Part shown: piece by piece, positions 1 to 64,000 of the stretch | Layout of the letters: each line of letters starts with the position of its first letter | How positions within the stretch are numbered: position 1 is the stretch's first letter | Origin: Patescibacteria group bacterium | GTDB taxonomy: Bacteria > Patescibacteriota > Patescibacteriia > 2-12-FULL-60-25 | Assembly (NCBI GenBank): GCA_028688515.1 | Contig: JAQTXZ010000003.1 | Location: 62,001-126,000 of the forward strand | DNA length: 64,000 bases | Direction of reading: 5' to 3' | The notes under the pieces: generated by a model | The model's input: the letters and a program-made list of their open reading frames with translations, nothing else | Database searches by the model: none | What the model was told of the DNA's origin: nothing | Position numbers and translations under genes: made by a program

Positions 1-712
1 CGAGCGCCCTGGCCTTTTTGTACTCGTTTCCGACCAAAAGCTCCCTTTTGCCGTTGACATTCAACACGGCGTAGCCCTTTTGCCTTTGCGCTATCACTCG
101 CGAACTGACTTTTCGACCATTGAACAAATTCTGCGCCTCGGCACAATCATAAAAAAACCAATCTTTGGATTTAATTTTAAAACGTCTGACAATTTCTTTT
201 AAAACATCCCCCAACAGGATGCGAAATATAGACTCAACCGACTTTCTCAATTCAAAACGAATTTTGCCGACCTTAAAGAGTTCCTCTTTAATTTTTTTAT
301 CTTTGACTCCTTCAAACTTTTTTAACTTTTCTGCCTCGGTCTTGGTGTAGAGTGCGGTAAAATCTTTTAACAAAAATCTAAAGCCGTCGAATACCCCGTA
401 AAGTTCTTTGTCGGTCAGTGACTTGAGATCTTGGCCAAAAAAATCCGCTTCGGATTTTTGCATTTTCTCAACCATCTTTTGCGACCGTTCAATGTATCGC
501 GAAAAACTGTCAGCTTTTGAAAAATAAACTTGCCCAGACGAATGTTCTTTTTGCATTCTTCCGTTGACGTAGTAACAATGCAATATGGGATTCTTAAATA
601 AAAAGAAAGTATTATCACCAATGAATACATGACGCGGATCGTTCAGCCACCACAGAGGCAAACGATATTCACGTGCCCAAAATTCAATCGATTTGATTTG
701 CGACAAGGGCAT
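1..712 (-). CDS. PEP-utilising-enzyme-like protein, third gene of a coupled operon (truncated by window edge)
   Basis: The minus strand is open from an ATG at 712 to the window edge, about 237 residues, beginning MPLSQIKSIEFW. The ATG lies one base after the upstream stop codon, so translation is probably coupled. The visible part is helical and charged and has no Walker or phosphohistidine motif. The last visible segment (QRQKGYAVLNVNGK) resembles the linker that precedes the swivelling phosphohistidine domain in CPR PEP-utilising proteins, so that domain is expected beyond the edge (inference). The exact function is unknown. Confidence 0.6.
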   Translation of the reverse strand, partial: MPLSQIKSIEFWAREYRLPLWWLNDPRHVFIGDNTFFLFKNPILHCYYVNGRMQKEHSSGQVYFSKADSFSRYIERSQKMVEKMQKSEADFFGQDLKSLTDKELYGVFDGFRFLLKDFTALYTKTEAEKLKKFEGVKDKKIKEELFKVGKIRFELRKSVESIFRILLGDVLKEIVRRFKIKSKDWFFYDCAEAQNLFNGRKVSSRVIAQRQKGYAVLNVNGKRELLVGNEYKKARAL

Positions 713-713
713 A

Positions 714-1820
714 TTATAATCTTTTTAAGATCCTAACCGCGCCTTTGCTCGCATCAACCTCCACTTCGTCACCGTCATGTAAAACTTGCGACGCAACTTT
801 AGTGCCGATAATACAGGGCCTGCCGAGCTCGCGAGAGATGATGGCCGCGTGGCTCAAAATCCCTCCGCGGTCGGTGACGATTGCGCCGGCTTTTTTCATT
901 AGCGGCAAATATCTGACATCGGTATTGTCGCAAACCAATATTTCTCCGTCTTCGATTTGCGCATTTTCGATATTCTCCGTCGTAACGATTCTAACTCGTC
1001 CGCTGGTTTTGCCCGGATGCGCCGTGACGCCGCGAATTTCTTGCGACGCCGCTTCTGCCGTTTCGCGAACAGACCAATCGGACGGCAAATATTTCGGCAA
1101 AAGACGGTTGTAATCAATAATATAAACTTTATCGTCCGGCCAAACGGTTGATTCAAAATAACCTTTCAGATAATCGTGAGAAAACTCGCAATCTAAATTT
1201 TCTTCGAGCGTGCGCTGTTTTAATCTGTCTTGAACACGCAACAGTTCTATCATTCTTTGGACAGTTAACTGCGCTTCGTCGTCATTTTTAGACCATTTCC
1301 AACCAATGAAATCAAACTCAAAGTGCAGCAGCTCTCCGTCCGTTTCGCCGTGTGTCAATTGACTGTGCAGTCCTCGGATCATTTCACCGTAAATTTTTTC
1401 ATCGCAGACGATTATCGTCGCCGACCAGTTTAACGTTTCCGAGTGCGGACAAATATAAGCCGTGTATTCATCCGGATTGATGTCTTGTTTTAAAAACCAA
1501 TTCTCGTAACACTGACGGATCGATACGCCGCGCTGACGCAGCTTCGGCAACTCCGGTTTGTTGGGTACAAGACGAATGGCGCACAATTCGTCGCCGCGCT
1601 CGTCGATAATCGATTTAAACCTAGTCGTCATGTCCGCCAAATCTCTGGCCGACATCTCTTCAGGGCGTTCATAAGGCAAGCCAATTATCTGGTACAGCAC
1701 CTCCAATCGGTCGACCTTGCGATTATCCTCATCTCGAAAAGCTTTTGACTCTTCTTCTTCGCCGATGGCCGCAAACCATTCCGTCATTGAGGGTTGATAT
1801 GAATTGACAACTGGTTTCAT
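714..1820 (-). CDS. PEP-utilising protein with C-terminal swivelling phosphohistidine domain
   Basis: About 368 residues starting MKPVVNSYQPS. The C-terminal ~90 residues hold the PEP-utilisers mobile domain: SGRVRIV, then GGILSHAAIISRELGRP with the phospho-accepting His after SH. The N-terminal ~270 residues match no domain I can name. The C-terminal PEP-binding barrel of full PEP synthase is absent. The start overlaps the upstream stop (ATGA), so this is a separate gene rather than a frameshift: the upstream protein ends naturally at SRPITTL. Together with its neighbour it supplies the ATP-grasp and His domains of a PEP-synthase-like phosphotransfer system. Confidence 0.75.
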   Translation of the reverse strand: MKPVVNSYQPSMTEWFAAIGEEEESKAFRDEDNRKVDRLEVLYQIIGLPYERPEEMSARDLADMTTRFKSIIDERGDELCAIRLVPNKPELPKLRQRGVSIRQCYENWFLKQDINPDEYTAYICPHSETLNWSATIIVCDEKIYGEMIRGLHSQLTHGETDGELLHFEFDFIGWKWSKNDDEAQLTVQRMIELLRVQDRLKQRTLEENLDCEFSHDYLKGYFESTVWPDDKVYIIDYNRLLPKYLPSDWSVRETAEAASQEIRGVTAHPGKTSGRVRIVTTENIENAQIEDGEILVCDNTDVRYLPLMKKAGAIVTDRGGILSHAAIISRELGRPCIIGTKVASQVLHDGDEVEVDASKGAVRILKRL

Positions 1821-2791
1821 AATGTTGTTATAGGCCTGCTTTGCACGATGAAAAACTCGCCGTTCTCCATCCCCCACTCGATGTCGCAAGGAAAGCCGTA
1901 ATGCTTTTCGATATCAAGACAGATGGAAGCGAGTTTACCGATTTGAGCTGCGTCGAGTTTTTGCGCGGCTTTTTTATCGGACGGAATGCTGACTGTCTCA
2001 TTGTTATTTTTACCGCACACAAGCATCGTCTCTTGTTCTGCTACATTGACGTCGATCATTTTTCCGTCACGCTTGTCGATGACATAAGAATCCGGAGTAA
2101 CGATTCCGCCTACTATAAATTCTCCCAAGCCCCAACATGCTTCGATAATCATTTGATTGGCGTCTTTGGTGACGGGATGGACAGTAAAGCAGATGCCCGC
2201 GACTTCTGACTGCACCATTTTCTGCACCACGACCGCGACGGATACATGCGTGTCCTTCATGCCTTTTTCGTTACGGTAGATGATGGCGCGCGGCGTAAAC
2301 AATGACGCCCAACATTTTTTGACGTTCGCAAAGAATGTCGATTCGGTGGTGTTCAAAAAACTTTCCAGCTCCCCCGCCCAGCTGGCGACGGACGAGTCTT
2401 CCGCCGTAGCAGAAGACCGAACGGCGACTAAACCCCCTTGAGTTCCCCCTTTGCCTAGGGGGTTTTCAGTTTGTGAGTTTAAATTGCTAAAAGCGGAAAA
2501 TATTGCTGCTTGCAAATCTGCCGGAAACTTTGCGTCGTCGATCAAGTCGTTGATAATTCGTGAGGCGCGTTCAACCGATGACACGTCATCATAATTGACT
2601 TTGGCGAGTTGAGCTTTAATCTCTTGGGTCAAATCCGACTTAGCTAAAAACTCGTCAAAAACCGGAGCTAAAATTACAAATCCCGGCGGCACCGGAATGC
2701 CGGCCTGCGTCATCTCGCCCAGCGATGCGCCTTTGCCGCCCGCGATGTTGACGTCGGATTTGGAGAGTTGATTAAAAAGTTTGACGGTCAT
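1817..2791 (-). CDS. PEP/pyruvate-binding (PPDK_N, ATP-grasp) domain protein
   Basis: 324 residues beginning MTVKLFNQL. It has the hallmarks of the pyruvate-phosphate-dikinase/PEP-synthase N-terminal domain: GGKGASLGEM near residue 18, VAVRSSATAEDS near 125, and the ending DIEWGMENGEFFIVQSRPITTL in two blocks around residue 305. The length fits an isolated nucleotide-binding half. Full PEP synthase is about 800 residues in one chain; here the function is split over genes joined by a 4-base ATGA overlap. First gene of the operon. Confidence 0.85.
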   Translation of the reverse strand: MTVKLFNQLSKSDVNIAGGKGASLGEMTQAGIPVPPGFVILAPVFDEFLAKSDLTQEIKAQLAKVNYDDVSSVERASRIINDLIDDAKFPADLQAAIFSAFSNLNSQTENPLGKGGTQGGLVAVRSSATAEDSSVASWAGELESFLNTTESTFFANVKKCWASLFTPRAIIYRNEKGMKDTHVSVAVVVQKMVQSEVAGICFTVHPVTKDANQMIIEACWGLGEFIVGGIVTPDSYVIDKRDGKMIDVNVAEQETMLVCGKNNNETVSIPSDKKAAQKLDAAQIGKLASICLDIEKHYGFPCDIEWGMENGEFFIVQSRPITTL

Positions 2792-2920
2792 AGTTTAGAC
2801 GAGAGACAACAGACTACAGACGACATGTGTCGAATTGTTATTGGTAATCAATTTACTCTTTTAAAGATCAAAGCACAATAAGCGCCGCATCCGGCGCACC
2901 TCGATCGATCCGCTTTCATC

Positions 2921-2947
2921 TTGACCAATTTATTGGCAGGTGATAAT
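2921..2947 (+). promoter_or_regulatory. Putative promoter of the HAD gene
   Basis: TTGACC followed after about 15 bases by GATAAT, ahead of the AGGAGG ribosome site of the HAD gene. The spacer is shorter than the usual 17, so this is a weak call. Confidence 0.35.
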
Positions 2948-2976
2948 TAAAACGCACGCAAATCAGGAGGCACCCG

Positions 2977-3705
2977 ATGCAAAGTCGACCTTTTAACCCC
3001 GCAACCAGACTCATCACGCTGGATCTCGGCCATACCTTGATGTGGCCGCGATACAACATGCTGGCCACGGCAATCAACAACTTCTTCAACACAGAAGTTT
3101 CTACAGCTCAAGTCATGCAAGCCGAACGCGCCTTCCGCGCCAAAATCATGCCGCCGTTCAAGATGACGAGTCACTTTCGTGTCCCGATCCCGCAAAACTC
3201 ATACGAGTACTACTCCGCCATCATCGAGGGATGTCTTGACGGAGTATCGGTTGACGGATTTGCCAGATTCGCGATTCTGGCGAACGAGTACCACACGGCC
3301 CATAACTGGTTCATGAGCCTCGGCACTGATGTGATTCCGGCACTTGAGCTGCTCAAGACTCGGTTCACGCTCGGAGTCATCTCCAATGCCAACGGCAACC
3401 TGGAACGCGATCTCAAGCGTTTGGGTATTCGGGAACACTTCGCCTTCGTCACCGACAGCGGCACCGAAGACGTCAGTAAACCCGATCCGGAAATCTTTCG
3501 CCGGACATTCGCAAGAGCCGACGTGCCGGCAGAGTTTGTCGCCCACGTCGGAGATCATCCTGTAGCGGACGTCCAAGGAGCGTACGAGGCCGGAGCGTGT
3601 CCAATTCTGTTTGACGCGCAAGGAATCTACCGCCCGTCCAACTACCCCGGCGTCCCTTACTTCCGCAACCTGGTTGACATGGCGGAAGCTCTGATCAACG
3701 CCTAA
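2977..3705 (+). CDS. HAD-superfamily hydrolase with altered motif I
   Basis: 242 residues. HAD motifs in order: motif I LDLGHTL near residue 15, motif II ISNANG, motif III lysine in KPDPEIF, motif IV GDHPVAD. In motif I the usual second aspartate (general acid, DxD) is glycine, giving DLG, so catalysis may be altered even though the nucleophile Asp is kept. The start is fixed by AGGAGG at 2966, 6 bases upstream. Monocistronic, with its own terminator. Substrate unknown. Confidence 0.8.
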   Translation: MQSRPFNPATRLITLDLGHTLMWPRYNMLATAINNFFNTEVSTAQVMQAERAFRAKIMPPFKMTSHFRVPIPQNSYEYYSAIIEGCLDGVSVDGFARFAILANEYHTAHNWFMSLGTDVIPALELLKTRFTLGVISNANGNLERDLKRLGIREHFAFVTDSGTEDVSKPDPEIFRRTFARADVPAEFVAHVGDHPVADVQGAYEAGACPILFDAQGIYRPSNYPGVPYFRNLVDMAEALINA

Positions 3706-3723
3706 AAGTCGGCACGTTCTCAT

Positions 3724-3749
3724 TCGACCTTCTCGGTCGATCTTTTTTT
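3724..3749 (+). terminator. Rho-independent terminator after HAD gene
   Basis: TCGACC/GGTCGA hairpin followed by TCTTTTTTT. It just overlaps the 3' end of the convergent VOC gene. Confidence 0.8.
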
Positions 3750-4107
3750 ACATCTCGCCTTCACTCACCTTCATCTCGCGCACATAAAGCGGCGTGCCAT
3801 CGGGATCTTTAAAATAGGCCATACGGCTCAAGTCAGCATCCTTAACTTCCAGTCTGATACCCTTCTCTTCGAGCGAGGCCACGTCTTGATCAAATCTCAT
3901 TGTTCCGAAACCGATTGCGAGGTTTCCGTTGTTTTCGATTTTTTTATCTCCCGCCGGATAAAGTCCGATCAGCAAATCAGGACATCTGATTTCGGCCCAA
4001 TGATTTTGATAACGATTTGTCAACGCCAAACCCAGCACGTCGCGATAAAATTCGATGGCCATATCCAAATCTTTAACCATGATTGTAACGTTCGCTGCGG
4101 TAAACAT
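3748..4107 (-). CDS. VOC/glyoxalase-fold protein
   Basis: 119 residues from MFTAANVTIMVKD. Single vicinal-oxygen-chelate fold: DLDMAIEFYRDVLGL near the start and YFKDPDGTPLYVREM at the end. The C-terminal Glu typical of metal-binding VOC enzymes lies in this last strand. A longer frame exists, but its N-terminus is encoded by repeat DNA, so the start at 4107 is preferred. Could be a dioxygenase, a resistance protein or a non-catalytic binder. Confidence 0.75.
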   Translation of the reverse strand: MFTAANVTIMVKDLDMAIEFYRDVLGLALTNRYQNHWAEIRCPDLLIGLYPAGDKKIENNGNLAIGFGTMRFDQDVASLEEKGIRLEVKDADLSRMAYFKDPDGTPLYVREMKVSEGEM

Positions 4108-4141
4108 AATATAGACGACAGGGGTTGAAGAGTTTGTGTAG

Positions 4142-4161
4142 AGACGCAAAATCTTGCGTCT
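4142..4161. repeat. TAGAGACGCAA-type palindrome
   Basis: AGACGCAAAATCTTGCGTCT is nearly self-complementary. It recurs as both arms of a larger element at 39392-39478. Confidence 0.7.
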
Positions 4162-4174
4162 AACTCTAAACTCA

Positions 4175-7100
4175 TCAACCGGCTTTTTCAGCCAGCGACG
4201 GAACGGCGGCGACCGTGCCGGTGCGTTGAAGTTTGTTCCAACCGTAACGGCGGCCGCGCAGCATGGCGATGATGGCGCGAATGATCGTGACGTACATGAA
4301 CTGACGATAGTAGAACCTTTGAATCAAAACAAACAGCATCAGACGTTTTGGTTTGTGCTCCAAAAGAAACGCGAACATCGAACCGATGACGTCCATGATC
4401 GTAAAAAATATATAACTCCAAAACAAAACTGAGAAATCCCCCCTGATCAACGACAAGATAAATACGGCATCGCCGATTGGAGCGAGCAGCGGAAAGATAA
4501 TTTGAAAGATAAAAATGTTAGGCAGAGCCACCCAGCCGACTGCGCCTCTAAAAAAGTAGTTTGAATATTTGCCCAGACATTGGAAGGTGCCAAAGCTCCA
4601 ACGAAAACGCTGCTTGGAAAGATCTCTGAGGTTATCCGGCGCTTCTGTTCTGGAACGCGCGTTTGGCGCGTAAACGATTCGACCGCCGCTGGCCAACATT
4701 TTGATGGTCAAGTCCGCATCTTCCGTAAGCGTGTCGCTTTCATAACCGCCGATATCCAAAACCCTTTGACGTTTCCATGCGCCTGTCGCGCCCGGCACGA
4801 CGCTGATCGCATTTAATTCCTCAAAACAACGCCGATCAAAATTCTGTGCCGTTATATATTCAAGCGCCTGAAAACCAGTGAGTACATTGTGCACGTTGCC
4901 GACTTCTACATTGCCGCAAACCGCGTCGACTGTGGGATCGCCGAAAGGCTTAATTAATTCATTGACCGTTTCCGGCAGCAATATCGTGTCGGCGTCAATT
5001 GTGACTGCAATATCATAAGTCGCTTCGCGCATACCCATGTTGAGCGCCGTCGCTTTGCCGCCATTGGGTTTGCGCAACAAACGTATGCGCGGATCGCGGA
5101 TCGCGTACTCCTCCACAACTTCGGCCGTGTTGTCCGTACTGCCGTCGTCGATGACCAACATTTCCATGCGTTGATGCGTGCTGGCTTGCAATGACTCCAA
5201 TGTTTTGCCTATCGTTTTTTCTTCGTTGTAAGCCGGAATCAAAACAGAAACAAATTTGTTCCCCGGTGCCCTGATTTTGCTGCGTCCGTGTTTTTTAGTT
5301 GAACGCAGAACAAAGATGCTCATGAACAAAATTCTGAACAGCGAGAACGACGTGGTCATCAAGAAAAGCCAAAAGATGGTCGGCCAAAACAAATTGCGCA
5401 TACGATCCATAATGTTTGTCGCCGTTACAAAAACCGCTTCGTTGCCGTTGTACGACGGAAGAAGTTGATTCTGGCTGACGCCGATCGCCTCGTCCATGCG
5501 TATAAATTTATATCCTTTTGACTGCAGTGCGGGGATCAACGTCTTGAGCGCAGAAATCAAAACCGATCTATCGCCTCCGCCGTCATGCAAAGAGATAATA
5601 TGACTTTCCGGCGCAACTATCTGTTTTTCAATATCCGCCACGAGTTGATTAGCGTCGCTTGTCTGCCAATCCTTGGGCGTGACATTCGGCGCAACAATCA
5701 CATAACCCAAATCTGCAACGGTTGTCAGCGGCGCGACGTCTTCCGGAGTATTTGGATAGTTTGTTTCAAATAACAAACTGTGACGGTTTGTCGCGTTTTC
5801 AATCATGCGCTGCGTTGCATTCACTTCCGTTCTCAACTGATCGGTCGGAACGCTCTGCAAATCAGACGGGCTGATATCGCTGCGATTGCCGATAACATAA
5901 CCGGCCGCAGATATCTTCTGCAAAACATCCGGATACTTCCCGGCTTGACTGCCGGTGACAAAAAATACTGCCGGCACTCCAAATGAAGAAAGCGTATCCA
6001 TAATGCGCGGCGTCCAAATCGGATCCGGACCGCCGCTAAATGCCAAGACTAAAGTTTTCTCGGGAGGCGCACTCCCCACTCTCGATAAAATGTAGCCTGA
6101 CGGCAATTTGGTATAATTGGCGTTTTGTATCAAACCATCTTTATCTTGTGAAATATTGATTTCGCCGTTTGTTGGGTTGGATTGAATCTTAAAAATCTCT
6201 GAGCCGGTGGATGAATAAACGCTGTAAATTGATCCGATCGTTTTAAGCGCATCAATATTTGGATTTGATCTCGCCAAAAAACTCCAAATATTTGGATCTT
6301 CGGAACCCAATCGCCAAACCGCGACTCCGAGAGATTTTTCGGCCTGAACCTTCTTCCATTGATTCCACAGTGCAACCGCATCCAACACCCACACATTGTG
6401 CTCCGCTCCGCTTGCATCTTGATAACCAAAAGTCGTATTCAAACTTTTCGGCGCAAGTTTTGGCAATGCACCGGCGACTTTCGCGGTCGACATAATTTCG
6501 CCGTAAGTCAGGCCGCTGGCAGTACCCGTCGGAGCAATCGGCCAGTCCATTCCGTAAGATCCCAAACCAACCAAAAGTTTGTCAGCTGGAACAATTTGTG
6601 AAAAATGATTCAGAGTTTCTTCAAACCAGCCTTGGCTTGCGAGCGGACCGGGCGTACTCGCCGCGTAATGCTCGCCGTGCATGACAACTAAAACTGCATC
6701 GGAAATTTTGGAGATCGCATCAACTGGATAAACCTGGCTGCCCGAAGGCACCACAACAATTAACCACATGTTCTGCGCGTGCAAATATTTTTGCAACTCA
6801 ATCAAAAAACTCAAATACGCATTTCCATCCGCAGGATCGAGCGACTCGATGTCTACCAACAAACCCTTGCCGCCATTTTTTATTGTCACATCCGCCAGCT
6901 TTTGCGCCACGCAGGTACGCAGGGTCGGATTGTTCATCACGGCGGACGCTTGCTCTTGATAGCTCGTCTGACCCTCACCGTCAGTCAATCTTGCCACAAT
7001 ATTTACGCCGGATGAACGCAGCACCGAGGTCACTTCAGAATTTATGCGTTCATCCACCGAACAATCGGTGCGCGAAAGAAAAAACCAATCCGGATATACA

Positions 7101-7501
7101 ACGTCTAAATTTGCAGTATGCCCCTTAAAAGAACGCACGCTGTTTGAGTCTTGCTGCAATAAAAAAGCCGAGCTGAGTGCAGAGCCTTTTTTTGAAACAG
7201 ATGCAAGCAGTGCCGTACCTGTAACCGTCACGCCTATCAAGGTCGCATCAACAGTCTGTCCCGAGTATTCCCATTGTTCCTCCGTCTTTGGTTGCGACAC
7301 AACATCAAAATCATCTGTCGAGATTTGTTTGCTCGACGCTGCATTTGCGGTCTTAGTTTCGTCATCCAAACCCGGAAGCTCCGGATTGGTCATAAGCGCA
7401 GCCGCCGAAAGGCTAACCAAAACCAAACCAAGCAGCGCGAGGGATGTGAACGAAGCGAGGGCTATGCGCCAGCGTCTTCGGGTTGGATCTTCGAAGATCA
7501 T
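4175..7501 (-). CDS. GH18-like / degenerate CE4 / GT2 fusion protein (PgaB-PgaC-like polysaccharide synthase)
   Basis: 1108 residues. Order: N-terminal membrane anchor (~12-36); GH18-like barrel (~105-415) with a VDIE motif near 216-219 at the catalytic-Glu position; NodB/CE4 fold (~480-680); membrane segments (~700-735); family-2 glycosyltransferase (~750-990) with DADT near 836, TEDAD near 926 and QRFRW near 964; further C-terminal membrane segments. The CE4 domain has lost its metal site: AFSGGPDP replaces TFDDGP and NRSDIS replaces HSxxH, although LHDG near 637 remains. The domains match the PNAG system, where PgaB deacetylates/hydrolyses and PgaC polymerises, here in one chain. Likely makes or modifies a cell-surface polysaccharide (inference). 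Confidence 0.85.
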   Translation of the reverse strand: MIFEDPTRRRWRIALASFTSLALLGLVLVSLSAAALMTNPELPGLDDETKTANAASSKQISTDDFDVVSQPKTEEQWEYSGQTVDATLIGVTVTGTALLASVSKKGSALSSAFLLQQDSNSVRSFKGHTANLDVVYPDWFFLSRTDCSVDERINSEVTSVLRSSGVNIVARLTDGEGQTSYQEQASAVMNNPTLRTCVAQKLADVTIKNGGKGLLVDIESLDPADGNAYLSFLIELQKYLHAQNMWLIVVVPSGSQVYPVDAISKISDAVLVVMHGEHYAASTPGPLASQGWFEETLNHFSQIVPADKLLVGLGSYGMDWPIAPTGTASGLTYGEIMSTAKVAGALPKLAPKSLNTTFGYQDASGAEHNVWVLDAVALWNQWKKVQAEKSLGVAVWRLGSEDPNIWSFLARSNPNIDALKTIGSIYSVYSSTGSEIFKIQSNPTNGEINISQDKDGLIQNANYTKLPSGYILSRVGSAPPEKTLVLAFSGGPDPIWTPRIMDTLSSFGVPAVFFVTGSQAGKYPDVLQKISAAGYVIGNRSDISPSDLQSVPTDQLRTEVNATQRMIENATNRHSLLFETNYPNTPEDVAPLTTVADLGYVIVAPNVTPKDWQTSDANQLVADIEKQIVAPESHIISLHDGGGDRSVLISALKTLIPALQSKGYKFIRMDEAIGVSQNQLLPSYNGNEAVFVTATNIMDRMRNLFWPTIFWLFLMTTSFSLFRILFMSIFVLRSTKKHGRSKIRAPGNKFVSVLIPAYNEEKTIGKTLESLQASTHQRMEMLVIDDGSTDNTAEVVEEYAIRDPRIRLLRKPNGGKATALNMGMREATYDIAVTIDADTILLPETVNELIKPFGDPTVDAVCGNVEVGNVHNVLTGFQALEYITAQNFDRRCFEELNAISVVPGATGAWKRQRVLDIGGYESDTLTEDADLTIKMLASGGRIVYAPNARSRTEAPDNLRDLSKQRFRWSFGTFQCLGKYSNYFFRGAVGWVALPNIFIFQIIFPLLAPIGDAVFILSLIRGDFSVLFWSYIFFTIMDVIGSMFAFLLEHKPKRLMLFVLIQRFYYRQFMYVTIIRAIIAMLRGRRYGWNKLQRTGTVAAVPSLAEKAG

Positions 7502-7969
7502 ATCGGTGGGGTTAAGGGAGACTAATGACTAAAGATAAAAGACGGGCTCAAGGTTCGAAAAGAGTTCTAAAAAGACAGACAGGTCGTACCTTCTAAAAAT
7601 AACGCAAATCGCAAAAAATCATTCGCGTGTTTGCAATCTTCAATTGTTCCCGACTCCTTAATCTGCCATTACCGCCGAAAATTATGGTTAAATTTAATGA
7701 CGCCTTTCTTCCGGTACATCCATTTTCGAGTTCTATTTCATTAAACTTCCCATACCTTTGCACATCTTGTCAAAAAAGACTTTTTTGGTGCTTAACCGAG
7801 CGAAACTTGTATCATTTTATCCACATGCGCACTTTACTCAAATAAAGTATTTCATCTCATCTTTGTTGATAATCGGTGATAAAACTTATCAAATCGCCGT
7901 AAATCAGACTTTTTATCAACTTTGACTTTCTCCTTTATCGTAGTAAAGTAAGTGCATAACCTCGCATTT
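7502..7969. other. Gene-free region upstream of the TrpR-like gene
   Basis: AT-rich, with no convincing coding frame. It holds TTGATAA at 7866-7872 and TTATCAA at 7886-7892 (inverted) and again at 7913-7919, just ahead of the TrpR-like repressor gene. These could be operator half-sites. Confidence 0.4.
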
Positions 7970-8272
7970 ATGAACCAACGCACGTTGAATAAAACCGAAC
8001 TGTATAAAATCATCCTGAGTTTAAAATCTCTACGCGAAGCTGAGTTGTTTTTTCATGATTTATTGACCCCGGAAGAAATTGAAGATTTTGCAAAACGCTG
8101 GCAAGTCGTAAAAATGCTTAACGCCGGTATGTCTTATGCGGACATACAAAAAGCTACGTCATTAAGCTCAACGACCGTTGCCCGAACGTCCAAATGGGTA
8201 AAAAAGGGCGGGGGCGGATTTTTACTTGCACTTAAACGCGCAAAAAAATCGACAAGCCGCAAAGTCAAATAA
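7970..8272 (+). CDS. TrpR/YerC-YecD family transcriptional regulator
   Basis: 100 residues from MNQRTLNKTELYK. Trp-repressor fold: an N-terminal helix, then LLTPEEIEDFAKRWQVVKML and the helix-turn-helix MSYADIQKATSLSSTTVARTS, ending in a basic tail. YerC/YecD proteins are DNA-binding TrpR relatives whose ligand is mostly unknown. Six more residues precede this Met in the same frame. TTGATAA/TTATCAA half-sites upstream suggest autoregulation. Confidence 0.85.
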   Translation: MNQRTLNKTELYKIILSLKSLREAELFFHDLLTPEEIEDFAKRWQVVKMLNAGMSYADIQKATSLSSTTVARTSKWVKKGGGGFLLALKRAKKSTSRKVK

Positions 8273-8342
8273 AAGGATCTCTAAAAAAGATCTTTCGCAT
8301 CAAAACGCCGTCAACGTTGTTTTTATCATTAACTGCAAACAT

Positions 8343-8735
8343 ATGGATACAAAAAGTTTGCGACAAGAGGCCGTTTTTAAAGCCGGCCCGCATGTTATTT
8401 ATGAGATGCTGCTGGATTCGGATAAGCATTCGCAGTTTACCGGCGCCAAAGCGGAGATAAGCCGCGAAGTTGGAGGCTCTGTCAGTGCATACGACGGCAT
8501 AATCCAAGCAGTGAACGAAGAGCTGCATCACAACGCCAGGATCGTACAGACCTGGCGCTCTTCGGATTGGCCCGAGGGACATTTTTCAACCGTCACTTTT
8601 GAGATTTTTCCGACGGACGAAGGCTGCGGGCTGATATTGACGCAAACCGGAATTCCGGCAGACAAATACGAAATGATCGCAGAAGGCTGGCAAGAACAAT
8701 ATTGGGATAAAATGCGCAAAATGATTGAAGAATAA
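8343..8735 (+). CDS. SRPBCC (START/AHSA1-like) domain protein
   Basis: 130 residues, MDTKSLRQEAVFKA. Follows the AHSA1 pattern: an N-terminal strand, MLLDSDKHSQFTGAKAEIS, DGIIQAVNEEL, IVQTWRSSDWPEGHFSTV, and a C-terminal helix WQEQYWDKMRKMIEE. This fold binds hydrophobic ligands or acts with chaperones; the ligand cannot be told. The ATG at 8343 is preferred to a longer frame that overlaps the previous gene. Confidence 0.8.
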   Translation: MDTKSLRQEAVFKAGPHVIYEMLLDSDKHSQFTGAKAEISREVGGSVSAYDGIIQAVNEELHHNARIVQTWRSSDWPEGHFSTVTFEIFPTDEGCGLILTQTGIPADKYEMIAEGWQEQYWDKMRKMIEE

Positions 8736-8848
8736 CCCAATCTTGCCAAACACCGCAAAATACGGTATAAATATCACCGCGTACTTTTATTTGTGAACAG
8801 CCGGCAGTTAAATTGTAAATTTTTAATTGTTAATTGTTCATTGAGTAT

Positions 8849-8923
8849 GGTGGCCATAGTTTAACGGTAGAACAGCGGGTTGTGGTCCCGCTGGCGAGGG
8901 TTCAACTCCCTCTGGTCACCCCA
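8849..8923 (+). tRNA. tRNA-His (GTG)
   Basis: Acceptor stem GTGGCCA/TGGTCAC (8850-8856, 8913-8919); encoded G-1 at 8849 opposite C73 at 8920; encoded CCA at 8921-8923. Anticodon stem GCGGG/CCCGC with loop TTGTGGT; T stem GAGGG/CCCTC. The extra 5' G is diagnostic of tRNA-His. Confidence 0.96.
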
Positions 8924-8925
8924 CA

Positions 8926-8960
8926 TAAAAACGACGGACAAACCGTCGTTTTTATTTTGC
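8926..8960 (+). terminator. Terminator after tRNA-His
   Basis: AAACGACGG/CCGTCGTTT hairpin followed by TTTATTTT. May act on both strands. Confidence 0.8.
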
Positions 8961-8973
8961 CAAAGCAAATCGA

Positions 8974-9315
8974 CTACTTAGTCGTCGGCATCTCCACCCA
9001 CACCAGAACCTCAACATACGCCCCCGGCATCTCAAACATAGGATTATCCTCAAAAATTTTACAGGCATCTTCGTGCGATTCGGCTTGAACGATTGAATAA
9101 CCGGTCAATTCGTTTCTGACGTCGGAAACCCCGTCTTTTGTGACGCGTTTATTTTTGCCCAGCGCTGCACCGACGTCCACAAAACTATCCTTGTGGTCAT
9201 CGATCCATTTTAACCAAGTCGCATCCATTTCTTTCATCTGCTCTTTGCTTGTGTTTTGCATCATTTTATCCAACTCCGCGATCGGAGCCATGTATATAGC
9301 TAGAAACTTTTTCAT
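8974..9315 (-). CDS. YCII-related domain protein
   Basis: 113 residues from MKKFLAIYMAP. Dimeric alpha-beta barrel YCII-type pattern, ending with GAYVEVLVWVEMP. The start at 9315 is chosen because upstream codons in frame are not conserved-looking and run into an intergenic region. Function in this family is mostly unknown. Confidence 0.7.
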   Translation of the reverse strand: MKKFLAIYMAPIAELDKMMQNTSKEQMKEMDATWLKWIDDHKDSFVDVGAALGKNKRVTKDGVSDVRNELTGYSIVQAESHEDACKIFEDNPMFEMPGAYVEVLVWVEMPTTK

Positions 9316-9444
9316 ATGTTTGCGGTTAGATGAATTATATTTTGATATTACCGCGTTTGTTTTTGATTGCAAGTGCAAAACTGTTTGTTTGACTTCCTGC
9401 ACAAAAGATATACGATAAAAATATTATTCTTTAACCCCAAATAT

Positions 9445-9807
9445 ATGCTCGATCATGTTTCATTGTTCGTCCGCGATATGCAGCGGGCCAAGGATTTTTA
9501 CGTTAAAGCTCTCAAGCCGCTTGGCTATGAGCTGGCCGCGGAGGGCGAGGGTTACGCCGGTTTTAAACACGGCGACGCTTGGGACTTTTGGCTAAACCTG
9601 AGTGAAGAAAAAGCCAAGTATGCACACATCGGTTTTAAGGCAACGTCAGAACAGATGGTCAAAGATTTTTACGATGCCGCTCTCGCATCCGGAGGCAAAG
9701 ACAACGGCCCGCCCGGCCCGCGTCCGGATTACGGCCCCAAATACTACGGCGGCTTTGTCCTTGATCCGGAGGGCAACAACATCGAAGCGACGTTTCACAG
9801 ACCGTGA
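9445..9807 (+). CDS. VOC family protein (glyoxalase/dioxygenase fold)
   Basis: 120 residues from MLDHVSLFVRDM. Contains DMQRAKDFYVKALKPLGY, HIGFKA, and the C-terminal metal-site strand GGFVLDPEGNNIEATFHRP. The C-terminal codons are nearly repeated by a vestigial tail at 11866-11901. Followed by a strong terminator. Confidence 0.85.
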   Translation: MLDHVSLFVRDMQRAKDFYVKALKPLGYELAAEGEGYAGFKHGDAWDFWLNLSEEKAKYAHIGFKATSEQMVKDFYDAALASGGKDNGPPGPRPDYGPKYYGGFVLDPEGNNIEATFHRP

Positions 9808-9810
9808 CGC

Positions 9811-9842
9811 TAAAATCCCCCAACATGTCGGGGGATTTTTGT
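9811..9842 (+). terminator. Terminator after VOC gene
   Basis: AATCCCCC/GGGGGATT hairpin around ACATGTC, then TTTTG. Confidence 0.85.
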
Positions 9843-9856
9843 TTATAAAAAATATC

Positions 9857-9883
9857 TTGACGGCTTTTAAATGCCAGTATACT
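9857..9883 (+). promoter_or_regulatory. Putative promoter for the ABC exporter operon
   Basis: TTGACG at 9857-9862 and a good -10 TATACT at 9878-9883, with a 15-base spacer. Lies upstream of a 145-base leader before the ABC gene. Confidence 0.4.
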
Positions 9884-9903
9884 TTTGAATTACAGGTTGC
9901 TCC

Positions 9904-10005
9904 GTGATTAAATTTCAAACTAAACATCGCAAATTACGCGCGGCCCGGGCAGTCGCACGGTTACTGAACTGCGATGGATTGCATAAAAAACGCCCACAGG
10001 GATAA
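9904..10005 (+). CDS. Possible 33-residue basic peptide in ABC leader
   Basis: GTG start; product VIKFQTKHRKLRAARAVARL plus 13 more residues, rich in Arg and Lys. It lies between the TATACT -10 and the ABC gene. There is no strong ribosome site, so it could be a leader peptide or chance. Confidence 0.2.
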   Translation: MIKFQTKHRKLRAARAVARLLNCDGLHKKRPQG

Positions 10006-10028
10006 CAGCGTATTTTAAGTTTTCCTAT

Positions 10029-11015
10029 ATGCTTAATACATCCACGGACCGCGCAATCGCGGTAAAAGACCTAAAAAAATCGTACGGTAAATTAAAAGTC
10101 CTCGATGGAATAGACTTTGAAGTACATCGCGGGGAAATTTTGGCGCTGCTGGGACCGAACGGCGCCGGAAAAACAACAATAGTCAGAATACTTAGCACTT
10201 TGCTTTCGCAAGATGAGGGCACTGCAACTGTCAACGGATTCGACGTCAGGCGTGAACCCGGCGCCGTCAGATCGAGCATCGGTTTAACCGGGCAATACGC
10301 GGCGGTCGATGAGTATCTTACCGGCAGAGAAAATCTTGAGATGATAGGCCTGCTCTACAGATTGGGCGAACAAGAAACAAAAAACCGCAGCCAAAAACTT
10401 TTGGAAAGACTCGACCTGGTGGAACCGAGTAATCGTCGGGTCAAGACTTATTCCGGAGGCATGCGCCGAAGAATTGATTTAGCCATGAGTTTAATAGCAT
10501 CGCCGTCCATCCTGTTTCTCGACGAACCGACAACCGGTTTGGATCCGCACAGCCGTATCACAATGTGGGAAATAATCAAGGGACTCGCGGCGACAAACGT
10601 GACCGTATTGCTTACCACTCAATATATGGAAGAGGCCGATAGACTGGCTGACAAAATAATCGTCATAGACAAGGGCAGCGTCATCGCACAAGGAACGCCG
10701 ACAGAACTTAAAGCCAGTATAGGCCCCGATCATCTGGAAATCATCGTAAAAGATGACGATGACTTCCTGAATACCCTCAAATTATTCGAGACGGACGTGT
10801 TACAAAATGACCCCAAGCGCAGGAGCTTGAGTATCATTACCAAAAACGGAACGGCTGACCTGAAAAAAGTCTTATCCATGCTGGAGGAATCAAAGATAAT
10901 CATCGACAGTCTTTCACTGCATCGTCCGACTCTTGATGACGTCTTCCTCGCACTTACCGGCCATTCGACTTCCGTGGAAGCAGAACGCCAGACGAATGCG
11001 TCAACAACTCTATGA
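10029..11015 (+). CDS. ABC transporter ATP-binding protein (DrrA-type)
   Basis: 328 residues. Walker A GPNGAGKT near 43-50, signature YSGGM near 142, Walker B ILFLDEPTTGLD near 164, and the H-loop region LLTTQYMEEAD. The extra C-terminal ~90 residues (DUF4162-like) are typical of daunorubicin-resistance-type and NodI-type ATPases. The stop overlaps the permease start by ATGA. Likely powers drug, lipid or polysaccharide export. Confidence 0.92.
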   Translation: MLNTSTDRAIAVKDLKKSYGKLKVLDGIDFEVHRGEILALLGPNGAGKTTIVRILSTLLSQDEGTATVNGFDVRREPGAVRSSIGLTGQYAAVDEYLTGRENLEMIGLLYRLGEQETKNRSQKLLERLDLVEPSNRRVKTYSGGMRRRIDLAMSLIASPSILFLDEPTTGLDPHSRITMWEIIKGLAATNVTVLLTTQYMEEADRLADKIIVIDKGSVIAQGTPTELKASIGPDHLEIIVKDDDDFLNTLKLFETDVLQNDPKRRSLSIITKNGTADLKKVLSMLEESKIIIDSLSLHRPTLDDVFLALTGHSTSVEAERQTNASTTL

Positions 11016-11827
11016 CCACCCTTGCAATCGAATCGAATATTCAAACGCAGCAACGCAAACCCAAAATACTTTGGTATGTTTCTGATGCATGGATAATGAC
11101 GCAACGAAGCGTCAGACATATCACGAGAAGCATGGACCAGCTCATGTCCGTCGCCATGTTCCCAATAATGTTCATGCTTTTAAATCGTTACGTACTAGGC
11201 GGAGCGATCGACACGGGCGATATAAGTTATGCCAACTATTTATTTGCGGGAATTTTTGTCCAAACGTTGGCATTCGGCGCAAACTACACCACAATTAATT
11301 TAGCTGTTGACCTGCAACAAGGCATTGTCGACAGATTCCGTTCTCTGCCCATGAATCCGAGCGCTCTGTTGGTCGGTCACATTACAGCCGACCTCATCCG
11401 CAACGCCATCTCCGGAGTGATAATTATTCTGGCCGGACTATTGGTAGGATTCAGACCGACCGCCGGATTGATCGAATGGTTATACGTGATCGGCTTGGCG
11501 TTAATATTCAGTCTGGCCATCTCATGCCTTTCGGCGATTCTCGGGCTTGTCGTAAAAAGTTTGGAAGCAGCACAGTGGACCGGCTTCGTGGTCATATTCC
11601 CTTTGACCTTTATCTCGAGTGCCTTCGTTCCAACGCAAACGATGCCGACCGTCTTAAGAGCATTCGCCGAGAATCAACCGTTGACGCATGTCATGAACGC
11701 AATGCGAACATGGCTTGTGGGCACGCCGTCTGACAACTCCGCATGGATAGCTTTGGCGTGGTGTTTGGGCATAATTATAATCAGCCTGCCCATAGCGGCC
11801 TGGTTGTTCCGCGTAAGGGGAAAATAA
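11012..11827 (+). CDS. ABC-2 type permease (DrrB-type)
   Basis: 271 residues with six hydrophobic segments and the ABC-2 pattern: DRFRSLPMNPSALLVGHI near residue 107, and a conserved loop FVPTQTMPTVLRAFAENQP before the last segments. Translationally coupled to the ATPase. Together they form a homodimer-type exporter; the substrate is unknown. Confidence 0.9.
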   Translation: MTTLAIESNIQTQQRKPKILWYVSDAWIMTQRSVRHITRSMDQLMSVAMFPIMFMLLNRYVLGGAIDTGDISYANYLFAGIFVQTLAFGANYTTINLAVDLQQGIVDRFRSLPMNPSALLVGHITADLIRNAISGVIIILAGLLVGFRPTAGLIEWLYVIGLALIFSLAISCLSAILGLVVKSLEAAQWTGFVVIFPLTFISSAFVPTQTMPTVLRAFAENQPLTHVMNAMRTWLVGTPSDNSAWIALAWCLGIIIISLPIAAWLFRVRGK

Positions 11828-11865
11828 AAAAAACACTACTTCTTCTTCCCCACTCTCGAAACCTG

Positions 11866-11901
11866 CCAGATTACATTGAAGCGACGTATCACAAGCTATG
11901 A
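11866..11901 (+). pseudogene. Vestigial 3' tail of a VOC gene
   Basis: Reads LPDYIEATYHKL-stop, closely matching the end NNIEATFHRP-stop of the VOC gene at 9445-9807. As there, it is followed by a GACGC-AAAA sequence and a terminator. No coding sequence precedes it, because the permease ends at 11827. Confidence 0.55.
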
Positions 11902-11910
11902 CGCGCAAAA

Positions 11911-11935
11911 ATCCCTCGAACAATCGAGGGATTTT
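11911..11935 (+). terminator. Terminator after ABC operon
   Basis: ATCCCTCGA/TCGAGGGAT hairpin with an ACAA loop, then TTTTAT. Confidence 0.85.
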
Positions 11936-11941
11936 ATACTA

Positions 11942-11970
11942 TTGACCTTTCATATTTTTTCTGCTACAAC
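11942..11970 (+). promoter_or_regulatory. cdd promoter
   Basis: TTGACC, 17-base spacer, TACAAC. Leads into the AAGGA ribosome site and ATG of cdd. Confidence 0.55.
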
Positions 11971-12001
11971 CTCCGCAGCGACCCCTCACAAAGGATGATC
12001 A

Positions 12002-12451
12002 ATGAATAGAGAGCCGTCAGCAATGATGCACCAGGTTGAAGAGCTTGTCTCTCGGGCGATGGACGTGCAAGTCAACGCCTACGCGCCATACACTAAGTTC
12101 ATGGTGGGGGCAGCAGTCCTCACCAAGCCAGGCAGCATCTATATCGGTTGCAATGTGCAGGGCGCAGATAATGACGACACCCATGCCGAGGAAGCCGCTC
12201 TGTGCGCAATGGTCGCGGCCGGTGAAAGGCATCCTATCTTGGTTGTCGCAGTCGGTGCACTGGAGGGTTGCGCGCCAACCATCATCCCGCCCTGCGGCAA
12301 ATGCAGGCAAAAATTGATGGAATGGTCATCACTCAACAAGTACGACATCGAAATATTGCTCTCGACGGGCATCGCTCAGCTCTCCGATCTGCTGCCCAAC
12401 TCATTTGGCCCGGCCGACATCGGCATTGATCTCGCCCAGCACAGCACGTAA
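12002..12451 (+). CDS. cdd: Cytidine deaminase
   Basis: 149 residues. Zinc/catalytic motifs HAEEAAL near residue 61 and PCGKCRQ near residue 98; the N-terminal YAPYTKFMVGAAV is the substrate-binding segment. Hydrolytically deaminates cytidine and deoxycytidine in pyrimidine salvage. Start supported by AAGGA 6-10 bases upstream. Monocistronic with its own promoter and terminator. Confidence 0.9.
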   Translation: MNREPSAMMHQVEELVSRAMDVQVNAYAPYTKFMVGAAVLTKPGSIYIGCNVQGADNDDTHAEEAALCAMVAAGERHPILVVAVGALEGCAPTIIPPCGKCRQKLMEWSSLNKYDIEILLSTGIAQLSDLLPNSFGPADIGIDLAQHST

Positions 12452-12467
12452 TTCTCTCAACAGGCCT

Positions 12468-12498
12468 CGCCCACCTGCACCAAACGGGCTTTTATTGT
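12468..12498 (+). terminator. Terminator after cdd
   Basis: GCCC/GGGC hairpin followed by TTTTATT; short stem. Confidence 0.5.
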
Positions 12499-12514
12499 AT
12501 CTTTTTTGAAAGCA

Positions 12515-12904
12515 TCAGACCTTAACGCCGTTCGTCTTTAACCACTTTTCTATATCCGTCATTTTCTTTCTCTTATTAGCTACCGCCAGCATAAATTTGA
12601 ACGCATCGTCTGCGTCGATAGAAATGTGCCAGCCATTTAATTGCAAAAATACCGCAGCGGACATAAAGGCGGTGCGCTTATTGCAGTCCGTAAAAACATG
12701 AAAGCTGACCAGCGATTCGAGCAGTACGGCGGCTTTTAAAAACACCCCCTGATACAATTCTTGCCCTCCGAAGGATGTCTTGGATTTTTCCGCCAAAGAA
12801 AAAAGCAGGCCAAAGTCCAACACGCCGGATTTTCCGCCGGTTTCTTCCAAAAGCCTTTGGTGGATGGCCGCGATTTCTTCCGCGGTCAAATAACGAACGT
12901 TCAT
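12515..12904 (-). CDS. Doc-type (Fic fold) toxin
   Basis: 129 residues. Fic/Doc active-site motif HVFTDCNKRTAF near residue 69; the usual (A/G) before N is Cys. Death-on-curing proteins phosphorylate EF-Tu. It starts inside the antitoxin stop (ATGA overlap), the classic antitoxin-toxin order. The C-terminus MTDIEKWLKTNGVKV is complete. Confidence 0.88.
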   Translation of the reverse strand: MNVRYLTAEEIAAIHQRLLEETGGKSGVLDFGLLFSLAEKSKTSFGGQELYQGVFLKAAVLLESLVSFHVFTDCNKRTAFMSAAVFLQLNGWHISIDADDAFKFMLAVANKRKKMTDIEKWLKTNGVKV

Positions 12905-13122
12905 GACTTGGCCAGCTTCTTAAGCAACGAACGATTTTCTTCGATAAACTTATCCGTCCATTGCACAATGCGTGGATCGATGGCGACGTTCGCTTCATCG
13001 CCACCGTCCTTGGAAATCGTGACGTTCACAAAATCCCCGACCTTGAGTTTGCGTTCGTGCAGAACCTCCTTGGGAAGGATGACAGCGGCAGAACTGCCGA
13101 TTTTTATGATCTTGCGTTGCAT
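12901..13122 (-). CDS. AbrB/MazE-type antitoxin
   Basis: 73 residues. N-terminal swapped-hairpin DNA-binding domain: KIGSSAAVILPKEVLHERKLKVGDFV. The acidic/basic C-terminal tail should neutralise the Doc toxin. A perfect inverted repeat ends 11 bases upstream of the start and is the likely operator, implying autorepression of the pair. Confidence 0.88.
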   Translation of the reverse strand: MQRKIIKIGSSAAVILPKEVLHERKLKVGDFVNVTISKDGGDEANVAIDPRIVQWTDKFIEENRSLLKKLAKS

Positions 13123-13132
13123 ATTTTTTGAC

Positions 13133-13157
13133 TTGATTATAATCGTATTATAATCAA
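13133..13157. promoter_or_regulatory. Toxin-antitoxin operator palindrome
   Basis: Perfect 11-base arms TTGATTATAAT and ATTATAATCAA around CGT, immediately upstream of the antitoxin. The arms contain TATAAT-like -10 sequences, so a bound repressor would block the promoter. Confidence 0.8.
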
Positions 13158-13180
13158 AAAGAAGGCACCCGTCAACTCTC

Positions 13181-13747
13181 TTAAACTTTTAATCTAATCC
13201 AACAATTTGCCATCCGACGTTCATTTTGAATTCCCCGCTGACTCCATTCTTGCGTAAGTTCTTTTCGTACTTCAATGGATCTAAGCCGCTGATTAACCTA
13301 TTCCGGCGAATAGCCTTTTAACAAATAAGTTGCCATCCCGCGATCGATGGCTTTCTCCGGGTCGATCGTTTCTTCAATACGTTCATAACCGATACGAGCA
13401 AGCCACCCCTTTATTGGTTCGACTTAGGGCGAAGGTACGCTCTGGATTACGCGAAACAACGTCTCTACATCAGCACAATCTGCATTTCGCATTTTCCCGT
13501 CTGAAGACATTAATTTCAACTGTACGATTTTGTCGTACGGTTCAAAACCCTCATTATTCAGTTGTTTTTTTAAGTCAGACCAATATCTTTTTGGTATTGA
13601 ACTCTCAACGATCGCTCCAATAACATCGACAATGCTGAAATACCATTTTTCGGCGTCAGCATCCCAATGCCTTCGGATCGCGGCATCCTCGAAACGGACA
13701 ATAGATACCATCGCTTCGGTCGTCTTACCTTGTATAGTTTTCGACAT
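13181..13747 (-). pseudogene. Bro-N domain (phage antirepressor-type) pseudogene
   Basis: Residues 1-107 form an intact Bro-N start: IRRHWDADAEKWYFSIVDVI, KRYWSDLKKQL, CADVETLFRVIQSVPSP. An in-frame TAA then stands where a Lys codon is expected. The same frame continues with EPIKGWLARIGYERIEETID and LLKGYSPE, then TAG where Trp is expected, then VNQRLRSIEVRKELTQEW, ending at 13181. Homology across both stops shows decay by two nonsense changes with no frameshift. The N-terminal 107 residues could still be made. Confidence 0.8.
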
Positions 13748-13751
13748 ATAA

Positions 13752-15569
13752 TTAATTAATCGAACGTTCCCTTGCCTTCAAAATCATTCTCGCGATTTTA
13801 ATTTCATCATATTCGAATCCTTCTCCCAAGATCTCGCGCGCGGAGCTTAAAAAATCATTGCCTGATTTTTTAAAAGCCGATTCGATGCGGTTTAAGCGAT
13901 CTTCCGGAAAAGATAAGCTCGAGAAATCCAGTTCGACTCCCAGCTCAAAAGCTTTTTCCAGATGATTGACTATACTGCCGACTTTTAGGTTGCGTTCTTG
14001 CGCGATTTGTTCGAGCGACATCTTTTTTTTGAACATTTCGACAGTTGTCAGATGCGTGGGAGTGAGAGCACGCGACGCATTCCGGGGAATTTTGAACGTT
14101 TCCGGAATTTCACTCTCGCTAATGCCGTGAAGCTCGGCATAGGCACGAATAGCATCGATGAACTTAGTACCGTATTGTTGCAACTTGCTTTCCGCGACGC
14201 CAAAAATCTTGCCAAAATTTTCTTTGCTCTGCGGATACCAGCGCGACATGTCTTGCAATGACCTGTCGCCGAAGATCAAATACGGCGGAATGGACTTTTC
14301 TTGTGCGATTGATCGGCGTAGCAAGCGAAGTTCCTCAAAAAGCTCGCGGTCGAATTCCACTTCCTGTACAGTTGCAACTTCCGTTTTTGGCAGACAGACA
14401 TCGCAGGCGCCGCAATTATCTTTGGTGTAGTCCTCGCCAAAATATTTGAGCAGATAAACGCGGCGGCAAGCATCTTGTTCGCAATATTTTGAAACTTGGT
14501 CGAGCTGGCGCCTGGCACGAATTCTTTCTTGCGGATCTTGCATCTTATTGATGAAAAAATTGTGCAAAAAACGATCGCCGTTTGAGAAAAACAGCAGACA
14601 TTCGCTGGGCAATCCGTCACGACCCGCGCGTCCGGTCTCTTGATAGTAACCTTCGACAGACTTTGGCAGATCCATGTGGGCTATCAGACGGACATCCGGT
14701 TTGTCGATGCCCATACCGAATGCAATTGTCGCACAGATAACGGGGATTCGATCATGAATAAAATCATCTTGAATTCGCGAACGCTCTTCCGCAGTCAAAC
14801 CCGCATGATAGGCCGCGGCTTTGATGTTGTTGGCGCACAGATCCGCTGCAAACTTTTCCGTGCGTTTGCGCGAAAAACAATAAACTATCGCCGCTTGACT
14901 CGAGAGCTTGCGGATTTCTTGCACCAAACGATCCAACGAACGTTTTTTGGGCAATACGCGATAAGTTAAATTCGGCCTGTCAAAACTGGAACGGAAGACT
15001 CGCCCTCCGTTAAGTTTGAGTTGAGTAATTATATCTTTCTGCACTTGAGCGTTGGCCGTCGCTGTAAGAGCCAGGACGGGAACTCCGGGGAACAAATCAC
15101 GCAACGAAACAAGATTGCGATATTCCGGCCTAAAATCATGCCCCCATTCGGAAATGCAGTGAGCCTCGTCAACCGCGAACAAGCTGATTTGCAGGCCGTG
15201 CAAAAAGTCGACGGTACGCGGCATAGCCAACCGCTCCGGCGCAAGATACAAAAGTTTAATCTCTCCCCGCGTTGCAGCCTCTTCAACCCGCTTGTTCTCT
15301 GTCGGACTTTGCGAACTGTTCATGTAAGCCGCAGATATGCCGTTCTCGCGCAAAGCATCAACCTGATCTTTCATGAGTGAAATCAAAGGCGAGATGACAA
15401 CCGTCAATCCACTAAACTTAAGCGCGGGAAGCTGGTAACACAGCGATTTGCCTCCGCCCGTCGGCATCAGCACCAACGCATCCTTGCCAGCCACGCAATG
15501 CTCCACAATCTCTTTTTGCAACGGACGAAACGTTTCGTATCCAAAGTGCTTTTTTAACAAATTCAACAT
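13752..15569 (-). CDS. recQ: ATP-dependent DNA helicase RecQ
   Basis: 605 residues from [15 protein letters not shown]. Motif I TGGGKS near 37, DEAH box near 129, motif [14 protein letters not shown] zinc cysteines (YCEQDACR to CGACDVC), an HRDC domain (~410-485) and a C-terminal helix-turn-helix (~510-560). Unwinds 3'-to-5' in recombination and fork repair. In-frame codons upstream of this Met are translated from a dispersed repeat (ATGTTACGTGCTACGTG), so the start at 15569 is favoured. Confidence 0.93.
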
Positions 15570-15606
15570 ATAGCCATGTAACATATAACACGTAGCACGT
15601 AACATC
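15570..15606. repeat. ATGTTACGTGCTACGTG-type repeat
   Basis: Low-complexity alternation of TAACA, CGTAG and CACGT words. Related stretches occur at 23165-23230 and 63315-63366. Confidence 0.5.
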
Positions 15607-15667
15607 GACAAATCGATCTCACACCTTACATGTCTTCTGCCAACATAAAAATTAATCTTACATCAAT

Positions 15668-15695
15668 ACAAGGACCTTAAGGACTTTATGGACTC
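15668..15695. repeat. GACTTTAAGGAC-type repeat
   Basis: AAGGACCTTAAGGACTTTAT. Same word family as 16850-16862, 17010-17030 and the array at 30182-30266. Confidence 0.5.
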
Positions 15696-15703
15696 GCGTG
15701 TCC

Positions 15704-15724
15704 TATATATACCCGGTTCCATAT
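15704..15724. repeat. 21-base copy of the comM start region
   Basis: Identical over 21 bases to 24785-24805, which on the minus strand encodes the first codons of comM (core ACCCGGTTCC). Confidence 0.6.
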
Positions 15725-15799
15725 TTTTTGGATTTCGTCAAGGGGATAACCTTGTACCGAACTTGTAAAACAAGAATATTTCAGTTAGTTTATGCTCAT

Positions 15800-16285
15800 A
15801 TGAACGAACTCGTCACTTGCTACACGATGCATGGGGAAGCGAAGCAGATAGATAAGAACGCACTAATCTTCAGACCGGCGGCTTATGCTATCGTAATTCA
15901 TGAGGATAAATTGCTAATGACGGTCGTGCGCAGTACCGGTAAATATACTCTACCAGGCGGAGGAATAGATATCGGCGAAAGAATGGAGGATGCTCTGAAG
16001 CGGGAACTGAAAGAAGAATGCGGAATTGAGATTGAAATCATTACCCCTGCATTTTTCAAAGAAACATTTTTCTATTACGAGCCACTTGATCGCGCTTGGC
16101 AATGTCACTCATTCTGTTTTCTATGCAAACCGCTTTCTTCCAACTTGACAGACGAGTTGAATGAAGAGGAGGACGAATCAATACAACCGCAGTGGGTTGA
16201 TTTAAAGTCACTGACTCTGCAGAATATACAAATTTGCGGTGAGGAAATATTGAGATACATAAAGACACTTGAGCCAACCGAATAA
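15800..16285 (+). CDS. NUDIX hydrolase
   Basis: 161 residues from MNELVTCYTMHG. A perfect Nudix box spans residues ~55-77: GGIDIGERMEDALKRELKEE followed by CGI. Hydrolyses nucleoside-diphosphate-linked substrates; substrate unknown. The longer frame from 15698 includes the copied comM-start repeat, so the start at 15800 is preferred. Confidence 0.88.
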   Translation: MNELVTCYTMHGEAKQIDKNALIFRPAAYAIVIHEDKLLMTVVRSTGKYTLPGGGIDIGERMEDALKRELKEECGIEIEIITPAFFKETFFYYEPLDRAWQCHSFCFLCKPLSSNLTDELNEEEDESIQPQWVDLKSLTLQNIQICGEEILRYIKTLEPTE

Positions 16286-16291
16286 CGTTTT

Positions 16292-16639
16292 ATGCACCAC
16301 ACCGACATCATTCTTGGTTTTGCGGCGAAACTTGTTCCGCTTGTTAAAGACGGTTCAAAAACCCTGACTTATCGCTTGGGTGACAAGTACAGTTTTCTGA
16401 AAAGCGGTGACACTATTTTGGTTGAAGATAGCTCAACCAATCAGCCCTTTGCTGAAATAGAAGTGACCAGTGTATCACGAACGACCTTCCTCGATCTTCC
16501 ATTGGATGGCAAGGGACATGAGACGTATGAATCGAAAGAAAAGCAGAGAAAAGAGTTTGAAAAAATGTACAAAAGACCCGTCGCGGACGATGAGACGGTG
16601 ATTGTGATTGCGTTTAGGGTTGTGACACTGTTGACCTAG
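16292..16639 (+). CDS. ASCH/PUA-like domain protein
   Basis: 115 residues. The segment VKDGSKTLTYRLGDKYSFLKSGD matches the ASCH pattern, followed by a strand-rich core. ASCH domains are thought to bind RNA or modified nucleosides. It lies 6 bases after the NUDIX gene, probably the same transcript. Confidence 0.75.
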   Translation: MHHTDIILGFAAKLVPLVKDGSKTLTYRLGDKYSFLKSGDTILVEDSSTNQPFAEIEVTSVSRTTFLDLPLDGKGHETYESKEKQRKEFEKMYKRPVADDETVIVIAFRVVTLLT

Positions 16640-16654
16640 ATCCTTTTACCTGCT

Positions 16655-16798
16655 AAAAATCCCCGACAAATCCCGCGGCTCACGGCGCCGATTCTCTGGA
16701 CGATTCTGCTGCAGCGCTTTGCCTACGAAGTCGCTGTGGCCAAAGGGCTCGATCCGGATCGTCCACGTCACCTCGCTAAGACCATCACCGTCAGATAA
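16655..16798 (+). pseudogene. glmS: glmS 3'-end remnant
   Basis: About 47 codons read IPRLTAPILWTILLQRFAYE, then VAVAKGLDPDRPRHLAKTITVR-stop. This is the C-terminal SIS-domain end of glutamine-fructose-6-phosphate transaminase (family end: DxDxPRNLAKSVTVE). No start codon or upstream GlmS sequence is present. It still has a downstream hairpin-T terminator. Confidence 0.8.
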
Positions 16799-17099
16799 CC
16801 ACTCGACCGGAGCAAGTCGCAAAACTGCTCTTTTTTTTCATTATTACGGACTTTAAGGACCCGTTCGACTCGCGTTAACTCATGCTCGCTCCCCTCGATT
16901 CCTCAGGGCATGAGCTTGTCGAATGCAGAGCATGCTTTACAGACTTTACCCGCCTGCGCCCAAGGCTACGGCGGGTCCACCATAGCCTATATTTAACGCG
17001 AAGGTGGAAGGACTTTATAGACTCCGTTCTCTTGCCACTTTAACTATAATCTGTTAAGTTTAATGAACTAAAACGTATTCACGCCGATAAGGAGGCGCC
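16799..17099. other. Gene-free region with repeats
   Basis: After the glmS remnant terminator: GGACTTTAAGGACC (about 16850), the phrase around CTCGATTCCTCAGGGCATGAG, and AAGGACTTTATAGACTCC (about 17010). TATAAT occurs about 45 bases before the next gene. No coding frame seen. Confidence 0.5.
16810..16838 (+). terminator. Terminator after glmS remnant
   Basis: GAGCA/TGCTC hairpin followed by TTTTTTTT. Confidence 0.65.
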
Positions 17100-17579
17100 A
17101 TGGTTACTCCTGAAAAATACGCGGCGCGAGGCATCAACGGCGTCGTGCTGCTGGAAGAAGGCACGTTTGGTTCGCGGCACACTCCCCGCAAACACATCCT
17201 GCATTTTATCGCAGCAGTCGATGAGAACGGGGAATATTTTACCGAGCATTGCCGGTGGGTCGAGGGCGTAAAAATCGACCCTGAAAAAGTGTTTAACCGT
17301 CGTGGAGACAGGAGAGTGATTACACAAGAGGAGTACGAATTCCTCAAACAATCCAAAGGCCTCTACAAAAGCAAGACCGAAGTCGCGCCGCAGAAATCGC
17401 CTGCCGCAACTCCAGTCTCTGTACCAGCCCGCAACGCAGATCTGCTCACAGCGACTCTGGGAGAGCGCATGCATTCCAGCCATCCGCCGCCGCAAGACCC
17501 CGATCTGCACAAAGCCTTCCCGGCACCAGATCCTGATGATGAGGTGCTGATCCCAAAAGACGGTAGTTGTTGCGCGTAG
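17100..17579 (+). CDS. Hypothetical protein, 159 aa
   Basis: Start fixed by AAGGAGG 6 bases upstream of the ATG. The N-terminal ~85 residues look folded (GINGVVLLEEGTFGS, KHILHFIAAVDENGEYF, ITQEEYEFLKQ). The C-terminal half is low-complexity and proline-rich, ending in GSCCA. No signal peptide. I do not recognise the family. Monocistronic with its own terminator. Confidence 0.75.
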   Translation: MVTPEKYAARGINGVVLLEEGTFGSRHTPRKHILHFIAAVDENGEYFTEHCRWVEGVKIDPEKVFNRRGDRRVITQEEYEFLKQSKGLYKSKTEVAPQKSPAATPVSVPARNADLLTATLGERMHSSHPPPQDPDLHKAFPAPDPDDEVLIPKDGSCCA

Positions 17580-17602
17580 CAAACATCACAAGCTTTCAAC
17601 TC

Positions 17603-17626
17603 GAGCCAAACTGGCTCTGTTTTTTT
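17603..17626 (+). terminator. Terminator after 17100-17579
   Basis: GAGCCA/TGGCTC hairpin with AAAC loop, then GTTTTTTT. Confidence 0.85.
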
Positions 17627-17644
17627 ACCCCGCAAATCCAAATT

Positions 17645-17727
17645 GCAAATAACACATGGCAAATTTCAAGAGTTGTTTTGTTTTGTGCCATAGAGCCTTA
17701 AACTCTTGCTATTTGTTATTTGATGGC
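17645..17727. repeat. AAATAACA/TGTTATTT palindromic repeat
   Basis: Left arm GCAAATAACACATGGCAAAT with CAAGAGTT; right arm AACTCTTGCTATTTGTTATTT. Same family as 25843-25933 and 34834-34900. Confidence 0.65.
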
Positions 17728-17862
17728 CAGCCTTGTAATTCCACCAATTTCATGATAAAACCTTACCGGTTTTGATCGTCGCAACCACTCGCCTACGCTA
17801 TCATCCTACGCTAAAACTACGGATGATCTACGAGCTACGGTGAGTCTTCGAGGAGGGACGCC

Positions 17863-18723
17863 ATGGACGCACTGTTTCAGTCATCACCGCTTTGGATCAG
17901 AATCGGCGTTCCGTACGGAGTCGCCGCGATCATCGCTCTTTTCATTAAGTTCTTTCCCGAGAACTTGCTGTACAAGTTGAGCATCAAACTCCCGTGTTTT
18001 TCGCCCAACTGGATTTCGCTCTGGGGTTTTCTGATCTACTGGATCGGAGGAGCCGGATACATCTACTGCTGGTACAACCTGGTGTCGCAAGCACATCATT
18101 CAGCATTGAATGATCCGCGCACTTGGCTCATCTTTACGGTCTGGCTCAACATCTCAACGATCGGTGCAAGCATGGACACGACCGACGGGACAGTGGCCAG
18201 ACTCTGGAAAAAGCATAGAATCTATCGTAGCCCGCGAGCCAAACGCTTTGGCAAGTACGGAGATCCTGCGTTGGATAAGCTCAAGTATCTTCCAATGATC
18301 GTCTGGTTCTCGCTACGAGGCGTCATCAATCTCTGGGTGACCATTTGGATCGTAGTCTGGGATGTGCTCGGCACGCTGATTCGCAATCCGATCAACATCG
18401 GCGTTCGCATGTGGTGGTCCGCCAAGAAGCGAAGGCAACAGGGACCGCTCAAGTTTTGGATGGATAAGATCGGCCGACGTCTAGCGCGCGGCAGCAAAGC
18501 CACGAACTACGGCAAGACCAAGAGCACCATTCAAGCCATCGGGCTTGCCATCTGCATGCTCTTTCAGGTCTATCTGATGCTAGGCTCCGACATGCCAACC
18601 GCTGTCTACATCTTGGCCGCGGCCCTGGGAGTATTCTCTGTCCTCTCGCGCGTGCGCATCCACAAGCGTGTGGACCGCGTGATCGACGACCCTTCGCTCA
18701 TCTTCGAACCTTCGAAGATTTGA
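17863..18723 (+). CDS. CDP-alcohol phosphatidyltransferase family protein
   Basis: 286 residues. CDP-alcohol signature DxxDGxxAR(x)nGxxxDxxxD: MDTTDGTVARL near 105 and FGKYGDPALDK near 130, with hydrophobic segments either side. Makes a phospholipid head group or an inositol/glycerol-type phosphodiester in the membrane; the acceptor is unknown. Start set by GAGGAGG 8 bases upstream. The loop between motif and C-terminal membrane part is long and basic. A PAP2-type phosphatase follows directly. Confidence 0.88.
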   Translation: MDALFQSSPLWIRIGVPYGVAAIIALFIKFFPENLLYKLSIKLPCFSPNWISLWGFLIYWIGGAGYIYCWYNLVSQAHHSALNDPRTWLIFTVWLNISTIGASMDTTDGTVARLWKKHRIYRSPRAKRFGKYGDPALDKLKYLPMIVWFSLRGVINLWVTIWIVVWDVLGTLIRNPINIGVRMWWSAKKRRQQGPLKFWMDKIGRRLARGSKATNYGKTKSTIQAIGLAICMLFQVYLMLGSDMPTAVYILAAALGVFSVLSRVRIHKRVDRVIDDPSLIFEPSKI

Positions 18724-18724
18724 C

Positions 18725-18748
18725 CCGCCCCTCGGCGGCTCTTTTTTT
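18725..18748 (+). terminator. Terminator after CDP-alcohol transferase
   Basis: CCGCC/GGCGG hairpin, then CTCTTTTTTT. Confidence 0.8.
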
Positions 18749-18815
18749 ACTTTGCTTAAATAAAGCACTTGGTGCAAAATTGAATTATATCCCTGACAAG
18801 ATTCGTAATATAGAT

Positions 18816-19460
18816 ATGCCCAAATTTTTAGCTAAACATCGGGCTCTATGGTCAAAACGGGATTTTACGATTTCTGTTATTTTCGGTTTTTTGACTTTTA
18901 TTGCTAGCTTGGTAGCTAACTTTTTTTCAGGCACTTACGCCAGCTCCAGGGCTAGCAGTTCCGTGACGGATCTGATTTTGAGCAACTTGCCCGTTGTAAA
19001 TTTGGATTTTATTTTCGTGGAAGGCTTTGCGATATTTGCAATCTTGGTCACCCTCATTTGTTTGCTCGAGCCAAAACGCATTCCGTTCGTCTTAAAAACA
19101 GTTGCGCTCTTCATCTTCATTCGCGCAATCGCGGTCTCACTGACGCACATTGGACCATTTCCAACACAAGCGCCGATAGACGAAAGCCGCATCGTCGATT
19201 GGTTCAACTTTACGGGAGATTTGTTTTTTTCCGGCCACACCGGTTTGCCGTTTTTAATGACGCTTATATTTTGGCGCGAAAAAATCCTGCGTTATTTTTT
19301 CCTGACAGTTTCGATCTTGTTTGCATGCGCGGTTCTTTTGGGACACTGGCACTATTCCATCGACGTTTTCGCGGCTTACTTTATCACTCACACGATTTTT
19401 CATATTTCCAAAATCTTTTTCAAAAAAGATTTTCAAAGGCTAAACGAAACCCCGACATGA
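18816..19460 (+). CDS. PAP2-like (sphingomyelin-synthase-type) phosphatase
   Basis: 214 residues from MPKFLAKHRALW, with about six membrane segments. Catalytic motifs SGHTGLPF near 138 and HWHYSIDVFAAYF near 177 match the PAP2_C family, where the first His and the HxxxD dyad act. Likely a lipid phosphatase or head-group transferase, fitting its neighbour. Upstream codons in frame run through the previous terminator, so the internal Met is preferred. Confidence 0.8.
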   Translation: MPKFLAKHRALWSKRDFTISVIFGFLTFIASLVANFFSGTYASSRASSSVTDLILSNLPVVNLDFIFVEGFAIFAILVTLICLLEPKRIPFVLKTVALFIFIRAIAVSLTHIGPFPTQAPIDESRIVDWFNFTGDLFFSGHTGLPFLMTLIFWREKILRYFFLTVSILFACAVLLGHWHYSIDVFAAYFITHTIFHISKIFFKKDFQRLNETPT

Positions 19461-19487
19461 TGTCGGGGTTTGATGTCGGGGTTTGTT
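19447..19487 (+). terminator. Terminator between PAP2 gene and tig
   Basis: AACCCCGACAT/ATGTCGGGGTT hairpin with a duplicated right arm (GATGTCGGGGTTTG). T-tract short; could serve both strands. Confidence 0.65.
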
Positions 19488-19494
19488 GAATAGT

Positions 19495-20877
19495 TTATTC
19501 GTGTTGGCAATCCGGACCGTGAACGTGTTCGCCGTGGTCATGGACATGTTCGGCGTCTTCCTGCGCAAAACGTTCCATGAATTTTTTGTAATCTTTGATG
19601 CCTTTTTCTTTCAAGAACTCTAACGTCTTTCTATTCTTCATGACGGTGTGGACGTAGTCACGGTATTCGGGCGAGCTGATTTGGTCGCGCACGTCTTTAT
19701 CCTGATCTTTCGCGACATCAAGCAGTCGATCGATCTCGTTATCCAATTCCACATCAGTGACTTCGAGTTTATTTTCTTTGGCAATGTTGCGCACATAAAC
19801 CGAGGTCTGCACGCGCTTGATGGCCTGCGGGATAAAATCCAAACGCAACTCGTCGACTGATTTTTTAAGGCTGGATAAATAATCCTCCATGCGTCCGCCG
19901 CGGCTTTCCACGTCGCGTTTGATCTCGTCAACCATGCGTCGCGCTTCTTCTTTGATGAGGATCTCCGGCGTTTCGGTGAAAGACGATTTGTTGACCAGCG
20001 TTTCGAGCAATTCAACTTCCGCTTTATCCATGGCATGCCTGTCGTTTTCCGACTGCATGTTCTTTTTGAGCAAATCGCGCAATGCTTGCAGGTTTTCGAG
20101 ACCAAGACTCTTGGCAAATTCGTCGTTCACTTCCGGAAGTTTGATTTCGTAAACGTCGTTGACCGTTACGTCAAAATCAATTTCCTGGCCGGCGTAAATC
20201 TTTTGAAAATGTTCTTTGGGGAACGGCAGTTTAAACTCTTTGTGATCGCCCTTCTTTAATCCAATCAACTGATCGGCGAACTTGGGAATATAATGTTCCT
20301 CGGTCAAATAAACGCGATAGCTTTTTGCGACTCCGCCTTCCAATACAACATTGTCTTTCTTCATCTCAAGATCGATGATCATCATGCTGCTTTTGTCTGC
20401 CGGCGCATCCGTTATAACTTCTTGATGGCGCATCTTTCGTAAATCCTCGACCGCTTTGTCAATTTCGTCTGCGGTGACATCTTTGCTTTTCAGCTCAATA
20501 AAAGGTTCTGAGATAACTTCGATCTTTTGCATCGCGGGCATGACTGCGACCGTGCACGTAAACTTCATGTCAGCGCCGGGCGTCAACTGGTCGACGGCAA
20601 CTTCCGGAGAGCCGACGGTTTCCAAGTTTTGTTGCAAAACACTTTTTACAAACCAAGCTTTAACAATACGCTCAAGCGCCATTTCCCAAATCGCCATCTC
20701 GCCGACAGCTTTTTTGACTTCCGTATAAGGCGCTTTGCCTGGGCGAAAACCCGGAATGGTTTTATGTTCGCTGATATCTGAAACAGCCTGGTCGATATAA
20801 GGCTGCGCCTCTTCGGCCGTGACCGTAAATTTTAGCTCGACTTTTGAGCCCGGTAATTGGTTGATTGTTGGTTCCAT
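19495..20877 (-). CDS. tig: Trigger factor (ribosome-associated chaperone)
   Basis: 460 residues. The ribosome-docking signature GFRPGKAP lies near residue 43, a PPIase-like middle domain at ~150-245, and a long helical C-terminal domain. The last 20 residues form a His-rich tail (EHVHDHGEHVHGPDC), as in some metal-binding bacterial trigger factors. Starts MEPTINQLPGSKVEL. Folds nascent chains at the exit tunnel. Confidence 0.93.
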   Translation of the reverse strand: MEPTINQLPGSKVELKFTVTAEEAQPYIDQAVSDISEHKTIPGFRPGKAPYTEVKKAVGEMAIWEMALERIVKAWFVKSVLQQNLETVGSPEVAVDQLTPGADMKFTCTVAVMPAMQKIEVISEPFIELKSKDVTADEIDKAVEDLRKMRHQEVITDAPADKSSMMIIDLEMKKDNVVLEGGVAKSYRVYLTEEHYIPKFADQLIGLKKGDHKEFKLPFPKEHFQKIYAGQEIDFDVTVNDVYEIKLPEVNDEFAKSLGLENLQALRDLLKKNMQSENDRHAMDKAEVELLETLVNKSSFTETPEILIKEEARRMVDEIKRDVESRGGRMEDYLSSLKKSVDELRLDFIPQAIKRVQTSVYVRNIAKENKLEVTDVELDNEIDRLLDVAKDQDKDVRDQISSPEYRDYVHTVMKNRKTLEFLKEKGIKDYKKFMERFAQEDAEHVHDHGEHVHGPDCQHE

Positions 20878-20967
20878 ACTTCGACTTTGCTCAGTATGCC
20901 CTGATTAAATAGATGGGCATAGTTTGAGGAGTTTAGCTAAAAACAGCCTGACGGTCAAGAACTAAAA

Positions 20968-21026
20968 ACTAACAACTGACAACTTACAAGAGTTGCTTAG
21001 TTGCTCTTGTTAGTTGTTAGTTGTCA
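20968..21026. repeat. Palindromic repeat, ACTAACAACTGACAA family
   Basis: Left arm ACTAACAACTGACAACTTAC then AAGAG; centre TTGCTTAGTTG; right arm CTCTTGTTAGTTGTTAGTTG. Lies between tig and the M23 gene. Confidence 0.85.
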
Positions 21027-21029
21027 GTC

Positions 21030-22490
21030 CTATCTTATATACAACAGCGGATTGACGCGCTTACCGTTGACGTAAACCTCGAAGTGTAAGTGCGAACCGG
21101 TGGAACGGCCCGTCGATCCCATCATGGCAATGACTTGGCCGCGATGAACCGTGTCGCCGGCTTTGACAAAAAGTTTTGAAGCATGGCCGTAACGGGTTTT
21201 TATGCCGTTCGGATGATCTATCAAAACCATCAAGCCGTAACCGCCGCTGTTCCAACCGGAAACTTCTACAACGCCATCCTCTGCCGCATACAAAGGCGAA
21301 GTGAAGTCGCCATCAACATCAAGACCGGTATGCTTCCAGCCATAGTATTGAGTAATAACGTGACCACTGGTCGGCCAAAGCAATTTTGTTTTTATCGCGT
21401 TAGGCCTCTCTACGACATCTGAAGGTTTTTTAGTCGGGTTTGCTGTCTGAGGCACTGAAACCGAAGACGCTCCAGGCTCTGACAAGCGCGTTGCAGCCTC
21501 CTTACTGTTGCCGACAGCCAGTATTCTCGTTTGTTCGATCGCCGCCGGTTGCCCACCGGGGACTACCAATGCCATGCCGACTTTTACCTGACCTTCCGCC
21601 AGATTATTTTGCTGAGCAATTTCATCCGCATCAGCACCGTAACGATTGGCGATTGCAATTAAAGTATCTCCCTTTTTTACGGTTGCCAGCACGCCGGAAA
21701 CCGGTAGAATCTTCAAACTGTCTCCCGGTCTGATATATTGGCGTTCAGTTAAGTTATTGGCCCAAAGTATCGTTCCGACATTTATGCTGTAATCATTTGC
21801 GATACTGCCCAATGTGTCGCCTTCTTTAACAATATACGTTTCAATACTTTGACGCTTGGGCTTGATCGTGGCATTTTCTTCTGCTTTGTGATCCATCGGC
21901 GTCAAAGCCAAAGTACCGGGCATGTTGGATGTTACATCGCTCGGCTCGTCGGTAACTTGAGTGTAATCAAAATCAATATGCGGGATTGCGGCGATGGTGC
22001 CGGCGCTAAGACGATCCTCGCCGGGTTTAACGTTTTCCGCAACGGCTTGTTCGCTTACAATTTCGGCATCGCCGCTCGTCATTAAATTATAAAGCAAGCT
22101 ATGTTTGCCAATGTCTTGAGCCAAAACCTGACGAGCTTGTAAGTTTGACCATATGGTAACCGTTGAAACTATGAGGATTGCGAAATGAAACAAATATCTA
22201 TTGGTAACAAAAAACAAAATAAAGCCTCTGGCAGGCAAAGATAATCTCTGTAATTTTAGCTTGCCAAGAACAGCCACTTGATAAATCGGCAATACGATAT
22301 ACTTAATGATCCATTTGCCGACAGGATATATCAGTGGCCAAAGTATTCTCACAAAAAAATATTCAAGGCCTTTTTTCAGTGCCCGAATGCCGCGCATGAC
22401 TTTAATGCCGGCAGAGGTTAAAAATGGTGATGGGGGGTTATTAGATATATAGCCTCCGATTAAGACCCATGTTCTAGCCAAATTATGCAA
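21030..22490 (-). CDS. M23 metallopeptidase with two LysM domains
   Basis: 486 residues using a TTG start at 22490; an ATG at 22397 is the alternative. Membrane-proximal helices (~55-125), two LysM repeats (~215-260 and ~265-310: YIVKEGDTLGSIANDYS, VKKGDTLIAIANRYG), then an M23/LytM domain (~370-486) with HTGLDVDGDF and HLHFEVYVNG carrying zinc ligands. Cleaves peptidoglycan cross-links at the cell surface. The residues after the TTG (YISNNPPSPFLTSAGIK) look conserved-like, favouring the longer start. Confidence 0.9.
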   Translation of the reverse strand: MHNLARTWVLIGGYISNNPPSPFLTSAGIKVMRGIRALKKGLEYFFVRILWPLIYPVGKWIIKYIVLPIYQVAVLGKLKLQRLSLPARGFILFFVTNRYLFHFAILIVSTVTIWSNLQARQVLAQDIGKHSLLYNLMTSGDAEIVSEQAVAENVKPGEDRLSAGTIAAIPHIDFDYTQVTDEPSDVTSNMPGTLALTPMDHKAEENATIKPKRQSIETYIVKEGDTLGSIANDYSINVGTILWANNLTERQYIRPGDSLKILPVSGVLATVKKGDTLIAIANRYGADADEIAQQNNLAEGQVKVGMALVVPGGQPAAIEQTRILAVGNSKEAATRLSEPGASSVSVPQTANPTKKPSDVVERPNAIKTKLLWPTSGHVITQYYGWKHTGLDVDGDFTSPLYAAEDGVVEVSGWNSGGYGLMVLIDHPNGIKTRYGHASKLFVKAGDTVHRGQVIAMMGSTGRSTGSHLHFEVYVNGKRVNPLLYIR

Positions 22491-22650
22491 TTACAACCTG
22501 ATTTTGACCAAAAAACGTGTCTGTTTAGCCAAATTTCTTTACAATCGACATTGTATAGAGGACTTCTAAACTAGCAAAAGCTAGGCCTGATGTCAATCAA
22601 ATTTTACACATTTTTGTCAGCCGCTTGACAGACATCAAATACATGGCTTA

Positions 22651-22678
22651 TTTAAGCCAAATTTTGAGCGCACAACAT
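22651..22678. repeat. Inverted-repeat arm, left of four-helix-bundle gene
   Basis: 28 bases pairing with 23221-23248, 25 of 28 identical (core AAATTTTGAGCGC). All three differences become G-U pairs in RNA of the gene-sense (minus) strand. Confidence 0.85.
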
Positions 22679-22683
22679 AAAAC

Positions 22684-23112
22684 TCATGCTGCTACCGGCA
22701 CAACAACGGGCTCGATCGATCGTTCAACCGCTGATTGCACATTCACTTCTTTTGGTTTGGGATGTTCCATGGAATAAATCAAACTCGAAAGAAGTTTTTG
22801 AATTAACGTGTTTGCTTCTTTTAATCTTTGCAACTCCTCGGCGTGCTTTGGATGCAATTCCTGCAACAACAACAGATAAGTTTCACACTCAGCCGAGTTT
22901 CCATTGGCGTAGTTCAGACATCTGATAAAATCCTTACCCCGCTTGCGCTGGCCTTCGGCAATATGCGCCGGCATGGCCACGGCCGCGCGGCACAGATGAG
23001 ATGCAACGCCGTATTTATCTTCCGTTGGCAAAGTTTTTGTTAAGGCGTAAGCACTTTTTGCAAAGTCAAAACTTTGCTGCCAAACGACAAGGTCGCGAAA
23101 TGATTGATACAT
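22684..23112 (-). CDS. Four-helix-bundle protein (S23/IVP-like)
   Basis: 142 residues. Family pattern: FRDLVVWQQSFDFAKSAYAL at the start, LCRAAVAMPAHIAEGQRKRG in the middle, FIRCLNYANGNSAECETYLL after. The family is named for proteins encoded in 23S rRNA intervening sequences; its molecular role is unknown. The C-terminal ~25 residues (VERSIEPVVVPVAA) are an extra tail. The gene is enclosed by a 28-base inverted repeat. Confidence 0.9.
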   Translation of the reverse strand: MYQSFRDLVVWQQSFDFAKSAYALTKTLPTEDKYGVASHLCRAAVAMPAHIAEGQRKRGKDFIRCLNYANGNSAECETYLLLLQELHPKHAEELQRLKEANTLIQKLLSSLIYSMEHPKPKEVNVQSAVERSIEPVVVPVAA

Positions 23113-23121
23113 AGTTTTTTT

Positions 23122-23155
23122 AATTACGAATTACAAATTACGAATTACAAATTAA
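23122..23155. repeat. TTACGAATTACAAATTA repeat
   Basis: Tandem words AATTACGAATTACAAATTA. A similar stretch lies at 25738-25775. Confidence 0.6.
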
Positions 23156-23220
23156 GGAGTTTCAACACATAACACATATCACATAACATCTAAACCGTTC
23201 CATGCTACGTGCTCCCTGGC

Positions 23221-23248
23221 ATGTTGCGCGCTCAAAATTTAGCTCAAA
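23221..23248. repeat. Inverted-repeat arm, right of four-helix-bundle gene
   Basis: Partner of 22651-22678. Preceded at 23165-23220 by TAACACATATCACATAACAT-type words. Confidence 0.85.
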
Positions 23249-23270
23249 TTGTCAAAAGAACTTTCTGTTT

Positions 23271-24803
23271 TTAGTTTGCTTCGACTTGCTGGCGATACTG
23301 TAAAGCCTCTGCCACGTGCGACTGCTCTATCACGTCTGACGATTCCAAATCGGCAATAGTCTGCGAGACGCGCAGCACTCTAAAATAAGACCTGGCGGAA
23401 AGATGAAAGCGATCTGCAGCCTGACGCATCAATTTTTGAGCCTCTGGCGATTGAATCAGATATTTCCGAATTTGATCGCTGCGCAGCTCCGAATTTGTCA
23501 GCGCTTTTATTTTGTCTTGCCGCGCAGTTTGTCGGTCGCGCGCTGCCTGAACTCTGTTGCGAATACTTTGACTCGATTCTCCGTTCTCGATCTTTACCAG
23601 ATCTGACGTCAAAACGCGCGGCACACTGACTTTTAAATCAATACGATCCAAAATCGGACCGCTGACTTTTTTTGAATAACGCAGCGCGATCATCGGTGAA
23701 CAAGTGCACGCCCTTTCCGGATCAGATGCATAACCGCACGGGCAAGGGTTCATGGCGGCAACCAAAATAAAACGCGCCGGGAAACACACGGTGCCAAGCG
23801 CGCGCGAAACGGACACGAATCCGTCCTCGAGCGGCTGGCGCAAGTTTTCCAAAACTTGGCGCGTAAACTCCGGAAACTCGTCCAAAAACAAAACTCCGCG
23901 ATGCGCCAAAGAGACTTCGCCCGGACGCGGATGCGTTCCGCCGCCGACCAAAGCAGCGCCGCTCGCAGTGTGGTGCGGAGAGCGAAACGGCCGAGATAAA
24001 CACAAACCGTCGCGCGACAAAATACCGGCAACGGAATGGATGCGCGTAACCTCGAGAGTCTCGTCGCGAGTAAGCGATGGCAATATTCCAGGCAAAGCGC
24101 GCGCAAGCATTGTTTTGCCGGAACCCGGCGGACCCGAAAGAAGAATGTTGTGCGCCCCGGCAGCCGCAATCTCCAAAGCACGTTTAGCTTGGTTTTGACC
24201 CTTAACTTCCGCGAAATCCAAAACTCGCGCATCTTGCAAAACATTGCCAATGTCAACCGTTGGAAAAATCGACATCACTTCGGCGCCACTCAAATGGTCC
24301 ACGACTTGTTTTAAGTTTTGCGCAGCAAAAACCTTAACTCCGTTTACCAGCGCCGCCTCGCGGGCATTTTCCGCAGGAACTATCAACTCTTGATTGTCTG
24401 TTCTTTGTGCAAACATGGAAACAGACAAGGCGCCGTGTACCGGACGCAAGCTTCCGTCCAAGCCAAGCTCGCCGACCATCACAGGCCAACCGTTTTTAGG
24501 TTCATCCAACTGTTCGGACGCGACCAAAAGCGAAATCGCCAACGGCAAATCATAACCGGATCCGCCTTTGCGAATGTCCGCTGGCGCCAGGTTGATTGTC
24601 ACGCGAGTCGGCGGAAAATGCAGACCGCTGCGTTTCATGGCGCTCCTCACTCTTTCGCGCGCCTCTTGCACGGCCGTATCCGGCAAACCCACAACCATAA
24701 ATGCCGGCAAACCAAAAGATATATCCGCTTCGACCGAAACCGCGTACGCGTCCAAACCGATGATTGCAGCAGTGGGAATAGGCATATATATACCCGGTTC
24801 CAT
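23271..24803 (-). CDS. comM: YifB/ComM family Mg-chelatase-like AAA ATPase
   Basis: 510 residues. N-terminal Lon-S5-like domain (SFGLPAFMVVGLPDTAVQEA near 30), Walker A SGPPGSGKTMLARALPG near 218, SPHHTASGAALVGGG, Walker B GVLFLDEFPEF near 300, zinc cysteines NPCPCGY..CTC near 355, and C-terminal lid. ComM is a hexameric branch-migration helicase in natural transformation. The start region is copied at 15704-15724. Confidence 0.93.
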   Translation of the reverse strand: MEPGIYMPIPTAAIIGLDAYAVSVEADISFGLPAFMVVGLPDTAVQEARERVRSAMKRSGLHFPPTRVTINLAPADIRKGGSGYDLPLAISLLVASEQLDEPKNGWPVMVGELGLDGSLRPVHGALSVSMFAQRTDNQELIVPAENAREAALVNGVKVFAAQNLKQVVDHLSGAEVMSIFPTVDIGNVLQDARVLDFAEVKGQNQAKRALEIAAAGAHNILLSGPPGSGKTMLARALPGILPSLTRDETLEVTRIHSVAGILSRDGLCLSRPFRSPHHTASGAALVGGGTHPRPGEVSLAHRGVLFLDEFPEFTRQVLENLRQPLEDGFVSVSRALGTVCFPARFILVAAMNPCPCGYASDPERACTCSPMIALRYSKKVSGPILDRIDLKVSVPRVLTSDLVKIENGESSQSIRNRVQAARDRQTARQDKIKALTNSELRSDQIRKYLIQSPEAQKLMRQAADRFHLSARSYFRVLRVSQTIADLESSDVIEQSHVAEALQYRQQVEAN

Positions 24804-24865
24804 ATATAAAAAAACCTGGCAAGCGCATTGACAGTTGTGACTTTAACTTCAATTTTTCCGCTCAA

Positions 24866-25366
24866 CTATCTTTCAATTTTTGTTTGCGTTTCGTGACAAT
24901 CCACATCCTTATTTTCGATTTTTCTCACAAATTGACCGATTGCGTACATAATCAGACCGATTGTGATGAACGCGTCCGAGAAATTGATGATTGAAGTTTT
25001 AAAAAACATCAACCAATCAAATACGTAAACATAGGTCACGCGATCATAAAGATTTCCGAGTGCGCCGCCCAAAACAAGGCAAAGCGCAATAAAATCCATG
25101 CGGCGGTTGTATTTTAAAGCATCAAAAAGTCCGTAAGCCAAAACACCCAAAGCCAACAAACTGAACAATAAAATTAGAATTCTCGGGATGGCCAGGTTTC
25201 CCAGCAATCCAAAGTTGTGATGAATTGTGATTTCCAGCCACGAAAAAAACGCAGGGCCCTGCCTGACAGCGCCTTTCATGACTGCCATTTTAGTCACTCG
25301 GTCCGCAAGCAGCGCTCCCGCGCCAACCGACAAGCCGAGGACGGCTGTCAGTTTATCTATCTTCAC
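24866..25366 (-). CDS. lspA: Lipoprotein signal peptidase (SPase II)
   Basis: 166 residues, four membrane segments. Catalytic Asp motifs: GGALGNLYDRVTYVYVFDWL near 115 and INFSDAFITIG near 138. Cleaves prolipoproteins after lipidation. Start overlaps the dksA-like stop (ATGA). The C-terminus has a short charged tail. Confidence 0.93.
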   Translation of the reverse strand: MKIDKLTAVLGLSVGAGALLADRVTKMAVMKGAVRQGPAFFSWLEITIHHNFGLLGNLAIPRILILLFSLLALGVLAYGLFDALKYNRRMDFIALCLVLGGALGNLYDRVTYVYVFDWLMFFKTSIINFSDAFITIGLIMYAIGQFVRKIENKDVDCHETQTKIER

Positions 25367-25728
25367 ATTTCTTGGGTTAGAACCTTTTTGCAGGCGATGC
25401 AGCTGGATGATGCAGGGCGGGCTTCGAGACGCTTTTCATCAATCTCTTTGCCGCAATATTTGCAAATGCCATACTGGCCTTTCTCGATCATTTCCAAAGC
25501 TTTTTTAACATCTTTCAATTCCGCTTCCATACGAGCTTCAACAGAAAGCATATCAACAAACTCCGTCACCTCTGCAGCATTATCCTCTTCAGAATTACTT
25601 TGCGATTCCGGATAATCAACATCCGGCTTGTTAGGATCTTTGGAACCTAAATCGGTCAGCTCTTGAATAAGCCGCTGTTCTTCTTCCAAAAGCAATCCTT
25701 TAAAATGTTCTGTTTTTTGAGTATCCAT
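25363..25728 (-). CDS. DksA/TraR-type zinc-finger protein
   Basis: 121 residues from MDTQKTEHFKGLL. N-terminal coiled coil with acidic segment (LSVEARMEAELKDVKKALEMI), then the C4 finger CKYCGKEIDEKRLEARP and CIAC. DksA-type proteins bind the RNA polymerase secondary channel; some are only finger proteins. Coupled to lspA, a common arrangement. Confidence 0.9.
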   Translation of the reverse strand: MDTQKTEHFKGLLLEEEQRLIQELTDLGSKDPNKPDVDYPESQSNSEEDNAAEVTEFVDMLSVEARMEAELKDVKKALEMIEKGQYGICKYCGKEIDEKRLEARPASSSCIACKKVLTQEM

Positions 25729-25737
25729 AGTTTTAAA

Positions 25738-25775
25738 CAATTACGAATGCCAAATTACGAATTACGAATCAATGT
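25738..25775. repeat. AATTACGAAT-type repeat
   Basis: AATTACGAATGCCAAATTAC followed by GAATTACGAATC, upstream of the dksA-like gene. Confidence 0.55.
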
Positions 25776-25842
25776 TTGATATCATTATATCGCAAGTAGG
25801 ATACATGAGGACAGATAAACGAGCAAGGGCGGGTCTCTGCTC

Positions 25843-25933
25843 GAAATAGCAAATGGCAAATGGCAAGAGTTATTGAGCAAAATAACAATCAACTATATGA
25901 CTCTTGATATTTACTATGTGCTATTTGATATTT
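25843..25933. repeat. AAATAGCAAATGGCAA palindromic repeat
   Basis: Left arm CGAAATAGCAAATGGCAAA with GGCAAGAG; right arm CTCTTGATATTTACTATGTG and CTATTTGATATTT. Central ~30 bases differ from other copies. Confidence 0.6.
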
Positions 25934-25980
25934 ATCCGGGAATTTTAAAAGGCCATGAACTGCCCTAATTTTTTAAATAA

Positions 25981-26545
25981 GTGGCGTCATGGCCTTCAGC
26001 CAAGACGCGGATCCTGATCGTTGCACGACGAATCACTCTTGTTCAGGGAGTGACATTACAGATGTCGATAACGAAAAAAGTGGATACTTGCGTGTCTCTT
26101 GGCTGTAAGAGAAGCACTGCTGGTTCATCCCAATCCTGGCACTACTCCGAGACCTGCATAGGCCTCATAGTGGAGTGTAGCCTTATAGTACCCGCGAAGG
26201 GCACAGTTTTTGGATTTGATTTTAGATTTCGGTTGTTTTGGCGTTTTTTGCGCAGACTTTGCAAAGCAAAATCAGAACAAAGAACGCCAAAACGGGATCG
26301 AGATAATCCATGCGATGGACATTCATGTGAACAGGCCATGATAAGCCCATCTTTTTTTAAGCAGTTAAGGTTCGATGAGGTGGTCCGGCTATGCTTGCCG
26401 ACGTGACAAAGACCACGGAAGTGGCTTTGCCTGTGCCTTGCGGCTGTTTGACTGAAAAAAGATCGTTTGGCTCGCGATCAACGAACCGACTTACAAAGAA
26501 CGATCTAAGGTACGAACTGAAAGTGCAAACTATCTAAAAGAACGT
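25981..26545 (-). ncRNA. Candidate structured RNA, unknown family
   Basis: A 560-base stretch without a credible gene but with successive inverted repeats: 25984-25988/26004-26008, 26034-26038/26048-26052, 26052-26056/26062-26066, 26138-26148/26172-26182, 26236-26245/26283-26292 (TTTTGGCGTT/AACGCCAAAA), 26408-26416/26421-26428, and 26460-26467/26499-26506 (AGATCGTT/AACGATCT). A strong minus-strand promoter points into it. It does not show RNase P, tmRNA, SRP or 6S consensus blocks. On the minus strand the first hairpin is followed by TTTTTT (26455-26460), so a short ~90-base RNA is also possible. Confidence 0.4.
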
Positions 26546-26551
26546 ATAATC

Positions 26552-26580
26552 ATTATACATGTTTTTTGACCTTCAATCAA
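26552..26580 (-). promoter_or_regulatory. Strong sigma70-type promoter into the structured region
   Basis: Minus strand TTGATT (26580-26575), 17-base spacer, TATAAT (26557-26552). Predicted start near 26545. Confidence 0.65.
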
Positions 26581-26660
26581 TCCTCGATCCCAATGAGAGA
26601 AAATATTGTTTTTATTGAGCCAAATTAACACAATGTACAGTCTTGTTAATAAAATGTGGA

Positions 26661-27818
26661 TTACCAGTGTATACAAAAATTCCAATTATCATCTTTTCTA
26701 CTGATGACTAAATTCTGCGGATAATCAAAACAGATCCCAATCCACGAACATAGGTTTCTAACGCTAACTTGATCAAAGCTCGCTAGTTCGTCACCTGGAC
26801 ATGTAACTTGAGATTCGCTCTGGTTGGGATTTAACGGACTGACGACTATCGCCGGATTCAAATCATAATGAAAAGAGCCATCGGCCGTTGTCGTTATGCT
26901 CAAATTCGTGTCATTTAAGCGCACATACTCATCGTAGACCGTTTGGTCACCAAGCAAACGCCGACTCTTGCCGATCAATTTCTTATCTTGAGTCAAACCA
27001 AGCGCGACTGATGTAGGACTCGCATCGGCCGGACTGATCGTCAAGCGAAGACCTTCATCGTTTGCGCCCCAACCAACAAAACTCGACGACGGCATTCTGA
27101 TCTGCAAACCTTGAGCTGCTGCAAAGTTAGCCAAATAATCACTTGCGGCACCAAAAATCTGGACAAAATTATTACGTTGTTCGAATGGATATGGGTTCTG
27201 ACCGAACCCCAAATCCTCTACCGTCCACACACCGCCTTGATAATAACCCCCTAGTGTTTCCGGCACGTCGAGTTGACTGTCAGCGGAAGCAAGAAGACGC
27301 TTGGGCCAGATTTTTAGCCAGATTCCTCGTCCCTTTGCTGGGAATCCCATCAAGTGCCAAGGCGATTGTCGTTCGACCGCAATCAACGAAGCTTCACCTT
27401 CAATTGTCTGCAATTTCCATACTGCCGTCTTCCCCTGTCCGAACAAGTCTGAAAGAGAAAAGACGTTGACCGCAAAGGGAACTGGATCTTTTCGTTCCTG
27501 ATTAGAGTCGTCTGATAGTTTGACGTAGCCCAGAACCGTTGAGAGCGGACTGTTATTTTTTTGTGCAGACTTCCAAACTTCCGGCGAACCGACAGGCAAT
27601 TCGACAGAGGCCGGAACTACAGTCAGCACCACGGCATTCGTTGGGATTGGAAGCGAGGTAAAAAACCAAAACCACAAGCAAAGCAGCGCGAGCGCAACCG
27701 CAAAGCTCCCCGCAACAAATGCGAGGAGCTTTGGGATGCGGTTTCTAACCGACGCCTGACCGTAAGAAACAATCGGCGAACCGGCGAAACCGGAATCATG
27801 AATATTTGAATCGCTCAC
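26661..27818 (-). CDS. Membrane-anchored hypothetical protein, 385 aa
   Basis: Short cytoplasmic N-terminus, one membrane segment (~30-52: LLAFVAGSFAVALALLCLW), then a ~330-residue external domain. Two Cys pairs possible near the C-terminus (TCPGDEL, NLCSWIGICF). No motif recognised. It ends 17 bases upstream of... it lies just downstream of pnp in the same direction and could be co-transcribed. Confidence 0.75.
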   Translation of the reverse strand: MSDSNIHDSGFAGSPIVSYGQASVRNRIPKLLAFVAGSFAVALALLCLWFWFFTSLPIPTNAVVLTVVPASVELPVGSPEVWKSAQKNNSPLSTVLGYVKLSDDSNQERKDPVPFAVNVFSLSDLFGQGKTAVWKLQTIEGEASLIAVERQSPWHLMGFPAKGRGIWLKIWPKRLLASADSQLDVPETLGGYYQGGVWTVEDLGFGQNPYPFEQRNNFVQIFGAASDYLANFAAAQGLQIRMPSSSFVGWGANDEGLRLTISPADASPTSVALGLTQDKKLIGKSRRLLGDQTVYDEYVRLNDTNLSITTTADGSFHYDLNPAIVVSPLNPNQSESQVTCPGDELASFDQVSVRNLCSWIGICFDYPQNLVISRKDDNWNFCIHW

Positions 27819-27835
27819 AAGTAGAGCCTAATGAA

Positions 27836-30169
27836 TTACAACGTGATTGAGAACGGGTCATTCTCACCCGCATGTCGTACTGCGTCGCTCGTCCCACGTC
27901 CCGCGTCCTGGTTTGGAGTTGATTTGTTGAACGGACGAGAATTGTCGCGTCTTGGGGCTGACGAACCAAAGCCTCCGCCGTTGCCGTTGCGAGGACCGTT
28001 GCCGCGCAATGATGGACGAGAGCCTCCGGCGCCTTCTTTATAATCGTCTGCGGCGCGTTTCATGGATAAGTTAATGCGTCCCATGCTGTCTATTTCGTAG
28101 ACTTTAACTTTTACAACATCGCCGATTTTTACCATGTCGCTGACTTTTTCTACGCGATACGGCGCCATCTCGCTGATATGCACCAAGCCGTCTTTGCCGG
28201 GCAGGATCTCAACAAAGGCGCCGAAATCCATAATGCGCACAACGGGACCGGTAAAAATCTCACCGACTTGAACCTCGCGAGTCAAATTGTTAATCATCTC
28301 CTTGGCCTTGGTCATGCCTTCTGAAGTTGTGGAAGTGATGAACACGCTGCCATCGTCTTCGATATCAATTTCAACACCGGTTTGCGCAATGATTTCGTTA
28401 ATGACTTTGCCTCCCGGACCGATAACATCGCGAATCTTCTCCGGATTTATCTGCATGGTCTCGATGCGAGGCGCCCACTTGGAAAGTTCCGCGCGAGGTG
28501 CGGCGATGCAAGCTTCCACAACATCAAGAATGTGCAAACGCGCAACTTTGGCTTTGGCAAAAGTTTCTTTGACGACTTCCATCGGCAAACCCAATGTTTT
28601 TGTGTCCATCTGAATCGCGGTAATACCATTTCGAGTACCCGCGACTTTAAAATCCATACCGCCGGCGCCGTCTTCCAAATCCTGCAAATCAGTAATCACT
28701 TGCCAGCGGTTATTTTTTTCGTCTGAAGCAACGCCCATGGCGATACCTGCGACAGGTGCGACAATCGGGACGCCGGCATCCATCAAAGCGAGGGACGAAG
28801 CTGTCGCCGAACCCATGGAAGATGAACCGTTGGAACCGAGCACTTCGGATACAACGCGAATCGTGTACGGAAATTTATCTTTTTCCGGGATAATCGGCAG
28901 AATGGCTTTTTCAGCCAGTGCACCGTGGCCGATTTCGCGGCGGCCCGGTCCGCGGTTGGACTTTGTTTCGGAAACCGCGTACGAGGGGAAATTATAATGA
29001 TGGAAAAATCTGCGCACAACATTATATTCCATTGTGTCGATTGTCTGTGCCATGCCGGGGGCGCCCAATGTCACGAGAGACAAAACTTGCGTGTTGCCGC
29101 GCATAAAAAGGCCCGAACCATGCGTGCGCGGCAAGAGGCCGACATCTGCAGAGAGCATGCGTACCTCGTCCAAACCGCGACCGTCGGCACGGCGCTTTTC
29201 TTCCAAAATCATGCGCGTTATTTCCGCTTCCACAAACCCATCAACAACTTCAGCGGCGACTTTGCGCTTGTCTTTGCCGACTTGCGCTTCGGTCAAATAT
29301 GCATCCAATTCTTTTTTAAGATTGGCAACCGCATTTTTGCGATCGGCTTTTGATTTAAGCGGCACCGCAAACAAAGTCGTTTGCACGCGGCCCTTTAAAA
29401 ACTCGCCGGCCTGCTTGTGCAAAGCCTCGCGTTCTTCCATCGCAACTTTTTCTTCTTCTGTCTTGGCCGTAAACACATCCAACTTTTCTTTGCCGTGAGC
29501 TTTGGCAACCTTGACGATAAGATCGACAACCGGCTGAAGATTTTGATGCGCAAACTCAACCATCTTAATCGCATCATCTTCGCTTGTTTGATTCATGCCT
29601 GCCTCAAGCATCAACGTTTTGTTGTTCGCACCTGCTATTATGAACTCATTCTTTGCTTCGTCAATTTGCTGATAGGTCGGATTCAATACAAGCTGATCGC
29701 CGACTTTGCTGATGCGCGTGGCGGCAATCGGACCGTTCCACGGAATGTTGGAAAGCATGAGCGCACAAGACGAACCAACAAGACCCAAAATGTCCGCATC
29801 GTTTTCCAAGTCATGGCTCAACACGGTTGTAACGACCGCGATTTCATTGCGCATGCGTTCATCAAACATCGGGCGGATGGCGCGGTCGATCAAACGTCCG
29901 GACAAAACCGCTTCGTCGGACGGACGGCCCTCGCGTTTGATAAAGCGCGAACCTTTGATTTTACCCGCAGCATAAAACTTTTCCTCGTAATCCACTTGGA
30001 GCGGGAAAAAATCCAAGCCCTCGCGAATATTGCCCATGGTGGCGGTGCACAAAACAACCGTGTCGCCATAGCGCACGGTACACGATCCGTTGGCCTGTTG
30101 TGCCAAAAGATCCACTCCGATTGTGAGCGTCCTACCACCCCATTCGATGGAATACTCTTTTTGATTCAT
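27836..30169 (-). CDS. pnp: Polyribonucleotide nucleotidyltransferase (PNPase)
   Basis: 777 residues. Two RNase PH domains, the second with NGSSSMGSATASSLALMDAG near 430 at the phosphate site; KH domain INPEKIRDVIGPGGKVINEI near 560; S1 domain GPVVRIMDFGAFVEILPGKD near 630; then a Gly/Arg/Asn-rich tail. Degrades RNA 3'-to-5' with phosphate. rpsO is usually its neighbour but lies 5.5 kb away here. Confidence 0.96.
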   Translation of the reverse strand: MNQKEYSIEWGGRTLTIGVDLLAQQANGSCTVRYGDTVVLCTATMGNIREGLDFFPLQVDYEEKFYAAGKIKGSRFIKREGRPSDEAVLSGRLIDRAIRPMFDERMRNEIAVVTTVLSHDLENDADILGLVGSSCALMLSNIPWNGPIAATRISKVGDQLVLNPTYQQIDEAKNEFIIAGANNKTLMLEAGMNQTSEDDAIKMVEFAHQNLQPVVDLIVKVAKAHGKEKLDVFTAKTEEEKVAMEEREALHKQAGEFLKGRVQTTLFAVPLKSKADRKNAVANLKKELDAYLTEAQVGKDKRKVAAEVVDGFVEAEITRMILEEKRRADGRGLDEVRMLSADVGLLPRTHGSGLFMRGNTQVLSLVTLGAPGMAQTIDTMEYNVVRRFFHHYNFPSYAVSETKSNRGPGRREIGHGALAEKAILPIIPEKDKFPYTIRVVSEVLGSNGSSSMGSATASSLALMDAGVPIVAPVAGIAMGVASDEKNNRWQVITDLQDLEDGAGGMDFKVAGTRNGITAIQMDTKTLGLPMEVVKETFAKAKVARLHILDVVEACIAAPRAELSKWAPRIETMQINPEKIRDVIGPGGKVINEIIAQTGVEIDIEDDGSVFITSTTSEGMTKAKEMINNLTREVQVGEIFTGPVVRIMDFGAFVEILPGKDGLVHISEMAPYRVEKVSDMVKIGDVVKVKVYEIDSMGRINLSMKRAADDYKEGAGGSRPSLRGNGPRNGNGGGFGSSAPRRDNSRPFNKSTPNQDAGRGTSDAVRHAGENDPFSITL

Positions 30170-30181
30170 ACGACTTTCGTT

Positions 30182-30266
30182 AGTCCGTAAAGTCCATAAA
30201 GTCTATAAAGTCCTTAAAGTCCATGACAATGATGGGCTTTTGGGACTTGACGGACCTTACGGAAAC
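30182..30266. repeat. Short tandem AAAGTCCATA repeat with inverted partner
   Basis: Four to five ~10-base units such as TAAAGTCCATAAAGTCTATA, then GGGCTTTTGGGACTTGACGGACC in reverse sense, forming a loose hairpin upstream of pnp. Confidence 0.65.
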
Positions 30267-30400
30267 TTTAGGAAATTAATAATAGTAAGCCTATTTTTAC
30301 ATAAAATGACTGATTTGGCAACAGGTTGACAGCTGTCTCTTTTTAAACAAGAATAGCGGCAGTCCTTTCCCAATTTGATGGTTAAACATCGGAGGTTGCC

Positions 30401-31423
30401 ATGGCAAAGACAAAAATGCCGTCGGAACCTCACGATGAGGAACCGGATGAGCACGAAATAGACATACTGCTTACAGCGAGACGCGATGAAATCTTCGCGT
30501 ATGAGCAAACATTGAAGAAATTCCGCCCCATTGCCACGAGGGAAGAATTTGACGAGCTGCACAAACGGTACGCTCAAACTGACGACCAAAGGTTGAGCCG
30601 AAAGGCGAGAGACGCGATAATCTACGGCAACTTCAGACTCGTCGCTTACTGGGCTCTAATCTACAGACGGCCCGGTGTGCCCCTGCCAGAACTGATGCAG
30701 GAGGGCTTTCTGGGAATGGAAAGGGCTCTAGTGAAGTTCGAAGCGGAAAGAGGTTTGCGATTCAGCACTTACGCCAGCCAGTGGATCAGATCGGCCATGC
30801 AGCGTTATTTCATCAACAATCTTGGGTGGCACATCAGCCGTGTGCCCGTATACGCCGCTGTACGGAAGAACTTGCTAAAGCGCGCCATAGAAAACTATCT
30901 GAAAGAGCACGGATGTAAACCCAACGACTACGAGCTCTGGCAATATGTGAAGACGCTTGATAGCAAGCTCGCCAAGAAGATGAAGCTGCACGATGTCGTA
31001 GAGCTGCGTCGCCAAATGCGTGAGTCGATAGTCAAACTGGACGCCAAGCTGGTCAGTAGCGAGAAAGACAGTGCAGCTTTCGGCGAACTGATCGCCGATT
31101 CGCGCGTCAGCATCGAAGACACAGTCGCAGCAAAAGAGATGTTGGAGCTGTATCTGAAGGTCGTTGAGCGAGTCAGCGCCGAACTCGACAGAACATCGCC
31201 CCGCAACAAAGCAATCATTCTCGAACGCCTGGGCCTGAATGGCGAAAAGCCGACGCTGGAAAGTCTGGGCGCCCAATCCGATATAACCCGAGAACGCGTG
31301 AGACAGATCGAGAGCAAAGAGCTCCATCGACTGTCGTATCGCACTAAAATCTCGATTGGCGAGTTGAGGCGCCTAGCCAAAACCATCGAAGAACTTGAAC
31401 GCATTATCTGCGCAGGCCGCTGA
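30401..31423 (+). CDS. Alternative sigma-70 family factor
   Basis: 340 residues. Region 2: AIIYGNFRLVAYWALIY, LMQEGFLGMERALVKFEAERGLRFSTYASQWIR (~75-130). Region 3 follows; region 4 at ~265-325: RNKAIILERLGLNGEKPTLESLGAQSDITRERVRQIESKEL. The N-terminal ~45 residues are acidic. Smaller than housekeeping RpoD, without a clear region 1.1. Start set by CGGAGG. Followed by a terminator and then the sigma-4-repeat protein in the same direction. Confidence 0.9.
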   Translation: MAKTKMPSEPHDEEPDEHEIDILLTARRDEIFAYEQTLKKFRPIATREEFDELHKRYAQTDDQRLSRKARDAIIYGNFRLVAYWALIYRRPGVPLPELMQEGFLGMERALVKFEAERGLRFSTYASQWIRSAMQRYFINNLGWHISRVPVYAAVRKNLLKRAIENYLKEHGCKPNDYELWQYVKTLDSKLAKKMKLHDVVELRRQMRESIVKLDAKLVSSEKDSAAFGELIADSRVSIEDTVAAKEMLELYLKVVERVSAELDRTSPRNKAIILERLGLNGEKPTLESLGAQSDITRERVRQIESKELHRLSYRTKISIGELRRLAKTIEELERIICAGR

Positions 31424-31435
31424 CGCGCGTTTATT

Positions 31436-31462
31436 GACAAAGCACCCTGCTTTGTCTTTTTT
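31436..31462 (+). terminator. Terminator after sigma factor
   Basis: Perfect GACAAAGCA/TGCTTTGTC hairpin with CCC loop, then TTTTTTT. Confidence 0.92.
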
Positions 31463-31553
31463 TATCGTCAGTATTGCAATTTTCAACAAAATCATGCAGG
31501 CTAAAGCTGCAAAATCGCACATTCACGTCCATTCGACAAGAAAAGAGGTTGCC

Positions 31554-34016
31554 ATGGAACACGAAGTTTTTTGCCGCATGGCCGGATGCCGCATTACTCA
31601 CGGCCACTGCGAAGAGTCGCAATCACACACAGCTTGCATTGACTGCCTGGCTCCGACAAGACGTTGCACAAAATGCAAAAGACTCGTACCGATCAAGGAC
31701 GCCCAAAGAGGGCTCTGCGAATGGTGCTTGAGCAAGAACGGCAAAAAGCCAGCTTCGCCAGATCAGCGCGTCGTACTGGATTTGGAAGAAGTCGCCGATC
31801 GGCTAAAGGGTGGAAAGACGCGCGTCGTCCAGACACCGGCCATATCCGCAGAAGAATTCGATCCCGAACAAGTCGTCAGCGAGCCAAGCTTAAAAGGCTC
31901 CACCTTACTTGATCCTCGACAGCCTACGGCCAAGGCAATCAGCAAGCTGCCGCATCTTGAATCAAAAATCATTCGCCTGCTCATCGGCCTTGGAACGAAT
32001 GCACCGCTCACGCTCGTAGGCGTCGCGGACACGCTTGACCTATCGCAAAGAGAGACAGAACTGCACGCTCGAGATGCGATACAACGGCTCAAGCTGTGGC
32101 TGCCGCCCAAAGATTTCGAGGCACTCAAGAAAAAGTTGCTCTCGTTCCCAAGGCACGCCAAAATCTCGGCCGGAGCAAAGCCGCAGCCTTTGACAGAGGC
32201 TATGGACAACGAACCGAACGCGGACGACGAACAAAAACCCGTGGCGGAAGAAGCTACCATCACCGCGCCGGACGGATCGCAGCCGCCGACAGCTTCAACT
32301 GACGAGGTGCAACCCGCGACAGAACAGACAGTTCAAACGTCCGACGAGGTCGCGCAAGCCGTAAACCGCTTGTCAGAACGCAAGGCACAAATCATGCTCT
32401 TGCAGCTAGGCCTTGAAGGCAACCAGCCTCTGACGCTTCGCGAAGTTTCGAGCAAGCTGGAATTGCCATACGACGAAGTCGTTGAAGCACAAACGGACGC
32501 AATGATGCTTTTGCGCGGCTCTTTGGATCCGGCAATAATTCAGCGATTGATAACCGACGCACAAGAAGCAATTCGAGCAAGAACAGCCGCCAAACCCGTG
32601 GCAATTCCCACTGCCGTGCCAATGGTAGAAACTGTTGTCTCCACTCCAGTCGCGACTCCGATCGACGTAGCTGCTGTCGCGCAAGGGTCAATCAAACCAG
32701 CTGCCGATCCTTCCATAGTCGCCCAAAAAGTAGCCACCGAGACTATTGTCGAGGGCATCGCCATTGCGGGCAAGGCTTCAGCAACGGCAGCACCGAAAAT
32801 TACTGAACCAATTTCTGTCAGCAATGAGCCACGAACGTCTATGACAACGCTGACCGCGCAAGACCGAATCGCGCAAGCTATCGAGAATCTCTCCCCCTGG
32901 AAGCGTGAAGTGTTGCAGTTGCGGCTCGGCATCGGAGTTGAATGCGCATTAACGCGTAAGGAGATCGCCGCACAACTCGGGGTTTCACACGCCACAGTTA
33001 ACTCCGCCCAGCAAGACGCGATGAGGCAGATGACAACCGAGCTTGGACAGGAAGACATCGCAGAGCTCAAGTGCAAGCTAGCGCAGACAACCGACGGCGC
33101 AAAGAGAAGGGTGACCAAATATATTCTCGAAAAAACTCCGGCCGCCGCACGTGATCAAGCTCCGGTGGCTAACGCAACCGGTTGCGGAACCCTCCAAGAG
33201 ACATCTGACACTTGCGTACGTGAAGCGGAACCGACGAACGCAGCGGTTGAGACTGCGGTACGAGTGGAGTTGGTAGAATCGCAAGGCGCGGGCGCACCGA
33301 AACCTAAAACCACTCCTGCCGATGAAGCGGTCGACGCACCACGGACGCCGGAGCAAACAATACAGCTTGGTCCCAAGTTGGATCTCATTATCGCAGCGTT
33401 GCAGGAACTGACAAGCGTCATGCGTAGCCTGTCCATTGCACCAGCTGCGCCAAGCGCGATTCCAAATGCCGACGTTCCAACGGCTGCCGCAAATAAGCCG
33501 CACAAAACCGCTCGACGACCGGTTGAGCGTGCCAAGTCAAGGCGCGAAACTAAAACAAAAGTGCGCATAAGGGATCTTCCCATCATCAATTCGTTCGGAC
33601 TGATGCGTAAAGATGGCGTCTCTTGGGGAGGACTGCGCACGCTGACATCAAGGTTGCGCATACCGATTCGGGCGATACTCGTCGCCATCCGACAAGGGTT
33701 GATTCATTCGATTGATGCGCGCAATTCGAACAACACCAGACTCACGCTCTATTCGGTGACCGACGTGTTCCGTTACTGCGGCAAAAGCATCAAGATGCAG
33801 CGCGCAGATGAATACAGTCGCATCACGGAGAATGAAACCGTTTACGCCAACCTTAAGACGGTGGCGGAAATGCACGGTATTCTGCCTAAGGCACTTTACG
33901 AACGCTTGGACTGGAGTATCCGCACCATTGCAGGCCTCGGCCGCAACGGCCCGGCACTCTTTTACTCCGTCACAGACATCAATCGCCTGCTTACGAAAGA
34001 TGCACGCAAGGGTTAA
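31554..34016 (+). CDS. Large protein with zinc finger, three sigma-4-like repeats and two C-terminal repeats
   Basis: 820 residues from the ATG after AGAGG. Residues 7-58 hold nine Cys in CX4C and three CX2C pairs (CIDC, CTKC, CEWC), a probable zinc module. Three helix-turn-helix repeats resemble sigma region 4: ~127-185 (ESKIIRLLIGLGTNAPLTLV), ~268-325 (KAQIMLLQLGLEGNQPLTLR) and ~441-500 (KREVLQLRLGIGVECALTRK). Linkers are Ala/Pro/Thr-rich. A basic stretch (~650-670) precedes two copies of a C-terminal module ending LTLYSVTDVFRY (~742) and ALFYSVTDINRLL (~813). No family name known to me. The sigma gene next door suggests a transcription role. Confidence 0.8.
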   Translation: MEHEVFCRMAGCRITHGHCEESQSHTACIDCLAPTRRCTKCKRLVPIKDAQRGLCEWCLSKNGKKPASPDQRVVLDLEEVADRLKGGKTRVVQTPAISAEEFDPEQVVSEPSLKGSTLLDPRQPTAKAISKLPHLESKIIRLLIGLGTNAPLTLVGVADTLDLSQRETELHARDAIQRLKLWLPPKDFEALKKKLLSFPRHAKISAGAKPQPLTEAMDNEPNADDEQKPVAEEATITAPDGSQPPTASTDEVQPATEQTVQTSDEVAQAVNRLSERKAQIMLLQLGLEGNQPLTLREVSSKLELPYDEVVEAQTDAMMLLRGSLDPAIIQRLITDAQEAIRARTAAKPVAIPTAVPMVETVVSTPVATPIDVAAVAQGSIKPAADPSIVAQKVATETIVEGIAIAGKASATAAPKITEPISVSNEPRTSMTTLTAQDRIAQAIENLSPWKREVLQLRLGIGVECALTRKEIAAQLGVSHATVNSAQQDAMRQMTTELGQEDIAELKCKLAQTTDGAKRRVTKYILEKTPAAARDQAPVANATGCGTLQETSDTCVREAEPTNAAVETAVRVELVESQGAGAPKPKTTPADEAVDAPRTPEQTIQLGPKLDLIIAALQELTSVMRSLSIAPAAPSAIPNADVPTAAANKPHKTARRPVERAKSRRETKTKVRIRDLPIINSFGLMRKDGVSWGGLRTLTSRLRIPIRAILVAIRQGLIHSIDARNSNNTRLTLYSVTDVFRYCGKSIKMQRADEYSRITENETVYANLKTVAEMHGILPKALYERLDWSIRTIAGLGRNGPALFYSVTDINRLLTKDARKG

Positions 34017-34034
34017 CTCCCTTGCTTTTTTATT
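34007..34034 (+). terminator. Terminator after sigma-4-repeat gene
   Basis: AAGGG/CCCTT hairpin overlapping the stop codon, then GCTTTTTTATTTTT. Confidence 0.75.
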
Positions 34035-34045
34035 TTTCGCGTTCA

Positions 34046-34074
34046 TTGACAAACACACAAAAAAGCGGTTCAAT
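34046..34074 (+). promoter_or_regulatory. Promoter of the carbonic-anhydrase-like gene
   Basis: TTGACA, 17-base spacer, TTCAAT. Confidence 0.55.
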
Positions 34075-34130
34075 GGCTGTTCTTGTTCTTTTCTTTTTAC
34101 TCTCAACTTGGGGGGTACAACGGAGGCGAC

Positions 34131-34796
34131 ATGGTAACTTTGTCCGAGGCCGATCAGAAGACGTATGAATTCCTGCTGAACATGAAGATGCTCAAAAGGG
34201 TCCTGCCGGCCAACATGCCAATGGAAGAAGGCGGCATCTTCGTAACATGCTCTGACGGTGACCAATTCGACGATGCCTACCAGCATCTGGCCGGTTGTTG
34301 TTTGACTCACAGGGCTTGGCCGCGCATCTGTCCGCCCAACCGCATGGGCGGCGCGATAGTCATTCCGAAAAACTCGAAGATCCGCGAAATGCGCGGCAAT
34401 GCCTACGGCGACGATCTTATTACTGACATCTTGGCGCTCAGCCGCATCAAGAAGACCCCGTTCGTCACGCTCTTCGCCCACGCGCCGTGCGCCATGGCCA
34501 AAGAAGCGGGCCTCAGCCTTGCCGAGGAGTTGTACCTTCTGGCACTCGCCAAAAAGGAACTCAAGCAAGCTGACGCCGCACTCACTGAAAAGGAGCTCGG
34601 GCAAGACAACGCCGAAGGCAATATCAAGGTGGCTTGCTTCGTCCACATCCAGCGGCTCGATGGCTTACGCAAGACCTACTTCTTCCCGGTGGGCCAGTGG
34701 CAACTCATCACCTCGCGCTACCCGGTCATTCACGGCGAGCAGTGGCCGCCGCACCTCTCCGATACCGTCGCTATTGACGACAACTCCGCAGCCTGA
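34131..34796 (+). CDS. Beta-carbonic-anhydrase-like protein (tentative)
   Basis: 221 residues; GGAGG at 34122 fixes the start. It has a possible beta-CA zinc pattern: VTCSDGDQFDD (Cys-x-Asp) near residue 38 and LFAHAPCAMA (His-x2-Cys) near residue 118. The Arg of the usual CxDxR is absent and the HxxCG Gly is Ala, so enzyme activity is doubtful. The C-terminus (KVACFVHIQRLDGLRKTYFF) is strand-rich. Could also be an unrelated metal-binding protein. Confidence 0.6.
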   Translation: MVTLSEADQKTYEFLLNMKMLKRVLPANMPMEEGGIFVTCSDGDQFDDAYQHLAGCCLTHRAWPRICPPNRMGGAIVIPKNSKIREMRGNAYGDDLITDILALSRIKKTPFVTLFAHAPCAMAKEAGLSLAEELYLLALAKKELKQADAALTEKELGQDNAEGNIKVACFVHIQRLDGLRKTYFFPVGQWQLITSRYPVIHGEQWPPHLSDTVAIDDNSAA

Positions 34797-34822
34797 TCAC
34801 CTGATCAGCTGCTTATTTTTTT
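34793..34822 (+). terminator. Terminator after 34131-34796
   Basis: CTGATCA/TGATCAG hairpin, then GCTTATTTTTTT. Confidence 0.75.
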
Positions 34823-34833
34823 ACACAATTTGT

Positions 34834-34900
34834 GACAAATAACAGATAACAAATAGCAAGAGTTGCTTGGTTGCTCTTGCTATTTTATATTTACTGTTTT
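34834..34900. repeat. Palindromic repeat, AAATAGCAAGAG type
   Basis: Left arm AACAGATAACAAATAGCAAG then AG; centre TTGCTTGGTTG identical in form to the ACTAACAACT family; right arm CTCTTGCTATTTTATATTTA. A hybrid of two repeat families. Confidence 0.7.
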
Positions 34901-34909
34901 TATCGCGGT

Positions 34910-35512
34910 CTATTTCGTCCTCTTAACCGGCGGCAACCTGCGGCGCGGCGAATCATTTGGTAAAATCATTGACGGCGACTCTGTAGGCATATTCGGCCTG
35001 CGATGCTGCGCACCGCCGCGAATCAAAAATTGATCCGCATCATCTGCGATATCCATAAACAAATCGCAAGCGCCGCGCAGCTCGGAAGATGTCGACGGAC
35101 CGAAAGCGACGACCTCGACAATCACTCCCCTGGCTTGGAGATATTCGACGCACGGCACAAAATCGCCGTCGCCTGTCATTAAAATCATAACATCAACTTT
35201 TTCTGCGAGCTTGACCGCATCTATCGCCATGCCGACATCCCAATCGGCTTTTTTTACTCCGCTGGAAAATTCCAAAACATCTTTAACGCGCAGCTCAATA
35301 CCGCCGCCGACTAAAGCCTCGAAAAAAGCCATTTCATCGCCGGTTTTTGACTTTGCTACATAAGCGATGGCGCGAACCAATTGACGATCTTCCGTAGCCG
35401 CCTGCACAATGGCGGGAAAATTAAGCTTGGCATCATAAAGATGTTTGGCCGAGTGATACATGTTTTGCGTGTCTATCAATACCGCGACACGCTGTGAAGG
35501 ACGTTTGATCAT
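34910..35512 (-). CDS. NYN domain protein (LabA/DUF88-type RNase)
   Basis: 200 residues. PIN-like acidic sites: VAVLIDTQNMYHS near 14, KKADWDVGMAIDAV near 92, MILMTGDGDFVPCVEYL near 112. The fold predicts metal-dependent RNase activity. A ~40-residue basic, proline-rich tail may bind RNA. The start ATG at 35512 lies just downstream of AT-rich repeat-like DNA. Confidence 0.88.
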   Translation of the reverse strand: MIKRPSQRVAVLIDTQNMYHSAKHLYDAKLNFPAIVQAATEDRQLVRAIAYVAKSKTGDEMAFFEALVGGGIELRVKDVLEFSSGVKKADWDVGMAIDAVKLAEKVDVMILMTGDGDFVPCVEYLQARGVIVEVVAFGPSTSSELRGACDLFMDIADDADQFLIRGGAQHRRPNMPTESPSMILPNDSPRRRLPPVKRTK

Positions 35513-35554
35513 ATGAAAAAAATTAATTAAACAATTAACAAATAAAAATTAACA

Positions 35555-35652
35555 ACTGGGGTAGCATAATGGTATTACGCCACCGAGTCAAAAGGACTTT
35601 CAACACTTTTTAAACAGCAGAGGCGTTGCAATGCAACGCCTCTTTCTTTTTT
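35555..35652 (+). other. tRNA-like remnant ending in a strong terminator
   Basis: GGGGTAGCATAATGGTATTA at 35558 onwards looks like a tRNA D-arm, followed by CGCCACCGAGTC, but no T-arm or acceptor partner is found. A perfect plus-strand terminator follows (AGAGGCGTTGC/GCAACGCCTCT, then TTCTTTTTT), which suits a plus-strand transcript and not the convergent rpsO. Probably a decayed tRNA gene. Confidence 0.4.
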
Positions 35653-35654
35653 GC

Positions 35655-35915
35655 TTATATTTTGAGTTTTGCCATCAACTCGTCGTAAGCCGTGGCGTCT
35701 TCGCGCTTGAGATATTTCATCAAGCGGCGGCGCTCGCCGACTTTTTTAATCAAACCGCGACGTGAGGAAAAATCCTTTTTATGCGAGCGCAAATGCTCGG
35801 TCAAATCCCTTATCTCTTCTGTGAGAATGGCAATCTGAACTTGCGGGGAGCCAGTGTCTGTTGCATGCGCCTTAAATTTGGCGATAATAGACTGCTTCTT
35901 TTTCGGATCCAACAT
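35655..35915 (-). CDS. rpsO: 30S ribosomal protein S15
   Basis: 86 residues; [28 protein letters not shown] and [19 protein letters not shown] are the S15 core that binds 16S rRNA h20-h22. The ~115-base leader from the promoter at 36038-36066 is GC-rich and could carry the autoregulatory structure seen for S15 elsewhere. Confidence 0.96.
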
Positions 35916-36037
35916 ATTTTTCAGCCTCTTTGTCGTTCGTCGAAGACTTGGCAGTGTTCGGCAGACTTCAGAGAAGCCGTGTTCGCGCGTTCCCGAGTCT
36001 GATTTACCCGGAAAGCGTATTTTGAATTAATGACGAA

Positions 36038-36066
36038 ATATTAGCCCAAAACAGGATAACTGTCAA
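36038..36066 (-). promoter_or_regulatory. rpsO promoter
   Basis: Minus strand TTGACA (36066-36061), 17-base spacer, TAATAT (36043-36038). Confidence 0.65.
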
Positions 36067-36138
36067 CATAAACCCGGTCATCATCTTTTCGCAGAGCGCG
36101 ATGGACAATGCCGGGAGTAAGATAAACGAACAATTGCG

Positions 36139-36351
36139 CTACTGCCGACGACGGACGCGTGCGAGCTGCAGCCGCGGACGGGCGTTCTGCCGGTACTCGA
36201 CGATTCCCATCGCCAGGACGAACATCGCACCTACGGTGAACGCGATGCAGCCGGCGTTGGTCATGGGCGTATGGTACGTCCAGAGCATTGCTGCCAGACC
36301 GGCGAAGAACAACGAAATGATGATATTGAAGTACAAATGAGCCTTTTCCAC
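36139..36351 (-). CDS. Small two-helix membrane protein
   Basis: 70 residues from a GTG at 36351 with AGGAGG 4 bases upstream. Two membrane segments: FNIIISLFFAGLAAMLW and CIAFTVGAMFVLAMGIV, and a basic C-terminus (RPRLQLARVRRRQ). Family unknown. Its promoter contains a perfect palindrome. Confidence 0.7.
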   Translation of the reverse strand: MEKAHLYFNIIISLFFAGLAAMLWTYHTPMTNAGCIAFTVGAMFVLAMGIVEYRQNARPRLQLARVRRRQ

Positions 36352-36371
36352 GGTTCCTCCTTCTCGAATTG

Positions 36372-36406
36372 GCCTAAAATATAGCATATTTTAGGCTTTT
36401 TGTCAA
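36372..36406 (-). promoter_or_regulatory. Promoter overlapped by a perfect palindrome
   Basis: Minus strand TTGACA (36406-36401), 17-base spacer, TATATT (36383-36378). The arms GCCTAAAATAT and ATATTTTAGGC around AGC (36372-36396) cover the spacer, the -10 and the start site. Probable repressor operator; on the plus strand it could also act as a terminator (TTTTT follows). Confidence 0.65.
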
Positions 36407-36503
36407 GGTCCTCCCCTTAAATCTCAAGACGCCAAGATTGACTCTTCTGCTGTTTCATAATATTTAAGAAATAAGCTTTCACCCAACACAGAAAGAGGCT
36501 CGC

Positions 36504-37085
36504 ATGAAACTTCAGTACCTTCTCATGTCACTTATCGCGCTTTGTTCGATCACCATCGCGGTCGATGCAAACAGCCAAACATGGCAGTGTACTTATGGAA
36601 GGAGATCTACTTCCTGTGCAGAGCTCAAGCCCAGCACCACCTTTCTAGCGAAATTTCGCAGAGCTGTCATGGCATCAAAATATCTCGACGCCGACAAGGC
36701 ATGTCTCAAAAGCACGACAACGATCGCTGCGTCCAAGACATGTCTCACGAATCTCGACAACAGGCTGGCCGCTGGCGATCGCGAGTCACTCCGGCGAATC
36801 ATCGCAGGCCGCGCTACAACGTGCCTCCTTGGATCTCGGAGCTGTATGGCCATGAACTTGCAGAGCTTCATCGCCCAACTCGACGAAGATGCCCGAGCAG
36901 AACAGGAACAGGCATTCAACGAGGTCCTCGATGAAGCGCGGGCAACAGACGCGACATACGCTCTCTGCCTTGAGCGTCCTGACGCACAACAAGTTAGGTG
37001 CGACGCAAACCTAATCAAGAGAGCAGGACTCGACAAACGCTGGCCGATGATCGCCACCGAGTGGCGCGACCATCCGTCTGACTAG
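36504..37085 (+). CDS. Secreted hypothetical protein, 193 aa
   Basis: Signal peptide (~1-24: LLMSLIALCSITIAVDANS). Seven or more Cys in the mature part suggest disulfides. Mostly helical, with ARAEQEQAFNEVLDEARAT. Start set by AAAGAGG. TTGACT lies 60 bases upstream. Not recognised. Confidence 0.75.
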   Translation: MKLQYLLMSLIALCSITIAVDANSQTWQCTYGRRSTSCAELKPSTTFLAKFRRAVMASKYLDADKACLKSTTTIAASKTCLTNLDNRLAAGDRESLRRIIAGRATTCLLGSRSCMAMNLQSFIAQLDEDARAEQEQAFNEVLDEARATDATYALCLERPDAQQVRCDANLIKRAGLDKRWPMIATEWRDHPSD

Positions 37086-37228
37086 TCACTAGACAGCCAG
37101 AACTTCTCAAAATCGTCCGCTACGAACACCCGATACGTGGTGCAAATCGTAGTGGTTTTTTTATTAGCTTTTGTATTGAATGTCCTAACCTGTTAAAATA
37201 TTAACCGACGCATCTGCCCGCGCCATCT

Positions 37229-37340
37229 CGACCGTAACGTAGTGGAGTGGAGAGATCTCATATACTAAATGACAAAGCAACTGTGTTAGTGGCGATGAGA
37301 TTTCTCCACTTCGCTTTTACGCTCCGGTCGAAATGACAAA
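37229..37340. repeat. GGAGAGATCTCAT/ATGAGATTTCTCC hairpin element
   Basis: Arms GTGGAGAGATCTCAT and ATGAGATTTCTCCAC around ~35 bases, followed by CGCTCCGGTCGAAATGACAA, a phrase known to me as widespread in bacterial intergenic repeats. Confidence 0.65.
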
Positions 37341-37346
37341 TAAGCT

Positions 37347-38303
37347 ATGAAACTTTCATCACACTTAAGAAACTTTCTCGTCTATCTTGAAATTGAAAAA
37401 GGCCGATCGCCGATGACGATTCGCAATTACGATTTTTATCTTACGCGATTTATCGAGTGGGGCGACGACCCTGACGCGGAAGATGTTGATGATGATAAAA
37501 TCTTGCAATATCGCTTGTATCTAAACCGTTTGGAAGATCCCAAACGCGGATTACTAAAAAAGAACACGCAAAACTATCATTTGATTGCACTCAGATCTTT
37601 CCTAAAGTTTTTAGCCAAACGCAACATAAAATCCATCGCCCCGGAAAAGATAGAGCTGGCAAGACAAAGCGTGCATGAGCCGGTTTTTTTGGAAGCGAAT
37701 GACATGGAAAGACTTTTGGACGCTCCCCTGCGCACGGATGACGGAAGTATTTTACAGGCGCGCGACAAAGCGATTCTCGAACTTTTCTTTTCGACGGGCA
37801 TGCGCGTATCGGAACTCGCCAATCTAAAGATAGACCAGATTAATTTGGACCGCGACGAATTTTCCGTACGCGGCAAAGGAGACAAAGTGCGCGTGGTTTT
37901 TATCTCGCATCACGCACGGCACTGGCTGCATGAATATCTTAAGTTACGCAAAGACGAATCTCCTTACATGTTCATCAGGCATGATAGAGCGAGACCCTCG
38001 TCACGCGTCAGCAAGGCCGGAGAAGAATCAAAAGAAGTTGGACCGATCACGCCACGGTCGATTGAGCGGCTCGTGCATCGCTATGCGGTCATGGCGGGAA
38101 TTACAAAAAAAGTCTCACCGCATAGTTTGCGCCACAGTTTTGCAACGGATCTTTTGATGAACGGCGCGGATTTACGCAGCGTGCAATCAATGCTCGGCCA
38201 CTCATCCATCACAACGACACAGATCTACACTCACATCACCAACCAACAGCTGCGCGATGTTCATAAAGCTTTTCATGCAAAGACGAGAGAGGACGAAGAA
38301 TAG
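37347..38303 (+). CDS. Tyrosine recombinase XerC/XerD-like
   Basis: 318 residues. N-terminal SAM-like core-binding domain (1-95); catalytic residues Arg in TGMRVSEL near 152, Lys in GKGDKVR near 176, HSLRHSF near 265, GHSS near 288 and Tyr in TQIYTHI near 297. Likely the chromosome-dimer recombinase acting at dif, as it is a stand-alone, full-length enzyme. A ~15-residue insertion (RPSSRVSKAGEESKE) precedes the HxxR motif. Confidence 0.9.
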   Translation: MKLSSHLRNFLVYLEIEKGRSPMTIRNYDFYLTRFIEWGDDPDAEDVDDDKILQYRLYLNRLEDPKRGLLKKNTQNYHLIALRSFLKFLAKRNIKSIAPEKIELARQSVHEPVFLEANDMERLLDAPLRTDDGSILQARDKAILELFFSTGMRVSELANLKIDQINLDRDEFSVRGKGDKVRVVFISHHARHWLHEYLKLRKDESPYMFIRHDRARPSSRVSKAGEESKEVGPITPRSIERLVHRYAVMAGITKKVSPHSLRHSFATDLLMNGADLRSVQSMLGHSSITTTQIYTHITNQQLRDVHKAFHAKTREDEE

Positions 38304-38341
38304 TTTCTATTCGTAATTGTTTTTTGGTTATTGTAATTTAT

Positions 38342-38367
38342 AAAAACTCCCGCAAAGGAGTTTTTAT
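38342..38367. terminator. Bidirectional terminator between xer and tRNA-Arg
   Basis: AAAAACTCC/GGAGTTTTT hairpin with CGCAAA loop. Confidence 0.85.
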
Positions 38368-38368
38368 G

Positions 38369-38445
38369 TGGTGTGCCCTGGTGGATTCGAACCACCGACC
38401 TACAGCTTAGAAGGCTGTTGCTCTATCCGGCTGAGCTAAGGGCAC
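38369..38445 (-). tRNA. tRNA-Arg (TCT)
   Basis: Minus strand: acceptor GTGCCCT/AGGGCAC, anticodon stem CAGCC.. with TCT at 38411-38409, T loop TTCGAAT, discriminator A and encoded CCA (38371-38369). Confidence 0.96.
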
Positions 38446-38472
38446 AAAATTTAATTGAACTTGATTTATTTT

Positions 38473-38522
38473 ACTGGATCCCCGGGTCTTCGTCTAACTT
38501 CGCCCGAGGATGACAACGGTCT
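38473..38522. repeat. GGATCCCCGGGTC/CCCGAGGATGACA repeat
   Basis: TGGATCCCCGGGTC.. GCCCGAGGATGACAACGG is a phrase found in intergenic repeats of many bacteria, including Rickettsiales (from memory). Confidence 0.55.
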
Positions 38523-38600
38523 AAGTCTAGTGCATCAAAGGGTTCGTGTCCAGATAATCCCACTCCGCGATGGATTGTAAAAAAAGAGGCCTGCGTGTTG

Positions 38601-38888
38601 TTATCGCTGGCCGAGTAGCTGCGCGTAGCCCTCATCAAAGACTTGCTTGAGAGCTTCGCAGTAATCCCGCATGTCGTGCAACGGGTGGAGGTCGATGCCG
38701 CCCGCCCAAAGCTTAGAGACCGCATCTGTCACGATTTTCTTATCTGCCGGATTTTTTTTAGTCGGCAGTTTAAGATAGGTGTCAGCTGCCATGTACAGCA
38801 TATACAGCAGATCAACCTGCTGCGCGGTGACTTGGGAAGGTCTGGGCAAACTGTCACGCACGATGCGCAGATGGACGTTCGTCACCAT
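38601..38888 (-). CDS. Hypothetical protein, 95 aa
   Basis: AGAGGTG precedes the ATG. Helical: TAQQVDLLYMLYMAADTYLK and DYCEALKQVFDEGYAQLLG. Lies 11 bases after another small gene in the same direction; probable operon. Not recognised. Confidence 0.65.
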   Translation of the reverse strand: MVTNVHLRIVRDSLPRPSQVTAQQVDLLYMLYMAADTYLKLPTKKNPADKKIVTDAVSKLWAGGIDLHPLHDMRDYCEALKQVFDEGYAQLLGQR

Positions 38889-38899
38889 GGCACACCTCT

Positions 38900-39316
38900 C
38901 TAACGAACAACATGCAGACGCCGCGCCTCGTACGCTGCGATGACGGCGGCAGCAAGGTCTGACGGCTTGGTGAACAGCGCGTTGAAACCGTAGTCGCCAA
39001 TCAACAGCTTGAGGTGCTGGGCGAACATCGTCATGTCGTGTTCAGCGCCATCCTTCACCTTCTGTCTGGTGAGACTCACCTCATCAGTCAACCGCACGTC
39101 GTGCTGTACCATCGAGAAGCTCAAGAACTCCTTGGCCGATCGGTACAACCTCTTGTACCACTCCAGCTCTTCGGGGCTGAGCCGCCGAGTGACGATCATC
39201 AACCCGTTCCTGATCTCATGCTGAGCGCGAATAGATGCGCCTGTTTCGGCAGCCGTCCTGGTGTGCACCGAATTATCTACTTCGCTCCCGGTATACCGTA
39301 CACGCTGAATGCTCAT
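38900..39316 (-). CDS. Hypothetical protein, 138 aa
   Basis: AAGGAGG 5 bases before the ATG. Helix-rich middle: LSPEELEWYKRLYRSAKEFL; no membrane segment. First gene of a probable two-gene operon with 38601-38888. Not recognised. Confidence 0.65.
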   Translation of the reverse strand: MSIQRVRYTGSEVDNSVHTRTAAETGASIRAQHEIRNGLMIVTRRLSPEELEWYKRLYRSAKEFLSFSMVQHDVRLTDEVSLTRQKVKDGAEHDMTMFAQHLKLLIGDYGFNALFTKPSDLAAAVIAAYEARRLHVVR

Positions 39317-39391
39317 GGCGTCCTCCTTGGTTTGCGAAGGTATTCATGCCATAGAACCTGCGGATTGTCAACGCCATGAACATTCAACTCT

Positions 39392-39478
39392 CCACTGTAG
39401 AGACGCAAGATCTTGCGTCTAACTTACAAACTAGCAAACAAACCGTTCTTGGTTAGACGCAATATTTTGCGTCTCTAC
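39392..39478. repeat. Large TAGAGACGCAA inverted repeat
   Basis: Left arm CTGTAGAGACGCAAGATCTT with GCGTCTAAC; right arm GTTAGACGCAATATTTTGCG with TCTCTACAG. The arms pair with each other and each is itself palindromic. Related to 4142-4161. Confidence 0.8.
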
Positions 39479-39489
39479 AGAAAATTTAA

Positions 39490-39521
39490 AAAAAGACCCC
39501 GTCAGCAGTGCTACGGGGCGA
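39490..39521 (-). terminator. Terminator of the 39578-39919 gene
   Basis: Minus strand GCCCCGT/ACGGGGTC hairpin, then TTTTTTT. Confidence 0.8.
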
Positions 39522-39577
39522 ATCTTCACCACGAGGATCGTGGCGAAGAATGTTACGTGCCGGTGGCCGAGCATTGG

Positions 39578-39919
39578 TCACAGGGCATTGAGAATGATCG
39601 GGTCGAGATGGACCTCGATGTCACCGAACACCTGGGGAGAACGGCGTGCCGTTTCGATGTCGATGCTGACGACGCGTGTCGCCTTGCCGTACTTGTCGGT
39701 CGCAAGACCGATGATGCGGCCGTTCTCGCGGTCGTGACGCGCCATAGCGATACCGAGCTCGCCCTCCTGGTTCATGAAGTGAACGCGGTTGTGGCAGATC
39801 ATGTACTGACGAACTTGCCGAATGTCAGTAATGGGGGCAACGGCGTCGAAACGAGCGCCCTGCTGACCGGTTTTCCGAATCACCTCTACATCGCAGAGAA
39901 AATCTTCGCCCGAGAGCAC
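39578..39919 (-). CDS. Hypothetical protein, ~113 aa (start uncertain)
   Basis: Reads MLSGEDFLCDVEVIRKTG from a GTG at 39919. The same frame stays open back to about 40044 with protein-like sequence (GAIKTIGAPTIIAWDAFEGV) but no normal start codon, so the true N-terminus may be longer or the gene damaged. C-terminal FGDIEVHLDPIILNAL. Followed by a terminator. Confidence 0.55.
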   Translation of the reverse strand: MLSGEDFLCDVEVIRKTGQQGARFDAVAPITDIRQVRQYMICHNRVHFMNQEGELGIAMARHDRENGRIIGLATDKYGKATRVVSIDIETARRSPQVFGDIEVHLDPIILNAL

Positions 39920-40060
39920 GTTGGGATTAAACGCAGTGAAAAGCTCGACCCCCTCGAATGCATCCCATGCGATGATGGTCGGCGCACCGATGGTCTTTAT
40001 CGCACCGACACCGTGACGCTCTGCGGAGATGAAGATGATGCGTCAAGTATACGGACCCGA

Positions 40061-40249
40061 TCACTTGGAAGAGTGTTTTTTGCAGCACATGCACTCGACA
40101 GCGAAGTCGCCAACTCGAATGACAACGGGTACGACTCCGCGCTCATCGCAAAACAGGCAGCTGAGCGGCACGCTCGACTCTCGCCGAGCTGGAACGGGTG
40201 GGTCGAAACCGTATGACCTGTAAAAAACCTGCGAATCATTCGACGACAT
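40061..40249 (-). CDS. Small zinc-ribbon-like protein, 62 aa
   Basis: MSSNDSQVFYRSYGFDPP start, with AAGGAGG 8 bases upstream. CLFC and CMCC form a probable four-Cys zinc site separated by ~25 residues. Upstream of the hypothetical gene in the same direction. Confidence 0.65.
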   Translation of the reverse strand: MSSNDSQVFYRSYGFDPPVPARRESSVPLSCLFCDERGVVPVVIRVGDFAVECMCCKKHSSK

Positions 40250-40417
40250 AACGAAACCTCCTTGTGAAAAGAACAAAAAACCGCCCTGGATGGCGGCACG
40301 TGCTTGCATTAACACTAAAGCCACTCATCCATGCGGATAAAATTGGCTAAAGAAGAAAGTATTGCTGCAAAGCATGAACACAATATAGCAAGTGCCGAAA
40401 ACGGCGTCAAACACTTA

Positions 40418-40478
40418 CGACCGACTAACAACTGACAAGAGCAACTAAGCACTTGTCAGTTGTTAGTTATTAGTCGTC
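40418..40478. repeat. Palindromic repeat, ACTAACAACTGACAA family
   Basis: ACGAC.. ACTAACAACTGACAAG, centre AGCAACTAAGCA, CTTGTCAGTTGTTAGT.. GTCGT; near-perfect hairpin. Confidence 0.88.
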
Positions 40479-40585
40479 AGTGCCTCGGCAAGCGCTTGAC
40501 GTCTATTTTAGAACGCGTAACGTATCAGATATGCAGCATGTCAGGTTCGCTAAATTCTTAATTCATAATTCATAATTTTAAATGT

Positions 40586-41326
40586 ATGTACTATCTCCTC
40601 ATCGTGGTCATCGCGCTTATTCTTGGCTCAATCAAGCAGGTCAACCAGTACCAGCGTGGCATCAAACTGCGCTTGGGCAAGTTTGCGGGCGTGGTAGATC
40701 CGGGCTGGCGCATTGTATGGCCGGTTATTGAAAGTATGGTAAAGATGGATATCCGCGTTAAAGCAGCCGACGTTCCTTATCAAGATACAATCACCAAAGA
40801 TAATATTTCGTGCAAAATCAACGCCGTGATTTATTTTCGTTTTGCAGAACCGGCCAAAGCATATCTTGAAGTTGAGAATGTTATGAATGCAGTTTCGCAA
40901 TTGGCGCAAACCACCATGCGCAACATTTGCGGAGAAATGACTTTGGACGAGTTGCTTTCTAATCGCGAAGTTGCCGCCGAACATATTAAGACGGTGATTG
41001 CGCAACACGCCACAGCTTGGGGCGTAGAAGTCGGCAGTGTTGAACTTAAGGACATTTCATTGCCGGAAGAAATGGTGCGCACAATTGCAAAGCAAGCAGA
41101 GGCGGAACGCGAAAAACGCGCTGTCATCATCAAGTCCGAAGGCGAACTCGCGGCCGCTGACAACTTACGGAATGCCGCTTCCATACTCTCATCTTCCCCT
41201 GGCGCTTTGCACTTGCGCACGCTTTCGACTTTGAACGACTTGTCGTCAGATCAATCGAACACCGTCATCTTTGCCATCCCGCTAGAAATTTTACGGGCGT
41301 TTGAGAAGTTAGGGTCGAAAGAATAA
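40586..41326 (+). CDS. Slipin (SPFH/band-7 membrane protein)
   Basis: 246 residues. One N-terminal membrane segment (YYLLIVVIALILGSI), then the SPFH domain: QYQRGIKLRLGKFAGVVDPG near 21, DIRVKAADVPYQDTITKDN, GVEVGSVELKDISLPEEM near 146, and a coiled tail. Forms membrane microdomain scaffolds. No NfeD partner is seen next to it. An alternative ATG lies 4 bases upstream out of frame. Confidence 0.9.
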   Translation: MYYLLIVVIALILGSIKQVNQYQRGIKLRLGKFAGVVDPGWRIVWPVIESMVKMDIRVKAADVPYQDTITKDNISCKINAVIYFRFAEPAKAYLEVENVMNAVSQLAQTTMRNICGEMTLDELLSNREVAAEHIKTVIAQHATAWGVEVGSVELKDISLPEEMVRTIAKQAEAEREKRAVIIKSEGELAAADNLRNAASILSSSPGALHLRTLSTLNDLSSDQSNTVIFAIPLEILRAFEKLGSKE

Positions 41327-41338
41327 AAGATAAAGATA

Positions 41339-41419
41339 ACTAACAACTTACAACTAACAACTTACAAGAGTTGCTTAGTTGCTAAATCGCTCTTGTTAGT
41401 TGTTAGTTGTCAGTTTTAA
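41339..41419. repeat. Palindromic repeat, ACTAACAACTTACAA family
   Basis: Tandem left words AACTAACAACTTACAACTAA, centre AAGAGTTGCTTAGTTGCTAA, right CTCTTGTTAGTTGTTAGTTG. Confidence 0.85.
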
Positions 41420-41423
41420 GTTA

Positions 41424-41462
41424 TAAAAAAATTCCCCGCCGGACAGGACGTCCAACGGGGTT
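41424..41462 (-). terminator. Terminator of receiver-like gene
   Basis: Minus strand CCCCG/CGGGG hairpin followed by AATTTTTTT. Confidence 0.7.
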
Positions 41463-41904
41463 ATGGTGCGGCGAGCATCTTGCGAACGTAGTTCGCAATC
41501 CCTTTGCAGGGGATCGGGATGAACGCGTCGCAATACTGCGAGAGACTCAAGAGCATGAGATACTCGCGCGAGGTGCGGTTGGATAGGACGCTTGATTCAG
41601 CAGTGATCGCAATCTTTGTGCGCCGTGAGCGCGGACCGCGCAACAACCAGCACACATGATGGATCAGCGTCACATCGGAGCCTTGATCACATCCGTTGAC
41701 CACCTTCAGACCATTGATGAGACTACGAGCTAAGAACTCATCAATCATCACCAAATCCAAGTGCGAGCCTGCGACGACGGAAACGGTCCGGCCAACGTCC
41801 TCCGCAACTACGATCTCCGCCTCCGGCAGATGTTTGCGAAAGAACGATGGAAACGCCCCGCCTATCATGCGACTCTCCGTTGCTATCAGAATTCTTTCCC
41901 CCAT
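41461..41904 (-). CDS. Response-regulator receiver-like protein (degenerate)
   Basis: 147 residues from MGERILIATESRM after GGGGGGAG. The CheY-like order of strands is visible: ILIATES, DLVMIDE near 58, KIAITAESS near 103, CDAFIPIPCKG near 128. The phospho-acceptor Asp may be kept in DLVMID, but the acidic pair (TES) and the Lys (IPIPC instead of IPKPF) are lost. No output domain. No kinase nearby. Confidence 0.55.
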   Translation of the reverse strand: MGERILIATESRMIGGAFPSFFRKHLPEAEIVVAEDVGRTVSVVAGSHLDLVMIDEFLARSLINGLKVVNGCDQGSDVTLIHHVCWLLRGPRSRRTKIAITAESSVLSNRTSREYLMLLSLSQYCDAFIPIPCKGIANYVRKMLAAP

Positions 41905-42020
41905 TTTTCTCCCCCCTATTTCTTCCACGGTTAGAAGATTCCCCCTAGCTGGCCATCGGCCGCCCGATGGCACATAATGAAGATGCTACCCGAACTCTCA
42001 CTAAAGCGTCAACCCAAAAA

Positions 42021-42127
42021 ACTAACAACTTACAACTGACAAGAGTTATTTAGTTACTAAGTTGCTCTTGTTAGTTGTCAGTTGTGAGTAATTATTTGTG
42101 AGCAATCAGTTACAAGTTGTCAGTGTT
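42021..42127. repeat. Palindromic repeat, ACTAACAACTTACAA family
   Basis: AACTAACAACTTACAACTGA, CAAGAGTTATTTAGTTACTA, AGTTGCTCTTGTTAGTTGTC, then a degenerate extra copy of the right arm running to the DUF167 start. Confidence 0.85.
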
Positions 42128-42128
42128 T

Positions 42129-42386
42129 ATGAAATTATCAATCCATCTGATCCCCAACGCCAAACAGTCCGAAATTGTCGGTTGGGAAGGTCGAACGCTA
42201 AAAGTCCGCATTGCCGCACCGCCGATTGAAGGCAAGGCGAACAAAGAGCTTATAAAATTTATCGCCGAGCTTTGCGACTGCGCGCCGAGCGAAATAGAAA
42301 TCGTCAAAGGGATGTCCAGCAAGATGAAGACGCTGGAGGTGCCGAGCGAACCGAGAATAAACTTGAAACCAACAAGAGCAATTTAG
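42129..42386 (+). CDS. DUF167/YggU family protein
   Basis: 85 residues from MKLSIHLIPNAKQSE. Family marks: LKVRIAAPPIEGKANKELIKFIA and IEIVKGMSSKMKTLEV. Function unknown family-wide. The first ATG upstream (42117) lies in repeat DNA, so 42129 is chosen. The 3' end runs into another repeat. Confidence 0.88.
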   Translation: MKLSIHLIPNAKQSEIVGWEGRTLKVRIAAPPIEGKANKELIKFIAELCDCAPSEIEIVKGMSSKMKTLEVPSEPRINLKPTRAI

Positions 42387-42424
42387 TTACTATGCGACTC
42401 TTGCCAGTTTTTAGTTTTTAGTTT
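42370..42424. repeat. Partial palindromic repeat
   Basis: AACAAGAGCAATTTAGTTAC, TATGCGACTCTTGCCAGTTT. The left arm is taken up by DUF167 coding sequence (NLKPTRAI). Confidence 0.7.
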
Positions 42425-42425
42425 A

Positions 42426-42457
42426 AAAAAATCCCCAACCTTTGTATCGGTCGGGGC
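42426..42457 (-). terminator. guaB terminator
   Basis: Minus strand CCCCGACC/GGTTGGGG hairpin, then ATTTTTTT. It lies just after the stop of the frame-corrected guaB. Confidence 0.88.
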
Positions 42458-42461
42458 GAGA

Positions 42462-44112
<1,651 letters not shown>

Positions 44113-44121
44113 CCATAAGTC

Positions 44122-44150
44122 TTGACGCCTGCGCCGTCCGCGCATAGGAT
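44122..44150 (+). promoter_or_regulatory. purA promoter
   Basis: TTGACG, 17-base spacer, TAGGAT; ribosome site AAAGGCAGG follows. Confidence 0.6.
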
Positions 44151-44189
44151 TAAGCGGGCTTCAAAATCAAAGAAAGGCAGGTCTTTCAC

Positions 44190-45452
44190 ATGACAACGAC
44201 AGCCGTAGTTGGAACGCAGTGGGGCGATGAGGGCAAGGGCAAGATTGTGGACACGTTGGCAATAGAAGGCGGAATCATCGCGCGATACGCGGGAGGGCCG
44301 AATGCCGGACACACCATCTATGTCAACGGCAAGAAAGTCATTCTGCACCTCGTCCCGTCCAGCGTCACTCGACCGGGAACCATTAACATCGTCGGCCCGG
44401 GCGTTCTCGTCAATCCGGACATTTTGTTGGAGGAGATTGTCATAGCGCAAGCTTATGGCTCTACCGTATTGCTCGACCCCGCCGCGCACATTATCACACC
44501 GTGGGATGTGCAGCTCGACAAGCTGCGCGAGGCTGCGAGTGGTGGAAGTGCCATTGGAACAACCCTGCGCGGCATCGGACCATGTGCGGAGAGCAGAACC
44601 GGAAGGCGCGGTATCAGGCTGGGCGATCTGGCTCTGCATGTCGGCGACCTGCATGCGGCGCTCGAAGCCCGCAACTACGCCGCCGAACGCATCGCCCTCA
44701 TCAAAAACTACGGCGCAACTCCGATGCCACTCGATGGTCTGGTTGTGTGGTGCGCCGGATTCCGCAATCTGACACAGCACTTCGGCGATACGCGCGCCGT
44801 GATACACGAAACAATTGGTTCCAGCGGCTACGTGCTGTTCGAGGGCGCACAAGGCGAGCAACTCGATATCGATCGAGGCACATACCCGTTCGTCACGTCC
44901 ACAAACACCGGCATTGATGGTATCGCAAAAACCACGGGCGTTCGTAGGTTCGATAAAGTGATCGGCGTTGCCAAAGCCTACATCACTCGCGTCGGCAATG
45001 GTCCGTTCCCGACCAAACTCGACGGCGAACTCGCGGACAAGCTGCGCGAGCTGGGACATGAGTACGGCTCGACCACCGGTCGCCCGCGTGACGTCGGCTG
45101 GCTGGATCTAGTGCTACTCAAGTACGCCATCCGCATGAGTGGCATCACCGAACTCGTCATGACCAAGCTCGACGTGCTGACCGGCGTGCGCAAGATACAA
45201 GTGGCCGCGCGTTACCTTCTCGACGGAAAACCGCTCGATCGACTCACGACCCTGACCACCGAGGTGCTCAACCGCGTAACCGTCGAGTACGTCGAGGTCG
45301 ACGGCTGGCAAGAAGACATCACCTGTTGCCGCAGTTTCTCCGATCTTCCGCGGGCAGCACAGGACTACGTTCGTTTTGTTGAGAGAGAAGCCGGCCTCCT
45401 GATCACCATGATCGGCGTCGGCCCGGAGCGCGACGCAATCATCATGCGATGA
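44190..45452 (+). CDS. purA: Adenylosuccinate synthetase
   Basis: 420 residues. GTP/IMP site GTQWGDEGKGKIVD near 8-21, GGPNAGHT near 36, and VKAYITRVGNGPFPT-type segment (AKAYITRVGNGPFPTKL) near 265. Converts IMP to adenylosuccinate with GTP and Asp. It sits beside guaB, so the two branches from IMP are adjacent but on opposite strands. Confidence 0.96.
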   Translation: MTTTAVVGTQWGDEGKGKIVDTLAIEGGIIARYAGGPNAGHTIYVNGKKVILHLVPSSVTRPGTINIVGPGVLVNPDILLEEIVIAQAYGSTVLLDPAAHIITPWDVQLDKLREAASGGSAIGTTLRGIGPCAESRTGRRGIRLGDLALHVGDLHAALEARNYAAERIALIKNYGATPMPLDGLVVWCAGFRNLTQHFGDTRAVIHETIGSSGYVLFEGAQGEQLDIDRGTYPFVTSTNTGIDGIAKTTGVRRFDKVIGVAKAYITRVGNGPFPTKLDGELADKLRELGHEYGSTTGRPRDVGWLDLVLLKYAIRMSGITELVMTKLDVLTGVRKIQVAARYLLDGKPLDRLTTLTTEVLNRVTVEYVEVDGWQEDITCCRSFSDLPRAAQDYVRFVEREAGLLITMIGVGPERDAIIMR

Positions 45453-45461
45453 AAATCGCCG

Positions 45462-45512
45462 GGGGCACTCCCCCGTCTTAAGCCCAAGGGCAACACCTGA
45501 GGGCTGTTTTTT
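45462..45512 (+). terminator. purA terminator
   Basis: GGGGGCACTCCCCC hairpin and then GCCC..GGGC with TGTTTTTTT. Confidence 0.7.
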
Positions 45513-45513
45513 T

Positions 45514-45585
45514 AAACTCACAACTGACAAGAGCGATTTAGTAACTTAGTAACTCTTGTAAGTTGTTAGTTGTCAGTTGTCAGCT
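45514..45585. repeat. Palindromic repeat, ACAACTGACAAGAG family
   Basis: CTCACAACTGACAAGAGCGA, TTTAGTAACTTAGTAACTCT, TGTAAGTTGTTAGTTGTCAG. Confidence 0.85.
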
Positions 45586-45599
45586 GTTGTATTCGGTTA

Positions 45600-45628
45600 A
45601 AAAAAATCCGACCTTCAGATCGAGATCG
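45600..45628 (-). terminator. Terminator of NUDIX gene
   Basis: Minus strand CCGA..TCGG hairpin (loop TCTCGATCTGAAGG), then ATTTTTTTT. Confidence 0.65.
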
Positions 45629-45630
45629 GG

Positions 45631-46149
45631 TTACGCGCCGAGTAGACGGAGCGCGAGGTCGTAGATGGGAATGACCGTGGCGTCGTCGCAGAGCTTGCCG
45701 GCGCGAGCCAGCGCGATCGCTCCGGACAATGACGAGTTCAGCGGCGCACACCCCTGTTGGGGCGCGCCCACCACATCCCACTCTGTCACGTAGAAGTACT
45801 GGATAGGCACGTTCACGACCGTGTAGCCGATCGTCCGCCCGCCGCACCGGATATCGAGGGCGCGGAACCCCAGCTTGGCGATGAGGTTCCGCTGAACGCA
45901 CTCTTCCGGTGTCTCGCCCTCCTTGATGTAGCCACCGACCGTCTTGATCAAACTGTCGCCAGTCTCGGGGCGGTGCTGCTCCAGCAGCACAAGTTCCGAT
46001 CTTTGCGGATCGTCAAAGTTGACCCTGTACGGAAGGACTACCACGGCCGGCGCGGTTCCGGCTTTGGTGTAAAGGTCGCCGTCGACGATCTCCCCCTTGG
46101 CCCACATGTATCTTGTCTTGAACAGATCGAATCCGATCGCCTTCGTCAT
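45631..46149 (-). CDS. NUDIX-fold protein with degenerate box
   Basis: 172 residues. The box region is GGYIKEGETPEECVQRNLIA followed by KLGF: Gly, first Glu and Arg are kept, but the REUxEE glutamates are replaced (RNLIAKLG), so metal binding and hydrolysis are doubtful. Start fixed by GGAGG. May be a sensor or binding protein. Confidence 0.75.
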   Translation of the reverse strand: MTKAIGFDLFKTRYMWAKGEIVDGDLYTKAGTAPAVVVLPYRVNFDDPQRSELVLLEQHRPETGDSLIKTVGGYIKEGETPEECVQRNLIAKLGFRALDIRCGGRTIGYTVVNVPIQYFYVTEWDVVGAPQQGCAPLNSSLSGAIALARAGKLCDDATVIPIYDLALRLLGA

Positions 46150-46230
46150 GCCAGCCTCCTTCGGCTTTTCGAGAACACAAAAAGTTTTGCATATTCAGTG
46201 CAAATAGTCAACCATGGCCCCTTTTTACAA

Positions 46231-46339
46231 AAAACTAGAAACTGGCCTTCGTCCTGAGCTCAGGCCGAGGGAAAACTAGAAAGAGTTCTTCGGTAACCAA
46301 ATCGCTCTTTCTAGTTTCTAGTTGCCAGTTTCTAGTTTA
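46231..46339. repeat. Palindromic repeat, ACTAGAAACTGG family, with nested palindrome
   Basis: Left arm AAACTAGAAACTGG is interrupted by CCTTCGTCCTGAGCTCAGG CCGAGGG, itself palindromic (CCTGAGCTCAGG), then AAAACTAGAAAGAG, centre TTCTTCGGTAACCAAATCG, right CTCTTTCTAGTTTCTAGTTG. Confidence 0.8.
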
Positions 46340-46606
46340 TTTAACCGGATCGATTCCTCCCCTACTCCACGGGTTGCAGCGCAGGATGCGCCAAATCGTC
46401 ATCGGCACGCCGCGGAAGACTCCGTATTTCATTATCGCTTCGTACCCGTATTGGCTGCACGTCGGATAATATCTGCAAGCGCCGACGCGCACATATTTGT
46501 GTAACGGGCCGTGATCGAGAGAGAGCGTGCGCTGGTACAACCAAATTAACCCACAAACTGTGCGGCGGGGCAATAAAACTAACAACTGACAACTTACAAG
46601 AGTCAT
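46337..46606 (-). CDS. yidD: Membrane protein insertion efficiency factor YidD
   Basis: 89 residues. Family core [32 protein letters not shown] and [14 protein letters not shown]. The ATG at 46606 is inside a palindromic repeat arm and overlaps the stop of the four-helix-bundle gene (ATGA); TTG codons further in are alternative starts. Normally adjacent to rnpA; here separated by an inserted gene. Confidence 0.88.
46578..46603. repeat. Half-palindrome arm, left of second four-helix-bundle gene
   Basis: ACTAACAACTGACAACTTAC then AAGAGT, the standard left arm of the dispersed family. Its partner lies at 47014-47038, 410 bases away, 24 of 25 matching. Confidence 0.88.
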
Positions 46607-46971
46607 TTAGTTTTTTCGTCCACTAAACCATTCACCAAGCCTTGAAGCATCTTGGATATTGTTGTCGATCTGAGTAACATTGATTGATAATCTGCGTCAA
46701 CAAAGTAGCCAAGTTGCAAACCCAATTTTAACATCGACCTTACTTCACCACATGAACCTTTGGCAATCAACAAATGATTAATAAAGGCGCGGTTAGAACT
46801 TCTCTCAAATCCCTCAGCAATATTGTTCATAATAGATACAGCCGCCCTCTGTATCTGATCCTTGTAACTAAAATCTTTGTTAAGTTTTAATCTAATGTAT
46901 ATTTCCAGTGCAAGCACATCCGCTTCTTGCCAAGCTTTCATATCCTCAAATCTTCGAAACAAGATCCCCAT
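46603..46971 (-). CDS. Four-helix-bundle protein (S23/IVP-like), inserted between yidD and rnpA
   Basis: 122 residues from [14 protein letters not shown]. Family pattern: [37 protein letters not shown] near 45, and [19 protein letters not shown] near 80. The gene fills the loop between two matching repeat arms, breaking the usual rnpA-yidD pair. An upstream in-frame Met at 46995 is possible. Confidence 0.88.
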
Positions 46972-47013
46972 ACAAAATTTACAATTATAGGCCAATCAAC
47001 AAAATACTCATCA

Positions 47014-47038
47014 ACTCTTGTCAGTTGTCAGTTGTTAG
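47014..47038. repeat. Half-palindrome arm, right of second four-helix-bundle gene
   Basis: ACTCTTGTCAGTTGTCAGTT then GTTAG. It supplies the last codons and stop of rnpA (ANN-stop). Confidence 0.88.
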
Positions 47039-47498
47039 CCTTTGGCTTCACGAACCTCGCTCCTACCGCAACCTTCCCCTTCCCCATCTCTTTGCGGGCA
47101 CGCGGAGAAAGCTTAAGCGGTTTTTTCATTGTTTCCGGAATTTTGGAAAGCATATGCAAGACCTCATCTTTCATCGCCTGATAATCTGCCGTCAAAGTTT
47201 CGGGTTTAAGAATGAATAGAAGATGGTAACCGGGAGGAATTTGCGGCAAAAGCTCGTGCAAAGCGGAGCGAAAACGCCTTTTGGCCAAATTTCTCTTGAC
47301 CGCGCGCTTAAAAATCTTAGTCGAGATGATAAAACCGATTTTAGACGGCTGCAAACCCACCGTACCCCCCTTCGCAGTAGAAGCGGACGCGTCCAAACGC
47401 ACGCGTAATGTTGCAAAAAGACCAAAAACAGACCTGCCCTTGGTAGCCATTAGTGCAAAATCTTTGGTTTTTTTGAGACGGCTTTGTTTGGGCAGCAT
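47028..47498 (-). CDS. rnpA: Ribonuclease P protein component
   Basis: 156 residues, longer than the usual ~120 through a C-terminal extension rich in Lys (MKKPLKLSPRARKEMGKGK). Central signature RAVKRNLAKRRFRSAL near 65 and the start MLPKQSRLKKTKDFA. Binds RNase P RNA for 5' tRNA maturation. Downstream of rpmH as usual. Confidence 0.92.
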   Translation of the reverse strand: MLPKQSRLKKTKDFALMATKGRSVFGLFATLRVRLDASASTAKGGTVGLQPSKIGFIISTKIFKRAVKRNLAKRRFRSALHELLPQIPPGYHLLFILKPETLTADYQAMKDEVLHMLSKIPETMKKPLKLSPRARKEMGKGKVAVGARFVKPKANN

Positions 47499-47510
47499 AA
47501 AGACAGTCTA

Positions 47511-47590
47511 AACTGGAAACTAGAAACTGGAAAGAGCTACACGGTAACTAAATTGCTCTTTCTAGTTTCCAGTTTCTAGTTGCCAGTTAA
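47511..47590. repeat. Palindromic repeat, ACTGGAAACTAGAAACTGG family
   Basis: Left AACTGGAAACTAGAAACTGG AAAGAG, centre CTACACGGTAACTAAATTG, right CTCTTTCTAGTTTCCAGTTT. Between rnpA and rpmH. Confidence 0.85.
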
Positions 47591-47620
47591 AACGAAATCC
47601 CGCGCTAGGCGGGATCGTTT
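47591..47620 (-). terminator. rpmH terminator
   Basis: Minus strand GATCCCGC/GCGGGAT hairpin with CTA(GC) loop, then TTCGTTTT. Confidence 0.75.
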
Positions 47621-47770
47621 TTATCTTGCTCGTTTGACAACCAGCTTTTTACGGCCGGTTGCTCTGCGGCGGGAAAGTGTTTTTACTCCGCCTTTTGTTG
47701 CCATTCTAGCCCTAAAACCATGAACCTTCATGTGTCGGCGCTTTTTCGGCTGGTAAGTTCTCTTTGGCAT
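47621..47770 (-). CDS. rpmH: 50S ribosomal protein L34
   Basis: 49 residues: [19 protein letters not shown] then [29 protein letters not shown]. Complete. The -10 TATACT ends 9 bases before the ATG, so the mRNA has almost no leader and no Shine-Dalgarno sequence. Confidence 0.96.
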
Positions 47771-47779
47771 AATGGGCCC

Positions 47780-47808
47780 AGTATAATGATATTTGCCGTT
47801 CTTGGCAA
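47780..47808 (-). promoter_or_regulatory. rpmH promoter (leaderless)
   Basis: Minus strand TTGCCA (47808-47803), 17-base spacer, TATACT (47785-47780); ATG at 47770. Confidence 0.75.
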
Positions 47809-47813
47809 GGGCT

Positions 47814-48566
47814 TTACCTTACTTCGAACGTTACAGTTACATTGGCTGTCACATCTTGCGTGCCGGGTTCAATCGAAGGCGCAATTTCTGACCTGACAGA
47901 CGAGTCCATGGCCTTAGCCATCGTCAGATACGGCATCGGAACCGGGCTCCCACTGGTATACTCTGAGTAAGACACCACTCTGGCGACGTTCAAACCCAGT
48001 TTCTTGGCTAAAACATCAGCTTTTTGCTTGGCATCGTCGATAGCCTTATCCCTGGCTTGAGCCTGGAGAACCATGGGGTCATCTATCACGAACTGGACTC
48101 CGCCTATCTGATTGGCACCAAGTTCGCCGCCTTTTGAGACCACATCTCCAACTTTATCTAGATTTCTGACCTTGACCGTCACATTCTGAGAAACAGTGTA
48201 TCCGACAAGCTTCTGATGTCCATCTGACCAGTCGTATTTGGGATTTAGGTTATAATTGTCCGTTTGGATATCTTTTGTTTCAACTCCAAGATCCTTAACT
48301 GCTTTGATGATGGCGTTCATCTTGTCTGTATTCTTGGTTTGGATATCTTTTACGGTCGCTCCGTCCGTCACAACGCCCAATTGGACTTGAGCAATATCCG
48401 GCACTGCCGTAACTTTTCCCTGGCCTTCTATATTGATGGTATCGCGACCGGATTTGCCTATGTAATCATATTGCAACCACGCGTTCCTGGTTTCTACACC
48501 CAGAAAGACCGTCAAGACTATCGCCACCAGCAGCACGGAAATGGAAACTATCTTATTGTTTTGCAT
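47814..48566 (-). CDS. SIMPL domain (DUF541) protein
   Basis: 250 residues with an N-terminal membrane anchor or signal ([19 protein letters not shown]). SIMPL pattern: [49 protein letters not shown] near 180, and the end [11 protein letters not shown]. Extracytoplasmic; family role unclear (oxidative stress in some species). Confidence 0.88.
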
Positions 48567-48579
48567 AAAATGAAAAAAA

Positions 48580-48870
48580 TTAGTTATTATCTATTTTATC
48601 TTTGGAGAGAAGTTTTTCCAGCGTCTTGGCAGTTCTGCTAAGCCTGATGCCTAACCATACTATAACAAAAGTAACGAGTATTGCATAACCGAACTTAGCC
48701 ACGAGCGTGTTCGTTGATCCAAATAGTTTATTAAACAAGGCCTGAATGGCGTCATTCCACGCAAGAGCGGCAACCAATGAAAAAGCCGCTGTCATTAACT
48801 CGTAGATTCTGCTCAAAACCATAAGCCTTAAACTTTTTTCCTTTTCACTGTTCGTTCTTGTGTCAGTCAT
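48580..48870 (-). CDS. DUF5654-like small membrane protein
   Basis: 96 residues from MTDTRTNSEKEKSLRL. Helix, then LMTAAFSLVAALAWNDAIQALFNKLFG and a second membrane segment FGYAILVTFVIVWLGIRLS. Matches DUF5654 as I know it from CPR and archaea. Downstream of it, the SIMPL gene follows after 13 bases. Confidence 0.7.
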   Translation of the reverse strand: MTDTRTNSEKEKSLRLMVLSRIYELMTAAFSLVAALAWNDAIQALFNKLFGSTNTLVAKFGYAILVTFVIVWLGIRLSRTAKTLEKLLSKDKIDNN

Positions 48871-49014
48871 AAATTTTTTAACGTAAACAATTTTTTGTTT
48901 ACATAATATTAACATGCAGTGCACAATCACAACAGTATAAAGCGGCCGATAATACCCTGTAAACACAGCTAAAACTAAAACTTAAGATCGCATCAATGCA
49001 AATATATCAACTAT

Positions 49015-49023
49015 TTATCCACA
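49015..49023 (+). promoter_or_regulatory. DnaA box at dnaA promoter
   Basis: Perfect TTATCCACA immediately upstream of the -35 sequence TTGACA (49027-49032), whose -10 is TGATAT (49050-49055). Suggests DnaA autoregulation. Confidence 0.75.
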
Positions 49024-49086
49024 TGTTTGACATGCTTGCGCGCGACTGTTGATATGTATGCAGATTTACGAATAACCGACCTTTCT

Positions 49087-50493
49087 ATGAACCCCAATGA
49101 AATTTGGCAAGCCGCGCTTGGAGAGCTGGAGCTCACGCTCTCTAAGGCCAATTTCACGACTTGGTTTAAAAACACTTTCATTACGTCTTTTGAGAACGCA
49201 AAAATCGTTATTGCGGTTCCAAACACGTTCACCAAGGCTTGGTTGGAAAAAAAATATCACGACTCCATAGTTAGGTCCTTACGCAATGCCACAAATAACG
49301 GCGTACGCGAGGTAACTTATCGTGTTGAAGTCAGAAACACATCGCCGATCGCAGGTTTTTCAACCGACGAACCAATGGAATCCAGTTACGCTGTTCCAAC
49401 TCTGGAAACCGGTCCCGAAATATCACCCGAAACAGACGGCGGCGGCTCTCAAAGCAAGATTGGATTAAATCCGCGCTATACATTTGAATCATTCGTGGTT
49501 GGAAAGACGAATGAAATGGCGCACGCCTCTGCTATGGCCGTGGCCGCCAACCCGGGCAAAACCTATAATCCCCTTTTTGTGTATGGCGGACCGGGCCTGG
49601 GCAAGACTCACCTTTTACAAGCCATAGGCCACCACGTAACCCGTAACAATCCGAATGCAAAGATCCTTTACGTGACTTGCGAGCGTTTTACCAACGACTT
49701 TATTCAATCAGTGCGCAGCGGACACGGTAAAGACTTTAAAGACACTTATCGTAACTTAGACATCTTATTACTGGATGACATTCAGTTCATCGCCGGCAAA
49801 GACAGTACGCAGGAGGAATTTTTTAATACATTCAACACATTGCATCAATTGGACAAACAAATTGTCATATCGTCTGACCGACCGGCCAAAGACATACCCG
49901 GACTCGAATCAAGAATCGTATCCAGGTTCGAATGGGGCATGAACGCGGACATTTCCAGCCCTGATTTTGAAACGCGCGTGGCTATTTTACAAGGCAAGAG
50001 CAATGAAAAGAATTACAAACTAAGCATGGACATTTTGCGCTACATCGCCGGCACAATCCAATCAAATGTCAGAGAGCTGGAAGGTGCCTTAAATAAGGTG
50101 ATCGCATACCACCAGTTCAAAAGCGCTGAACCGACAATGGAATCGGTTCAAAATCTCTTACAAAGCTTTGCGCCCAACGTACCAAAGCGCAACATCACAC
50201 CCCGCAAGCTGCTTGAGATTGTGATCGGCTATTACGACATCAAGATGGACGAGCTGCTGGGTAAAAGCCGCGAACAGCGTTTGGCCTTTCCGCGCCAAGT
50301 AGCTATGTTCTTATTGCGTGAAGAGGCAAAATGTTCTTTTCCGGCCATCGGCAAACATATTGGAAGCCGCGATCACACAACAGCGATGCATGCCTGCAGC
50401 AAAATCAATGATCTTTTGAAAAAAGATGAACAACTACAGCGCGACCTAAATCTAATGCGCGAGAAATTATACATGAATTCACAGGGTGGATAA
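49087..50493 (+). CDS. dnaA: Chromosomal replication initiator DnaA
   Basis: 468 residues from MNPNEIWQAALGELE. Domain I (1-80), linker, AAA+ core with Walker A GGPGLGKTH near 176 and Walker B LLLDDIQFI near 240, and domain IV with the DNA-binding signature SRDHTTAMHACSKI near 435. The shorter start is chosen because the longer frame enters the promoter. Opens oriC. Confidence 0.97.
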   Translation: MNPNEIWQAALGELELTLSKANFTTWFKNTFITSFENAKIVIAVPNTFTKAWLEKKYHDSIVRSLRNATNNGVREVTYRVEVRNTSPIAGFSTDEPMESSYAVPTLETGPEISPETDGGGSQSKIGLNPRYTFESFVVGKTNEMAHASAMAVAANPGKTYNPLFVYGGPGLGKTHLLQAIGHHVTRNNPNAKILYVTCERFTNDFIQSVRSGHGKDFKDTYRNLDILLLDDIQFIAGKDSTQEEFFNTFNTLHQLDKQIVISSDRPAKDIPGLESRIVSRFEWGMNADISSPDFETRVAILQGKSNEKNYKLSMDILRYIAGTIQSNVRELEGALNKVIAYHQFKSAEPTMESVQNLLQSFAPNVPKRNITPRKLLEIVIGYYDIKMDELLGKSREQRLAFPRQVAMFLLREEAKCSFPAIGKHIGSRDHTTAMHACSKINDLLKKDEQLQRDLNLMREKLYMNSQGG

Positions 50494-50720
50494 GCCTGTG
50501 GAACAAGGTGTGCAAAAACAGATGAAAGGTGTGGTATAAAATCCAACTACCAAATAGAGTCCCCGGTAATTAAATATTTATCCATATAAACCTCACATAC
50601 TTGTGGATGAAAACACGCCCAAGACAAGACAAGAAACACACTTTCCCACACTGTCCACATAGCTTATTACTACCACTATTTCTAAAAATTTATCACTTAA
50701 AGATATAAGCCGGGGGATAA
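50485..50720. other. Probable oriC between dnaA and dnaN
   Basis: DnaA-box-like sites: GGTGGATAA at 50485, TTATCCATA at 50578, TGTGGATGA at 50602, TTTCCCACA at 50642, CTGTCCACA at 50651. AT-rich stretch TTTCTAAAAATTTATCACTT near 50680 could be the unwinding element. Gene directions diverge here (rpmH-rnpA left, dnaA-dnaN right). Confidence 0.65.
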
Positions 50721-50749
50721 CAAGGAGATAACCAAAAAGAACCACCTAT

Positions 50750-51883
50750 ATGCAATTCTCATGCACTCAAGAAAACCTCGTACAAGGACTTTCGATAGTC
50801 AGTCACATAACCGGAAAAAACATCAATCTCCCGGTGTTGGGAAATGTTTTAATAAAAGCTGAAAAGAGCGGCATAAATTTTTATGCTACTAACTTGGAAA
50901 TTTCCATTGGATGTACAGTGCGAGGCAAGGTTGATGTTGAAGGTGAATATAGCGTGCCGGCAAAATTACTGTTTGATTATATTTCTTTGTTAGCTTCCGG
51001 TAAGGTGGAGTTTGAACTTAAGGACAATGGTTTGGAGGTTAGGTCAAATGGCCAAGATACTGTTTTAAGAGGTATGTTGGCCAGTGAGTTTCCTTTGTTG
51101 CCAAAACCGGCTAAAAACTCACTTTACCAACTAAATGCCAATGAGGTTAAGCAGGCAATCAATCAAGTTGTGTTTGCATCCTCTACATCAGAGTCGCGTC
51201 CTGAGTTGTCCGGCGTAGCATGCTTCTTTAACCCCGCTGGATTGACTGGTAAGATGGCAATGGTGGCAACAGACTCATATCGGCTGGCTGAAAGGATTGT
51301 GGGCTGCAAAGAGGCAAATAAGACCGCGACGATTATTGTGCCGGCGCGTGCCATGTCTGAGATCGGCCGCGTTCTCTCCGCCTACAAAGACGAGCTTGAA
51401 CCGCCGGAAAATGTCGGTTGGAGTATTAACGACAATCAATTAGTCGTTTCGTATGGAACGGTTGAGTTGACAACAAGGTTGATTGAAGCGAATTTTCCGG
51501 ATTATCAAAATATTATTCCTTCGAGTTTTAAAACAGAGGTTGTTTTGAGCCGGCAGGATCTTATGAAGGCGGTTAAAGCGGCGAGTTTGTTTTCACGTAA
51601 AGAGATTAATGATGTGCATCTTAGTTTTGCGCCGGAAAAAGGCGAATGTACCATAGAATCTTCCGACGAAGGCACTGGCAAGACAAAAACCGTGATCAGC
51701 GGTTCTATTACGGGAGATGAAAATCAAGTTGTTTTAAACTTTAAATATTTATTTGACGGCTTGAACTCGCTGGGATCGGATAAAATCACGCTTTCAGTCA
51801 TCAGCCCAATGTCCCCTGTCTTGGCGCTGCCGATAGAAGAGAATAAAAATTACCGATACCTTGTCATGCCTATAAGGCAGTAA
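50750..51883 (+). CDS. dnaN: DNA polymerase III beta clamp
   Basis: 377 residues. Three clamp domains: MQFSCTQENLVQGLSIVSHI at the start, SSTSESRPELSGVACFF near 141, and the C-terminal YRYLVMPIRQ with the MPxR end that lines the partner-binding pocket. Directly downstream of oriC; codon use is T-rich compared with dnaA. Confidence 0.97.
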   Translation: MQFSCTQENLVQGLSIVSHITGKNINLPVLGNVLIKAEKSGINFYATNLEISIGCTVRGKVDVEGEYSVPAKLLFDYISLLASGKVEFELKDNGLEVRSNGQDTVLRGMLASEFPLLPKPAKNSLYQLNANEVKQAINQVVFASSTSESRPELSGVACFFNPAGLTGKMAMVATDSYRLAERIVGCKEANKTATIIVPARAMSEIGRVLSAYKDELEPPENVGWSINDNQLVVSYGTVELTTRLIEANFPDYQNIIPSSFKTEVVLSRQDLMKAVKAASLFSRKEINDVHLSFAPEKGECTIESSDEGTGKTKTVISGSITGDENQVVLNFKYLFDGLNSLGSDKITLSVISPMSPVLALPIEENKNYRYLVMPIRQ

Positions 51884-51885
51884 AG

Positions 51886-52004
51886 ACTAGAAACTGAAAA
51901 CTAGAAACTGGAAAGAGTAGAATAGTAAAAAAGAGTTGATATGGGTCAACTCTTTTTGTAAATCAAAACTCTTTCCAGTTTCTAGTTTCCGGTTTCCAGT
52001 TTAA
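51886..52004. repeat. Palindromic repeat, ACTAGAAACTGG family, with inserted terminator
   Basis: Left ACTAGAAACTGAAAACTAGA, AACTGGAAAGAG; centre holds AAGAGTTGA/TCAACTCTT plus TTTTTG, a plus-strand terminator suited to dnaN; right CTCTTTCCAGTTTCTAGTTT. Confidence 0.82.
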
Positions 52005-55000
52005 GTAATATATCCGCATCAACCAGCGAGTCCTTATTAGTGGTGATGAGATTGATGTCTTGAGATGAGAATTTGGAATATCCCTGTCTTTCCACGGTGA
52101 TGTAGAAAGTATTTTTATCGGCAAAAAATCCGTAGCGTCCTTTGACATCAGTGATTTGTGTTTCTAAAAGTTTATTGAATTTGCGGTCAAAGATACGTAC
52201 TATTGCGTTCTTGATCGGTTGTTTTGTTTTGTTATCCAGAACTCTGCCCCAAGGCTTTGCTTTTGCGGGCAGCGCGAGGCGTCTGAACAAAAGATAAAAG
52301 GCAATCTGCACAATAAGCAGCACGGCGATGATCCAAGATGGTGAGATGATAAGCGCTGCGAGTGAAATAATCGATCCTGATAGTGCGATAAGATGTTGTA
52401 GTTTACGGAGTACTGAAATATAGATGACTCTCTTTGGGGTTTCGACGTTGGCCGTCGGATCCATTGCTATGTTGTATGCGATTACAGCATCTTCCCGCTC
52501 AGCGACGATTACCTCTCCGTGGTACAGGTTTGTATATTGTCCGTCATCCTGAGCGTCGGCTAGATATTGGGTTGGGAAAGTGAATCCCGGCTTTGTAATT
52601 TCCAAAAGATACTCGCCTTGCTGCGGGTAAAAAACGTAGCGGCCGAATTTGTCGCTGACACGCGTTTGAACGATTAGCCGGCTTTCGCTATGGATAAGTC
52701 GCACGACGGCAAATTCAACGGGTTGTTTGGAGAGTGAATTATAAATGATGCCCCAGCGTCTTTTTTTACGCCTGGCAAAAAGCAGAATCGGTTGCGTAAA
52801 AAGAAATTGCAAATATGAAAGCAAGTTAATGAGCGGAAGTGCACCGGCAGTGTTTAGAATTGAAATGGTTAAGAGAGTCGGGGCCGCATAGTCATCAACC
52901 GCGTTTACCAACTCTGGTTGTCTTAAGATTGATTTAACGATAACAGCCGCATAAGCCGCCTGTTCCGGTAGGTTTTCTACAAAAGGGAAAGTTGACGTCG
53001 CTGCAATAGGCGGCGGTATGCGAATCAATGGTACGTTGTTTCCAAATACATTATTGGTTATGCTGATGTATGGCGTGTATGCGCGCATGTATCCGTTTTT
53101 TTCAACTTCCGCGTAATACTGACCATTGGGAACAATAAACGAGTAGTGCCCGGTTTTGTTGGAAATGGTTGGGTTGTATTGTCCGTATGCGGTTGCGTTC
53201 CAAGGGATCCAGTTGCCGTTTTGATTTTGATAAAGCGTTATGATGCTGTTTGGCACGCTGATTGGCAGGCCTTGAATAAATTGTTCTTCAAAAACTTGGC
53301 CTTGAGGGATAACGGCAAAGTAATCCACGGAACTTCCGATTGTTCCGTTTTGGAAGTTAACAAGAATATTTACAATAAAACCCTGATCTTCCGGTGATAA
53401 AAATGTGCCGGTATAAGCCGTTCCATCGTCGTTGAGAGCTAGGGAATAAGTATGATTACCGATGGTCATGATGCCGGATTGCGCTGTTGACCCCAGGTTT
53501 GAAGTTGGCACATACACAAGCACAGATGTTTCGCCGAGCACGCCAAAGTAACCGTTTGCGTTAGGCTGTAACACAACTGTCCCATTGGATGCAAAATATA
53601 ATGGATGGATGGCAGCTTGTCCGGGAATACCGGGTTGAGTTGATGTGGGAATCACTCCGCCTGTCGGTGGAACTACAGGCGGGATGGGCGGCACTGGAGG
53701 AGTTGGTGGAATTGGCGGTATTGGAGGAATGGGAGGAATTGGAGGCGTGGTCGTTGGTGGCTGAACAGGTAAAGTCCCGGATGGCGTCGCGCTGGCCAGA
53801 GCGCCGGACGAATAATTGCTATTGTAATCAAACGAGTAGGCGCCATAAAAATAAGTCGTTCCATTGACGAGTCCGGTATCTAAAAAAGTAGTGGCGGAGC
53901 CGTTGTAAACCAAGATGCCGTCTTGTGGTCCGGTTGGGTATGCGCCGAGCGTGCGAACCAGGCGCGTACCGGCAAAATCAGGTTCGGGCGGAGTGTCCCA
54001 AGTCAGCAAAACCATGGTATTGCCGGGGGTGGCATTCAAGGTGACGTTTGTCGGCGGTGTCGTATCTGCGCCAGTTCTAAAACTTTTGATGGTTGATGTT
54101 GCGCTTTGGTTGTATTGGTCTTGAGAAATGACTTGGTAGTAGTAGATTGTGTTTTGCGAAAGACCAACCAAACTGATTGAATGATTTAGGACAGAACCGA
54201 CCAAATAGTTCCACGATCCAAAGTTTTGAGTTGTGCCATATTCGATCTTTGATGTTGCGACATGATTTGTATCCCAAACAACAACAGCTGATGTGTCGGT
54301 GATGGAGGTGCTGGTTACGTTGGAGATGAGCAGCGGTTCGGTAACAGTGGTTGTGAAAGTGTAATCAGAGCTGTTGGAAGAATTATTGTATTGATCGTGC
54401 GAGGTTACTATGAAGTGATAGGTTGTGTTGGGCGATAGCCCGCTTAAATCAAGTCCGTGCGAAAGGATGAGAGAGCTGTTCGTTATGGATTGACCGTATC
54501 CACCGGTCGTGCCGTAAGCAACATATGATGTTGCCGGCTCGTTGGTATCCCAGGTTATTCTGGCCGATGTTTCTGTAATATCAATCGCTTGTACGTTGGT
54601 AATAATCGGCGGCGACGTATCCCCTCCTCCACTCGGCGGCGGCGCAACTGCTGTAACGCTTAAATTTATTGTATTGGATAGCTCGCTTAGAGTTGAGCTC
54701 CAAATATTTATAGAGCGCGTTCCTGCGGTTGTAAGATCTGATGCTGGAATTTGCGCGGTCATTTCTGTTGAGCTGACAAACGTCGTGGTTCGATCGCTGC
54801 CATCCAGACGCACGACCGATAGCGCGTCAAAGCCGGCGCCTGTGACCGTCAGTGTAAAAGCTGATGAGTTTTGAACAACGGAGTTTGGATTGATGCTTGA
54901 AAGCGTGAATGCAGTTTCGACTGTGGCCGTGACATCAACGTATTCTGTTAATGTTTGTGCGAGGCAGTGGGAAAAAGACGACAAAAAAACGGCCAAAGAA

Positions 55001-55047
55001 AGCACGGCTCCGTAGACGAATTTATATTTGATTGACCCTGCTGGCAT
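51982..55047 (-). CDS. Large surface protein: TIG, fibronectin-III repeats, Pro-rich linker, membrane segments
   Basis: 1021 residues. Signal peptide (1-31). IPT/TIG-like domain (~50-130). Two clear FN3 repeats (~150-325: SARITWDTNEPATSYVAYG, SAVVVWDTNHVATSKIEYG) and a third (~330-420). PPIPPI repeats (~430-470). Strand-rich region, hydrophobic segment near 740, carboxypeptidase-regulatory-like domain (~790-860), membrane pair (~905-950), then a second such domain. The C-terminal domain lies on the cytoplasmic or outer side, unclear. Coupled to the upstream gene; its 3' end lies in repeat DNA. Probably adhesin or envelope scaffold. Confidence 0.82.
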   Translation of the reverse strand: MPAGSIKYKFVYGAVLSLAVFLSSFSHCLAQTLTEYVDVTATVETAFTLSSINPNSVVQNSSAFTLTVTGAGFDALSVVRLDGSDRTTTFVSSTEMTAQIPASDLTTAGTRSINIWSSTLSELSNTINLSVTAVAPPPSGGGDTSPPIITNVQAIDITETSARITWDTNEPATSYVAYGTTGGYGQSITNSSLILSHGLDLSGLSPNTTYHFIVTSHDQYNNSSNSSDYTFTTTVTEPLLISNVTSTSITDTSAVVVWDTNHVATSKIEYGTTQNFGSWNYLVGSVLNHSISLVGLSQNTIYYYQVISQDQYNQSATSTIKSFRTGADTTPPTNVTLNATPGNTMVLLTWDTPPEPDFAGTRLVRTLGAYPTGPQDGILVYNGSATTFLDTGLVNGTTYFYGAYSFDYNSNYSSGALASATPSGTLPVQPPTTTPPIPPIPPIPPIPPTPPVPPIPPVVPPTGGVIPTSTQPGIPGQAAIHPLYFASNGTVVLQPNANGYFGVLGETSVLVYVPTSNLGSTAQSGIMTIGNHTYSLALNDDGTAYTGTFLSPEDQGFIVNILVNFQNGTIGSSVDYFAVIPQGQVFEEQFIQGLPISVPNSIITLYQNQNGNWIPWNATAYGQYNPTISNKTGHYSFIVPNGQYYAEVEKNGYMRAYTPYISITNNVFGNNVPLIRIPPPIAATSTFPFVENLPEQAAYAAVIVKSILRQPELVNAVDDYAAPTLLTISILNTAGALPLINLLSYLQFLFTQPILLFARRKKRRWGIIYNSLSKQPVEFAVVRLIHSESRLIVQTRVSDKFGRYVFYPQQGEYLLEITKPGFTFPTQYLADAQDDGQYTNLYHGEVIVAEREDAVIAYNIAMDPTANVETPKRVIYISVLRKLQHLIALSGSIISLAALIISPSWIIAVLLIVQIAFYLLFRRLALPAKAKPWGRVLDNKTKQPIKNAIVRIFDRKFNKLLETQITDVKGRYGFFADKNTFYITVERQGYSKFSSQDINLITTNKDSLVDADILLKLETGN

Positions 55048-56024
55048 TATTTCTTTTTAGACGATCTTTTTAGTGCCGAAGAAACGATCATCTTATTGTA
55101 AAGCTTCATCAAAACGATTAATAATATCGCCAGTGCAAAAAAGATCGTGATGAGGCGCCAGGGTATTACCCAAAAAGTGGCGACTTGGGCGGGCAATGAC
55201 GTGTTTAGGCTGCCGTATTTTACGTCAACTGTTGCTGTGTAGCGTCCTATCGCAAAGTTGCGCCATTCGTTGATCACTCCCGCGAAAAAACCCTCGGTTT
55301 CTATTATTTCAGATTTTGTCCACCATGTATCAAGCCTTCTTATGCTGTTTGGAAGTACGGCGCTCTTTTTGGGATTTGTTGGGACGCGCGCAACTATCCC
55401 TCCGAAAATATTACGCACCGTGAGCGTGCCGACCGGAATAAAATGAACGCTGCCAGTATTGCGAATGCGCAGGCTCATCATGGCCGGCAGATGGCTGAAA
55501 ATGTTTTGATTGACCCGGAAAGATTCTATATCAGCCATCTCTTTAACGTTGCCGCTGACATTGATTAAATAAAGTATTCCAGTTTTTGCGGCAATGTTGA
55601 TTGATGTGCCTTGACTCGCTTCGTTGGGATTGGTGGAAAAAAATACTGTTGCATAGTGCCCGCCTGGTTCGCCATTCTGTGGTACAGCAATCGAATAAGG
55701 AACTTCCACTGTTTCGAGAGGACCAACGGTGTAGGTTGTTTGTGCAAACCGAAACCATGAGGGCAATCCGCTGACAATATTTTCGTCCAAATACTGCTGT
55801 TCTCCTTCTTCTCCAATCGGGACAAAGGATTGGACCGAGACGTAGTATGTTTGTGTCTGCGTGCCATCGTTTATGATCAGCATCTTTCCGTTTGCACGCG
55901 TGCCCGGAGCGATATCTTGATTAACCAATACGGGCGAAACGGTTAATGCGTTGGCACGCGGAGGTAATAAAAACCAGCTGACCAGCGGCAATATCAGCAA
56001 AAGGATCAGCTTAGCGGTTTTCAT
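55047..56024 (-). CDS. DUF916-like surface protein with C-terminal membrane anchor
   Basis: 325 residues. Signal peptide; Ig-like N-domain LTVSPVLVNQDIAPGTRANG, VEVPYSIAVPQNGEPGGHYA near 110; second domain AMMSLRIRNTGSVHFIPVGT near 185; membrane segment LITIFFALAILLIVLMKLY near 295; basic tail. The pattern matches the WxL-interacting-protein type of Gram-positive surface systems. Stop/start overlap (ATGA-type) with the large surface gene. Confidence 0.75.
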   Translation of the reverse strand: MKTAKLILLLILPLVSWFLLPPRANALTVSPVLVNQDIAPGTRANGKMLIINDGTQTQTYYVSVQSFVPIGEEGEQQYLDENIVSGLPSWFRFAQTTYTVGPLETVEVPYSIAVPQNGEPGGHYATVFFSTNPNEASQGTSINIAAKTGILYLINVSGNVKEMADIESFRVNQNIFSHLPAMMSLRIRNTGSVHFIPVGTLTVRNIFGGIVARVPTNPKKSAVLPNSIRRLDTWWTKSEIIETEGFFAGVINEWRNFAIGRYTATVDVKYGSLNTSLPAQVATFWVIPWRLITIFFALAILLIVLMKLYNKMIVSSALKRSSKKK

Positions 56025-56054
56025 AGCATTCTTGTGTCCGTTTTGTACGCAAAA

Positions 56055-57095
56055 TTAGAAATGGCCGGTGACATAATAAGTCACACGTTGGGTATACACA
56101 CCGGCGTTAGTGGCTCCATCTATTGAAGCTTTATGAGTTACGAGTTGAGTCGCCAGCGTTCCCGCCGCGGTGGATGAGACATAAAAAGGATAAGTTGAGC
56201 TGACAAAAACAGTTGCCGTTGTCGGTATGGGCCAATCTTGCGCAATAGGATGCCATGCCGTTGCCGGCCGACTGAACACGCCTGTGCTCGGGTCTCTCCC
56301 CCCATAGGTTGAAGTTGCCAAATTGATTCCATATTCTTCCGAACCCGCGGTCACAGCCAGATCTCCGACGTTGGTTAGCGTCGCGCTCCCCGTCCCCATG
56401 TTTTGATTGGCCAAGATGGATGCGCTAAACCCGCTTTGTGCATTTGTGGCGATTTTGAGTCTGTATTGGCATGAGTTGATTGCGGCCGTTGTTAGAACGC
56501 CTAAGCTGCAGGTGTGTTGTTCTGTCGTGATGTCGCTCGGAGACGTGATCTTAAAAGAAATGGTCGCAGGCACCGTGGCTGTGATGGTGACATCGTTGCC
56601 GCCGTTCACGTAAAACATGGCGGCGCCAAAATCAACCGTCGCGCCCGTTGTGACAACAGCTTCAGAAAAGTTACGGGAAGAAATCAACGATCCCCCGTTG
56701 GTGACAGGTACGCGGACACAAAGCCTGATAACTTGGGTTGAAGCATCACCGGTAAGAGTGAACGTCGCTCCGGAACTGGAAGCGCTGCCGAATGTATATG
56801 TGGCGCCGCCAATGCTGGTACTTTGTCCTGTTATGCCGGTTGGACATTCTGTGATCGCAGTAGAACTTGGTACTGGTGATAAAACGAGCTGGATGGTTGC
56901 TCCGGTAAGATATGTTGCGCTGCTGGTCCACGCGACCGTAGTAGTTGCAAAGCCGGTTGAGGCCGCAGAATCGATTTCTCCATTACTTGGCAGACCCGCA
57001 GTCACTCCTACCCCTCCCGCACTAGCCGGAATGGTTGAAAGCGTCAAGCCCAGGATGGCAATCAGTGATATTAATCTAAGATAAGTTGTTTTCAT
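56055..57095 (-). CDS. Secreted strand-rich protein (WxL-like ending)
   Basis: 346 residues with a signal peptide (LISLIAILGLTLSTIPASAG). Thr/Ser/Ala-rich beta protein with two Cys pairs possible (ECPTG, CVRV; HTCSLG, SCQY). Ends VYTQRVTYYVTGHF, like the C-terminal strand of WxL/pilin-type surface proteins. Third position in the surface operon. Confidence 0.7.
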   Translation of the reverse strand: MKTTYLRLISLIAILGLTLSTIPASAGGVGVTAGLPSNGEIDSAASTGFATTTVAWTSSATYLTGATIQLVLSPVPSSTAITECPTGITGQSTSIGGATYTFGSASSSGATFTLTGDASTQVIRLCVRVPVTNGGSLISSRNFSEAVVTTGATVDFGAAMFYVNGGNDVTITATVPATISFKITSPSDITTEQHTCSLGVLTTAAINSCQYRLKIATNAQSGFSASILANQNMGTGSATLTNVGDLAVTAGSEEYGINLATSTYGGRDPSTGVFSRPATAWHPIAQDWPIPTTATVFVSSTYPFYVSSTAAGTLATQLVTHKASIDGATNAGVYTQRVTYYVTGHF

Positions 57096-57188
57096 AACAA
57101 AATATTTGACGTTTTGCCGTACGAGTTTGATTTTATTTTTTATTTTCAGCTTTAACGATTGTTAGTATAGCGCAAAATACACCAACTG

Positions 57189-58103
57189 TTAAAAGTTGGC
57201 TGTTAATAAGTATCTGATCACTTGTGAGTAGTTGCCGGCGGGAGTGTATGGAGCTATTGAAATCTTATAAATCATGCCGATTCTGTCGTTGTCCGCCGTT
57301 GTGGTTGACGCCTGGATTGTGCGTTGAGTGCTTGATACGGCTAAATCCGAACCGGTGCTGCTTGCCGTCGTGCCGAAGGAACGGAAGCCATATTCTTCCG
57401 ATCCCGTAGTTACTTCGCCGTCAGTCACATCCGTAAAATAAGTGCCGTTGTTGGTTCTAAGGCGTCCGTCCGATTGAATTTTTAGCGTATAACCGTTAGC
57501 CGCATTTGTTGAAACGTCGGTTTGCGCGATAAAAGTCTTGCCTATTTCTATAATTAATTGGCCAAAAGCTCCGGAGCGACCGTCTGTTTGATAAACAAAA
57601 TCATCCCCACCTGCCGGAATAGCCGAAAGACTGCCCGGCGATCCGTCCCACTTGTCGACGCTTAATACAGTGCCATTTATAGCTGCTATTTTTCCAACGG
57701 CGATTAATTGATTTAGTCCCAGGTTTTCCACAACTCCAATATAAGAACCGGTTGCATATCCAACAGATGATACAACCGTGACATTTAATCCCGATGAATC
57801 GAAAGCTGAATATGCAACCTGTGTTGAGTTCTCCTGTATGCCAAGGCTAAAAGACAGTGTTGATATAAAGTCATTGGATTGCCTGTACCCGGCGCTTAAA
57901 GTGTAGTTCGTACTTGTTGAGTATCCCGTCGCCTGCTCCCCTATTGTGTCAACTAAGCTAAAATTTGTTGATGTACTCGTGTCATTACCACCACTATTGA
58001 TCGAATCAGATCGAATTTCAAAATTAGTGCTGGTCATTGATGCTTGAGCAGCGCTGGAAAGAAGTAAAAAACAAATTGTAAACACGCTGATAAACAAGCG
58101 CAT
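57189..58103 (-). CDS. Secreted strand-rich protein, first gene of surface operon
   Basis: 304 residues, signal peptide (LFISVFTICFLLLSSAAQA). Starts with MTSTNFEIRSDSINSGG and STNYTLSAGYRQ repeats, common in CPR surface proteins; ends YSQVIRYLLTANF, matching the next gene's end, so the two share a C-terminal domain (also GSEEYGF versus GSEEYGI). Confidence 0.75.
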   Translation of the reverse strand: MRLFISVFTICFLLLSSAAQASMTSTNFEIRSDSINSGGNDTSTSTNFSLVDTIGEQATGYSTSTNYTLSAGYRQSNDFISTLSFSLGIQENSTQVAYSAFDSSGLNVTVVSSVGYATGSYIGVVENLGLNQLIAVGKIAAINGTVLSVDKWDGSPGSLSAIPAGGDDFVYQTDGRSGAFGQLIIEIGKTFIAQTDVSTNAANGYTLKIQSDGRLRTNNGTYFTDVTDGEVTTGSEEYGFRSFGTTASSTGSDLAVSSTQRTIQASTTTADNDRIGMIYKISIAPYTPAGNYSQVIRYLLTANF

Positions 58104-58116
58104 AAAGGCGAGTAAT

Positions 58117-58145
58117 AGTATAGCATTATTTAAGAGATTGTTGAA
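58117..58145 (-). promoter_or_regulatory. Surface operon promoter
   Basis: Minus strand TTCAAC, 17-base spacer, TATACT (58122-58117), 14 bases before the start codon of the first gene. Confidence 0.5.
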
Positions 58146-58752
58146 TTTTGACTTAGATTAGGCAATTTTAAGAGTCTTAAAATAACTTATCATTGTTTCA
58201 CGTGAAACATATCGATAGTCACGCCACAAATACGATAGTTATTGTTTCTAGCATGTTTAACGTTTTTTGTTTCACGTGAAACAATGTTAGGAGCTTTCGA
58301 TCATGGTGTGTTAAAAAGTGTTTCACGTGAAACAATTAGTAATATTGTGTGACAATGTCGTGGTATGTGTTTCACGTGAAACACTGAACAGAATGCGTTT
58401 GCAGTTTTGTGTGATGTTTGAGAATCACGATGTTTCACGTGAAACATTTATAGCTTAATTAGATTTAAAGATTTTATTGAAAATCTACTGTCTCAGGATA
58501 TGGATAGTTTATGATTTTCTTGTAAAGTTTGTAAATATTTCAAATTGTTTCACGTGAAACAATTCTGTTTTGATTAAACTTATTGAAAAGTTGCATTTCA
58601 AGAATGTTTCATGTGAAACAAGTCTAAGGACTTCAGTAATGACTAACAAGGATTGATTAATTTTTGCTATTGTTTCACGTGAAACAATTTATGATCAATG
58701 ATAAAGTCGAAATTATCAAGAATGTTTCACGTGAAACATTCTGTGAAACATA

Positions 58753-58771
58753 AAACCCGCTTACACGGGTT
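58753..58771 (-). terminator. Terminator of tRNA-Ala
   Basis: Minus strand ACCCG/CGGGT hairpin, then TTTATG; weak T-tract. Confidence 0.5.
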
Positions 58772-58778
58772 ATATATG

Positions 58779-58854
58779 TGGTGGACCGAGGGGGATTCGA
58801 ACCCCCGACCTCTGCAATGCGAATGCAGCGCTCTACCAACTGAGCTATCGGCCC
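58779..58854 (-). tRNA. tRNA-Ala (CGC)
   Basis: Minus strand: acceptor GGGCCGA/TCGGTCC, anticodon arm CTGCA-TTCGCAT-TGCAG, T loop TTCGAAT, discriminator A, encoded CCA (58781-58779). Confidence 0.95.
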
Positions 58855-58976
58855 TTGGACAATTAACGATTCTCGCAGTTTGATATTTGGAAAATGTTTC
58901 ACGTGAAACATTTTGTATATAGGTGGATCGTCACCGCGAATAGTGGATGACAGCCACCCGAAGCTTCAGCGTAGGG

Positions 58977-59051
58977 TGGTGTTCCCGGGTGGAATCGAAC
59001 CACCAACTAGGGCTTAGGAGTCCCTTGTTATATCCATTTAACTACAGGAAC
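58977..59051 (-). tRNA. tRNA-Arg (CCT)
   Basis: Minus strand: acceptor GTTCCTG/CGGGAAC, anticodon loop CTCCTAA (CCT), T loop TTCGATT, discriminator A, CCA encoded (58979-58977). The anticodon stem has one A-G mismatch next to the loop. Confidence 0.92.
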
Positions 59052-59183
59052 AAAAAAATTAACAATTAACAAATGAATGATTTGGAGGTTCGATATGCGT
59101 CGTAAAATAATATACCAAACTGCTCCTTTTGCTTATTTAAGCCAATAAATAATACAATTAACTTTAGATTTAGTCAACCTAGA

Positions 59184-59297
59184 TGAATTCAAAAAGCAAA
59201 ATTCAAGATTCAAAATGTTGGTGGCCTACAGCATTTATCTATAACATCCCAAAGGGATACCGCCATTTTGCTCTTTGCTTTTTGAAATTTGAATTAT
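59184..59297. repeat. TTCAAAAAGCAAAA inverted repeat
   Basis: Left AATTCAAAAAGCAAAATTC, right TTTGCTTTTTGAAATTTGAA; the middle has CAAAATGTTGGTGGCCTAC. A half copy with the same middle lies at 62104-62158. Confidence 0.7.
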
Positions 59298-59312
59298 TAT
59301 ACGTATTATTGG

Positions 59313-59341
59313 TTGACATTGTTTAAGATTACGGTTATTAT
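59313..59341 (+). promoter_or_regulatory. rpsT promoter (leaderless)
   Basis: TTGACA, 17-base spacer, TATTAT; ATG 12 bases after the -10. No ribosome site. Confidence 0.75.
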
Positions 59342-59352
59342 AGTCGCTATCT

Positions 59353-59622
59353 ATGCCAAATAAGCAATCTGCGATGAAGGAACTTCGCAAGACAAAAAAG
59401 AGAACGGTGCACAACTCCAGGATCAAGGTGAATGTTAAAGCTTTGATGTCAAAGAGCAGAGCGCTTGCATTAAAAGGTGATGTAGAGGCTGCAAAGAAAG
59501 ATGTTGTAGCTTTTCAAAAAGCTGTCGACAAAGCTGCAAAAGAACACGTGATTTCAAAAAATGCAGCAAGCCGAAGAAAGTCCAGATTGATGAAGCTGAT
59601 AAACAAATCAACTGCCAAATAA
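59353..59622 (+). CDS. rpsT: 30S ribosomal protein S20
   Basis: 89 residues: MPNKQSAMKELRKTKKRTVH, with the helical core AAKKDVVAFQKAVDKAAKEH and the end NAASRRKSRLMKLINKSTAK. Binds the bottom of the 30S body. Convergent with holA. Confidence 0.95.
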   Translation: MPNKQSAMKELRKTKKRTVHNSRIKVNVKALMSKSRALALKGDVEAAKKDVVAFQKAVDKAAKEHVISKNAASRRKSRLMKLINKSTAK

Positions 59623-59623
59623 A

Positions 59624-59655
59624 AAAATCCCGACCGCGCGTCGGGATTTTTTTTA
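59624..59655. terminator. rpsT terminator
   Basis: AAATCCCGAC/GTCGGGATTT hairpin, then TTTTT; A-tract on the left makes it usable for holA too. Confidence 0.88.
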
Positions 59656-59690
59656 AGACTGATAAATTCTTCTCGTCGGTCGTCTGCCGT

Positions 59691-60527
59691 TTAAAATAAC
59701 AATTGCACGATTTCTTGATTTTGACTTAAAGAATTTCTTGATGCTTGCATGGCGCGAAAAATTTTTAGCGTCATTTCGTTCGAGTCTTTGAACTTGATGT
59801 ATGAAAGTTTTTTTTGCACGTAAGGGTGAACGTCGTCCGCCTGTCTGTCTTTGATTCTATTCCAATTTATTATCTGTGAGATGAGAATCGGCAACAGCTC
59901 GTGCGGGTCGTTGTTTAAAAAATCAGAACGCCAATTTGGATTGTTTTGCATGAACTCATCAATCAGTGCAAAAGCACCGACGTCATTGTCAAGTCCGTTT
60001 TCATTGACTGTCATGTTGTTCAAAACTTGTATGCTTTGTAAAGCTGTATCGATGGCCCAAAGATTGTCGCTGAAAAGTTCGACGAGTTTTGAAGTTGGGG
60101 GAGTCGCAATGTTGTAAGTTTTGCATCGATCCACGATCCACTTGTTTAAAGCTGTACCCTTCAGGCTTTCATGTGCGTAAATAAATAAATTTTCTTTCTG
60201 AAAAAGATCGAGAATTTTTTTTGTGGGCGGCTTGTCTTCGTAAGTCAACACAACCGTTTGATTGTCGTCCGCAGTTAAAGTCTGAATAAATTTTTTTGCT
60301 TGCGCGGGAGTAATTCCTGCAAATAAATTTTCGTATTTCAAAAGTCGCTTAGTCGCAAAAAGTCCCAAATTGCTAAGTTTGGAAATCGCATCTTGAATCG
60401 AGGTGGACGTTTCAAGTCTTTCAATGACAGCGCCGGTGCTGACGTGCTTTTGGCGATACGCTTCCATAAGATCGCGAACTTTTTGCCGCGCGAGGAATGT
60501 GTCGGGTCCTGTGCAGATGATTAACAT
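59691..60527 (-). CDS. holA: DNA polymerase III delta subunit
   Basis: 278 residues, shorter than the usual ~340. N-terminal MLIICTGPDTFLARQKVRDL (clamp-loader fold without a P-loop), VVLTYEDKPPTKKILDLFQK near 92, and C-terminal helices including LPILISQIINWNRIKDRQAD near 210. Opens the beta clamp. Next to rpsT, a common bacterial pairing. Confidence 0.85.
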   Translation of the reverse strand: MLIICTGPDTFLARQKVRDLMEAYRQKHVSTGAVIERLETSTSIQDAISKLSNLGLFATKRLLKYENLFAGITPAQAKKFIQTLTADDNQTVVLTYEDKPPTKKILDLFQKENLFIYAHESLKGTALNKWIVDRCKTYNIATPPTSKLVELFSDNLWAIDTALQSIQVLNNMTVNENGLDNDVGAFALIDEFMQNNPNWRSDFLNNDPHELLPILISQIINWNRIKDRQADDVHPYVQKKLSYIKFKDSNEMTLKIFRAMQASRNSLSQNQEIVQLLF

Positions 60528-60537
60528 GGTGAGAGTT

Positions 60538-60602
60538 TAAACTGGAAACTGGAAACTGGAAAGAGTTAGCAAGAAGTTCAAATGGCAAATAACAAGAGTT
60601 AA
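60538..60602. repeat. Fragmentary ACTGGAAACTGG and AAATAACAAGAG repeat words
   Basis: AACTGGAAACTGGAAACTGG AAAGAGTT, then AAATGGCAAATAACAAGAGTT. Only left-arm words; no right arm. Confidence 0.55.
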
Positions 60603-60690
60603 AGGTGGGTATGAATTTCGTGGTTATGGTATATAACTCACAGTGCACTATGAATTATGCGGAAAATGACGATGGTTGGGCTATTTAGGG

Positions 60691-60719
60691 TTGACAAATC
60701 TCGTGATTTATGCTATTTT
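60691..60719 (+). promoter_or_regulatory. Promoter of 60829-61149 gene
   Basis: TTGACA, 17-base spacer, TATTTT. Confidence 0.6.
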
Positions 60720-60737
60720 TAGACGTTCTTTGAAATT

Positions 60738-60792
60738 ACTCGCGAGCTGCAAATTGGCTGTATTGAGCGGCCAGTTTGCAGCCTGTGAGTTC
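60738..60792 (+). promoter_or_regulatory. Long hairpin in 5' leader
   Basis: GCTGCAAATTGGC pairs with GCCAGTTTGCAGC (one G-T pair), extended by ACTCGC/GTGAGT. A second small hairpin GGGTT/AACCC follows before the ribosome site CAGGAG. Confidence 0.65.
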
Positions 60793-60828
60793 AAACCGGG
60801 GTTAAAAACCCTGAAACAGGAGATTGAA

Positions 60829-61149
60829 ATGCAGACGAAGAAACCGTTGGCTCTGTTGGTTGCGCTTTTCGTTGTTGGAGCTATCATCCCGCAGCTCGAG
60901 ACTCTGAGAATACGAGTTTCGGCCACTTGGTTCGTTGCTGTGGCTATGCTGCTCGGCGTCGCTACGGTCTTCGCATGGCGCCTGTGGATTGAGGAGGTGA
61001 CCTTTTGTGCTCAGGAAAACGAGTCCCAGAGGGCTGACGACGACAAGCATAAGTGGTACTGGCACGCCGCGGTCGTGGTGATCGGCGACGTGCTCTTGCC
61101 GCTCGCAATAGTGGTGTTCGGCATCGGGCTGGGCATCAACTTCATCTGA
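60829..61149 (+). CDS. Small membrane protein, 106 aa
   Basis: From MQTKKPLALLVALF after CAGGAG. Three membrane segments: LALLVALFVVGAIIP, WFVAVAMLLGVATVFAWRLW, and AAVVVIGDVLLPLAIVVFGIGLGI. A charged, His/Asp-rich loop (ENESQRADDDKHKWYWH) lies between. Not recognised. First of a row of SD-led small genes. Confidence 0.75.
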   Translation: MQTKKPLALLVALFVVGAIIPQLETLRIRVSATWFVAVAMLLGVATVFAWRLWIEEVTFCAQENESQRADDDKHKWYWHAAVVVIGDVLLPLAIVVFGIGLGINFI

Positions 61150-61162
61150 CACACTCATCTAA

Positions 61163-61193
61163 CAACTCGTTAGCACAACGTAGCGCTAACGAG
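61163..61193 (+). other. Intercistronic hairpin
   Basis: ACTCGTTAGC/GCTAACGAGT perfect 10-base stem, no T-tract; between two SD-led genes. Confidence 0.6.
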
Positions 61194-61218
61194 TCAATAT
61201 CTTGCAGGGAGGTTTGTG

Positions 61219-61566
61219 ATGAAGCTTCTCAAGGTCGTGTTGCGCATCAATGGTTCTGCCAAGGCGATCACCGTTCAGCTGGGGTCGGATTTCTCGATCC
61301 GGATTCAGGGCGAGAGGGGGAAGCGTATCGTCTTCTCCTACGATACTCGGAACGAGTGCTGGTGCCTGTGTCCGACGGTGGACATGACAGGGGATGTGCA
61401 CTTCGACAAGCCCAATGCGAGGTGCGTCGATATTCCCGATTTCATGCGCCAGCACCCCGGACGCCACATCCCGCTCGACGACAGTGTGGTCGGTCAGGTG
61501 CACATCGCCGACGATAAGGTCAAGATCTCGTTCCTGTTCCAGGAGCCGGTGACGATCGAAGGCTGA
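61219..61566 (+). CDS. Hypothetical protein, 115 aa
   Basis: ATG after GGGAGG. Strand-rich: LLKVVLRINGSAKAITVQLG, VFSYDTRNECWCLCPTVDM. Three Cys clustered around residue 50 (ECWCLC). Not recognised. Confidence 0.7.
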   Translation: MKLLKVVLRINGSAKAITVQLGSDFSIRIQGERGKRIVFSYDTRNECWCLCPTVDMTGDVHFDKPNARCVDIPDFMRQHPGRHIPLDDSVVGQVHIADDKVKISFLFQEPVTIEG

Positions 61567-61586
61567 AGGATGTGTGGTGGCAACTT

Positions 61587-61641
61587 CGGGTCAACGCAAC
61601 CAATGACTAAGCATTCCGCAGGAATCTGCGGATGCAACCCG
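61587..61641 (+). promoter_or_regulatory. Nested hairpin next to ribosome site
   Basis: Outer CGGGT/ACCCG encloses CCGCAG/CTGCGG; the outer right arm abuts the GGAGG of the next gene and could mask it. Confidence 0.5.
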
Positions 61642-61651
61642 GAGGAAAGCC

Positions 61652-61840
61652 ATGAACAAGATGCCCCAAGCTACGACCCATCGACACCCAACCCCTGAGA
61701 TCGAAGCGGCGATGCGAAAAGCCGAGGAGCGGATGCGCCGAATCCACAAGTGGATACCCGACTTCATCAACGGCACAGGTCCATTTGCGCCGGATGATGA
61801 GGACGAGCGGTCCAGCGATGTCGGCGAACCCGCCAAGTAA
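61652..61840 (+). CDS. Small hypothetical protein, 62 aa
   Basis: ATG after CGGAGGAAAGCC. Charged helix EIEAAMRKAEERMRRIHKWI then an acidic tail. No motif. Confidence 0.6.
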   Translation: MNKMPQATTHRHPTPEIEAAMRKAEERMRRIHKWIPDFINGTGPFAPDDEDERSSDVGEPAK

Positions 61841-62299
61841 ATCTCTACGCCCTTTCCCACCTTTGCCGAGTTCTTCGGCAATCCCACAGAATTGATAACA
61901 GGATGGTCATCGGCCATTGAAGATCGGTTATCGGAAAACCGAAATTCGAAAACCGATTGCCGTACTATGTTGTCGGTTGTGTGGGGAAAATACCACCCCG
62001 TCCCTCGACAGACTTGGGACGCCCCTCCTACGATAGGAGTGGGCTGGAAAGTACTTTGAAAATTTTGTTACTTGTTCGGGTGAAGACTTGTTACTCGAAA
62101 GAAATAATTCAAAAAGCAAAAAGCAAAATGTCGGTGGCCTATGGCATTTTATGAATTTAATTTCGAGTTGTGAGCCTTCACCCGACGTTGATAGGATGTC
62201 GTTTTGCGTGCGACATGTTGCCGTGCGCAGAATGGGCCGTGCCCATGATGTCGCTATAACGTTGGTTTCACCGGCGCGATCTCCCTTGGAGGTGCGCTT
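61841..62299. other. Gene-free region with repeats
   Basis: ATCGGTTATCGG/CCGAT-type inverted repeat at 61922-61957; ACCACCCCGTCCC with GGGACGCCCCTCC at 61993-62047; half of the TTCAAAAAGC element at 62104-62158. No coding frame supported. Confidence 0.55.
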
Positions 62300-62320
62300 A
62301 TGAAAGGAAGGGGATTATGA
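62300..62320 (+). CDS. Possible 6-residue leader peptide (MKGRGL)
   Basis: ATG 7 bases after GGAGG (62288-62292). Its stop overlaps the next start (TTATGA). Could couple translation, or the two ribosome sites may simply be alternative. Confidence 0.3.
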   Translation: MKGRGL

Positions 62321-63201
62321 AGAATTGGAAGTTTTGGTTGTGGTTGGCGCTGTCGATTTTGGTGAGTGCGATCGTGTTCTATGCGATTGCCAAGTACGCT
62401 AAGTGGGATTCTCTCGCGTGCCTGGCGTCTTGTGCTCTGCCGGGTTTGATTTTCTGGGCGGCATGGTCGCATGGCGAAAATGAGCGGCTGCATCGGGAGG
62501 AGGTGGCGGAGCTCAAGTACCAGTGCAACACTCTCTTGAGCAGATTGAACGTGTTGCACGAAGAGTGCGCATCGGCGGATTTGCGGTTTCACGAGTCGCA
62601 CAACAGAGTCCATGAGCTCGAAAACGACTTGGATACGTCGCGCGAGGAGCTCGAACGGCTACGGAAAAGCGAAGCCGCTTTGCAGGAGAGCAACGCGGCG
62701 TTGAACAGCGATAGGGTCAAGCTTCACACTCTGGAGAGCGTGCATCAAAAGCTTAGACTGGAGCAGGAGCATGGACGCTCTGAGCTTGAAGGTCTGCGCA
62801 GAGTTTCCTTGGATGAGACGTCCAAGTGCGCGCGGTTGGAGCAGGAGTTGAAGACTGTGCTGCTGATTCTCGCCGAAGTCGTCGCCGATCTTTTTCACGC
62901 TCCGAAGAATACGCAGGGCAGTGATCTCAGGTCGCTGCGGATGCGCGTGCTTGACGCTGCGTATGTAGGGTTCAGGGGATTACAGCAGTTCACATGGGCT
63001 ACGCACAAGAAGCCGGTGGAGGGTTACCTCTATCGCGACCACGCGCAGTACATGCTCTCCCTTGGAGCGGACCTTTCGCAGCAATGGGTGGCGGACTACG
63101 TGCGATATGCACACGGGCACAGGTCGTCAGATGATCAGACCGGCACGGCGTCTCAATCACGCGCAGCGATCGTCGAGACGAGTGACGACGTGCGCAAGTA
63201 A
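62317..63201 (+). CDS. Membrane-anchored coiled-coil protein, 294 aa
   Basis: Start after GGAAGGGG. Two membrane segments (WLWLALSILVSAIVFYAIA; LACLASCALPGLIFWAAW), then a long coiled coil (~55-185: ELENDLDTSREELERLRKSE) and a C-terminal globular part. No known family. Topology puts the coiled coil in the cytoplasm by the positive-inside rule (inference). Confidence 0.75.
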   Translation: MKNWKFWLWLALSILVSAIVFYAIAKYAKWDSLACLASCALPGLIFWAAWSHGENERLHREEVAELKYQCNTLLSRLNVLHEECASADLRFHESHNRVHELENDLDTSREELERLRKSEAALQESNAALNSDRVKLHTLESVHQKLRLEQEHGRSELEGLRRVSLDETSKCARLEQELKTVLLILAEVVADLFHAPKNTQGSDLRSLRMRVLDAAYVGFRGLQQFTWATHKKPVEGYLYRDHAQYMLSLGADLSQQWVADYVRYAHGHRSSDDQTGTASQSRAAIVETSDDVRK

Positions 63202-63314
63202 CAACTCCCTTCCCATCGGGATACAATCCGTCGTTCTGACGGACTCGACTACGCATTCTCGCACAGTCGGGTTGATGGGAATCTCTCAAAGCCTGCAAAC
63301 ATGGAGCATGCCAG

Positions 63315-63366
63315 ATGTTCTATGTTATGTGCTATGTGTTACGTGTCATGTGACACGTGTTCCATG
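63315..63366. repeat. ATGTTATGTGCTATGTG-type repeat with palindrome
   Basis: TATGTTATGTGCTATGTGTT, then ACGTGTCA/TGACACGT palindrome. Confidence 0.55.
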
Positions 63367-63403
63367 AAAAGCGTTGTATGTTTTGAGAGATTTTTGTTTT
63401 GAG

Positions 63404-63519
63404 CCTAACTCACCCTACCCTCTCTTACCCAAGAGAGGGTTCTGAAACTTAAAAGCTCAATTACACGAGGATGATGCGGCACCTCTCTCTTTTTGAAAGA
63501 GAGGGGCAGGGGGTGAGTT
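63404..63519. repeat. AACTCACCCTACCCTCTCTT inverted repeat
   Basis: Left AACTCACCCTACCCTCTCTT and right AAGAGAGGGGCAGGGGGTGA with GTTA, about 75 bases apart; inner CCCTCTCTTacccAAGAGAGGG. MITE-like. The right end reaches the polA stop. Confidence 0.7.
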
Positions 63520-64000
63520 ATGCTAAATTGCTCATCTCCCCCCAACTCTTTCCTGCCTTTGCATCAACAATAATCGGGCAGCCGATTTTTTCGACTGTTT
63601 GCATTATGTCGATAAGTTGTGGGGCGACTTTTGCGATTTCTTTTTCCGGAACTTCAAATACAAGTTCGTCGTGAACTTGCAAAAGCATTTTTGTTTCTTT
63701 GGAAATTGATGGAAGTTTTTCGGCGACTTTAATCATCGCCATTTTTATCAAATCGGCTTCCGTGCCTTGAATCGGCATATTGATTGCCATGCGTTCAGCC
63801 TGCGCTTTTACCATATGAACGAAAGAATGAATTTCGGGCAATGAGCGTCGGCGCCCAAAAAGAGTTTCGACGTATTCCTGTTTGGCGGCGATGGCTTTGC
63901 TCCATTCTATCCATTCTTTGATGCCCGAAAAAACTTCGAAATATCTGGCGATGAATTTTTTTGCGTCCTCAAAAGAGATATTAGCCGTGCGCGAAAGGCC
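63518..64000 (-). CDS. polA: DNA polymerase I, C-terminal part (truncated by window edge)
   Basis: 161 residues visible, open to the edge. Family A palm: ISFEDAKKFIARYFEVFSGI, YVETLFGRRRSLPEIHS, ERMAINMPIQGTEADLIKMA and motif C LQVHDELVFEVPEKE. DNA repair and primer replacement. Minus strand; N-terminal part lies beyond 64000. Confidence 0.95.
   Translation of the reverse strand, partial: GLSRTANISFEDAKKFIARYFEVFSGIKEWIEWSKAIAAKQEYVETLFGRRRSLPEIHSFVHMVKAQAERMAINMPIQGTEADLIKMAMIKVAEKLPSISKETKMLLQVHDELVFEVPEKEIAKVAPQLIDIMQTVEKIGCPIIVDAKAGKSWGEMSNLA

Follow-up and report, generated by a model that had tools for sequence, protein, structure and literature searches.

Intervening sequences (IVSs) are commonly regarded as an oddity of rRNA, and we know of no function that has been assigned to the S23p or "four helix bundle" protein family in more than 25 years. 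The terminal repeats of the Coxiella rRNA IVS form a 28-bp stem with an S23p ORF inside, and GACAGAT heptamers lie ahead of the ORF, RNase III cutting at the first repeat (PMC4990558). S23p from Xanthomonas has been described as a homopentameric ring (PMC4990558). IVP genes have been described in rRNA inserts of CPR bacteria (PMC11270868), and one is located between cmr3 and cmr2 in a cyanobacterium (PMC3936711). The PF05635/S23p protein family and IVSs are known already; the inverted-arm layout described here adds a broad and testable generalization.

The locus under study lies within the window, i.e., the whole stretch of 64,000 nucleotides from a Patescibacteria group bacterium that was analyzed. 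It is composed of the following features:

21030–22490, (−) strand, LysM/M23 peptidase gene, conserved co-directional downstream neighbor
22650–22678, (−) strand, 3' arm, in gene sense ATGTTGTGCGCTCAAAATTTGGCTTAAAT, a few nt past the stop codon of the four-helix-bundle (FHB) gene
22684–23112, (−) strand, PF05635/S23p-type FHB gene assigned by profile match and fold, 142 aa, with the conserved C-terminal tail EPVVVPVAA
23122–23154, (−) strand, tandem 7-nt repeats AATTACA/AATTACG, 4.7 copies, in the spacer from 5' arm to start codon
23164–23188, (−) strand, 3.6 copies of another tandem 7-nt repeat, AACACAT, in the same spacer
23221–23249, (−) strand, 5' arm, in gene sense ATTTGAGCTAAATTTTGAGCGCGCAACAT, starting ~21 nt past the end of yifB
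23271–24803, (−) strand, yifB (Mg-chelatase-like AAA ATPase), conserved co-directional upstream neighbor

As the first-pass annotation had proposed, the ORF enclosed by the arms is an FHB gene; it matched PF05635 with an E value of 1.5e-25 and 89.9 bits (curated cut-off, 33.8) and TIGR02436 "four helix bundle protein" with 85.9 bits (curated cut-off, 24). It is the sole ORF in the loop, and a transposase is absent from the element. A structure model calculated from seven orthologs (pLDDT 85) gave the best fold matches to the S23p structures 2gsc and 2rld, followed by Avd proteins of diversity-generating retroelements (8ub7 and 4dwl). The gene product shares sequence family and fold with the PF05635/TIGR02436 proteins XCC0516 (2GSC) and BT_0352 (2RLD), to which it adds a genus-specific C-terminal tail. 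This tail (coded at 22684–22720) is disordered, follows the pattern E-P-x-x-V-x-V-x-A with mostly VAA in the seven orthologs, and recalls C-terminal protease tags. At two other loci (L017 and L077), the FHB domain forms the C-terminal end of ~380-codon open frames, representing either a fusion or an upstream run-in.

The arms at 22651–22678 and 23221–23248 were found exactly where the first-pass annotation had placed them, with 25 of 28 positions identical. The three non-Watson–Crick positions on the (−) gene strand are G-T, T-G, and G-T, and all of them become wobble pairs in the sense RNA. One further outer pair extends the repeat to 22650–22678/23221–23249 (29 nt, 90%). In 300 first-order Markov copies of the flanks, chance matches reached a maximum of 21/28 (mean 18), and 5 of 400 random draws from the window reached 25/28, a set in which the same repeat or the heptamer hairpins of the window may be included. 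Solo palindromes built from these arms, which the earlier annotation had suggested looking for, did not occur elsewhere in the genome; the exact pattern matched the two arms only.

Compared with the 23S rRNA IVSs that carry S23p (Coxiella, Leptospira), the element has in common the S23p/PF05635 ORF in the loop, a stem of ~28 bp, and the position in a transcribed unit (PMC4990558); heptamer direct repeats ahead of the ORF, present in the window copy, may be a further likeness. In contrast to these IVSs, it is located between yifB and the M23 gene and not in an rRNA gene, and its arms are unrelated to rRNA helices. An Rfam search of the 64-kb window identified tRNAs only and no rRNA.

Ortholog-strength matches (E < 1e-73) among genomes sampled from the class were confined to the window's own genus, where seven of nine genomes had the locus, some of them named Parcubacteria or Ca. 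Uhrbacteria. The gene order yifB, arm, FHB gene, arm, and LysM/M23 gene was the same in all seven. The two genus members without the FHB ortholog were also without yifB and M23 matches in their assemblies, and in genome G003 the M23 match was divided over two contigs. In most other genera of the family, yifB adjoins the M23 gene without an FHB gene (gap of 70–290 bp in those read); an exception is genome G011 with an FHB gene of another clade and heptamer-like arms at this junction, and genome G023 has a longer gap. Judged from sequence comparison, the element is fixed between yifB and the M23 gene and vertically inherited in the genus. Phage relatives of the locus were not detected by megablast. 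The orthologous FHB proteins were 53–78% identical to the window protein, and dN values of 0.10–0.46 at saturated dS indicated strong purifying selection on the protein, in contrast to the IVS protein, which decays.

The neighborhood of yifB is a hotspot: additional FHB genes with different arms were present on one or both sides of it in G005, G007, and G008 (L044, L056, and L037). In the gap between yifB and a class B gene of G007 (L216), a small GIY-YIG-like ORF was apparently located between inverted repeats identified by eye (CGTCATCCTGAACTCG.. and ..CGAGTTAAGGACGACG), a further small gene sandwiched in this way.

The arm sequences of the seven orthologs diverge strongly between species, and complementarity is kept over 20–29 bp around a loop of 468–542 nt. 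The first-pass annotation had named arms diverging without compensatory changes as the outcome that speaks against a selected stem. For 17 aligned pairs of the seven orthologs, the covariation score was 0.633 versus 0.230 ± 0.040 for shuffled data (0 of 500 as high), 97.5% of the cells paired, and 10 pairs were altered on both sides, showing that divergence was compensated. When the partner was slid by one to three columns, pairing fell to 30–56% (~40% for one column), a control that is partly favored by construction as the pair alignment was made by hand and the structure was derived from the same sequences. When the arms were aligned by hand over their full length, 18 columns had at least two Watson–Crick types, and the inner core of the arm, AGCGCGCA, was kept in most species. 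In minimum free energy folds of the sense strand, most or all of the arm was paired in seven of seven orthologs. The spacer between arm and start codon comprises 15–58 nt in the six other orthologs, leaving little room for heptamers, of which the window copy has two arrays; in three orthologs it is only 15–22 nt, so that the gene must either have a promoter of its own that overlaps or lies ahead of the arm, or be transcribed from yifB.

The types of mismatch within the arms differed between this locus and others. The seven orthologs had eight G-U, two A-C, and one other mismatch, compared with 67 G-U, 86 A-C, and 242 others at other FHB loci of related genomes (Fisher's test: p = 1e-4 for G-U versus the rest, p = 0.045 for G-U versus A-C). 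G-U as the favored mismatch at the yifB–M23 locus is the pattern expected of a stem in the sense RNA; within the seven orthologs alone, the 8:2 ratio was not significant (p = 0.11).

A second element in the window, also with an FHB gene, consists of:

46579–46616, (−) strand, 3' arm, from inverted-repeat search
46606–46995, (−) strand, second FHB gene, inserted between rnpA and yidD within rpmH-rnpA-yidD
47001–47038, (−) strand, 5' arm with AACTGAC heptamers, from inverted-repeat search

These arms (38 nt, 84% match) are of the heptamer type and, in agreement with the earlier annotation, unrelated in sequence to those at 22651. The further proposal that the architecture and not the sequence recurs held for the layout, but arm sequences recur as well within protein clades (see below). 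Most relatives have no insertion here, with a few to ~60 bases between rnpA and yidD; an FHB gene of a different clade occupies this junction in G008, and gene-less heptamer arrays occupy it in G014 and G019. Within 46340–47507, rnpA takes its stop codon and the yidD open frame its first codons from the heptamer arms. Gene-less hairpins of tandem 7-nt repeats were observed at 20958–21031, 41336–41424, 47506–47593, and 51886–52000, two of which end on the loop side in AAGAG(T) like the arms of the 46606 FHB element. Such hairpins could be non-autonomous copies.

The layout was general among FHB genes. PF05635 genes were present in 38 of 57 related genomes, sporadically distributed with 0–15 copies per genome, and inverted arms (score of at least 28 between the flanks) enclosed 93 of 107 FHB copies in the related genomes versus 1.6% with swapped flanks. 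In a second set from Acidobacteria, Planctomycetes, cyanobacteria, Bacteroidetes, Nitrospirae, and others, with a few CPR members, 63 of 78 FHB loci had inverted arms versus a null of 7%, which is higher here because heptamers are common to several loci. Strong tandem arrays had a period of 7 in 90 of 185 FHB loci; no other period between 5 and 12 was seen in more than 14 of them, and the median copy number was 4.7. A heptamer consensus shared across loci was weakly better than shuffled letters; protein clades had common arm units (ATGTAGC, AATAACC, GAATCT/ATTTCG, and GTACCT-like). Arm similarity in the same orientation tracked protein similarity (r = 0.25, p = 0.001, kinship being ignored; reverse-complement control, r = −0.01), which shows the arms to be part of the element.

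Both neighbors were co-directional with the FHB gene in 123 cases and both opposed in 10 (both sets), and this differed from the 7 versus 4 of Y1 transposases as control (p = 0.013). Ordinary genes in the FHB loci were also co-directional (167:23), so that orientation alone is weak evidence, namely that the FHB gene behaves like an operon gene. At the Y1_Tnp control loci (L238–L251 and L260), 13 of 28 Y1 transposase genes had inverted repeats in their flanks, as is expected of REP-associated transposases.

At heptamer-armed loci, the ratio of G-U to A-C mismatches was 75:88 in the related genomes (seven orthologs included) and 84:59 in the second set. On these ratios, selection on the sense RNA as the general keeper of heptamer arms was rejected. 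Co-directional heptamer loci had the opposite bias (41:64). The balance of G-U and A-C implies that heptamer arms are kept alike by something strand-blind, which could be homogenization at the DNA level or a function of the arms as DNA. For the locus at 22650–23249, the selected RNA stem claimed by the first-pass annotation stood in part: the arms are constrained and covary in a layout as in ribosomal IVSs, whereas pairing that acts in the RNA is a probable feature only, the G-U bias being absent at heptamer loci.

We favor, with some reservation, the explanation that this locus is an IVS-type element as found in 23S rRNA, placed between protein genes. This reading draws on the ribosomal precedent of the Coxiella stem, S23p ORF, and heptamers; rRNA anchor motifs were not found among the FHB loci fetched, so that the link to rRNA IVSs rests on the literature. 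The stem probably acts in the sense transcript. The transcript that runs on from yifB in this sense would fold into a long-range stem of 20–29 bp and hold the FHB gene in a loop of ~500 nt. By analogy with the rRNA IVS, RNase III, a gene for which is present in the genome, may cut the stem, upon which the insert would leave the mRNA and the neighboring messages would be separated. Solved relatives of the FHB protein are pentameric rings; the protein may bind the arms, and the ~five 7-nt repeats of typical arms could be read one per subunit. Such binding might protect, process, or autoregulate the element.

Alternatively, the arms could work as DNA: the element would be mobile, with terminal inverted repeats or iterons that the FHB protein binds in looping, excision, or host-helped transposition, and the window copy would be a domesticated, immobile descendant. 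The sporadic multi-copy spread (0–15 per genome), the insertion polymorphism with independent insertions at rnpA–yidD (G000 and G008) and yifB–M23 (G011), and arms that track the protein clade fit this explanation, as do the missing G-U bias at heptamer loci and the resemblance of the window's gene-less heptamer hairpins to non-autonomous copies. However, the element has neither transposase nor recombinase, and its operon-sense orientation (123:10) is unlike that of Y1 transposases and non-random in contrast to DNA transposons or insertion sequences with terminal inverted repeats. REP/TnpA-REP (RAYT) systems likewise have a small gene in inverted repeats, and the heptamer families resemble them in having gene-less repeats elsewhere in the genome, but the FHB protein is a four-helix bundle without a Y1 HUH transposase and the arms at the window locus are unique in the genome. 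This copy has no solo arms in the genome and its mismatches favor G-U. Overall, we consider a DNA-level role here rather unlikely.

Strand switching can homogenize inverted repeats, and the FHB gene might be an ordinary regulatory gene of a yifB–M23 operon in which gene conversion or template switching between the inverted copies maintains the likeness of the arms, the stem being unselected. Vertical inheritance and purifying selection agree with this, and many of the covarying columns include transversion-type changes. It leaves unexplained the dominance of G-U among the remaining differences, the retention of the GCGCGC core and of the stem length despite saturated divergence, and the same layout at FHB genes across phyla, which makes it improbable. 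A role of the FHB protein as Avd-like partner in a diversity-generating retroelement, whose template or target repeats would be the arms, is hardly credible: the fold does match Avd (8ub7 and 4dwl), but these rank after the S23p structures, no reverse transcriptase lies near the locus, and the genome's single reverse-transcriptase match, on contig C4, is a fragment containing a stop. This reading was disfavored for want of a usable reverse transcriptase in the genome.

The IVS-type explanation may extend beyond this locus. We put forward tentatively, as possible rather than probable, that S23p-type genes across phyla supply the protein component of a large, so far unrecognized class of intervening elements in mRNA operons, in which the pentamer would read ~five 7-nt repeats, one per subunit, in the stem of its own transcript, arms and protein would co-evolve, and ribosomal IVSs would be the rRNA branch. 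In the open-licence papers searched, no literature was found that connects PF05635 genes outside rRNA with inverted heptamer arrays on either side of them. Intergenic heptamers of the TAACTGA type in Beggiatoaceae, cyanobacteria, and Bacteroidetes are likewise 7-nt tandem arrays (PMC4679880), but the FHB gene is not named there, whereas the arrays described here flank FHB genes in inverted orientation. If FHB genes regularly sit in inverted arms, mostly of 7-nt repeats, that follow the protein phylogeny, the arms become the obvious ligand candidate, the unexplained intergenic heptamer arrays of many bacteria gain a candidate maker, and IVS biology could be studied in ordinary mRNA. The yifB–M23 locus with its seven covarying orthologs offers a clean starting place.

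Apart from these elements, ten parS sites (TGTTTCACGTGAAACA), one of them mismatched, are clustered in ~720 bases of the window (58194–58910), probably as the chromosome partition center near the origin.
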